From a bacterium (lineage in GTDB: Bacteria > Bacillota > Clostridia > Lachnospirales > Lachnospiraceae): a stretch of DNA of 32,949 nucleotides. Location: positions 1 to 32,949 of the forward strand of contig JAUNJY010000046.1 in assembly GCA_030535455.1 (NCBI GenBank), read 5' to 3'. The first letter of the stretch is position 1. The number at the start of each line of letters is the position of its first letter. The notes below the pieces were generated by a model. That model was not told the origin of the DNA. It saw nothing but the letters and a program-made list of their open reading frames with translations, and did not search any database. Of the stretch, positions 1-32,949 are shown one piece after another. Both the position numbers and the translations under genes were made by a program.

Positions 1-2
1 TA

Positions 3-215
3 GAAGATGAAGTAGTTGATTTATATGATGAATTAACAAGGGATGAACAGAAAGCTTTTGATCAAAAAATCGTACAAGTGCTGACTACATTACAAGCAAA
101 GTTTGAAGCGCTTCCAAGAAATATTGAATCGAAAGAGGAATATGAGCTTTTTCAAACGCAAAAGAAAGAATTATCTGTTGAAATAGCAAAACTTATGAAC
201 GAATATGTAAAGTAA
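3..215 (+). CDS. C-terminal end of an unidentified protein (partial)
   Basis: An open frame enters from the left edge and ends with TAA at 213-215, giving about 70 residues. The visible part is hydrophilic and rich in Glu, Asp, Lys and Gln, with a heptad-like pattern that suggests a helical or coiled C-terminal tail ending in MNEYVK. No catalytic motif is visible and I do not recognise the family. Codon use resembles the rest of the window. I see no clear hairpin terminator before the next promoter at 280. Confidence 0.6.
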   Translation, partial: EDEVVDLYDELTRDEQKAFDQKIVQVLTTLQAKFEALPRNIESKEEYELFQTQKKELSVEIAKLMNEYVK

Positions 216-279
216 GATAAAAAGCCCGCCTTCCCATGTTACAATTTCCCTCCATATGTTGCACCCGGGGGTTCATCTG

Positions 280-308
280 TTGACTTGTTTTTTAATACTT
301 GATACATT
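280..308 (+). promoter_or_regulatory. Promoter of the EFR1 ferredoxin gene
   Basis: TTGACT (280-285) and TACATT (303-308) are separated by 17 bases, a good sigma-A-type arrangement. Transcription would begin near 315, downstream of the upstream ATG at 256. This supports translation starting at 367. Confidence 0.5.
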
Positions 309-319
309 TATTGCATCAA
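299..319. promoter_or_regulatory. Inverted repeat over the -10 region, possible operator
   Basis: TTGATACA (299-306) and TGCATCAA (312-319) form an imperfect inverted repeat (7 of 8 positions) with a 5-base centre. It overlaps the -10 and the likely transcription start, the usual place for a repressor. The outer TTGAT/ATCAA halves resemble an FNR box, but the gap is 11 bases rather than 4. Confidence 0.3.
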
Positions 320-366
320 AACAAAAGGTATTACGTAAAAATGTAAATGCAAGGAGCAGTCAGCAT

Positions 367-1146
367 ATGAAAATATTTTATTTTACAGCAACAGGGAACA
401 GTCTTAGTATTGCAAAGGAAATAGGCGGAGAATTGATTTCTATTCCACAGGCGATTCAAAAAGGGCAATATGAGTACGAAGATGATGTAATCGGATTTGT
501 ATTTCCCACATATTGTTGCTATCCGCCGAAAATTGTTCGTGAGTTCTTGGCGAAGGCGAAGCTAAAGGCGAATTATAAATTTGCAATCGCAACCTATGGA
601 AATACCATGGGTAAGGGAGGCGATGGAAGCGAAATGATTGAGTTTGGCAAGCTTGCAAGCGCAGCAGGCCATAAGTTCCAGTACTTAAATTCAATTTTGA
701 TGGTAGACAATTTTGTTGATACATTTGATATTGCAAAAGAAATTGAGAAGATACCATCAAAGAAAATTGATGAAAATTTGGCGATCATAAAAGGAGATAT
801 AAAGGCGCGAAAGAATTATGTAAAAGATCCTGGTTTCATGGGAAAAGTGATAAGTAAACTTTGTAAACCTCTTGTAAAAGGGCAGGATAAAGGGGAGAGA
901 GCTAAGAAGTTTATAGTAAATGATCATTGTATTGGGTGTGGAATCTGTAGTAAGGTGTGCCCTATGGGGAACATTGCAGTAGATAAGGTTCCGAACTTCT
1001 CCAATAAGTGCGCTGCTTGTTATGCTTGTCTGCATGCCTGTCCACATAATGCAATTCATTTGAAAAATGAAAGAAGTGCGGTTAGATTTCGTAATGAGAA
1101 TGTAACAATCAAAGAAATAATCGAGGCGAATAACTGCCTGAACTAG
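367..1146 (+). CDS. EFR1 family ferrodoxin (flavodoxin-like domain plus two 4Fe-4S clusters)
   Basis: The 259-residue protein starts with a flavodoxin-like fold (MKIFYFTATGNS, FMN phosphate loop near residues 8-13). It ends in two ferredoxin repeats with Cys188, 191, 194, 198 and Cys215, 218, 221, 225, each set followed by Pro, as expected for two 4Fe-4S clusters. The family is thought to carry electrons between low-potential donors and flavin or iron-sulfur acceptors in anaerobes; the partner is unknown. The frame stays open back to an ATG at 256, but AAGGAG at 351-356, ten bases before the ATG at 367, and the promoter at 280-308 favour 367. A strong terminator follows, so this looks like a single-gene transcript. 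Confidence 0.88.
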   Translation: MKIFYFTATGNSLSIAKEIGGELISIPQAIQKGQYEYEDDVIGFVFPTYCCYPPKIVREFLAKAKLKANYKFAIATYGNTMGKGGDGSEMIEFGKLASAAGHKFQYLNSILMVDNFVDTFDIAKEIEKIPSKKIDENLAIIKGDIKARKNYVKDPGFMGKVISKLCKPLVKGQDKGERAKKFIVNDHCIGCGICSKVCPMGNIAVDKVPNFSNKCAACYACLHACPHNAIHLKNERSAVRFRNENVTIKEIIEANNCLN

Positions 1147-1157
1147 AATAATGTATG

Positions 1158-1195
1158 AAAAAAACCAATCACAGAAAACTGTGGTTGGTTTTTTT
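1158..1195 (+). terminator. Rho-independent terminator after the EFR1 gene
   Basis: A stem with arms AACCAATCACAG and CTGTGGTTGGTT (one G-U pair) around an AAAA loop is followed by a T run to 1195. The A run before the stem means it could also work on the minus strand. Confidence 0.85.
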
Positions 1196-1522
1196 AGTCG
1201 ATAGTAAGATTTTGCTGCGCCTGTGTATTTCTCTTCGATTACCGGTGCACTAAAAACGGTAAATGACAGACTGCAACACTATTGTATGAACAACCGTTAC
1301 TTTGGTATCAACAATTTATCAAATATAATGGATGGGAAAATGTAGGGATTGTACTGGGCATAGGAAATGCATATGGAATTTCCAAAACTTTCGTCTAAAA
1401 CATCTGTATGTAATCACATTGAAATTTCTTACTACTATTGCAGAAACCGCAAGTATTTTGGTATTATGGATAAGAAATAAGATACATATAGTATTTAACA
1501 GACATGGAGAGGTAAAAACAAG
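1196..1522. other. Intergenic stretch without a recognisable gene
   Basis: There is no convincing gene between the terminator and the RBS at 1506-1512. Two short open frames exist: 1267-1398 (43 codons, no start codon, containing GIVLGIGNAYGIS) and one from 1332 to 1526. Neither has a Shine-Dalgarno sequence or a family I recognise. They may be remains of a decayed gene. I found no well-spaced promoter for the next gene. Confidence 0.4.
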
Positions 1523-2494
1523 ATGAACAATATTCTGAATGTAGCCTGTTATTGCATTCTTTTAACTTTTTTATTTTCTGTTTTTGGATGGTGTATGGAA
1601 GTCTTTTTAAAATACATACAATATCATCGCTTTATTAATAGAGGTTTCCTGATAGGTCCGTATTGTCCGATTTATGGATTTGGGGCTTTGTTTATTACAT
1701 TTACGGTTGGATTATTTGCAAAAATCGAAAGTTCCTATGGTTCCACATTTATAATCTCACTTATAGTATGTGGAATTTTGGAATATATAGTAAGTTATTA
1801 TATAGAGAAAAAATTTCATGCCAGATGGTGGGATTATAGTTCAAAGCCAATGAATCTTAATGGTCGTATTTGGATTGGAAATTTGATTTTATTTGGAATT
1901 GGTGGAACAATTATTATCAAGATTATTAATCCTGTACTGCGGGTGTTCTTTTTTAAGCTATCGGATAGTGCGTTATATACCATTTCAGTAATCATCTGTG
2001 TCATTTTAATAAGTGATTATGTGACATCGCATATTGTTATGAAATTTGTTAAGGCAAGTGTTGAAAATAGTGAGGCGGATAATACAGAAAGTATCAGCAA
2101 AGAGATAAGACTTCTGCTGAGTAATAGGTCTATTCTTTATAGAAGAATTACAGATGCATATCCAAATGTGATCTATAGAACAGAGAAAATCAAAGATAAG
2201 TTGCAGCAAGTGAAACTTGAGATGGAAAGAATTAAAGAAGAAACAACAAATCAGGTAGAAAATGTAGAGAAAAGATTCGAAGAGCAAAGACAAAATATTC
2301 TTGCTATGATGGAAACGACATCAAATATCAAAGATGAAATAATACAAAAGCAAGAAACTTTGATTGGATTGATGGAAGAGGGAAAGGCAAGTCAGCAAGA
2401 GATATTGTCTGTGCAGTCAGATATTGAACAAAGGAAAGCACAACTTGAGAAGAGAAAAAGGATGTTTTCTATAAATCAAAAAGGCAAACAGTAA
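1523..2494 (+). CDS. CmpB-family putative ABC transporter permease with coiled-coil tail
   Basis: The 323-residue protein has about five hydrophobic segments in residues 5-175, then a charged region (about 220-315) rich in Glu, Lys and Gln with heptad character that should form a long cytoplasmic coiled coil. The N-terminal features (FGWCMEVF, RGFLIGPYCPIYGFG, then HARWWDYSSKPMNLNGRI) are those of the CmpB family, annotated as putative ABC-transporter type IV. Its true substrate and mechanism are not established and no ATPase gene is adjacent. GGAGAGG at 1506-1512 is well placed for the ATG at 1523. It appears to be monocistronic and is followed by a terminator. Family assignment is fairly sure, function is not. 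Confidence 0.82.
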   Translation: MNNILNVACYCILLTFLFSVFGWCMEVFLKYIQYHRFINRGFLIGPYCPIYGFGALFITFTVGLFAKIESSYGSTFIISLIVCGILEYIVSYYIEKKFHARWWDYSSKPMNLNGRIWIGNLILFGIGGTIIIKIINPVLRVFFFKLSDSALYTISVIICVILISDYVTSHIVMKFVKASVENSEADNTESISKEIRLLLSNRSILYRRITDAYPNVIYRTEKIKDKLQQVKLEMERIKEETTNQVENVEKRFEEQRQNILAMMETTSNIKDEIIQKQETLIGLMEEGKASQQEILSVQSDIEQRKAQLEKRKRMFSINQKGKQ

Positions 2495-2516
2495 ACCATC
2501 ATTTAGAGGGATAAAG

Positions 2517-2565
2517 ATGAGGTAGATCATTGTGATGTAGGTTACAGTAGTCTACCTCATTTTTA
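2517..2565 (+). terminator. Probable terminator after the CmpB-family gene
   Basis: ATGAGGTAGA (2517-2526) and TCTACCTCAT (2551-2560) are perfectly complementary across a 24-base loop and are followed by TTTTACTT. The loop is long for a terminator, but the stem and T run fit one. Confidence 0.65.
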
Positions 2566-2576
2566 CTTATTTATGA

Positions 2577-2956
2577 TCGACTTCATTATCATTTGCAGGA
2601 GAAACATACATAGGACAGCTTGTAGGAAGTGTATTCGTACCGGATATGAATACGGAGGTATCAATTAAGATGAAACTCCTTGTTACTGGAATTTATAGCA
2701 TAATTACAATTGGTGGTGGAATAATTCTTTTTAAAATAGTTTATAAGAAACCACTTAGTGAATTAGGGCTTATTCGAAAATACTGGTTAAGATATACGGT
2801 ATTTGGCTTGTTATTTGAGGAGACTTTTCGCCGAGAATTTTCCTCGCAATTAAAAAAGCATTATGGAAAGCGGATGCAAGGTACGCACTTACTCTAGAGG
2901 AAGATGTCGTTCACACGCCCATATTCAACACAGCCAAAGTATATTCAAAAATATAG
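2577..2956 (+). pseudogene. Remnant of a CPBP-type intramembrane protease gene
   Basis: An open frame without a good start runs from 2577 (ATG codons at 2646 and 2670) to a stop at 2895-2897. It reads ETYIGQLVGSVF, then a hydrophobic helix, then KIVYKKPLSELGLIRKYWLRY, a pattern typical of the N-terminal half of CPBP (CAAX protease / bacteriocin-processing) proteins. Those proteins are usually over 200 residues with several more helices. Here the frame jumps directly to EETFRREF, which resembles the family's EExxxR active-site motif, and then stops. A different frame, open from 2819 to a TAG at 2954-2956, reads as a short soluble tail (ADARYALTLEEDV). This looks like a gene broken by an internal deletion plus a rearrangement. 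Confidence 0.5.
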
Positions 2957-2963
2957 TCATATT

Positions 2964-2999
2964 TACCCCATTTATTATTGGGTGAATATGGGGTATTAT
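2964..2999 (+). promoter_or_regulatory. Inverted repeat and -10 element before the uxuA operon
   Basis: TACCCCAT (2964-2971) and ATGGGGTA (2988-2995) are perfect 8-bp arms 16 bases apart. TATTAT (2994-2999) fits a -10 box, with only a weak -35 (TTTATT, 2971-2976) 17 bases upstream. The repeat therefore spans the putative promoter, as expected for an operator. No T run follows, so a terminator is unlikely. Confidence 0.4.
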
Positions 3000-3046
3000 A
3001 GATAAATAAGGAAGTTAGATGTGAAGCATAGGAGGAGAAAAATACA

Positions 3047-4117
3047 ATGGAAATGACATTGCGTTGGTATGGAAAACAGTTTGATTCAGTAACATTAGAG
3101 CAAATTCGTCAAATTCCTGGAGTTAAGGGGGTAATTACAACTCTTTATGATGTCCCAGTAGGAGAAGTATGGACGAGAGAGCGCATTCGTAGTATGAAAG
3201 AAGAGGTTGAAAATGCAGGACTTCATGTGGCAGGCATTGAGAGTGTAAATGTACATGATGCAATTAAGGCAGCCACATCAGAGAGAGACTTTTACATAGA
3301 GAATTACATTAAGACATTAGAGAATTTGGGAAAAGAGGATATTCATCTAGTATGCTATAATTTTATGCCAGTATTTGATTGGACACGGACAGAGCTTGCT
3401 AGAAAAAGACCAGATGGTTCGACAGTCCTTGCTTATACCAAAGAAGCAGTAGACAGAATTAATCCAGAAGAGATGTTTCAGACCATTGGTTCGGATACCA
3501 ATGGATTTGTAATGCCCGGATGGGAACCGGAGCGAATGGAGAAGGTGAAGGAACTATTTGAGCTATATAAGGGTATTGATGAGGAGCAGCTTTTTGAAAA
3601 TCTAAAGTATTTTCTTACAAAGATTATGGATGTATGCAATCAGTATGATATTAAGATGGCCATTCACCCGGATGATCCAGCATGGAGCGTATTTGGTCTT
3701 CCTAGGATTATCATTAATAAGGAGAATATCCTGCGTATGATGAACATGGTGGATGATGTACATAATGGGGTTACGTTCTGCTCAGGCTCTTATGGAACTA
3801 ACTTAGAAAATGACCTTCCAGATATGATTAGAAGTTTAAAGGGCAGAATTCATTTTGCACATGTTAGAAACCTTAAGTTCAATAGTCCGGATGATTTTGA
3901 GGAGTCTGCGCATTTATCCAGTGATGGCAGTTTTGATATGTATGCGATTATGAAGGCATTATATGAGATTGGGTTTGAAGGGCCAATTCGTCCGGACCAT
4001 GGAAGAATGATCTGGGGTGAAAAGGCAATGCCAGGGTATGGACTATATGACCGTGCATTAGGAGCAGCATATCTGAATGGTATTTGGGAAGCAATTGAGA
4101 AGGGGGAGAAAAAATGA
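3047..4117 (+). CDS. uxuA: Mannonate dehydratase UxuA
   Basis: This 356-residue protein has the normal length and start (MEMTLRWYG) of mannonate dehydratase, a TIM-barrel enzyme that removes water from D-mannonate to give 2-keto-3-deoxygluconate in hexuronate catabolism. The expected metal-binding set is visible: His207 (AIHPDDP), Cys245 (VTFCSGSYG), His272 (IHFAHVRN) and Asp317 (RPDHGR). AGGAGGAG at 3030-3037 lies upstream of the ATG. Its last four bases (ATGA) overlap the start of uxuB, so the two are translationally coupled. It is the first gene of an operon of four that also encodes a GH115 alpha-glucuronidase, so glucuronate released from xylan is the likely input. Confidence 0.95.
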   Translation: MEMTLRWYGKQFDSVTLEQIRQIPGVKGVITTLYDVPVGEVWTRERIRSMKEEVENAGLHVAGIESVNVHDAIKAATSERDFYIENYIKTLENLGKEDIHLVCYNFMPVFDWTRTELARKRPDGSTVLAYTKEAVDRINPEEMFQTIGSDTNGFVMPGWEPERMEKVKELFELYKGIDEEQLFENLKYFLTKIMDVCNQYDIKMAIHPDDPAWSVFGLPRIIINKENILRMMNMVDDVHNGVTFCSGSYGTNLENDLPDMIRSLKGRIHFAHVRNLKFNSPDDFEESAHLSSDGSFDMYAIMKALYEIGFEGPIRPDHGRMIWGEKAMPGYGLYDRALGAAYLNGIWEAIEKGEKK

Positions 4118-5724
4118 GACTGACAGAGGAAGGTCTTTTTGATAGAGAGGCATGGGAGCAGGCAGGGTATCAGCTGCCACAGTATGACCGTAAAAAGGTA
4201 CGGCAACTGACCGTAAAAGAGCCGGAATGGATTCATTTTGGAGCAGGCAATATCTTTCGAGCATTTCAAGCCAATGTAGTACAGACTCTTTTAAATAAGG
4301 GAAGCTATGATAAAGGGCTGATTGTTGCAGAAGGTTTTGATTATGAAATTATCGAAAAAAGTAATCGCCCTCATGATGACTATAGCATATTAGTGACTCT
4401 TAAGGCTGATGGCTCGGTAGAAAAGACTGTGGTTGGAAGTATTGTGGAATCGTTGACTGTTGATAGTACGTGTAAAAAGGATTTTGATCGTTTGGTGGAC
4501 ATCTTTTGTTCGGACTCTCTTAAGATGGTAAGTTTTACGATTACAGAGAAAGGCTATAAACTGGAAAATGAAAAAGGTGAACTTAATAAAGCGGTTGTAA
4601 AAGATATGGAAAATGGACCGGAAAAGGCCGAAAGCTATATGGGAAAAGTGACTGCCCTTATGTATCAGCGTTATTTGACAGGGGAAAAACCAGTTGCATT
4701 AGTGAGTATGGACAATTGTTCTCATAATGGAGATAAATTACATGAGGCAGTACTAACGTTTGCGAGAAACTGGGAAGATAAGAATAAGGTAAAGAAAGGA
4801 TTTACTGGTTATTTAGAAGATAAACAAAAAGTATCATTTCCTTGGACAATGATTGATAAGATTACACCAAGACCAGATCCAAATGTGGAGGAGCTGCTAA
4901 GAAAGGATGGAATTGAACAAGTAGCACCAATCGTGACATCCAAACATACCTATGTGGCGCCATTTGTCAATGCGGAGGAAAGCCAGTATCTTGTCATGGA
5001 AGATTGGTTTCTCAATGGCAGGATTCCATTAGAAGCAGCAGGGATTATCTACACAGATAGAAAGACCGTGGATCAGGTAGAGAAGATGAAAGTATGTACT
5101 TGCTTAAATCCATTACATACAGCACTTGCAGTATTTGGATGTCTGTTGGGGTATACCAGAATTTGTGACGAAATGAAGGATGATGACCTGGTAAGGCTGA
5201 TTGAGACGGTTGGATACAAGGAGGGACTTCCAGTTGTCGTGGATCCGAAGATTATGAATCCGAAAGAGTTTATTGATCAAGTGATGACGGTACGTTTACC
5301 AAATCCATTTATGCCAGATACCCCACAGAGGATTGCAACCGATACATCACAGAAGCTAGCAATTCGCTATGGTGAGACTATGAAGGCATATGTGAGAACA
5401 CGTGGAAATTGTAAAGAATTGATTGGAATACCACTAGTCATAGCAGGTTGGCTGCGTTATTTAATGGGGGTGGATGATGAAGGCAATACATTTACATTAA
5501 GTCCAGATCCATTGCTTGAAACGCTTTATAAAATGGTCGGAGACATTAAGATTGGAGAAGCGATTGATGTTCATGGAAAGATAGAAAAGATACTAAAAAA
5601 TGACGCAATCTTTGGAGTTGATTTGTATAAGGTGGGGCTTGGAGAAAAGATTGAGTACTTATTTGCCAAGATGATTGAAAAAGAGGGAGCTGTGAGAGAG
5701 ACATTACATAATCAGTTTAAGTAG
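4114..5724 (+). CDS. uxuB: Fructuronate reductase (D-mannonate oxidoreductase) UxuB
   Basis: This 536-residue protein belongs to the polyol-specific long-chain dehydrogenase family. The N-terminal nucleotide-binding segment is visible as HFGAGNIFRAF (residues 41-51), and the signature Lys-x5-Asn-x2-His appears in KVCTCLNPLH. It should reduce D-fructuronate to D-mannonate with NADH, feeding UxuA. The start overlaps the uxuA stop by 4 bases and the gene directly precedes the GH115 gene. A mannitol or altronate dehydrogenase would look similar, but pairing with uxuA makes UxuB the best call. No isomerase (UxaC) is encoded in this window. Confidence 0.92.
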   Translation: MRLTEEGLFDREAWEQAGYQLPQYDRKKVRQLTVKEPEWIHFGAGNIFRAFQANVVQTLLNKGSYDKGLIVAEGFDYEIIEKSNRPHDDYSILVTLKADGSVEKTVVGSIVESLTVDSTCKKDFDRLVDIFCSDSLKMVSFTITEKGYKLENEKGELNKAVVKDMENGPEKAESYMGKVTALMYQRYLTGEKPVALVSMDNCSHNGDKLHEAVLTFARNWEDKNKVKKGFTGYLEDKQKVSFPWTMIDKITPRPDPNVEELLRKDGIEQVAPIVTSKHTYVAPFVNAEESQYLVMEDWFLNGRIPLEAAGIIYTDRKTVDQVEKMKVCTCLNPLHTALAVFGCLLGYTRICDEMKDDDLVRLIETVGYKEGLPVVVDPKIMNPKEFIDQVMTVRLPNPFMPDTPQRIATDTSQKLAIRYGETMKAYVRTRGNCKELIGIPLVIAGWLRYLMGVDDEGNTFTLSPDPLLETLYKMVGDIKIGEAIDVHGKIEKILKNDAIFGVDLYKVGLGEKIEYLFAKMIEKEGAVRETLHNQFK

Positions 5725-5767
5725 TGAAAAAACATAAAATAAGGGGAAAATGTGCGAGGAGAAGAGA

Positions 5768-7777
5768 ATGAAGGTTGTTATTAATCAAAATACAAAGATT
5801 ATAGCGGAATTTGAAAGTGAGCCGGTAAATAGGGCAATTACATCACTTGCAAGAGACATAAAAAAAGCCTGTTTGATAACAGAAAAAGAAGGCGCCAATA
5901 TCTATGTACAAAAGAGGGAAATGGCTTCTGAGTGTTTTGAACTGAGCATACAAGAAAATAGTATTTACATATATGCAGGCGATGAGTTAGGAGCCATCTA
6001 TGGCATTTATGAAATTAGTAGAAAAGGATTGGGAATAGAGAACTTCTGGTTTTGGAATGATCAGAAGATTGTACCAAAAGAAGAGTATGTTATGACCGAG
6101 GAAGACGGATATAGTTCAAAACCATTTAAAGTAAAATACCGTGGCTGGTTTGTAAATGATGAAACTTTGTTGCTCGGATGGAGTGTGGATAGAAGCCAGG
6201 AAAAGGTCTGGGAAATGGTTTTTGAGGCGCTTCTTCGATGTGGTGGCAATATGACAATTCCAGGAACCGATTTAAATTCTAAGAGGTATCGAAAGACGGC
6301 TGCAAGGATGGGATTATGGATTACCCATCATCATGCAGAACCACTTGGAGCTGAAATGTTTCTTCGGGCCTATCCAAATCTCAAACCGTCCTATTTGGAA
6401 CAGAAGGATAAATTCCATAAGCTCTGGAAAGAAGGAGTAATCGCACAGAAGAACTGTAATGTAATCTGGAACTTGGGCTTTCGAGGACAGGGAGATTATC
6501 CATTTTGGGAAATCGATCCACAATTTAATACGATGGAGTCAAGAGGAGAGCTGATGAGTAAGATCATCAAGGAACAATATGATATTGTAAAGGGAGAGGT
6601 GCCGGATGCAGTCTGCTGCACCAATCTCTACGGGGAGACCATGGAACTATATCGTGAGGGGCATTTAAAACTTCCAGACGATGTAATTAAGATCTGGGCA
6701 GACAACGGATTTGGTAAAATGGTTACAAGGCGTCAGGGAAATCATAATCCAAGGATTCCAGCATTACCTGACAGTAAGGATACCGGAAGACATGGCATCT
6801 ATTATCATGTATCGTTCTATGACTTACAGGCAGCAAATCATATTACCATGCTTCCAAGTTCACCAGAGTTTGTAGCCAGGGAATTAGAAGAGGTATTTGC
6901 ACATTATGGAGACCAGTACTGGCTGATTAATAGTTCTAGCGTAAAGCCTCATGTATATTTTCTAGATCTGATCTCGAAGTTATGGAAAGATGGAACTGCA
7001 GACGTCGAGAAGCATCGTAATGACTACATAGCAGATTACTATGGTCTAGAAAATGTGAAAAGTATTGCACAGTGCTTTAAGAAGTATCCAGAATATGCAA
7101 TCGCATATGGAGAGCATGAAGATGATCATGCTGGCGAGCAATTTGCAAATCATGTCATACGAATTCTCGTTTCCCAGTTTATGAGAGATGATTCAAGTCG
7201 TGCAAAGGAACTTCTATGGGCAACGGAGGCGGAAACACTGAAAGAACAGATCCTTTGGTATCAGAAGTTATGTAAAAAAGCATCGGAGGGCTATAAGGAA
7301 TACCGCAATTTATGTGAAAAGGTAGCAATTGAGTTAAAAGAGGAGAAGAAATCGTTGTTTGAGGACTCCCTTTTGCTTCAGGTAAAGATTTATGAACACT
7401 CATTTACCGGAGCATTTTATGGATGTAAGGGAATGTTATTGGCTATGGATAAAAGATACCAGGAAGCATTCTATGAGATTGGCAAAGCAAAAGAGGAATT
7501 TGTCAAAGGAAATGAAGCAATGCGTGCACGTGAGCATGGAAAATGGCATAACTTTTATGAAAATGAGTGCCAGGTGGATGTAAAGCAGACAGCCTGGGTA
7601 TTAGGCGGATTAATGGCTTATATCCGTAATCTTGGAGATGGCCCACATTTTTATCAGTGGCAGAGAGAATTTCAGGATACGAAAGAAAATCAGCGTATTA
7701 TGTTATTGCTAAATACAACAAATCATTTACAAGATGAGGAACTGTTTGCATTAATGAAGGAAGCATTGGAGAAGTAG
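5768..7777 (+). CDS. GH115 family alpha-glucuronidase, intracellular
   Basis: The 669-residue product matches glycoside hydrolase family 115, which removes (4-O-methyl)glucuronic acid side chains from xylan and xylo-oligosaccharides. Landmarks are an N-terminal alpha/beta domain (ELGAIYGIYEIS, residues 73-84), YRGWFVNDE (124-132), THHHAEPLG (186-194) and GFRGQGDYPFW (237-247). It lacks a signal peptide, so it should act on imported oligosaccharides. It is shorter than many members (often 800 or more residues) and seems to lack their C-terminal accessory domain. I prefer the ATG at 5768, six bases after AGGAG (5757-5761), over the in-frame ATG at 5750, whose AAGGGG is only three bases away. 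Its position after uxuAB gives a coherent glucuronoxylan pathway. Confidence 0.88.
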   Translation: MKVVINQNTKIIAEFESEPVNRAITSLARDIKKACLITEKEGANIYVQKREMASECFELSIQENSIYIYAGDELGAIYGIYEISRKGLGIENFWFWNDQKIVPKEEYVMTEEDGYSSKPFKVKYRGWFVNDETLLLGWSVDRSQEKVWEMVFEALLRCGGNMTIPGTDLNSKRYRKTAARMGLWITHHHAEPLGAEMFLRAYPNLKPSYLEQKDKFHKLWKEGVIAQKNCNVIWNLGFRGQGDYPFWEIDPQFNTMESRGELMSKIIKEQYDIVKGEVPDAVCCTNLYGETMELYREGHLKLPDDVIKIWADNGFGKMVTRRQGNHNPRIPALPDSKDTGRHGIYYHVSFYDLQAANHITMLPSSPEFVARELEEVFAHYGDQYWLINSSSVKPHVYFLDLISKLWKDGTADVEKHRNDYIADYYGLENVKSIAQCFKKYPEYAIAYGEHEDDHAGEQFANHVIRILVSQFMRDDSSRAKELLWATEAETLKEQILWYQKLCKKASEGYKEYRNLCEKVAIELKEEKKSLFEDSLLLQVKIYEHSFTGAFYGCKGMLLAMDKRYQEAFYEIGKAKEEFVKGNEAMRAREHGKWHNFYENECQVDVKQTAWVLGGLMAYIRNLGDGPHFYQWQREFQDTKENQRIMLLLNTTNHLQDEELFALMKEALEK

Positions 7778-7826
7778 CAGTGACCATAGATAGTATTCAT
7801 ATCATAGTGGATAAGGGGAATTAGGT

Positions 7827-8573
7827 ATGAGAATGTATGAGTTTGGAAGAGAAAATGAAAAAGGTATTTTACTGCTTCATGGAGCAGGCTGTACATATAG
7901 AATGTGGACACCACAGATTAAGGAATTAAGAAAGACGTATCATGTGTATGCGCCTACAATAAGTGGACATGAAAAAGGCGATGTGGATTTCCTGTCATCA
8001 GCCGAGGAAGCAAAGAAGATCCTTACTTGGTTTGAAGAAAATGGCCATAAAAAGATAGTTGCAATTTGTGGAGTTTCCTTAGGCGCTCATGTTGCAGCTG
8101 AACTATTACAACGGAAAAATGATTTCGCAGAATATGCCATGATTGAGTCAATTAAGGCGTATCGGTATAAAGGATTGGCATTAAAGATTTTTTCTCACAT
8201 TGGAAAATTAATTCTTAAGAAATGTGCCAATACCAAAGGATATATGGCTGGGATGTACAAAAAGGAGTATGCTTCAAGGGACTCAAAAAATACTATTCAT
8301 ATTATGTCTGAACGATCCCTAGATAACATTATGATAGAATCCGGGCAATACAGGATCAAAGACATGCCAAGAGCAATCTGTGCAAAAACCATAATTTTAT
8401 ATGGAGAGAAAGAAAAAAGGGAGTGTTTATTAAATACTAAAATATTATCTAAACAGATATTTAACTGTAAAGTTGTTGAAATCAAAGGATTTAGGCATGG
8501 AGAACTGGCGATTGGAAATCCGAAAAGACATTTGGAATATTTTAATGAGTTAGTTTCTAAAGAGCCTAAATGA
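7827..8573 (+). CDS. Alpha/beta hydrolase
   Basis: A 248-residue alpha/beta-hydrolase fold protein. HGAG at residues 18-21 supplies the oxyanion-hole loop, GVSLG (82-86) is the nucleophile elbow with Ser84, and His224 in GFRHGELAIG is the likely catalytic His. The acid is not certain; it would fall in the strand-6/7 region around LYGEKEK. No signal peptide is present. AAGGGG at 7813-7818 precedes the ATG by 8 bases. It lies 49 bases after the GH115 gene without a visible terminator and ends just before a strong one, so it is probably the last gene of the uxu operon. An esterase acting on a decorated sugar is possible, but this is inferred from position only. Confidence 0.82.
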   Translation: MRMYEFGRENEKGILLLHGAGCTYRMWTPQIKELRKTYHVYAPTISGHEKGDVDFLSSAEEAKKILTWFEENGHKKIVAICGVSLGAHVAAELLQRKNDFAEYAMIESIKAYRYKGLALKIFSHIGKLILKKCANTKGYMAGMYKKEYASRDSKNTIHIMSERSLDNIMIESGQYRIKDMPRAICAKTIILYGEKEKRECLLNTKILSKQIFNCKVVEIKGFRHGELAIGNPKRHLEYFNELVSKEPK

Positions 8574-8599
8574 GTTAAAAGAGCTTATAATGAAAAAAG

Positions 8600-8645
8600 A
8601 GGTGTTGCATTACCGACTTAAATTTGGTAATGCAACACCTTTTTA
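8600..8645. terminator. Bidirectional terminator between converging genes
   Basis: AGGTGTTGCATTACC (8600-8614) and GGTAATGCAACACCT (8626-8640) form a perfect 15-bp stem with an 11-base loop. An A run precedes it and a T run follows, so it can stop the hydrolase transcript on the plus strand and the MATE transcript on the minus strand. Confidence 0.92.
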
Positions 8646-9992
8646 TTACTCAATTTCCAGTCCATGTACCCAGTCAGACTTCACCAAGAACCCTAGAAAT
8701 GCAATGGAGCTAACGGTCCAAGTTAATGGATATGCCCAGAAGATTACTTGGATTTTCGGAATAAAGTGCAGCATGGTGGTGACATAAGTAACACGTAAGA
8801 GGCACCAGCTGCCTAGCATGATAAACATAGGGATAATGGACTTGCCTGCACCTCTAAGTACACCGGCAGTACTATGGGAAAAGGCAAGCAAAGTATAAAA
8901 CAAGGTAATGATTCTTGCCTCTTTTACCCCAATCTCGATAGAGCTGGCATCGGTTCCAAACAGAGAGATGAAGGTTGGGGCAAATAAATAAAATATAATT
9001 CCTATTAGGGCTGCAATTCCACAGGCGCTAATAATTCCAAATGTGGCTCCCTTTTTGGCGCGGTCATACTGGCGGGCACCTAGATTTTGGCTTACAAAGG
9101 TTGTAATCGCCATGGAGAAGCTGACAATTGGAATGAAAACAAAGCCTTCGATTTTAGAATACGAGCCGCAGCCAGCAACAGCCAGAGAGCCAAAGGAATT
9201 GATATTGGCTTGCACTACGGTATTTGCAAGGCCGATGACGGAGTTTTGGATACCGGAAGGAATACCAATCCGTAGTATTTCGCTTACGATTCGTTTCTCA
9301 AAACGTAGTTTTCTAAGGCGTACTTGGTAGACTTCATTTGTTTTCATAAGGCGGTAGAAGGCAAGTACTGTACTGACTCCTTGGGAGAGAACGGTTGCAA
9401 AGGCAGCTCCGGCCACACCCATACGAAACAGTCCAACAAATAACAAGTCTAAAAGGACATTTGTAATGGAGGAAATAATCAGGTAATGGAGAGGATGCTT
9501 GCTGTCTCCCATTGCTTGATAAATACCATTTGCAGTGTTATAGAGGATAACAGAAGCAATCCCTGAAAAATAAATTCTCATATAAGTAGTAGCTCCTGGC
9601 AGTACATTGGCTGGGGTGCCTAATAGTCTTAGGAGTGACGGAGTGAACAGTACTCCCAAGAAGGTTAGGATTACACTAACCGTAAGGCCAAAGGCAACTG
9701 CTGTGTGTACAGCCTTTTGTACTTGCTCTCTTTCATTAGCACCAAAGTATTTAGAGATGATTACGCTGGCACCGCTAAATACGCCTTGGAAAAAGCCAAT
9801 TAAAAGAAAGGTCAGGGATCCGGTAGACGTAATTGCTGCAAGGGCATTGGTGCCTTCAATGTTTCCAACAATAAGTGAATCTACAATATTGTAAAGCTGT
9901 TGTAACAGGTTTCCTATAAAGAGCGGGAAAGCAAAGCGGATCATATTTTTACTGATGGAACCAGAGTTCATTTGTATCATGCTTGAGTTCAT
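8646..9992 (-). CDS. MATE family efflux transporter
   Basis: The 448-residue membrane protein has about 12 hydrophobic segments in two homologous halves, the normal size for the MATE (MatE, PF01554) family, which exports drugs or metabolites in exchange for Na+ or H+. The N-terminal signature PLFIGNLLQQLYNIVDSLIVG is typical of the DinF/NorM-like group in Firmicutes, and the second half begins near the segment GIPSGIQNSVIGLAN. The frame continues upstream to give 479 codons, but the ATG at 9990-9992 has an AAAGGA-type site eight bases before it (10001-10008 on the plus strand) and starts MNSSMIQMNSG, so I use it. The substrate cannot be told from sequence. Confidence 0.92.
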   Translation of the reverse strand: MNSSMIQMNSGSISKNMIRFAFPLFIGNLLQQLYNIVDSLIVGNIEGTNALAAITSTGSLTFLLIGFFQGVFSGASVIISKYFGANEREQVQKAVHTAVAFGLTVSVILTFLGVLFTPSLLRLLGTPANVLPGATTYMRIYFSGIASVILYNTANGIYQAMGDSKHPLHYLIISSITNVLLDLLFVGLFRMGVAGAAFATVLSQGVSTVLAFYRLMKTNEVYQVRLRKLRFEKRIVSEILRIGIPSGIQNSVIGLANTVVQANINSFGSLAVAGCGSYSKIEGFVFIPIVSFSMAITTFVSQNLGARQYDRAKKGATFGIISACGIAALIGIIFYLFAPTFISLFGTDASSIEIGVKEARIITLFYTLLAFSHSTAGVLRGAGKSIIPMFIMLGSWCLLRVTYVTTMLHFIPKIQVIFWAYPLTWTVSSIAFLGFLVKSDWVHGLEIE

Positions 9993-10027
9993 TATGTGTA
10001 TCCTTTCTGTCGAAATATGTATAACAT

Positions 10028-10040
10028 TGGTATTGTACCA
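10028..10040. promoter_or_regulatory. Short palindrome upstream of the MATE gene
   Basis: TGGTA (10028-10032), TTG, TACCA (10036-10040) is a perfect 5-bp inverted repeat. On the minus strand it contains TACAAT, a possible -10 for the exporter gene, so a repressor bound here could control it. The evidence is short and weak. Confidence 0.25.
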
Positions 10041-10096
10041 TAATTCAGATAAATTATCACTATAATGGAATTTATTTTGAAGCATGCTTTTCTACA

Positions 10097-10125
10097 TTGA
10101 GTTGTAAAAAATAGTAACGTATAAT
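10097..10125 (+). promoter_or_regulatory. Promoter of the 10172 gene
   Basis: TTGAGT (10097-10102) and a perfect TATAAT (10120-10125) are separated by 17 bases. The AGGAGG of the next gene follows at 10159-10164. Confidence 0.65.
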
Positions 10126-10171
10126 GAATAGTTATATGTAATAATTCAAAATACATGTAGGAGGAAGAACT

Positions 10172-10828
10172 ATGATTACAAGAAGACATTATCGTGCCTG
10201 CTTAAAGCCACGCACAGATCAAAAGACAATGTTACAGGCTGCTCTAGAGTTAGATAAAAGTACAGTAAGTGAGGCAATTAAAGGTGGAAAATGCTTAACA
10301 GTTGCCATCTATCAGCATAAGGACATGTTATTTTTATATTATGAGTCGTTAATGGAGGATCTAAAACCAGAAGCGTTATTCAAAGAGACCTCTAAGGAAT
10401 TAGAGCTCTGGCCGGAAAAGGATGGGAAGACGCCTTGGGCATATATGTACAATATCTATTATCACAGCATTCCAGAAAGTGTGGACCAGTGGGAGCGGAA
10501 CAGTAAAAAGAAACGGAGAGGAAGGATTGCCTATCTTTATCCAGAGAAATTATTTTCTTATACATATTATCATAAAGCAATCGTTGATGAGGGGCTGCTG
10601 GATGGAGACAAGTATCAGTCCATTGCCCTTCATGAAAATATCTTATTTTCTTATTTTGAAGAGCCAAAGAGTATGACCCATATTAAAAAGGAGAGTAAGG
10701 AAGCTTCCAAAGTGATTGATGAGTGGATTGCAAAGGATCCAGAAAGCCATTTTGATCATACGTTATCTGGGGAGGATAATTTTTTGCTGATTGAAGAGGT
10801 GTTTTCAATGGGAAAAGAGGATTTGTAG
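10172..10828 (+). CDS. Hypothetical protein with two mutarotase-like (dimeric alpha/beta barrel) repeats
   Basis: An unnamed 218-residue soluble protein. I see two similar halves. Residues about 5-60 read RACLKP, a helix, then VAIYQHKDMLFLYYES. Residues about 115-165 read RIAYLYPEK, YYHKAIVDEG, then SIALHENILFSYFEEP. Each half ends with a Trp-containing helix and an acidic or aromatic segment. This strand-helix-strand layout resembles L-rhamnose mutarotase and EthD-like dimeric alpha/beta barrels, so the protein may be an internal fusion of two such units. No activity can be assigned. It has its own promoter and a strong AGGAGG seven bases before the ATG. A MATE exporter gene diverges from it. 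Confidence 0.7.
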   Translation: MITRRHYRACLKPRTDQKTMLQAALELDKSTVSEAIKGGKCLTVAIYQHKDMLFLYYESLMEDLKPEALFKETSKELELWPEKDGKTPWAYMYNIYYHSIPESVDQWERNSKKKRRGRIAYLYPEKLFSYTYYHKAIVDEGLLDGDKYQSIALHENILFSYFEEPKSMTHIKKESKEASKVIDEWIAKDPESHFDHTLSGEDNFLLIEEVFSMGKEDL

Positions 10829-10983
10829 AAGGTTGTTGGAAACCTATAAATCCAGCTCTTATTTTGATTGAAAAGAGTAGTAAAGTATGAAATAATAGAT
10901 ATTGTAGGAAAAAATATCCAAAAACATTGAGCGGATGGGAACGATATAGGGAAGTTTATCTTTGATAAGGGAGGAGAAATGTA

Positions 10984-11559
10984 ATGATACGGTCAATTGT
11001 GCAGTATGGGAAATTAAATGAACGTCAGAAATTTGAGGTAGTGGATATCTTTATTGATGGATTTGAACATTTTATGACATTTACAAAGGACAGAAAAAAG
11101 TTAAGAAGTTTGTTCTATCCTGCCCTGAATCCAGTGTATACATATGCATTAGTAGAGAATGAGACGGCAGTCGGAATACTTGGCCTGGGAACCAATAAAA
11201 TTCGACCGATTAAGATAGACAGCGAGCTTTGTGAAGAGCTTTTTGGCAGCTTTAAAGGAAACTTGATCTATAAACAGATGAATTCAATTTTTCAAAGCAA
11301 AGTGGTACAAAATAATTTTGATCTTTATATAGATGTTCTGGCTACATCGAAACAAGCTAGAGGAAAAGGGGTTGCAACACGTCTGTTAGAACATAGCTTT
11401 AATTTACAGGGATATCGAAAGTATTATATTGAGGTTATGTCAAAGAATACCAATGCAAAGCGGCTCTACGAAAAAATGGGATTTGTGGAGTGCAAGAAAA
11501 ACCGAATATCTCCGTTGGCATTACGAGGGTATGGTTATCCAATAAAAATGGTGAAATGA
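10984..11559 (+). CDS. GNAT family N-acetyltransferase
   Basis: A 191-residue GNAT-fold acetyltransferase. The acetyl-CoA loop is seen as LATSKQARGKGVATRLLE (the Q/R-x-x-G-x-G/A motif in ARGKGVA), followed by the typical NTNAKRLYEKMGF. The N-terminal half, with a conserved-looking FMTFTKDRKKLRSLFYP, should bind the amine acceptor, which cannot be identified. AGGAG at 10972-10976 is well spaced for the ATG at 10984; an ATG five bases earlier runs straight into a stop. A 155-base gap separates it from the upstream gene and I found no terminator there, so read-through from 10097 is possible. Confidence 0.88.
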   Translation: MIRSIVQYGKLNERQKFEVVDIFIDGFEHFMTFTKDRKKLRSLFYPALNPVYTYALVENETAVGILGLGTNKIRPIKIDSELCEELFGSFKGNLIYKQMNSIFQSKVVQNNFDLYIDVLATSKQARGKGVATRLLEHSFNLQGYRKYYIEVMSKNTNAKRLYEKMGFVECKKNRISPLALRGYGYPIKMVK

Positions 11560-11618
11560 CAGTATCGTTAGGTCTTAGATGATAGAAAGTACTGGCGCTA
11601 TTTTTGGAGGTGAGCTGT

Positions 11619-12770
11619 ATGGGAAAAATCATAGTAAGAATACTGCGTGTAGTGTTAGCTTTACTTGGACTTATTGGAATAAACATAGGTTTACTTCTGT
11701 ATTTGAGGAGAAGAATCAATAAGACAGCAAAACCGTATACAGCCTCGCCGCAATGCAGTGATGGAAGCGATGAGGACAATAAAGCAGATCAAGGGATAAT
11801 AAAGATCCAATTAAATAGTGAGGATAAAATTGTATCTTTAGAAGAAGGGCTACTGGCAGTTCGTTATGATGGAGATTATAGATTTGATGAATTTTTACGG
11901 CAGGGTGGAGCCTCGTCAGATAAGGAACTGATTCGTTTCTTGACTAGGCAGCTTAAAATGGATACCAGTGATCTTCAGATAGAAACAAAAGGTTTTGGAT
12001 GCAGTACCATAGCAGTGCCGGGCAGTGAGGGGGAAATGTTCTTTGGACGAAATTTTGACTGGTATCCTTGTAATGCGTTGATTGTGGAAGCCCATCCAAG
12101 GACTGACTATGCCTCAATATCTACTGTAAATATGGACTTTATCCATGTTGGTACAAGGCTTAAATCATTGTTTATGTCAGACGATATGGTGAGTCGGACA
12201 GCACTTTTTTTACCGCTTGATGGAATGAATGAAATAGGATTATGTGTATCAGTTAATATGATACAGGATCAAACGACCATTCAGCAACATAGTGGCAAGC
12301 CAGATATAACGACCACCACGGCGGTCCGTCTTTTATTAGATAAGGCAGCAAATGTAGAAGAGGCAGTGGACCTGCTTTCCAGATATGATTTACATGCCTC
12401 CTTGAATTTTATGATTCACTTTGCAATTTCAGATGCTGAGGGAAATAGTGTAGCGGTGGAATATGTAAATAATGAAATGATAGTTACGGATACGCCGGTA
12501 TTGACTAATTTTTATTTGGAAAAAGCAAAGTATGGAATAGGCACATCCCAGTCAATGCATCGCTACCGTTTGCTTATGGATGTATTATCAAGCAAGCAGA
12601 CAATGACAGCCTGTCAGGTAAGAGATACATTAAACAGTGTGAGTAAACATAATTATCATGACGGAGAAACAACTGAATGGAGTATTGTATTTGACAAGAC
12701 GGCAAAAACAGCCACGTATTATCATAAGGAGAAGTATCAAAAGGGTTTTAAATTGAGTTTAGATGATTGA
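11619..12770 (+). CDS. Membrane-anchored choloylglycine hydrolase-like (Ntn) amidase
   Basis: The 383-residue protein has one N-terminal membrane helix (about residues 9-29, then RRR), so the enzyme domain should sit outside the membrane. FGCST with Cys128, FFGRNFDW (141-148) and the long domain after it match the linear amide C-N hydrolase / choloylglycine hydrolase family (penicillin V acylase, bile salt hydrolase, acid ceramidase relatives). The nucleophile Cys in this family becomes N-terminal. Here it is internal, so the roughly 127-residue anchor and pro-region would need cleavage, as in acid-ceramidase-like members. GGAGGTGA (11606-11613) fits the ATG at 11619; a TTG at 11604 overlaps the RBS and is rejected. 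Substrate unknown; an N-acyl amide is likely. Confidence 0.85.
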   Translation: MGKIIVRILRVVLALLGLIGINIGLLLYLRRRINKTAKPYTASPQCSDGSDEDNKADQGIIKIQLNSEDKIVSLEEGLLAVRYDGDYRFDEFLRQGGASSDKELIRFLTRQLKMDTSDLQIETKGFGCSTIAVPGSEGEMFFGRNFDWYPCNALIVEAHPRTDYASISTVNMDFIHVGTRLKSLFMSDDMVSRTALFLPLDGMNEIGLCVSVNMIQDQTTIQQHSGKPDITTTTAVRLLLDKAANVEEAVDLLSRYDLHASLNFMIHFAISDAEGNSVAVEYVNNEMIVTDTPVLTNFYLEKAKYGIGTSQSMHRYRLLMDVLSSKQTMTACQVRDTLNSVSKHNYHDGETTEWSIVFDKTAKTATYYHKEKYQKGFKLSLDD

Positions 12771-12865
12771 CGCTATAATTTTTAATGAATATTCGTATGC
12801 CAGCACCCAAGGATAAGACTATGCCAAAGGCAAAGATTGCTTTATCCTTTGTCAAAAGTTCTTGC

Positions 12866-12914
12866 CTAAATGGAGCATTATGACCTAAATGGAGTAGATG
12901 CTATCTAAATGGAG
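12866..12914 (+). repeat. Three direct copies of CTAAATGGAG
   Basis: CTAAATGGAG occurs at 12866-12875, 12885-12894 and 12905-12914, with starts 19 and 20 bases apart, or about two helical turns, so all lie on one face of the DNA. AraC-family regulators bind such direct repeats, and one is encoded in the operon that follows. A possible extended -10 (TAATAT, 12918-12923) lies just after the third copy. Confidence 0.6.
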
Positions 12915-12923
12915 TGGTAATAT

Positions 12924-12951
12924 ATTTTTGTGCCCGAGAGGGCATAAAAAT
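12924..12951 (+). other. Long A/T-flanked hairpin in the importer operon leader
   Basis: ATTTTTGTGCCC and GGGCATAAAAAT pair over 12 bases (one G-U pair) around a GAGA loop. The T's precede the stem and the A's follow it, so it is not a normal plus-strand terminator. It could be a 5' leader structure or a stem that shapes the operator DNA. Confidence 0.5.
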
Positions 12952-12961
12952 TTGCATGAAG

Positions 12962-12977
12962 GTTAGTTATTACTAAC
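12962..12977. promoter_or_regulatory. Palindromic operator GTTAGT-N4-ACTAAC before the importer operon
   Basis: GTTAGT (12962-12967) and ACTAAC (12972-12977) are perfect arms with a TATT centre, 20 bases before the first start codon. A near-identical palindrome lies at 16853-16870, upstream of eno. The form suggests a dimeric repressor site. Confidence 0.5.
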
Positions 12978-12996
12978 TAGTGAAAGGGGAAAGAAA

Positions 12997-13590
12997 ATGA
13001 TAAAAACAACTAGCTCCAAAGGACTTCAAGGAAAGGATTTAATAAACATAGGCATTTACTCTGCAATTTATTTTGTTGTAGTATTCGTAGTGGCAATGCT
13101 GGGATACGTACCAATCTTTATGATGCTTTTGCCTGTACTGGTTCCAATTATTGCAGGCATCCCATTTATGTTATTTCTTACTAAAGTAAAGAAGTTTGGC
13201 ATGATTTGGATTATGAGCATCATCATGGGGCTCTTAATGCTGCTTACCGGAATGAGTTATCATGCATTAATTGTAGGAACATTTACGGGACTTATTGCTG
13301 ATTTGTTATACAATAGCGGAACAAGTAAAAGCAGTACGAAGGCAATTTTGACTTCAGGTGTATTCAGTTTATGGGTGGCAGCCAATTACATTCCACTAAT
13401 TTTCACGCCTGCATCTTATTGGTCAACTAGACAGGAGTTTGGTCAAGAATACATAACAACCATGACAAACTGGCTTCCAAAATGGATGTGTCCAGTCCTG
13501 TTTATAGGAGCATTTGTGTGCGGTATTATTGGAGGATTTGTAGGAAAAGCAATCCTTAGAAAACATTTTCAAAGAGCCGGAATAGCATAA
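12997..13590 (+). CDS. ECF transporter S component, MptD/Trep_Strep family
   Basis: A 197-residue integral membrane protein with about six helices. Its N-terminal pattern (LQGKDLINIGIYSAIYF) and the later SYHALIVGTFTGLIADLL fit the MptD/Trep_Strep family of substrate-binding (S) components of energy-coupling factor importers. It should capture a vitamin-like or small metabolite ligand and hand it to the EcfT/EcfA module encoded immediately downstream; the ligand is unknown. GAAAGGGGAAAG before the ATG provides the ribosome site. It is the first gene of a four-gene operon and lies behind three stacked regulatory signatures (12866-12977). Confidence 0.88.
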   Translation: MIKTTSSKGLQGKDLINIGIYSAIYFVVVFVVAMLGYVPIFMMLLPVLVPIIAGIPFMLFLTKVKKFGMIWIMSIIMGLLMLLTGMSYHALIVGTFTGLIADLLYNSGTSKSSTKAILTSGVFSLWVAANYIPLIFTPASYWSTRQEFGQEYITTMTNWLPKWMCPVLFIGAFVCGIIGGFVGKAILRKHFQRAGIA

Positions 13591-13606
13591 AGGGGTCGTG
13601 AACATC

Positions 13607-14332
13607 ATGAAGCAAGAGATTATGAATGCTGACTTAAAAAAAAGGAGTAAATTAGATCCAAGAACAAAGCTTTTGATGCTTATCATGATGGCCTTATTTG
13701 TTCTAGGATCTGCAGGTGGAGAAAGGATGTCTGTGGTCCGATATTTCTTTACGTTGCTTCCTATACTGTGTTTACTAATAGAGGGAAAATGGAGGACAGT
13801 GGTTGAATTCTTAGCATTATTCGTTGTGGGTATTTTACTGCAAGTGTTTTTAAATGGGAAACTTACTGGAGTTTTAGGATTTCTGGTACTTGGAAGCTGC
13901 GGTATTCTGACACAGTTCCTTCCAGGCATGATGATGGGCTATTATGTACTTAGCTCCACAACGGTAAGCGAGTTTATTGCGGCCATGCAAAGAATTCATG
14001 TTACAGATAAAATAACGATACCACTTTCAGTAATGTTTCGCTTCTTTCCTACCGTGGTGGAAGAGTATACCTCCATTAAGCATGCAATGAGAATGAGAGG
14101 AATTGGACTGGGAAGTGGAGAGATTACCAAGATGGTGGAATATCGTATTGTGCCTGTTATGACCTGTTCTGTGAGAATTGGAGAAGAACTATCGGCAGCT
14201 GCGCTGACTAGGGGATTAGGTGGTACTGTAAAAAGAACGAATATCTGCAAAATAGGTTTTGGAGTGTTAGATTATCTAATATGGTTAATTGCATTGGGAG
14301 CCTTACTATGGCTTGCAATGATAATACTTTAA
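13607..14332 (+). CDS. ECF transporter transmembrane component EcfT
   Basis: A 241-residue membrane protein of the CbiQ/EcfT family, which couples the ATPases to the S component. It opens with KKRSKLDPRTKLLMLIMMALF, typical of EcfT, and carries the two short Arg-Gly motifs in the coupling helices: MRMRGIG and ALTRGLG. I choose the ATG at 13607, 11 bases after AGGGG; a GTG at 13598 in the same frame is too close to that site. It starts 16 bases after the S component gene and ends 24 bases before the ATPase start, consistent with one transcript. Confidence 0.88.
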   Translation: MKQEIMNADLKKRSKLDPRTKLLMLIMMALFVLGSAGGERMSVVRYFFTLLPILCLLIEGKWRTVVEFLALFVVGILLQVFLNGKLTGVLGFLVLGSCGILTQFLPGMMMGYYVLSSTTVSEFIAAMQRIHVTDKITIPLSVMFRFFPTVVEEYTSIKHAMRMRGIGLGSGEITKMVEYRIVPVMTCSVRIGEELSAAALTRGLGGTVKRTNICKIGFGVLDYLIWLIALGALLWLAMIIL

Positions 14333-14356
14333 AAGCAAAGGGAGGTGGCAAATAAA

Positions 14357-15820
14357 TTGATAGACATAACTAATGTAAACTTTAATTATAGCAGCGAACA
14401 GACCCATGGAAGCATACAAGACATCAGTCTTACCATAGAGACTGGAGAAGTTACACTATTATGTGGAACATCAGGAAGTGGAAAGACCACCGTGATCAGA
14501 TTGATCAATGGCTTAATTCCGCATTTTTATGAAGGAAATCTGACAGGCAGCATAAAGATAGATGGAGAAGAGATTAGCCAACAACCTTTATACGAGACTG
14601 CTAAAAAAGTGGGTTCTGTTTTTCAGAATCCAAGGTCTCAGTTTTTTAATGTGGATACCACAAGTGAGCTTGCATTTGGCTGTGAGAATATGGGAATAAG
14701 TAAGGAAACGATTAACCAGAGGATTTTAAAGACTGCCAACGAGATGCAAATAGAGTCATTGATGGACCGAAATATCTTTAATCTGTCTGGAGGTGAGAAA
14801 CAGAAGATTGCCTGTGGATGTGTAGCAGTGAGCAATCCGGATATTATTGTACTAGATGAACCATCGTCTAATCTGGATGAGCTGGCAATTCTTAACCTTA
14901 GAAAGCAGATAAAATGGTGGAAAAAGCAGAAGAAGACTATTGTAATTGCTGAACATAGATTGGCCTATCTGTGGGATTTGGTGGATCATATAGTGGTTAT
15001 GGAGCAGGGAAAGATAATAATTGATAAAAAGGGGCAATACAAAAAAGAGATTACAAGGGAAGAAATTGCCGCATTAGGCCTTAGGACCATTGAAAGAAAG
15101 GCAATAACCCAAGTACAACAAAGGGTAAATGAAAGAAGAAGGCCGGAGAGTAGATTACATAAGAAAGAGTTAATCCTCACAGATTTCTCTTTTTCTTATA
15201 AACATGGTAAAAAAATATTCCATTTTCCAGAACTTAGTCTACCTATGGGGGAAATCACTGCATTAGTAGGAACAAATGGAATCGGAAAATCCACTTTTTT
15301 AAGATGCTTATGTGGCCTGGAGAAAAGGTGTAAAGGCACGGTTCGACTGGAAAACAACATATTGAAGCCAAAAAATCGACTAAAGAGTATTTTTATGGTA
15401 ATGCAGGATGTAAATCATCAGTTATTTACAGAAAGTGTAATGGAAGAACTGCTAATCAGTATGGGGCATGAAAACGAGGAGACAGCAATTAAAATATTAA
15501 AATACCTTGATCTAGCAGAGTTTAAGGACCGACATCCAGCATCCCTTTCTGGTGGGCAGAAACAGAGAGTAGCAGTGGCATCAGCGGTGGCATCTGGAAG
15601 AAAGATTATTTTGTTTGATGAACCGACTAGTGGTCTGGATTATAAACACATGCTTCAAATTGCCATGCTTTTAAAAAAGCTGAGAGCATCGGGAGTATCA
15701 GTATTTGTTGCCACTCATGATCCAGAATTAATTGAGAATTGCTGTACTGCTGTTGTATCGTTAGAGGAACCATCGTTAAAAAATGTAGAAGAGGATATAA
15801 TGAATACCGCTTGCGTATAA
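14357..15820 (+). CDS. ECF transporter double ATPase (fused EcfA-EcfA')
   Basis: The 487-residue protein holds two ABC ATPase domains in tandem. The first has GTSGSGKTT, LSGGEKQKIA and IIVLDEPSSNLD. The second has GTNGIGKST, LSGGQKQRVAVA and IILFDEPTSGLD, so both sites look catalytically complete. One polypeptide thus replaces the usual EcfA1-EcfA2 pair of an ECF importer. The best start is the TTG at 14357 (reading MIDITNVNFNY), about eight bases after GGGAGGTGG. A GTG at 14345 lies inside that Shine-Dalgarno sequence and is unlikely. It sits between ecfT and the AraC regulator gene. Confidence 0.9.
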   Translation: MIDITNVNFNYSSEQTHGSIQDISLTIETGEVTLLCGTSGSGKTTVIRLINGLIPHFYEGNLTGSIKIDGEEISQQPLYETAKKVGSVFQNPRSQFFNVDTTSELAFGCENMGISKETINQRILKTANEMQIESLMDRNIFNLSGGEKQKIACGCVAVSNPDIIVLDEPSSNLDELAILNLRKQIKWWKKQKKTIVIAEHRLAYLWDLVDHIVVMEQGKIIIDKKGQYKKEITREEIAALGLRTIERKAITQVQQRVNERRRPESRLHKKELILTDFSFSYKHGKKIFHFPELSLPMGEITALVGTNGIGKSTFLRCLCGLEKRCKGTVRLENNILKPKNRLKSIFMVMQDVNHQLFTESVMEELLISMGHENEETAIKILKYLDLAEFKDRHPASLSGGQKQRVAVASAVASGRKIILFDEPTSGLDYKHMLQIAMLLKKLRASGVSVFVATHDPELIENCCTAVVSLEEPSLKNVEEDIMNTACV

Positions 15821-15842
15821 CAAAGTAAGAAATGAGGGGAAC

Positions 15843-16823
15843 ATGAGGAAGTTTTGGAATAAAGTAGACATTGGTGATAATATCCACAGTATGGTAAAAG
15901 GGGAAAATGGTCTGTATCTTGGCATGAGGAATGAAACCGGCGAAGGCTCAATGACTTGTTATGACATTTTCCCGGGAGCGGTTTTTATGTACTGTGATTA
16001 TCATATGGAGTTTTGCGAATCCAGATTTAAGAGTAAAGGCGATTTACTATGCATTGATTATTGCATCGAGGGAAGTTTCGAAAACGAGATAAAAAAGGAT
16101 GTATTTACATATCAGAAAGAAAAGGAATTAAATATAAATACGAGAAAGTATCATTCAGGAAAGTTTATCTTTCCTCAAAGGCATTTTCATGGCATCACAA
16201 TCTGCTTTAGCATTCCGGAAGCCGATCAGTCACTGAGTGAAATATTTCAGGGGATTAATGTGAGTATTACAGAACTGAAGCAGAAGTTCTGCAGCAAGTC
16301 AGAGATTTGTATTATTAAGGCAACAGAAGAGTTACAGCATTTCTTTATGTCCATTGTCTCCATACCGGAACTACATCGTATTGAGTATATGAGAATCAAG
16401 GTGGCAGAGCTGTTACTACAATTAAAGACGTTAAGGATTGAAGATTGTTTTATAGATGTTCCTTATATCCATAAGACGGAGCTGCAAAAGATCAAGGCAG
16501 TACGGGAAAAGATGGTTGAGAATATAAGTAGATTTTATACCATAGAGGAACTCTCCGGCATGTTTGGCATATCTCAGACAGCATTGAAAAATGAATTTAA
16601 AATTTTGTATGGGAAACCAATCTATGCCTATATGAAACAGTATCGTATGAATTTGGCAGCAGCCATTTTGTTGGAACAGCCACAACAAAAGATTGCCCAG
16701 GTAGCAGCTGTAGTTGGATATGATAATGCCAGCAAGTTTTCAGCTGCATTTTCCAAAGTTATGGGTATGACGCCAATACAATATCGAAGAAAAGAGAAAT
16801 CTTATCAGTTAAATGGGTTATAA
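15843..16823 (+). CDS. AraC family transcriptional regulator
   Basis: A 326-residue regulator. The C-terminal 100 residues contain two helix-turn-helix units: YTIEELSGMFGISQTALKNE with the following helix, then KIAQVAAVVGYDNASKFSAA ending in MGMTPIQYRR, the classic AraC/XylS signature. The N-terminal 220 residues are a ligand-sensing domain without an obvious named fold. Last gene of the ECF importer operon, 22 bases after the ATPase gene, it probably controls the operon itself. The three CTAAATGGAG repeats at 12866-12914 are the natural candidate site. Whether it activates or represses cannot be seen. Confidence 0.92.
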   Translation: MRKFWNKVDIGDNIHSMVKGENGLYLGMRNETGEGSMTCYDIFPGAVFMYCDYHMEFCESRFKSKGDLLCIDYCIEGSFENEIKKDVFTYQKEKELNINTRKYHSGKFIFPQRHFHGITICFSIPEADQSLSEIFQGINVSITELKQKFCSKSEICIIKATEELQHFFMSIVSIPELHRIEYMRIKVAELLLQLKTLRIEDCFIDVPYIHKTELQKIKAVREKMVENISRFYTIEELSGMFGISQTALKNEFKILYGKPIYAYMKQYRMNLAAAILLEQPQQKIAQVAAVVGYDNASKFSAAFSKVMGMTPIQYRRKEKSYQLNGL

Positions 16824-16846
16824 AATAACCTAATATATGGTATATT
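16818..16846 (+). promoter_or_regulatory. Possible eno promoter
   Basis: TTATAA (16818-16823) and TATATT (16841-16846) are 17 bases apart. The -35 overlaps the last codons of the AraC gene. Transcription would begin within the palindrome at 16853-16870, so a bound repressor would block it. Confidence 0.35.
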
Positions 16847-16852
16847 GTACTT

Positions 16853-18277
<1,425 letters not shown>

Positions 18278-18304
18278 GAATTTTGAACATAAAGAATAAA
18301 TAAG

Positions 18305-18346
18305 AAGCAGTGTCCTAGAGCAGTAAGCCGGGACGCTGCTTTTTTA
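18305..18346 (+). terminator. Rho-independent terminator after eno
   Basis: AAGCAGTGTCC (18305-18315) and GGACGCTGCTT (18331-18341) form an 11-bp stem with one G-U pair, followed by a T run. The T run also begins the inverted repeat described next. Confidence 0.85.
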
Positions 18347-18393
18347 ATACATAGGAAACTTCTCTTCGAGAAGCCTCCTATGTATTAAAAAAG
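18339..18393. repeat. 18-bp perfect inverted repeat with a nested stem
   Basis: The arms CTTTTTTAATACATAGGA (18339-18356) and its exact complement (18376-18393) flank an inner CTTCTC/GAGAAG stem (18359-18364, 18368-18373). The structure is far larger than a terminator needs, and it abuts a GC-rich segment. It could be a second, minus-strand terminator or the end of a small mobile element. Confidence 0.7.
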
Positions 18394-18415
18394 GCTTTCT
18401 AAAAACCAGAAAGCC
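18393..18415. repeat. 8-bp hairpin next to the large inverted repeat
   Basis: GGCTTTCT (18393-18400) and AGAAAGCC (18408-18415) are perfect arms with a 7-base loop. Its first base is the last base of the 18-bp repeat, so the two hairpins are stacked. No T run follows. Confidence 0.5.
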
Positions 18416-18418
18416 AAG

Positions 18419-18514
18419 ATGCGCACTTACGCGGAAGGAGTTTATCACTTCGCGATCGCGTTCGGCGCAGACAAAGTGTCTTCTCCCGGGGGATTGAGGG
18501 ACCAGGGGAGTTGA
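18419..18514 (+). CDS. Possible 31-codon small ORF in a GC-rich intergenic segment
   Basis: An ATG at 18419 opens a 31-codon frame (MRTYAEGVYHFAIAF, then GADKVSSPGGLRDQGS) ending in TGA at 18512. The segment is clearly richer in G and C than everything around it and contains CGCGATCGCG. No proper ribosome site precedes it. It may be a translated small protein, but a dispersed non-coding repeat that happens to be open is at least as likely. Confidence 0.25.
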   Translation: MRTYAEGVYHFAIAFGADKVSSPGGLRDQGS

Positions 18515-18638
18515 AAATAATTACAGGATTCATTTTAATACGTGTCATTTCGACATAAAAATAACAAAACTATGACAAAAAATAGAAAAATATGTCCTGT
18601 ATGATAAAAGCAGATATAAATTTAGAGGAGAAAAAAGT

Positions 18639-20312
18639 ATGCAAAAGATACGAAAGAAGACACTGGCACTTGCTGGGATTATCCTTATGATAGCAGCGAT
18701 CGCCATGGTATATTATTTTGTTAGCAGACAAAATAAAGATACATTTATTGAAGAAGTGGAATTGAATATGATACAGCCGGAGGAAAATGTGTTTTACACA
18801 AGTATTTCTGACAGCATTACAGAGAAGATACAGCAGTTAAAGCAGAATACGGAGTACACATTTGAAACCCCATTATGGATTCATAATCCATTTGGAACAA
18901 ATGAGAGCTCTTATTACCTTGCTTTTAATACGGAAAGCGATTGTTACTTGGAGTATACCATTTCAGTGGAAGAGAAGGGGATTTCTGATTTTACAAGGGT
19001 TTCCTATATAAAAGACGGAGAAAAAGTTACAAAAGATCATGAATATAACATTGTTGGATTTGTTTTGGGGATGAAGAACAATATAACATTAAAGCTATTT
19101 GATAAAGAGGGAAATCTTCTAAAAGAGCAAACGGTTACTGTAAATGTTCCTAAAAGCAAGAATGATGTAGAAATACAATTAGCGGTAGAAAAAGAAGAGA
19201 CGAATGCAGAACTGACGGACGGACTATATACGGTATTTCCTTTAGGAACGTCAGAGGAAAGCGGCTCTAGAGACATATTATCTTATGATAATGACGGCGT
19301 ACTTCGAAGCAAGATTGCAGTATGGAATAAGTATGCTAGCCGAATTCTTCAATTGGATGACAAAATGTTCTATGCCATAACAAAAAATAGATTTGTTATG
19401 TTATCTCATCTTGGTCAGGTAGAGAAAGTTTATAAACTTGGAGACTATTCTTATCATCATGATTATGTATACAATGAAGAACTAAACGAAGTTTGGATTT
19501 TAGCTTCAGATACTACAAAGACAAATAATTTTATTGAGGATATCATAATTGCCCTAAACCTTGATACTGGTAAGATAAGAGAAGTACTTGATTATGAACC
19601 GCTTATGAGTGATATTGCATATGCAGCAGAAGCTAAGGGGGGAACGGATGAAGACGAAGCAGCAACATCCATTGACTGGCTCCATTTAAATGCTTTAACC
19701 ATCGTAGACAATACAAGTGTTGTAGTAAGTTCAAGAGAACTTTCTGCCGTTATTAAAGTAAGTAATCTTGATACAGAGCCAACACTTGATTATATTATTG
19801 CAGATCCTGTTTTATTTGAAGGTACAGAAGCACTTCCTTATGTAATGACCAAGGAAGGAGAGTTTGATTATCAATATGGACAGCATAATGTTGTGTATGA
19901 AAAGGACGACACACTAAAAGAGGGCTGTTATTACGTAACGATGTATAATAATAATGCAGGCTGGTCTTACACAAGACCAAGTATTGACTGGTCATTGATG
20001 GAGGGGACTGGCAGTGCTCCAATGGCAGAAGAAGGCGATGATCAGCTATATTCATATTATTACAAATATTTAGTGGATGAAACAAATAACACATATCAGC
20101 TTGTGGATTCCTTTGAAGTGCCATACTCAGGTCCAGTAAGCAATGCTCAATCTTATAAAGATAACTTTGTTGTCAGCAGTGGAAGAATTAATGTATTTGG
20201 TGAGTATACCGAAGCAGGAGAGTTAATTCGTCAGTACGAAGTTAAAAATGCGTACTTTATCTATCGAGCATTTAAATACGATTTTAATCATCTTTGGTTC
20301 CAATCCTTGTAG
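18639..20312 (+). CDS. Aryl-sulfate sulfotransferase (ASST family)
   Basis: The 557-residue protein has an N-terminal membrane helix (about residues 9-28) and then an extracellular domain with the ASST layout: an N-terminal beta domain to about residue 195, then a propeller. The expected active-site residues are visible: His273-His274 (SYHHDY), His349 (DWLHLN), Arg366 (SSRELSAV) and His416 (YGQHN). The known bacterial enzymes lack PAPS and move sulfate from one phenolic sulfate ester to another phenol. No disulfide oxidase partner lies nearby and only one Cys is seen in the first half, so the disulfide of the Escherichia coli enzyme seems absent. GAGGAG precedes the ATG. The gene sits alone between eno and the ABC gene. 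Confidence 0.87.
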   Translation: MQKIRKKTLALAGIILMIAAIAMVYYFVSRQNKDTFIEEVELNMIQPEENVFYTSISDSITEKIQQLKQNTEYTFETPLWIHNPFGTNESSYYLAFNTESDCYLEYTISVEEKGISDFTRVSYIKDGEKVTKDHEYNIVGFVLGMKNNITLKLFDKEGNLLKEQTVTVNVPKSKNDVEIQLAVEKEETNAELTDGLYTVFPLGTSEESGSRDILSYDNDGVLRSKIAVWNKYASRILQLDDKMFYAITKNRFVMLSHLGQVEKVYKLGDYSYHHDYVYNEELNEVWILASDTTKTNNFIEDIIIALNLDTGKIREVLDYEPLMSDIAYAAEAKGGTDEDEAATSIDWLHLNALTIVDNTSVVVSSRELSAVIKVSNLDTEPTLDYIIADPVLFEGTEALPYVMTKEGEFDYQYGQHNVVYEKDDTLKEGCYYVTMYNNNAGWSYTRPSIDWSLMEGTGSAPMAEEGDDQLYSYYYKYLVDETNNTYQLVDSFEVPYSGPVSNAQSYKDNFVVSSGRINVFGEYTEAGELIRQYEVKNAYFIYRAFKYDFNHLWFQSL

Positions 20313-20395
20313 AAATGGTAAGACTCGTTGTTTAGACCTGTAAAATTTCATCCATACTATAGTCATATTATAGTAAAAAGGATGAGAAACATCGA

Positions 20396-23137
20396 ATGTT
20401 ACAACTAAAAGGAGTATCAAAACAGTATACTACCGGTAATCTGACCCAGATTGCACTAGACAATGTAAGCCTGAATTTTCGGGACACTGAGTTTGTTGCA
20501 ATACTGGGTCCAAGTGGTTCCGGAAAGACAACATTACTAAATATCATAGGTGGGTTGGACCAGTATGACACAGGAGACCTTATAATTAACAATATTTCAA
20601 CCAAAGAATATAAGGATCGAGACTGGGACTCCTACCGCAACCACACCATAGGCTTTGTATTCCAAAGCTATAATTTAATTCCTCATCAGACCATCTTATC
20701 CAATGTAGAGTTAGCACTTACCATATCGGGCATAGGAAAAAGTAAAGGGATGAAACAGGCAAAAGAGGCATTAGAGCAGGTAGGGCTAAAGGAGCAGATG
20801 CATAAAAAGCCAAGTCAGCTATCAGGTGGACAGATGCAGAGGGTTGCCATTGCCAGGGCACTTGTAAACCAGCCGGATATTTTATTGGCAGACGAGCCCA
20901 CTGGAGCATTGGATACGGAGACTAGCCTTCAGGTAATGGAGCTATTAAAACAAGTTGCTAAGGATCGTTTAGTAATTATGGTAACTCATAATAGCGAATT
21001 GGCGAAAGAGTATGCCACAAGGATAATTAATCTGAAAGATGGCCGCATTACTGGAGATAGCAAGCCGTTTGAGGTGAAAGACAGACAGAAGACAGAGCAT
21101 AAGAATATGGGAAAATCTTCGATCAGCCTCCTGACATCATTGGCATTAAGCTTAAATAACCTGCAGGCAAAGAAAGCAAGGACCTTCCTAACTGCATTTG
21201 CAGGATCCATTGGTATTATTGGAATTGCCCTGATACTGGCACTTTCCAATGGAATTTATGACTATATTGGGCGAATTCAAAAAGAGACCATGATCTCCTA
21301 CCCGATTACAATCAATGCTCAGTCAGTAGATTTAAGCAGCATTATGGGGAGTCAGGCTTGGGACAATAGTACAAAGGAAGAAACTACTAGGAATAAGGAT
21401 CAGGTGTATTCCAACAGTACTTCTTTAGAGCGGATCAATAAGCTATCTTCTAGTCTCACTAAAAATAATCTGACAGAATTTAAGAAGTACTTAGATAATG
21501 AGAAAAGTGAAATTCATAAGTACCTTGGTGAAAATGGGATTAAATATTCTTATGATGTGGGATTTGACATATATTCAAAAAATCAGGATGGGACAATTAT
21601 CAATACAAACGTCAACGCATTTTCGGAAGAGAGTGGGGGAGAACCATCATCAGGTCCATTAAGTCAGTTTAAAGAGAGTATGAAGAATATGGCTCCAGAG
21701 GGAGACAAGATGTATGCGAAAAACTGTGAAGAGATGCTTGAGGGAAATGAAAATCAACTGGTGGCAAAAGCAGTGATGGACAGTTATGATATGGTGTATG
21801 GAAGCTGGCCTAAAGCCTATGACCAAGTTGTGATTGTACTGAATAAGGATAATGAGATTTCAACAGCGGCTTTGTATGCCATAGGACTGATACCAACCAA
21901 GGAGTATGACCGAATCAAAAAGGGCATGGAAAACGAAAAAGAATTAGAGCTTGAAACCTCTAGTTACAGTTATGAGGAACTTGCTGGACTGGAATTTTAT
22001 CTAGTTCCAAACTGTGATTACTATATTAAAAATGACAAAGGGACGTATAAAGATGAGAAGGAAGACAAGCTTGTACTTACAAGGCTTCTTGATGGTGCAG
22101 TGAAACTTCATGTCAGTGGTATTGTTCGTCCCATTAAGGATGCAAAGAATGCAACCTTAACAGGAGTAATTGGATATACAAGTGCACTGACTCGCCACTT
22201 GATTGACTATGTGGGAAGCAGCCAAGTGGTAAAAGAACAAGAGGTGGACCCTGACATAAATGTAGTCAATGGGTTAATGTTTTCGCCAAAGGATGATGCG
22301 GCACGGGTTGCGGATGCAAAAACATACCTTGGACAGATGGGGATTTCTGAAAAGGCAGAGCTTTGTCGTGAACTGGCAAACCAGATGCTTTCAACCATGC
22401 CAGAAGAACTTTCTATGATATCAGAGCTCGATGAGCTAGAACTGGCAGGTATGGCAGATACGTATCTAGAAAACGCAGATGATGAGGTGTATCTGATGAT
22501 TTACGATACGTATATTTCTACCGGAAGTTATGAAGATAACATGAATGCATTTGGCTATGCCAGTGTAGATGCACCAACGTCAATCCGTATTTATGCAGAC
22601 ACCTTCGAGGATAAGGATGCAATCGCAGACTGTATTTTAAACTACAATGATACTGTAGATGAGGAAAAGAAAATTACGTACACCGATCTTGTTGCAATGA
22701 TTACGTCCTCCGTTACTAAGATTGTAACAGTCATTGCTTATGTACTGATTGCATTTGTTGGAGTCTCTTTGATCGTATCTTCCATTATGATTGGCATCAT
22801 CACCTATATTTCGGTGATTGAACGAACAAAAGAAATCGGTATTTTGCGTGCAATGGGAGCATCGAAACGGAATATTGCCCAGGTATTTAATGCAGAGACA
22901 ATAATTATTGGAGGCCTGTCAGGTATAATTGGTATTGCCCTGTCCCGTTTGATTTTGATTCCAAGCAATGCATATCTACATGGCCTTTTGGAGAGAACAG
23001 ATGTCAATGCCTTCTTACCAGTTACAAGTGCGATGGGCCTGATTGTACTAAGCATTATACTGACATTGATTGGTGGATGGATACCAGCAAAGAAGGCGGC
23101 GAGAAAAGATCCTGTCATTGCACTACGAAGTGAGTGA
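20396..23137 (+). CDS. ABC transporter ATPase-permease fusion (MacB/FtsX type)
   Basis: The 913-residue protein joins a MacB/LolD-like ATPase to an FtsX-type permease. Residues 38-46 are GPSGSGKTT (Walker A), 142-146 LSGGQ, and 161-168 DILLADEP (Walker B). A first membrane helix lies at about 264-288, a large extracellular domain runs from about 290 to 770, and three further helices close the protein, with the FtsX pattern TKEIGILRAMGASKRNI. This mechanotransmitter class does not import; members export peptides, expel antibiotics or signal at the envelope. No sensor kinase or separate partner is adjacent, so the substrate is open. The start is the ATG at 20396, preceded by AAGGATGAG. A terminator follows. 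Confidence 0.9.
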   Translation: MLQLKGVSKQYTTGNLTQIALDNVSLNFRDTEFVAILGPSGSGKTTLLNIIGGLDQYDTGDLIINNISTKEYKDRDWDSYRNHTIGFVFQSYNLIPHQTILSNVELALTISGIGKSKGMKQAKEALEQVGLKEQMHKKPSQLSGGQMQRVAIARALVNQPDILLADEPTGALDTETSLQVMELLKQVAKDRLVIMVTHNSELAKEYATRIINLKDGRITGDSKPFEVKDRQKTEHKNMGKSSISLLTSLALSLNNLQAKKARTFLTAFAGSIGIIGIALILALSNGIYDYIGRIQKETMISYPITINAQSVDLSSIMGSQAWDNSTKEETTRNKDQVYSNSTSLERINKLSSSLTKNNLTEFKKYLDNEKSEIHKYLGENGIKYSYDVGFDIYSKNQDGTIINTNVNAFSEESGGEPSSGPLSQFKESMKNMAPEGDKMYAKNCEEMLEGNENQLVAKAVMDSYDMVYGSWPKAYDQVVIVLNKDNEISTAALYAIGLIPTKEYDRIKKGMENEKELELETSSYSYEELAGLEFYLVPNCDYYIKNDKGTYKDEKEDKLVLTRLLDGAVKLHVSGIVRPIKDAKNATLTGVIGYTSALTRHLIDYVGSSQVVKEQEVDPDINVVNGLMFSPKDDAARVADAKTYLGQMGISEKAELCRELANQMLSTMPEELSMISELDELELAGMADTYLENADDEVYLMIYDTYISTGSYEDNMNAFGYASVDAPTSIRIYADTFEDKDAIADCILNYNDTVDEEKKITYTDLVAMITSSVTKIVTVIAYVLIAFVGVSLIVSSIMIGIITYISVIERTKEIGILRAMGASKRNIAQVFNAETIIIGGLSGIIGIALSRLILIPSNAYLHGLLERTDVNAFLPVTSAMGLIVLSIILTLIGGWIPAKKAARKDPVIALRSE

Positions 23138-23146
23138 TCGTGTACC

Positions 23147-23190
23147 AAGACTGAACGAATCTTAAAAAAGAGAAACGTTCAGTCTTTTGT
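23147..23190 (+). terminator. Rho-independent terminator after the ABC gene
   Basis: AAGACTGAACG (23147-23157) and CGTTCAGTCTT (23176-23186) are perfect 11-bp arms with an 18-base loop, followed by TTGTATTT. Confidence 0.8.
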
Positions 23191-23392
23191 ATTTATTGTA
23201 ACTTTTAGGAACAAAGAAAACTATTATTTTGAAAAAAATAGGGATGGTGATTCTAGGGACGTTTATTAGCAATGATGTTGTGTTCTTTTATGAATTAAAT
23301 ACCACATTTATCCAAAGTAAATATAAGAAAAAATGAGAGAAAATGGAATATTGTACAATGTTACTAAAATATAATTCAAATATTATGATTTT

Positions 23393-23422
23393 TTGACATA
23401 TACTTCAAAGTCGAATTATGAT
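23393..23422 (+). promoter_or_regulatory. Strong promoter of the pectate lyase gene
   Basis: A perfect TTGACA (23393-23398) and TATGAT (23417-23422) are 18 bases apart. Upstream is very A/T-rich and includes the palindrome ATTGTACAAT (23350-23359). The rest of the gap back to the terminator at 23190 shows no gene. Confidence 0.7.
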
Positions 23423-23458
23423 ATTTTAGATGTATAGAAACAAGCACATCTAAAATAT
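23421..23458. promoter_or_regulatory. 13-bp inverted repeat at the pectate lyase transcription start
   Basis: ATATTTTAGATGT (23421-23433) and ACATCTAAAATAT (23446-23458) are exact complements around a 12-base loop. The first arm starts in the -10 box and the second ends six bases before AGGAGG. It may be an operator in DNA or a 5' stem-loop that stabilises the mRNA. Confidence 0.6.
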
Positions 23459-23478
23459 GGAGTAGGAGGATGATGAAT

Positions 23479-24972
23479 ATGCGAAAACTAGTAAAAAAAG
23501 TAATTGCAGGTATTGCAGCAGCATGTATGACTATGGCGTTGGTGGCACCAACAGGGGGAACCATGGTATCGGCGGCCTCATCAAAATCATGGAGTTTTAA
23601 GGACAGCAGTTTTAAAAATCTGGGACAAATCACATCAACAAAAAGCATTGATGGTCTGTCATTAATTGCAACCAGTGAAAAGCCAATGTCTGTTACAGCA
23701 GATACAGCCACAGTCAGTGGAACAACGTATACATATGCTTTAGCACTTGGAGGCTCAGGAAGTAAATCTTACCGTTCGGTTAAGGTTCCAGTCTCCGGAA
23801 ATGATACAATCAAGGTAACCTTAAGAAGCTCAGGAACTTCAAATCGTACTCTTGTAGTTGCAAATGCAAATGGAAACCAGGTCGGAACCATTGGATGCAG
23901 CCAAACGGCTTCTTTGGGAACCTATAAATACTCCGGTGCATCAGGATACATTTACTTATATTCTTCAGGCAGCGGTATTAACCTTTATAAAATCCAAGTG
24001 GATTCCAATGACTCTACATCTAGTGACTCTAATACAGGATCTGACTCTACAACAGTCAGTGGAAAACAGATTGTAGTAAAGAATGGTGGAACAACTCTTG
24101 AAAATGCAGTAAAACAGGCAACAGCAGGAACCACAATTGTCATTGACGGAACAATTAAGTCAGGTGCAATTGCAGTACCTTCAGGTGTTCATATTTCAGG
24201 TAAGAATAATGCAACCATCGACTTTTCTCAAACTTCTGGAAGTTCAGGCAGAGGCCTTACTTTTGCAGGAAATGGAAGCAATGTAGAAAATATTACAGTA
24301 AAAAATGCTGCAGACAACGGTATTTTTATTAGTGGAACAAATAATACATTTAAATATGTAGTTTGTGCTTATAACGATGATGCAGGTTTCCAAGTAAGTA
24401 ATGGCGGTGCATACAACAGCTTCTATAACTGTACTTCACATCACAACAGTGATGCTGCAGGGGAAAATGCAGATGGTTTTGCAGTAAAACTTCATTCTGG
24501 AGAAGGAAACTATTTTGAAAACTGTGTGGCAGAATACAATAGTGATGACGGATGGGACATGTATGCAGCACATGGCGCTGTAAAACTTGTAAACTGCAGA
24601 GCAGATTATAATGGATTATGTGATGGAATCAGAGGCGATGGCAACGGATTTAAAATGGGTGGCGTAGATAATAAGACACCTGGTGTTGCAGCACATTTAG
24701 ATCCTCTTAACCATGTATTAATTGGCTGTTCCGCAAAAGGTAACTATTCAGCAGGATTTGACCGTAATAATCAAAGTGGCGTAGTTACAATGCAAAACTG
24801 TGTTGCTGACTCAAATAAAGAAAAGAATTATAACTGGCCTTTAACTGGAAAACCATCTGCACTTGGATATGAAGTGACATTTGGCAAGGCAATCATTCAG
24901 GACTGTACTTCCATTAATGGAAGTAACAATATTAAAGGGGCAACATTAAAAGGAAACTGTATCGGTTTCTAA
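23479..24972 (+). CDS. Secreted pectate lyase, polysaccharide lyase family 9
   Basis: The 497-residue preprotein has a signal peptide (MRKLVKKVIAGIAAAC, likely cut after VSA at residue 32). A beta-rich, carbohydrate-binding-like domain follows (about 36-176), then a Ser/Asp/Thr linker (177-195) and a right-handed beta-helix domain. Family 9 landmarks are ENADGFAVKL (329-338), NSDDGWDMY (354-362, calcium-binding acidic residues) and GNGFKMGG (388-395), where Lys392 is the probable catalytic base. It should cleave polygalacturonate by beta-elimination outside the cell. ATGs at 23470, 23473 and 23479 are in frame; AGGAGG ends at 23469, so 23479 has the best spacing. It has its own strong promoter and terminator. 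Confidence 0.93.
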   Translation: MRKLVKKVIAGIAAACMTMALVAPTGGTMVSAASSKSWSFKDSSFKNLGQITSTKSIDGLSLIATSEKPMSVTADTATVSGTTYTYALALGGSGSKSYRSVKVPVSGNDTIKVTLRSSGTSNRTLVVANANGNQVGTIGCSQTASLGTYKYSGASGYIYLYSSGSGINLYKIQVDSNDSTSSDSNTGSDSTTVSGKQIVVKNGGTTLENAVKQATAGTTIVIDGTIKSGAIAVPSGVHISGKNNATIDFSQTSGSSGRGLTFAGNGSNVENITVKNAADNGIFISGTNNTFKYVVCAYNDDAGFQVSNGGAYNSFYNCTSHHNSDAAGENADGFAVKLHSGEGNYFENCVAEYNSDDGWDMYAAHGAVKLVNCRADYNGLCDGIRGDGNGFKMGGVDNKTPGVAAHLDPLNHVLIGCSAKGNYSAGFDRNNQSGVVTMQNCVADSNKEKNYNWPLTGKPSALGYEVTFGKAIIQDCTSINGSNNIKGATLKGNCIGF

Positions 24973-25003
24973 TCAGACAATTAAATATGAAGTAAGAATA
25001 AAG

Positions 25004-25040
25004 AGGCGTAGTTCTATTATTAGAACTGTGCCTTTTTTTT
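25004..25040 (+). terminator. Rho-independent terminator after the pectate lyase gene
   Basis: AGGCGTAGTTCT (25004-25015) pairs with AGAACTGTGCCT (25022-25033) with two G-U pairs, followed by eight T's. Confidence 0.88.
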
Positions 25041-25187
25041 GTTAGACAAAGCCGTTAGGCGCTGAAAGTGTCAAAGACAGGATAAATGCACTATATAGAA
25101 GAAATATTCAGAGATTACTAATAATAAGAAAAAACGGAATATATTAACAGGAAACATGAGGAAAAATTAGTAGAGCATTTTCAATTA

Positions 25188-25216
25188 TTGTGATAATATA
25201 TACGATGGAATATTAT
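25188..25216 (+). promoter_or_regulatory. Promoter of the Mbh/Mrp-like operon
   Basis: TTGTGA (25188-25193) and TATTAT (25211-25216) are 17 bases apart, and about 90 bases of leader follow before the first gene. The rest of the gap from 25041 shows no gene. Confidence 0.5.
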
Positions 25217-25313
25217 GTCGAATAAAGTCGATGTGTACCTTTAAGAAGTTATGGGTCAAAAGGAATTAGGAGACGAAAAAATATTACGAAAAGTGAGAAA
25301 AGGAAGGAATATT

Positions 25314-25772
25314 ATGTTTTTAATTTTATTTTTTCTATGGATGATTTTTAATGGAAAAGTAACATTGGAAATTGTGATGTTTGGTGTCGTTATTTCAGCT
25401 GCAATCGAGTACTTTATGTATCGATTTATGGATTATTCACCAAATATTACAATTCGTTTTTGTAAAAACATGTTACGCATTCTGTATTATGGTGCTGTAT
25501 TGGTCAAGGAAGTAGTAAAGGCCAACTTACAGGTAATCTCATTTATCTTCAGTACGAAGTATGAGGTGGAACCGCAAATCATTCATTTTAAGTCCAGTCT
25601 TAAAAGTGATGCAGCAAAAGTTACATTGGCCAATTCTATTACATTGACGCCAGGTACGATAACCGTTTCGCAAGAAGGGGATACGTATACTGTTTTGTGT
25701 CTAGATAAAGAATTTGCCGAAGGAATCGAAGATTCCGAATTTGTTCATTTGCTAGAAGAGATGGAGGAATAA
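25314..25772 (+). CDS. Mrp/Mbh antiporter-module subunit E (MrpE/MnhE family)
   Basis: The 152-residue membrane protein has two N-terminal helices, then a soluble domain with LANSITLTPGTITV, the hallmark of MrpE (MbhA in hydrogenase numbering). It is a structural subunit of the ion-translocating membrane arm. The frame extends upstream to an ATG at 25251, but AGGAAGG (25301-25307) six bases before 25314 marks the start as MFLILFFLW. It is the first gene of a run whose spacing is 1 base, 2 bases, then overlaps, so the whole set is one operon. Confidence 0.9.
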   Translation: MFLILFFLWMIFNGKVTLEIVMFGVVISAAIEYFMYRFMDYSPNITIRFCKNMLRILYYGAVLVKEVVKANLQVISFIFSTKYEVEPQIIHFKSSLKSDAAKVTLANSITLTPGTITVSQEGDTYTVLCLDKEFAEGIEDSEFVHLLEEMEE

Positions 25773-25773
25773 G

Positions 25774-26082
25774 ATGAGCACAGTTCAATATGCAATGGAG
25801 TATTTATTAACAGGCAGTATCGTGGTGCTCGGCATCTTAATCTGTTTGTGTTTGGTACGAGCAATCAAGGGACCTAGAATTGCCGACCGAATTGTTGCAG
25901 TTAATATGATTGGCACATTGACCATCATCATTATCTGTATCTTAGCAGTTTATCTAAAGGAAAGTTATTTGGTAGACGTTGCTATTGTTTATGCGATGAT
26001 CAGTTTCTTAGCAGTCATTGTATTATGCAAAGTTTACACAGGAGTTTATTTAGAGAATAAGAAGAAAGAGGAGGACAGATAG
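25774..26082 (+). CDS. Mrp/Mbh antiporter-module subunit F (MrpF/MnhF family)
   Basis: A 102-residue protein with three membrane helices and the MrpF pattern RAIKGPRIADRIVAVNMIGT. It is a small structural subunit of the antiporter module (MbhB position). The start lies one base after the subunit E stop, and its ribosome site is inside the end of that gene. Confidence 0.92.
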   Translation: MSTVQYAMEYLLTGSIVVLGILICLCLVRAIKGPRIADRIVAVNMIGTLTIIIICILAVYLKESYLVDVAIVYAMISFLAVIVLCKVYTGVYLENKKKEEDR

Positions 26083-26084
26083 AC

Positions 26085-26426
26085 ATGGCTGAATGGATCC
26101 GTTTTGTCATCGCTGCCATCTTCATCGTTGGCGGTGTGAGTATTGCTGGAATTGCCACGTTTGGTGTCTTTCGTTTCAAGAACGTATTAAACCGAATGCA
26201 TGCGGCAGCGTTACTCGATACCCTTGCCATCTTACTGGCATTAGTGGGACTTATGTTTCTTGGAGATGTATTTAGTACAACAACAGAAACAGTATTTTTT
26301 ATTCTTAAATTAGTGTTAGTCATCGTGTTCTTATGGTTTGCCAGTCCGGTAGCCAGCCATTTAATCAGCAGATTAGAAGTGACCACGAATGAAAAGCTGG
26401 AAGAAGAATGTGAGGTAAAAGAATAA
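26085..26426 (+). CDS. Mrp/Mbh antiporter-module subunit G (MrpG/MnhG family)
   Basis: A 113-residue, three-helix protein with FGVFRFKNVLNRMHAAALLDTL, the diagnostic MrpG (MbhC) motif. GAGGAGG at 26068-26073 precedes it. Its TAA shares a base with the ATG of the next gene (TAATG), giving strong translational coupling. Confidence 0.92.
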   Translation: MAEWIRFVIAAIFIVGGVSIAGIATFGVFRFKNVLNRMHAAALLDTLAILLALVGLMFLGDVFSTTTETVFFILKLVLVIVFLWFASPVASHLISRLEVTTNEKLEEECEVKE

Positions 26427-26695
26427 TGGATATGTTTAAGATTATTTTACTTCTTTTCTTAGTAGGCTGTGCGATCAGTGTTAGCTTGACTAAGAATTTA
26501 TTAACATCAATCATTATCTATATGTCTTATAGTGTGGTGATGTCAATTATCTGGATTATTTTAGAATCACCGGATCTTGCAATTACCGAAGCAGCAGTTG
26601 GGGCTGGTGTAACAAGTATCCTGTTCTTTGTAACCTTGAAGAAAATTCATGCAATCAAAGAGGAGAAAGACAATGTCGAAACTGAGAACGAATAG
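26426..26695 (+). CDS. MbhD-like subunit (DUF4040 family)
   Basis: An 89-residue protein with about three helices and the motif SPDLAITEAAVGAGVTSILFF, typical of the DUF4040/MbhD domain. In Mrp antiporters this domain is part of the large MrpA C-terminal region; in Mbh hydrogenases it is a separate subunit, as here. The gene overlaps subunit G by one base and the next gene by 23 bases. Confidence 0.87.
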   Translation: MDMFKIILLLFLVGCAISVSLTKNLLTSIIIYMSYSVVMSIIWIILESPDLAITEAAVGAGVTSILFFVTLKKIHAIKEEKDNVETENE

Positions 26696-27656
26696 TACAA
26701 ACAGTAAATGGTGCCGTTTTGTGAATTGGGTAAATGGCACAGTAGAAGAAAGTAAAAATGAAGAAATAATAGAGGAGCCTGACGAACAGAAACAAGAAGT
26801 CGCAGCCACTCTAGAAGAAAGACAATCCCTAGTTGAAAAGCTTGGAAACTTGGAGGGTGAAACTGCACTGAATCAAAAATTAGATCAGTTCCAAGAGAAG
26901 GGCATGCAGCTCTTTCACCGTTTAAATAAAGTGATGTCCGTTATGATTTGCTTAGTTGTTGTGGGAGTGTTATTATACACAGTTTCCTTTATGCCGGAAT
27001 TCGGCGATGCAGCAAGTCCGGTAAATAACGAAGTATCTGAGCGATACATTACACAAGGTATGACAGAGACTGGGGCAGTCAATATCGTAACCGGTATGAT
27101 TCTTGATTACCGTGCATTTGATACATTTGGTGAATCAAATGTGTTATTTGTTGCAGCATGTGCAGTGTTGGTCCTATTACGTAGTGACAAAAAGAAAGAC
27201 GCTAAGAAGAGCGAAGAAAACGATAGAAAATTTGAACCAAAGAATGATGTGATCTTACAAAGAGTGGCAACATGCCTATTCCCACCGATTATGATTTTTG
27301 GTATCTACCTTATTTTAAATGGTCATCTTTCACCAGGTGGTGGTTTCTCCGGTGGAGCAATCATGGGTGCAGGATTAATCCTTTATGTAAGTGCGTTTGG
27401 CTTTAAGAAGACAGAACGTTTCTTTACGATGAAGACATTTAAGATGGTAACATTCCTAGCGTTATTATTCTATGGATTGAGCAAGAGTTATTCCTTCTTT
27501 ACAGGAGCAAACCATCTTCATTCCATCATTTCACCAGGTACACCTGGAAGAATTCTAAGCGGTGGCTTACTTCTGCCACTTAATATTTGCGTAGGTCTTG
27601 TAGTTGCATGTACGATGTACGGATTTTATGCATTATTCAGAAAAGGAGAAATTTAG
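26673..27656 (+). CDS. Fused MbhE-MnhB subunit of the antiporter module
   Basis: This 327-residue protein joins two subunits that are separate in Mbh complexes. Residues about 86-170 carry the MbhE / MrpA-C-terminal motif NIVTGMILDYRAFDTFGE (137-154). Residues about 190-325 carry the MnhB/MbhF motif HLSPGGGFSGG (218-228) and four helices. Before them is an unusual 85-residue hydrophilic, Glu-rich N-terminal extension with helical or coiled character (EESKNEEIIEEPDEQKQE). GAGGAG precedes the ATG at 26673, which lies inside the end of the MbhD-like gene; an in-frame ATG at 26649 lacks a ribosome site. It should form part of the Na+/H+-conducting path. Confidence 0.85.
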   Translation: MSKLRTNSTNSKWCRFVNWVNGTVEESKNEEIIEEPDEQKQEVAATLEERQSLVEKLGNLEGETALNQKLDQFQEKGMQLFHRLNKVMSVMICLVVVGVLLYTVSFMPEFGDAASPVNNEVSERYITQGMTETGAVNIVTGMILDYRAFDTFGESNVLFVAACAVLVLLRSDKKKDAKKSEENDRKFEPKNDVILQRVATCLFPPIMIFGIYLILNGHLSPGGGFSGGAIMGAGLILYVSAFGFKKTERFFTMKTFKMVTFLALLFYGLSKSYSFFTGANHLHSIISPGTPGRILSGGLLLPLNICVGLVVACTMYGFYALFRKGEI

Positions 27657-27658
27657 TT

Positions 27659-28030
27659 ATGGCAACTCTCTTTACGAATCTAGAAGAAGTAGTGGCCGTA
27701 ATCCTATTTGGTATCGGATTATGTACGTTATTGCTTCAGAAAAATTTAATTAAGAAAATCATCGGTTTTGATATTATGGATACCGCAATATATCTCTTCC
27801 TGACGGCGCAAGGCTACATTGATGGGCGTAAGCCTCCGATCGTTGTAGATGGAGTGCAATCGGTGGAGGCTTATATCAATCCAATCCCAAGCGGGCTTGT
27901 ACTCACTGGTATCGTAGTATCGGTAAGTGTTAGTGCAGTAATGCTTGCTCTAACGATTCGTCTTTATCGTAAATATCATACACTTGAATTAGATGAGATT
28001 ATTGAGTTATCGAAGAAGGAGGAAAATTAG
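27659..28030 (+). CDS. MrpC/NuoK-like antiporter-module subunit
   Basis: A 123-residue, three-helix protein of the NuoK/MnhC/MbhG family: LFGIGLCTLLLQKNLIKKIIGFDIM at the start and PIPSGLVLTGIVVSVSVSAVMLAL later. It belongs in the membrane arm beside the antiporter subunits. AAGGAG (27643-27648) points to the ATG at 27659. The frame is open upstream, but that part reads out of frame with the MnhB coding end and is not real. Confidence 0.92.
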   Translation: MATLFTNLEEVVAVILFGIGLCTLLLQKNLIKKIIGFDIMDTAIYLFLTAQGYIDGRKPPIVVDGVQSVEAYINPIPSGLVLTGIVVSVSVSAVMLALTIRLYRKYHTLELDEIIELSKKEEN

Positions 28031-28031
28031 A

Positions 28032-29525
28032 GTGGAGTTTATTAGAAATTTTCCGTTCTTTAGTATCGTGCTTTGTATGATCTCAGCAACGATTAGTTCG
28101 GTTCTTAGTGGTAAAAATGCAAAACGTCTATCCATGGCAGTTGTTACAGCTGTTGGAATTATGTCCGCATTTGTTTTATTTTATGTTGTTCATACGGGGG
28201 AAAGTTTTGTTTACTTAATGGGGCATCATCCTGCACCATGGGGAAATGAGCTTCGTGTCGGAGTTTTAGAAGGTTTAATGGCATTCTTCTTTTCTGTCAT
28301 CATGATGTTGTCTTTACTTGGTGGTATGAAACAGATCTTTAAGGATGTATCTGAAAGAAAATTAAATCTTTACTTTATCATGATCGATTTATTATTAGCG
28401 TCATTACTTGCGTTAATCTATACAAACGATTTATTTAATGCCTACGTATTTATCGAAATCAATACGCTTGCAGCTTGTGGTCTGATCATGAGCAAGCAAA
28501 ATGGACGTACTTTAGTCGGAACGATGAAATACATGGTAATGAGTCTTGTTGGTTCGGGCTTAATCTTATTTGGCCTATCCATCCTTTACGGTGTGACAGG
28601 ACATTTATTAATGCCAAACATCAAAGAAGCAGTACTTGCTTTAGCTGAAAGCGGCCAGTATCGTGTACCGGTACTTGTAACTATCGCTATGGTTACTGTG
28701 GGACTTGCAATCAAGTCAGCACTTTATCCATTCCACAACTGGCTTCCGGATACGTATAGTTACGGAACAGCAACATCCAGCGCATTATTATCCAGCCTTG
28801 TTTCGAAAAGTTATATCTTCTTATTGATTAAGATCGTATATCGTGTCGTAGGATTTGATGTGATTGCTGGAAGCGGGATTTTAAATATCTTCTTCGTATT
28901 TGGTCTTGCAGGAATGCTTATGGGATCCATTCGTGCCTTAGCACAAAATGATATCCGTAAGATGATTGCGTATTCATCAGTTGCACAGATTGGTTACATC
29001 TATATGGGAATCGGTCTTGGTACGAAAGTCGGCATGTATGCGGCAATCTTCCATATCATGTCACATGCTGCATCCAAAGCATTATTGTTTATCTCTGCAA
29101 ATGGCTTGTCTTTAGCAAGTGGAAATGGAAAACAGTTTGCGGATCTTCGTGGAGCAGGTTACCGTAATAAGTTAGCCGGTTTTGGTTTCATGGTTGGATC
29201 CATCTCTATGGTAGGTATTCCACTGTTTGCTGGATTTATCAGTAAGCTTAATTTTGCATTAGGTGCATTTGAGTCTCCATCAAAGATGATGCCAACATTA
29301 ATTGTTCTTGCAATCAGTACGGTTCTTAATGCCGGATACTTTATTCGAGCAGTCATCGTACTATATACACCACAGTCATCTGAGAACCAGAAGGAAAACC
29401 TTTACAAGAGAGATTACTCATTCATCATTTCCATTGTATGCTTTGTAATTCTTAACTTTGTATTAGGCATGTTCTCTGGACCAATTATGGAAGCAATTAA
29501 AAACGGCATTGCTATGTTTGCGTAG
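28032..29525 (+). CDS. Proton-conducting antiporter subunit 1 (NuoN/MrpD/MbhH-like)
   Basis: The 497-residue protein has about 14 helices and the complex I antiporter fold. The key charged residues are present: Glu142 in the TM5 segment (AYVFIEINTL) and Lys228 in the TM7 segment (LAIKSALYPFHNWLPD), plus NDIRKMIAYSSVAQIGYI farther on. By gene order it matches MbhH. The start is the GTG at 28032, nine bases after AGGAGG (28017-28022) and one base after the previous stop. Upstream in-frame codons lie within subunit C and are not used. Confidence 0.9.
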   Translation: MEFIRNFPFFSIVLCMISATISSVLSGKNAKRLSMAVVTAVGIMSAFVLFYVVHTGESFVYLMGHHPAPWGNELRVGVLEGLMAFFFSVIMMLSLLGGMKQIFKDVSERKLNLYFIMIDLLLASLLALIYTNDLFNAYVFIEINTLAACGLIMSKQNGRTLVGTMKYMVMSLVGSGLILFGLSILYGVTGHLLMPNIKEAVLALAESGQYRVPVLVTIAMVTVGLAIKSALYPFHNWLPDTYSYGTATSSALLSSLVSKSYIFLLIKIVYRVVGFDVIAGSGILNIFFVFGLAGMLMGSIRALAQNDIRKMIAYSSVAQIGYIYMGIGLGTKVGMYAAIFHIMSHAASKALLFISANGLSLASGNGKQFADLRGAGYRNKLAGFGFMVGSISMVGIPLFAGFISKLNFALGAFESPSKMMPTLIVLAISTVLNAGYFIRAVIVLYTPQSSENQKENLYKRDYSFIISIVCFVILNFVLGMFSGPIMEAIKNGIAMFA

Positions 29526-29548
29526 ACAATAGAGGAAAGGTGAAAATA

Positions 29549-31027
29549 ATGAACCGTAATTTACTATTACTGCTTCCAATGATCTTACCGATTCTTGCAG
29601 GTCTCGTAGTCTTTTTCGCAAAGCCGATGAAGAACAGAAAGACAAGAAATTGGTTTGTTGGCAGCTTTTTAATTCTTAATCTGGCAATCACCACAGTTTT
29701 ATTATGTGGGCCAGCAGTTCAATTAGAATTATTTGATTTAATGAAGGGGATTCCAGTACTATTCAAGCTTGATGGAGTAGGCAGGATCTATACTTCCCTT
29801 CTTGCGATTATGTGGACGTTGTCTGGATTCTTTGCATTTGAATATATGAAGCATGAAGGAAACGAACATCGCTATTTTGGATTTTTCCTAGTAGCATTAG
29901 GTGCACTTAACGGTGTGGCTTATGCAGGAAATCTTGTAACGTTTTATCTTTGTTATGAAACAATGACATTAGTGTCAATGCCAATGGTATTACACAGTTT
30001 AAATAAAGAAGCAATCAGTGCAGGTTTAAAATATCTGTTTTATTCCTTCTGTGGTGCTTCCTTAGGATTACTAGGTATTTTCTATATGAATCAATATACG
30101 ACTACCATTGAATTTATGGGAGGCGGAACGCTTGACCTTGTAAAACTTGCAGGACATGAAAGCTTCTTCCTTGTAGTTGTATTTTTATCCATTATTGGAT
30201 TTGGTGCAAAAGCAGGTATGTTTCCACTTCACGGGTGGCTGCCAACTGCCCATCCGGTAGCTCCGGCACCAGCCAGTGCAGTATTATCCGGTGTTATCGT
30301 AAAAGCAGGTGTTGTCGGCATAATCCGTGTGGTATTTTATATCGTCGGTCCAGATTTCTTACGTGGAACCTGGGTGCAGACAGCTTGGATGAGCCTTGCC
30401 TTATTGACCGTATTTATGGGGTCAATGCTTGCTTATAAAGAACAAGTATTAAAGAAACGTCTTGCGTACTCCACAGTGAGCCAGGTTTCCTATATTTTAT
30501 TTGGACTTAGCTTATTAAATGCAGATGGAGCACTAGGTGGAATGGAACATATCGTATTCCACTCATTCATTAAGAATGGCCTGTTCCTTGTGGCAGGTGC
30601 AATCATCTATAAGACTGGTAAGACAAAAGTTAGTGAACTTAGAGGAATTGGAAAAGAGATGCCGGTTACTATGTGGTGCTATACCATTGTTTCCTTAGCA
30701 TTAATCGGGATTCCTCCAACTTGCGGATTTATCAGCAAATGGTATCTTGCAGTAGGTTCCCTTCAATCAGGAATTCCATTCTTTAGCTGGTTTGGTCCTA
30801 TCGTGCTTCTTGTGAGTGCATTATTAACAGCAGGTTATTTATTGCCAATTTCAATTAATGGCTTTTTCCCAGGTGCTGATTATGATTACTCCAAATTAAA
30901 GAAATTAGAGCCAAACAAGTTTATGACGATCCCATTGATCATTTTAGCAACTGGATCTGTCTTACTTGGAATGTTTCCAAATGCATTTGCAAGCTTTATC
31001 CAATCAATTATTGAAACAATTATGTAG
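29549..31027 (+). CDS. Proton-conducting antiporter subunit 2 (NuoM/MbhH-like)
   Basis: The 492-residue, about 14-helix protein has Glu137 (LCYETMTL), Lys221 (GFGAKAGMFPLHGW) and Lys252 (VIVKAGVVGI), the charged residues along the proton path of complex I-type antiporter subunits. KKRLAYSTVSQVSYILFG is the usual TM10-11 signature. AAAGGTGA (29536-29543) five bases upstream favours the ATG at 29549 over the GTG at 29540. It aligns residue for residue with the next protein over at least the first 252 positions, so the two genes are tandem paralogues. Confidence 0.91.
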   Translation: MNRNLLLLLPMILPILAGLVVFFAKPMKNRKTRNWFVGSFLILNLAITTVLLCGPAVQLELFDLMKGIPVLFKLDGVGRIYTSLLAIMWTLSGFFAFEYMKHEGNEHRYFGFFLVALGALNGVAYAGNLVTFYLCYETMTLVSMPMVLHSLNKEAISAGLKYLFYSFCGASLGLLGIFYMNQYTTTIEFMGGGTLDLVKLAGHESFFLVVVFLSIIGFGAKAGMFPLHGWLPTAHPVAPAPASAVLSGVIVKAGVVGIIRVVFYIVGPDFLRGTWVQTAWMSLALLTVFMGSMLAYKEQVLKKRLAYSTVSQVSYILFGLSLLNADGALGGMEHIVFHSFIKNGLFLVAGAIIYKTGKTKVSELRGIGKEMPVTMWCYTIVSLALIGIPPTCGFISKWYLAVGSLQSGIPFFSWFGPIVLLVSALLTAGYLLPISINGFFPGADYDYSKLKKLEPNKFMTIPLIILATGSVLLGMFPNAFASFIQSIIETIM

Positions 31028-31042
31028 GAAAGAAGGGATATT

Positions 31043-32521
31043 TTGACCAGTCCGATTTTATTACTGGTACCGATCTTATTTCCACTTCTAGGGGCGGCAA
31101 TCTTGCCATTGTTCCATTTTGAATCAAGAAATAAGAGACAGCTTTATGTTGGTACGATTGTGGTTCTTAATACAATTTTCACTTACCTGTTATTATTTTT
31201 CGGGCCAAGTGAAGGAATCACGTTAATGAAGCTTACAAACGACTTTTCGATTGGACTAAGAATCGATGGGTTATCAAAAGTATTTGCAGGGCTAGTAGCG
31301 GCACTTTGGCCATTTGCTACATTATTTGCCTTTGAATATATGACACATGAAAAACGAGAAAATTACTTCTTCAGTTTTTATACAGGAACCTTTGGTGTAA
31401 CGATTGGTATCGCATTTTCTGCTAACATTGCAACGTTATATCTGTTCTATGAATTATTAACATTAATCACATTGCCATTGGTAATGCATTCTATGAATGA
31501 AAAGTCCATCAAAGCAGGTATTACGTATATCGTATACTCTGTTGGCGGTGCGGCTATGGCATTTATCGGAATTGTAATTCTTATGAAGTTTGGAACTCCT
31601 TCTGACTTTGTATTTGGCGGAGTATTAGATGCAGCAGCAATTGGAGATAAGAGTAATCTTGTATTACTTGGCTATGTCTTTGCATTCTTTGGATTTGGTG
31701 TAAAAACAGCAGTATTCCCATTTTATAAATGGCTTCCAATGGCGGGTGTTGCTCCGACTCCGGTTACTGCCTTACTTCATGCAGTAGCAGTAGTTAAATC
31801 AGGTGCATTTGCAATTATGAGGGTGACGTATTTCTGTTTTGGTGCAGATTTCTTACGTAACACTTGGGCGCAGTACCTTGTTATGACTGCTGTGTTAATT
31901 ACGATCCTATTTGGATCTTCCATGGCGTTAAAAGAGCAGCATCTTAAGAGAAGACTTGCATATTCAACTATCAGTAACTTATCTTATATCTTATTTGGTA
32001 TCGTACTGATGACGCCGGCAGGACTTGTAGGCGGCCTTACGCATATGATCTTCCACGGAATTATGAAGATTGCTTTATTCTTCTGTGTCGGTGCAGTCAT
32101 GTTTAAGACGCACAAAGAATATGTGTATGAGATTGAAGGCTTTGGTCGTAAGATGCCATTCGTATTCTCCATCTTTACCTTTGCAGGCATCGCTTTAGTA
32201 GGTGTTCCACCGTTTACTGGGTTCATCAGTAAATGGAACCTTGCATTTGCGGCAGTGGAAACAGGAAAAGTACTTCCGGCAGTGGGAGTGTTCGTATTAT
32301 TAATTTCCGCATTACTTACTGCAATGTATTTACTTACGATTGCAGTAAGAGCATTCTTCCCTGCTAAGGGATTTGATGAAAGCAAACTAGCACATGTAGA
32401 AGATCCAAGATGGCTTATGAAATTGCCTTTAGCTGTATTTGCAGTGGCAATTGTTATTTTTGGTATTCATAGTGCACCATTGGTTGAATTCTTTACGAAG
32501 ATTGCCAATGGCTTATTATAG
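31043..32521 (+). CDS. Proton-conducting antiporter subunit 3 (NuoM/MbhH-like)
   Basis: A 492-residue paralogue of the upstream protein with the same key positions: Glu137 (LFYELLTL), Lys221 (GFGVKTAVFPFYKW) and Lys252 (VVKSGAFAIMR), then KRRLAYSTISNLSYILFG. The start is a TTG (31043), five bases after AAGGG; no ATG lies near. It should be another ion-translocating unit in the membrane arm of the same complex. Confidence 0.9.
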   Translation: MTSPILLLVPILFPLLGAAILPLFHFESRNKRQLYVGTIVVLNTIFTYLLLFFGPSEGITLMKLTNDFSIGLRIDGLSKVFAGLVAALWPFATLFAFEYMTHEKRENYFFSFYTGTFGVTIGIAFSANIATLYLFYELLTLITLPLVMHSMNEKSIKAGITYIVYSVGGAAMAFIGIVILMKFGTPSDFVFGGVLDAAAIGDKSNLVLLGYVFAFFGFGVKTAVFPFYKWLPMAGVAPTPVTALLHAVAVVKSGAFAIMRVTYFCFGADFLRNTWAQYLVMTAVLITILFGSSMALKEQHLKRRLAYSTISNLSYILFGIVLMTPAGLVGGLTHMIFHGIMKIALFFCVGAVMFKTHKEYVYEIEGFGRKMPFVFSIFTFAGIALVGVPPFTGFISKWNLAFAAVETGKVLPAVGVFVLLISALLTAMYLLTIAVRAFFPAKGFDESKLAHVEDPRWLMKLPLAVFAVAIVIFGIHSAPLVEFFTKIANGLL

Positions 32522-32531
32522 GGAGGTAAAC

Positions 32532-32949
32532 ATGGAAGGTAATTTTATTTTATTATTTCTTGTTCTATTCCCTATGGCTGGCGCATTAGCAAGTTATCTC
32601 ATTGGGAGAAAGAACAAAGAAGTAAGAAATTATTTTGCAGCAGCAGTTGCAATCATTGAATTCATTGTAATGGCATATCTGTTTGTTACATTTAAGGAGA
32701 CAACGGAATTTGTCTGGAAGGAATTCTGCGGAAGAGGAATGTATCTTGAATTAGACGGATTCCGAGTACTTTATATATTAATTGCAGGACTTATGTGGAT
32801 GATGACCACAATCTTTTCCAAGGAATATTTCGCGCATTACCGTAACCGAAACCGTTACTATCTATTTACACTGTTTACTCTTGGGGCAACAGTCGGCGTA
32901 TTTTTATCAGCAGATTTATTTACTACATTTATCTTCTTTGAAATTATGT
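32532..32949 (+). CDS. Proton-conducting antiporter subunit 4, N-terminal part (cut by window end)
   Basis: The gene starts at the ATG at 32532, just after GGGAGG, ten bases beyond the previous stop, and runs off the right edge after 139 codons. The visible helices and LELDGFRVLYILIAGLMWM followed by FTTFIFFEIM resemble the two preceding proteins, with Glu at position 137 again. It is a fourth NuoL/M-type subunit. Whether it is NuoL-like with a C-terminal lateral helix cannot be seen. Confidence 0.85.
   Translation, partial: MEGNFILLFLVLFPMAGALASYLIGRKNKEVRNYFAAAVAIIEFIVMAYLFVTFKETTEFVWKEFCGRGMYLELDGFRVLYILIAGLMWMMTTIFSKEYFAHYRNRNRYYLFTLFTLGATVGVFLSADLFTTFIFFEIM

Follow-up and report, generated by a model that had tools for sequence, protein, structure and literature searches.

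The operon at the right-hand end of the window (the whole 32,949-nucleotide stretch analysed, which is the entire contig G000:C70 of a Lachnospiraceae genome) encodes four antiporter-like subunits together with the small subunits of an Mrp- or MBH-type membrane arm, and it probably specifies a stand-alone, redox-free, electrogenic cation/proton exchanger of the Mrp/MBH type with four proton paths and a gearing of up to 4 H+ per Na+. ORF calling and family profile matches give the gene order E-F-G-MbhD-(MbhE-MnhB)-C-D1-D2-D3-L4, bearing out the MBH-like order with a multiplied antiporter position that the first-pass annotation had described. The exact ten-gene order was found in 82 of 121 loci (81 of them distinct, as one contig was counted twice), which rules out chance.

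All of the genes lie on the forward strand, and Mrp-type subunits B, C, D-type, E, F and G are encoded together. A terminator-like hairpin on the same strand at 25000..25037 (one seen against 0.1 expected in shuffles) ends the upstream beta-helix gene and sets it apart from the operon. The first gene encodes an MnhE/MbhA-type subunit E (25314..25772; PF01899, E = 4e-30), for which the ORF caller placed the start at 25251 and a purine-rich stretch precedes the ATG at 25314; its Pro113 stands in the place of MrpE Pro114. This is followed by subunit F of MrpF/MbhB type (25774..26082; PF04066, E = 2e-15), subunit G of MnhG/MbhC type (26085..26426; PF03334, E = 2e-18) and MbhD (26426..26695; PF13244, E = 2e-19), the counterpart of the C-terminal part of MrpA, which here is a separate gene as in MBH. 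The MbhE-MnhB fusion (26649..27656; PF20501 and PF04039) and subunit C of MnhC/NuoK type (27656..28030; PF00420, E = 2e-21) complete the small subunits. D1 (28032..29525; PF00361, E = 4e-53) starts with a GTG preceded by an aaggagg site, and is succeeded by D2 (29549..31027; Proton_antipo_M, E = 6e-56) and by D3 (31043..32521; Proton_antipo_M, E = 2e-51), which starts with TTG. These three are complete Proton_antipo_M genes, with Pfam E-values from 6e-56 to 2e-51.

The window holds only the first 418 bases of L4 (32532..32949), which is cut by the contig end; the resulting 140-residue stub has no Pfam match, and its best NCBIfam model is NDH_I_M (E = 2.4e-13). The last 55 bases of the window are identical to the first 55 of contig C18 from the same genome, on which the L4 frame continues to a stop at C18:1599, so that L4 read over the join comprises 653 residues from the ATG at 32532. 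D2, D3 and L4 lie on a single unbroken contig in the Anaerosporobacter MAG L056, the nearest named relative. A further terminator-like hairpin (C18:1725-1749) separates L4 from the next gene at C18:1944, which is not antiporter-like, and the "at least four" antiporter subunits expected from the window can thus be given as exactly four. L4 carries a C-terminal lateral-helix region and ends after it, with no fused MbhD/E-like part. A model of the L056 orthologue, in which a helix is predicted at residues 559-597, follows MrpA/NuoL up to and into the lateral helix, in a structural alignment that reports one best chain per structure entry.

All four antiporter subunits keep their proton-path residues with little or no variation. 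In alignments of 92-102 sequences per subunit, with one duplicate locus included, the TM5 Glu, TM7 Lys, TM8 Lys and TM12 Lys are present in 93/93 D1, 99/99 D2 and 92/92 L4 sequences, while D3 has the TM5 Glu, TM7 Lys and TM12 Lys in 102/102 and the TM8 Lys in 98/102. Several residues of the cation exit path are likewise preserved: MbhE Asp158 and Glu162 and MnhB Phe233 are invariant (92/92), the Phe being the counterpart of MrpB Phe41. MbhD Glu55 (89/89) lies at the MBH-type ion site; Niallia MrpA has a Gln at this alignment position and its Glu four residues on. Subunit C has an MBH-like site with an invariant Asp42 (counted from 27656) and lacks the two cation-binding histidines of MrpC. Subunit F keeps Asp38, and Asn44 (88/88) replaces the Asp35 of Bacillus-type MrpF, a residue that is essential in A. 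flavithermus. Given this Asn44, the loss of the MrpC histidines and the MBH position of MbhD Glu55, Bacillus-type Na+ handling should not be assumed.

In phylogenetic trees each of the four antiporter positions forms one clade, and D2 and D3 are sister clades with 100/100 support. The D1, middle and L4 positions are related between four-antiporter clusters and a three-antiporter form that persists in other Clostridia, and the trees show that D2 and D3 go back to the middle antiporter of a stand-alone relative with three antiporters, which was duplicated in tandem. The first antiporter of the S. meliloti (rhizobial green) complex I also groups in the middle-antiporter clade. None of the four falls within the sampled MrpA or MrpD clades, and canonical MrpA/MrpD identity was rejected by AU tests on an alignment of 70 rows with 4 MrpA and 6 MrpD sequences: the constraints D1+MrpD, L4+MrpA, D3+MrpA and middle+MrpD each failed, with p-AU from 6e-10 to 1.3e-5, the D3+MrpA constraint being a harsh test in that it also splits D3 from D2. 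D2 is not an L4 relative over its full length (p-AU 1.5e-5), and yet it has a 40-residue, L4-like patch across TM7-TM8 without the TM8 His. At this TM8 switch D2 has Ser and D3 His in 10/10 loci compared, D3 H246 being the retained MrpA/NuoL-type histidine. Since the patch of D2 also gives a score of 59% with E. coli HyfB, its likeness to L4 may also have come about by convergence.

The first-pass annotation had proposed a ferredoxin- or hydrogen-linked pump, for which we found no support. No redox gene follows L4 on C18, and the window's genome has neither PF01058 (the NuoB/hydrogenase-small family) nor PF00146 (the NuoH/MbhM family). Among the other carrier genomes, by which we mean those that contain the operon whole or in part, PF01058 occurs in 1 of 23 and PF00146 in 1 of 24 (1 of 21 and 1 of 22 when completeness of 90% or more and contamination of 5% or less are required); the genome-wide search covered these two families, and its controls were positive in 11/14. 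At the loci themselves, 81 of the 82 exact ten-gene arrangements lack redox-type ORFs within the flanking sequence available, which is at least 3 kb on both sides in only 54 and reaches 5 kb in none; the same ORF scan does pick up genes for Nuo subunits or NiFe hydrogenases next to other clusters (L163, L165 and L147). Apart from these few exceptions, we found in these searches neither an NADH/quinone redox arm of the complex I kind nor the NiFe-hydrogenase-like small subunit and NuoH/MbhM anchor of an MBH/MBS redox pump.

Compared with known systems, the operon shares with Mrp (CPA3) groups 1-3 the E, F, G, B, C and antiporter-type subunits, the lack of a redox arm and most cation-path residues, MrpF Asp35 and the MrpC histidines being the exceptions. 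Canonical Mrp, however, has two antiporter-like subunits, with MrpA fused to the MbhD/E part, whereas the operon has four, none of them fused, and all in clades apart from the 4 MrpA and 6 MrpD sampled. Of the two signs by which the first-pass annotation would have known an Mrp-type variant, the absence of redox subunits downstream was found and the grouping of the antiporters with MrpA/MrpD was not; the operon is best regarded as a variant of Mrp-like antiporters, the term being taken broadly, and not as Mrp in its canonical form. Extra antiporter genes have precedents in two reports, as additional mrpD genes in cyanobacterial and Microbacterium clusters (PMC5703873) and as two extra antiporter-like genes in the Mrp locus of Ca. 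Nitrospira alkalitolerans (PMC7784846). A three-antiporter cluster on the Peptoclostridium acidaminophilum plasmid EAL2_808p matches the operon in order and small subunits, with no annotated Nuo or hydrogenase genes in a 21-kb stretch, but clusters of this type have a single middle antiporter in place of D2 and D3, and MbhE and MnhB as separate genes. With Pyrococcus MBH and MBS the operon has in common the membrane-arm gene order (A-H of MBH), MbhD and MbhE set apart from the antiporter, the MBH-type residue in C and, in L4, a lateral-helix region that can be likened to that of MbsH'; it differs in the fusion of MbhE to the MnhB/MbhF part, and those complexes combine one or two antiporters with a hydrogenase or sulfane reductase arm that is lacking here. 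The 2M complex I of Nitrospira, the rhizobial green complex I and the five-pump complex I of Ca. Manganitrophaceae, which according to PMC9040806 and PMC7419157 gained extra pump subunits by duplication or exchange, also have a redox arm that the operon lacks, and the lateral-helix insertion reported for 2M complex I has no counterpart seen in L4. In the open-licence PMC literature, most subscription papers lying outside the search, we found no description of a four-antiporter, redox-free arrangement.

In the exchanger that we propose, the four antiporter-like proton paths would be arranged D1-D2-D3-L4 in a membrane arm attached to a cation module made up of E, F, G, MbhD, MbhE-MnhB and C, the fourth having arisen when an ancestor with three antiporters duplicated its middle subunit in tandem. 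The proton-motive force would drive protons inward by way of all four subunits or several of them, and a charge relay between adjoining subunits would use this flow to push one cation, for which Na+ is the likeliest candidate, out through the small-subunit module. Resembling the pumping arm of complex I with one pump module more and no electron-handling part, the self-contained machine of these gut-type bacteria probably moves several H+ per Na+, and at up to 4 H+ per Na+ this electrogenic gearing would make Na+ export possible even at low proton-motive force; two-antiporter Mrp has been modelled at 2 H+ per Na+ (PMC9568556). More tentatively, the exchanger may have the size of a complex I membrane arm, with N-M-M'-L-like antiporters in series and a ratio of 4 H+ to 1 Na+; the gear ratio of this secondary transporter, a machine common in Lachnospiraceae, would then have shifted when the middle subunit was doubled and a TM7-TM8 patch was brought in from another antiporter.

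It is less probable that D2 and D3 replace each other in the middle position, each complex taking up only one of the two; this would give two interchangeable three-antiporter complexes with three proton paths each and with one middle subunit MrpD-like and the other MrpA-like in TM8. Such an arrangement would be in keeping with the Ser/His switch and the L4-like patch in D2, and the lateral helix, too, gives the four-subunit arm no support: its span has a median of 121 in L4 (86/92 scored; 84 in the window's L4) and of 112.5 in three-antiporter relatives (6/9 scored), with no clear lengthening. However, all 82 exact loci have retained both D2 and D3, always in the same order, which argues for equal stoichiometry, and both keep their proton-path residues. 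A redox-driven pump of the MBH/MBS/complex I type, with its catalytic arm encoded elsewhere in the genome, is largely refuted and by our estimate very improbable. The MBH-like layout of the small subunits, in which MbhD and MbhE are not part of the antiporter and C has an MBH-type Asp, would suit it, as would the NuoE/NuoF-like ORFs near the operon at L068 and the one genome, G010, that has both PF01058 and PF00146; but in G010 these families lie on contig C12 and the operon on C65, and elsewhere they are nearly absent, as set out above.

The same architecture might instead serve a K+/H+ antiporter, or one for another cation, acting in pH and volume control and not in Na+ export, which we consider rather unlikely. 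MrpF Asn44 and the MBH-like site in C do set the operon apart from Bacillus Mrp. Against this, the window's genome encodes a c subunit whose signature we take to be of the Na+ type, and Rnf/Nqr-type genes were found in 20 of the 24 carrier genomes tested, although Rnf/Nqr-type complexes may pump either ion. K+-transporting Mrp/Pha members are known (PMC5703873), but MBH, whose C subunit likewise has Asp for His, has been proposed to use the same Na+ path (PMC7419157).

The genomic surroundings revealed no recurrent functional neighbour that would account for the operon among 85 complete operons; the families that flank them most often, at 19 (upstream), 13 (mostly upstream), 12 (upstream) and 12 loci, are presumably trmB-like, ABC-transporter-like and thioredoxin-like, the fourth being unassigned. 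Riboswitch control was rejected, as 14 sources gave no non-tRNA Rfam match, the sole matches above the gathering score being three tRNAs, and regulation by Na+ thus gains no backing from a riboswitch.

For complex I and its relatives it is debated how adjoining antiporter-like subunits are coupled and whether every one of them passes a single proton in each turnover. Redox-free homologues with three and four antiporters, together with Mrp with two, form a natural series in subunit number in which the H+/cation ratio could be measured free of electron transfer, and which would be a natural test of ion-pump gearing if the exchanger reading is true. The operon is likely a Na+/H+ gearing device in anaerobes, and most of the carriers tested also have Rnf/Nqr-type genes.

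The window is a complete contig, G000:C70, of 32,949 bases. The operon consists of tightly packed genes on one strand that run from 25314 to the right end of the window and encode, in order, MnhE, MrpF, MnhG, MbhD, an MbhE-MnhB fusion (EB), an MnhC/NuoK-type protein, the complete antiporter-like subunits D1, D2 and D3, and the start of a fourth, L4. The first 55 bases of C18, a contig of the same genome, repeat the window's last 55, and the L4 frame runs on into C18, where it is closed by a stop at C18:1599; in the nearest named relative, an Anaerosporobacter MAG whose D3 counterpart is 92% identical, a single unbroken contig bears D2, D3 and L4. This bears out the first-pass annotation in its claim of at least four antiporter subunits, three of them complete in the window and a fourth completed on C18. 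Terminator-like hairpins lie before the operon (25000-25037) and after L4 (C18:1725-1749), and ribosome-binding-like sites are visible at the GTG start of D1 (28032) and the TTG start of D3 (31043). Residues are numbered from 25314 for E, 27656 for C and 29552 for D2. Elsewhere, at 3047-7777, the window has a run of UxuA, mannitol-dehydrogenase-type and GH115 genes, which would fit growth on or use of glucuronoxylan.

The earlier reading of this operon as a ferredoxin- or hydrogen-linked ion pump is not supported, as no redox gene follows L4 and its genome lacks both redox families searched genome-wide, PF01058 (NuoB and the hydrogenase small subunit) and PF00146 (the NuoH/MbhM anchor). Since completeness is put at 93.56% and contamination at 7.74% for the window's genome, the relatives weigh more in this search: other genomes bearing the operon, whole or cut by contig ends, had PF01058 in 1 of 23 cases and PF00146 in 1 of 24, both matches falling on contig C12 of genome G010, whose operon is on C65. 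Control genomes were positive in 11 of 14 cases, and our ORF scan detected NiFe-hydrogenase or Nuo genes beside three local control clusters (L163, L165, L147). Downstream of L4, C18 encodes a protein without a Pfam match, an AAA_5-like protein scoring slightly below the family cut-off and a DUF2357 protein; the last two adjoin (C18, 3003-6639), an arrangement we take to be reminiscent of McrBC-type pairs.

The complex encoded by this operon probably works like Mrp, with an MBH-like layout and an antiporter set that resembles a complex I arm with extra pumps. Like Mrp, it has no redox module and the subunit set is present; unlike Mrp, it has no MrpA fusion and its antiporters fall outside the MrpA and MrpD clades sampled, and it is therefore not classed as canonical Mrp. 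The MBH-like arrangement noted earlier is upheld, in that MbhD is a gene separate from the antiporters and the antiporters come last. Redox-free clusters with extra antiporter genes have precedents (PMC5703873, PMC7784846), and among machines that do have a redox arm, complexes containing four or five antiporter-like subunits have been described (PMC7419157, PMC9040806); our searches of the open-licence PMC literature brought up no description of the four-antiporter operon.

In the cation module, several residues are retained among orthologues (at least 70% of full length, window included, with L040 and L127, the same contig, counted twice): MbhD Glu55 is kept in 89/89, MbhE Asp158 and Glu162 and MnhB Phe233 in 92/92, MrpE Pro113 in 88/88 and MrpG Pro88 in 86/88. 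Compared with Bacillus-type Mrp, MrpF Asp35 is replaced by Asn (88/88); in A. flavithermus its change to Leu inactivated the complex, whereas conservative changes (E, N) were expected to be mild in B. subtilis (PMC7419157). MrpC lacks the His pair of Bacillus-type Mrp and has an invariant Asp42 (93/93); in MBH, too, Asp replaces one MrpC His (PMC7419157). MbhD Glu55 aligns with the Glu of the hydrogenase-linked clusters L163 and L165; Niallia MrpA has Gln at this place and its Glu four residues on.

In the antiporters, the TM5 Glu, TM7 Lys, TM8 Lys and TM12 Lys are invariant in D1 (93/93), D2 (99/99) and L4 (92/92); in D3 all are found in 102/102 except the TM8 Lys (98/102). D3 also has a TM8 histidine (102/102), shared by 6/6 middle antiporters of a reference set of stand-alone relatives with a single middle antiporter in place of D2 and D3 (the three-antiporter form); this His belongs to a motif that is reported to be conserved among MrpA-like polypeptides and not among MrpD-like ones (PMC4938563), and in MrpA a His switch has been described (PMC9568556). 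D2 has Ser at this position (10/10 compared). Across 40 of the 83 complete loci plus the window, D2 residues 213-256 are 67.5% identical to L4 against 49.6% to D3, while outside this patch D2 is 40.4% identical to D3 against 26.5% to L4. The L4-like TM7-TM8 segment lies at 30188-30307 (residues about 213-252). The pattern would fit either convergence or conversion of D2 by L4; such a conversion within the operon could possibly have removed the D2 histidine.

In trees of 97 and 70 rows, each of the four positions forms one clade. Sisters to each other (support 100/100), D2 and D3 lie next to the one middle antiporter of the three-antiporter form (93/91). That form, in which MbhE and MnhB are not fused, occurs in other Clostridia such as Peptoclostridium acidaminophilum; D1 groups with its first antiporter (100/99) and L4 with its last (97/94). 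Support for the deep branching order among the large groups is low (39/80 at the root drawn in the 70-row tree). The MrpD (six) and MrpA (four) sequences sampled fall in clades apart from all four, so that the grouping with MrpA/MrpD that the first-pass annotation named, together with a lack of redox subunits downstream, as the mark of an Mrp-type variant was not seen, and topology tests rejected joining MrpD/MrpA with D1, L4, D3 or the middle group. Other four-antiporter arrangements, with split MbhE and MnhB, occur at L166 (G253:C1), L177 (G771:C1) and L182 (G855:C252); in L166, the one placed in a tree, the third antiporter does not join the group of the remaining middle antiporters but branches off outside it, which suggests that it was gained separately, and extra subunits may thus have been gained more than once. 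In the plasmid-borne nuo cluster L147 (Sinorhizobium meliloti pSymA, NZ_CP021819.1), the first antiporter falls in the stand-alone middle-antiporter clade and has the TM8 His motif. The Mrp-type clusters L181 (G734:C38:46000-65900) and L176 (G863:C14:38000-57900) carry a tandem row of seven antiporter-like genes (in L181 it begins with a 322-aa ORF near the stretch end), followed by a DUF2889 protein, with no redox-type match in the 20-kb stretch; this count exceeds that of any cluster in the parts of the literature compared. L180 (G844:C9:105000-124900) is a three-antiporter cluster beside five oppositely directed antiporter-only genes, which have no small subunits of their own within the stretch.

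The genomic setting suits an exchanger, since Rnf/Nqr D/E-type genes occur in 20 of the 24 carriers, counting the window's own genome, and one c subunit looks Na+-type: the window's genome, rated 7.74% contaminated, has ATP-synthase c-type matches at C53:36543-36731, C125:31188-31376 and C122:44105-44284, and of two sequences inspected one has a Gln...Glu-Thr-Thr pattern, which we take to be Na+-type, and one does not. For two-antiporter Mrp, modelling gave 2 H+ per Na+, from which the true stoichiometry may differ (PMC9568556). If all four subunits assemble and keep their paths, up to 4 H+ would enter per Na+ expelled; direction, ion and ratio are what we infer.

D3 matches at E up to 1e-3 occur in 36 of 120 family genomes (own genome included), and the operon or contig-cut pieces, recognised by matches better than 1e-120 together with gene orders, in 17 of the 119 others. 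Named genome contigs hold at least 592 D3 relatives, with Lachnospiraceae in the titles of 52 of the 80 retained. The exact order E-F-G-MbhD-EB-C-D1-D2-D3-L4 was found at 82 of 121 loci with any Mrp-type match (81 distinct, given the doubled contig), a sample biased to this form because most loci were retrieved with D3 itself; a further locus without such a match, L054, lies outside the 121. Within the available stretches, which extend at least 3 kb on both sides in 54/82 and 5 kb on both sides in 0/82, redox-type ORFs accompany one ten-gene locus (L068, NuoE/NuoF-like). In the class, 57 of 391 genomes gave a match to the MbhE-MnhB profile, and 20 stretches around these matches, a less biased sample, comprised the exact ten genes (5), the three-antiporter form (9, one with a broken D1), another four-antiporter order (L166), a three-antiporter cluster of another kind that includes a weak NuoI-like ORF (L167), hydrogenase-linked clusters (L163, L165) and two cut by a contig end. 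Weak NuoF- and HyfA-like ORFs were seen at L174 and L179, and at L183 (G612:C1:1-19900) NuoG/NuoF/NuoE-like genes divergently adjoin a three-antiporter cluster with fused MbhE-MnhB. Twelve further stretches from phylum-wide matches included two with the ten-gene order, L172 (G861:C9) and L173 (G575:C6, cut in L4), in genomes given only as of the same phylum, which may be read as transfer or an older origin.
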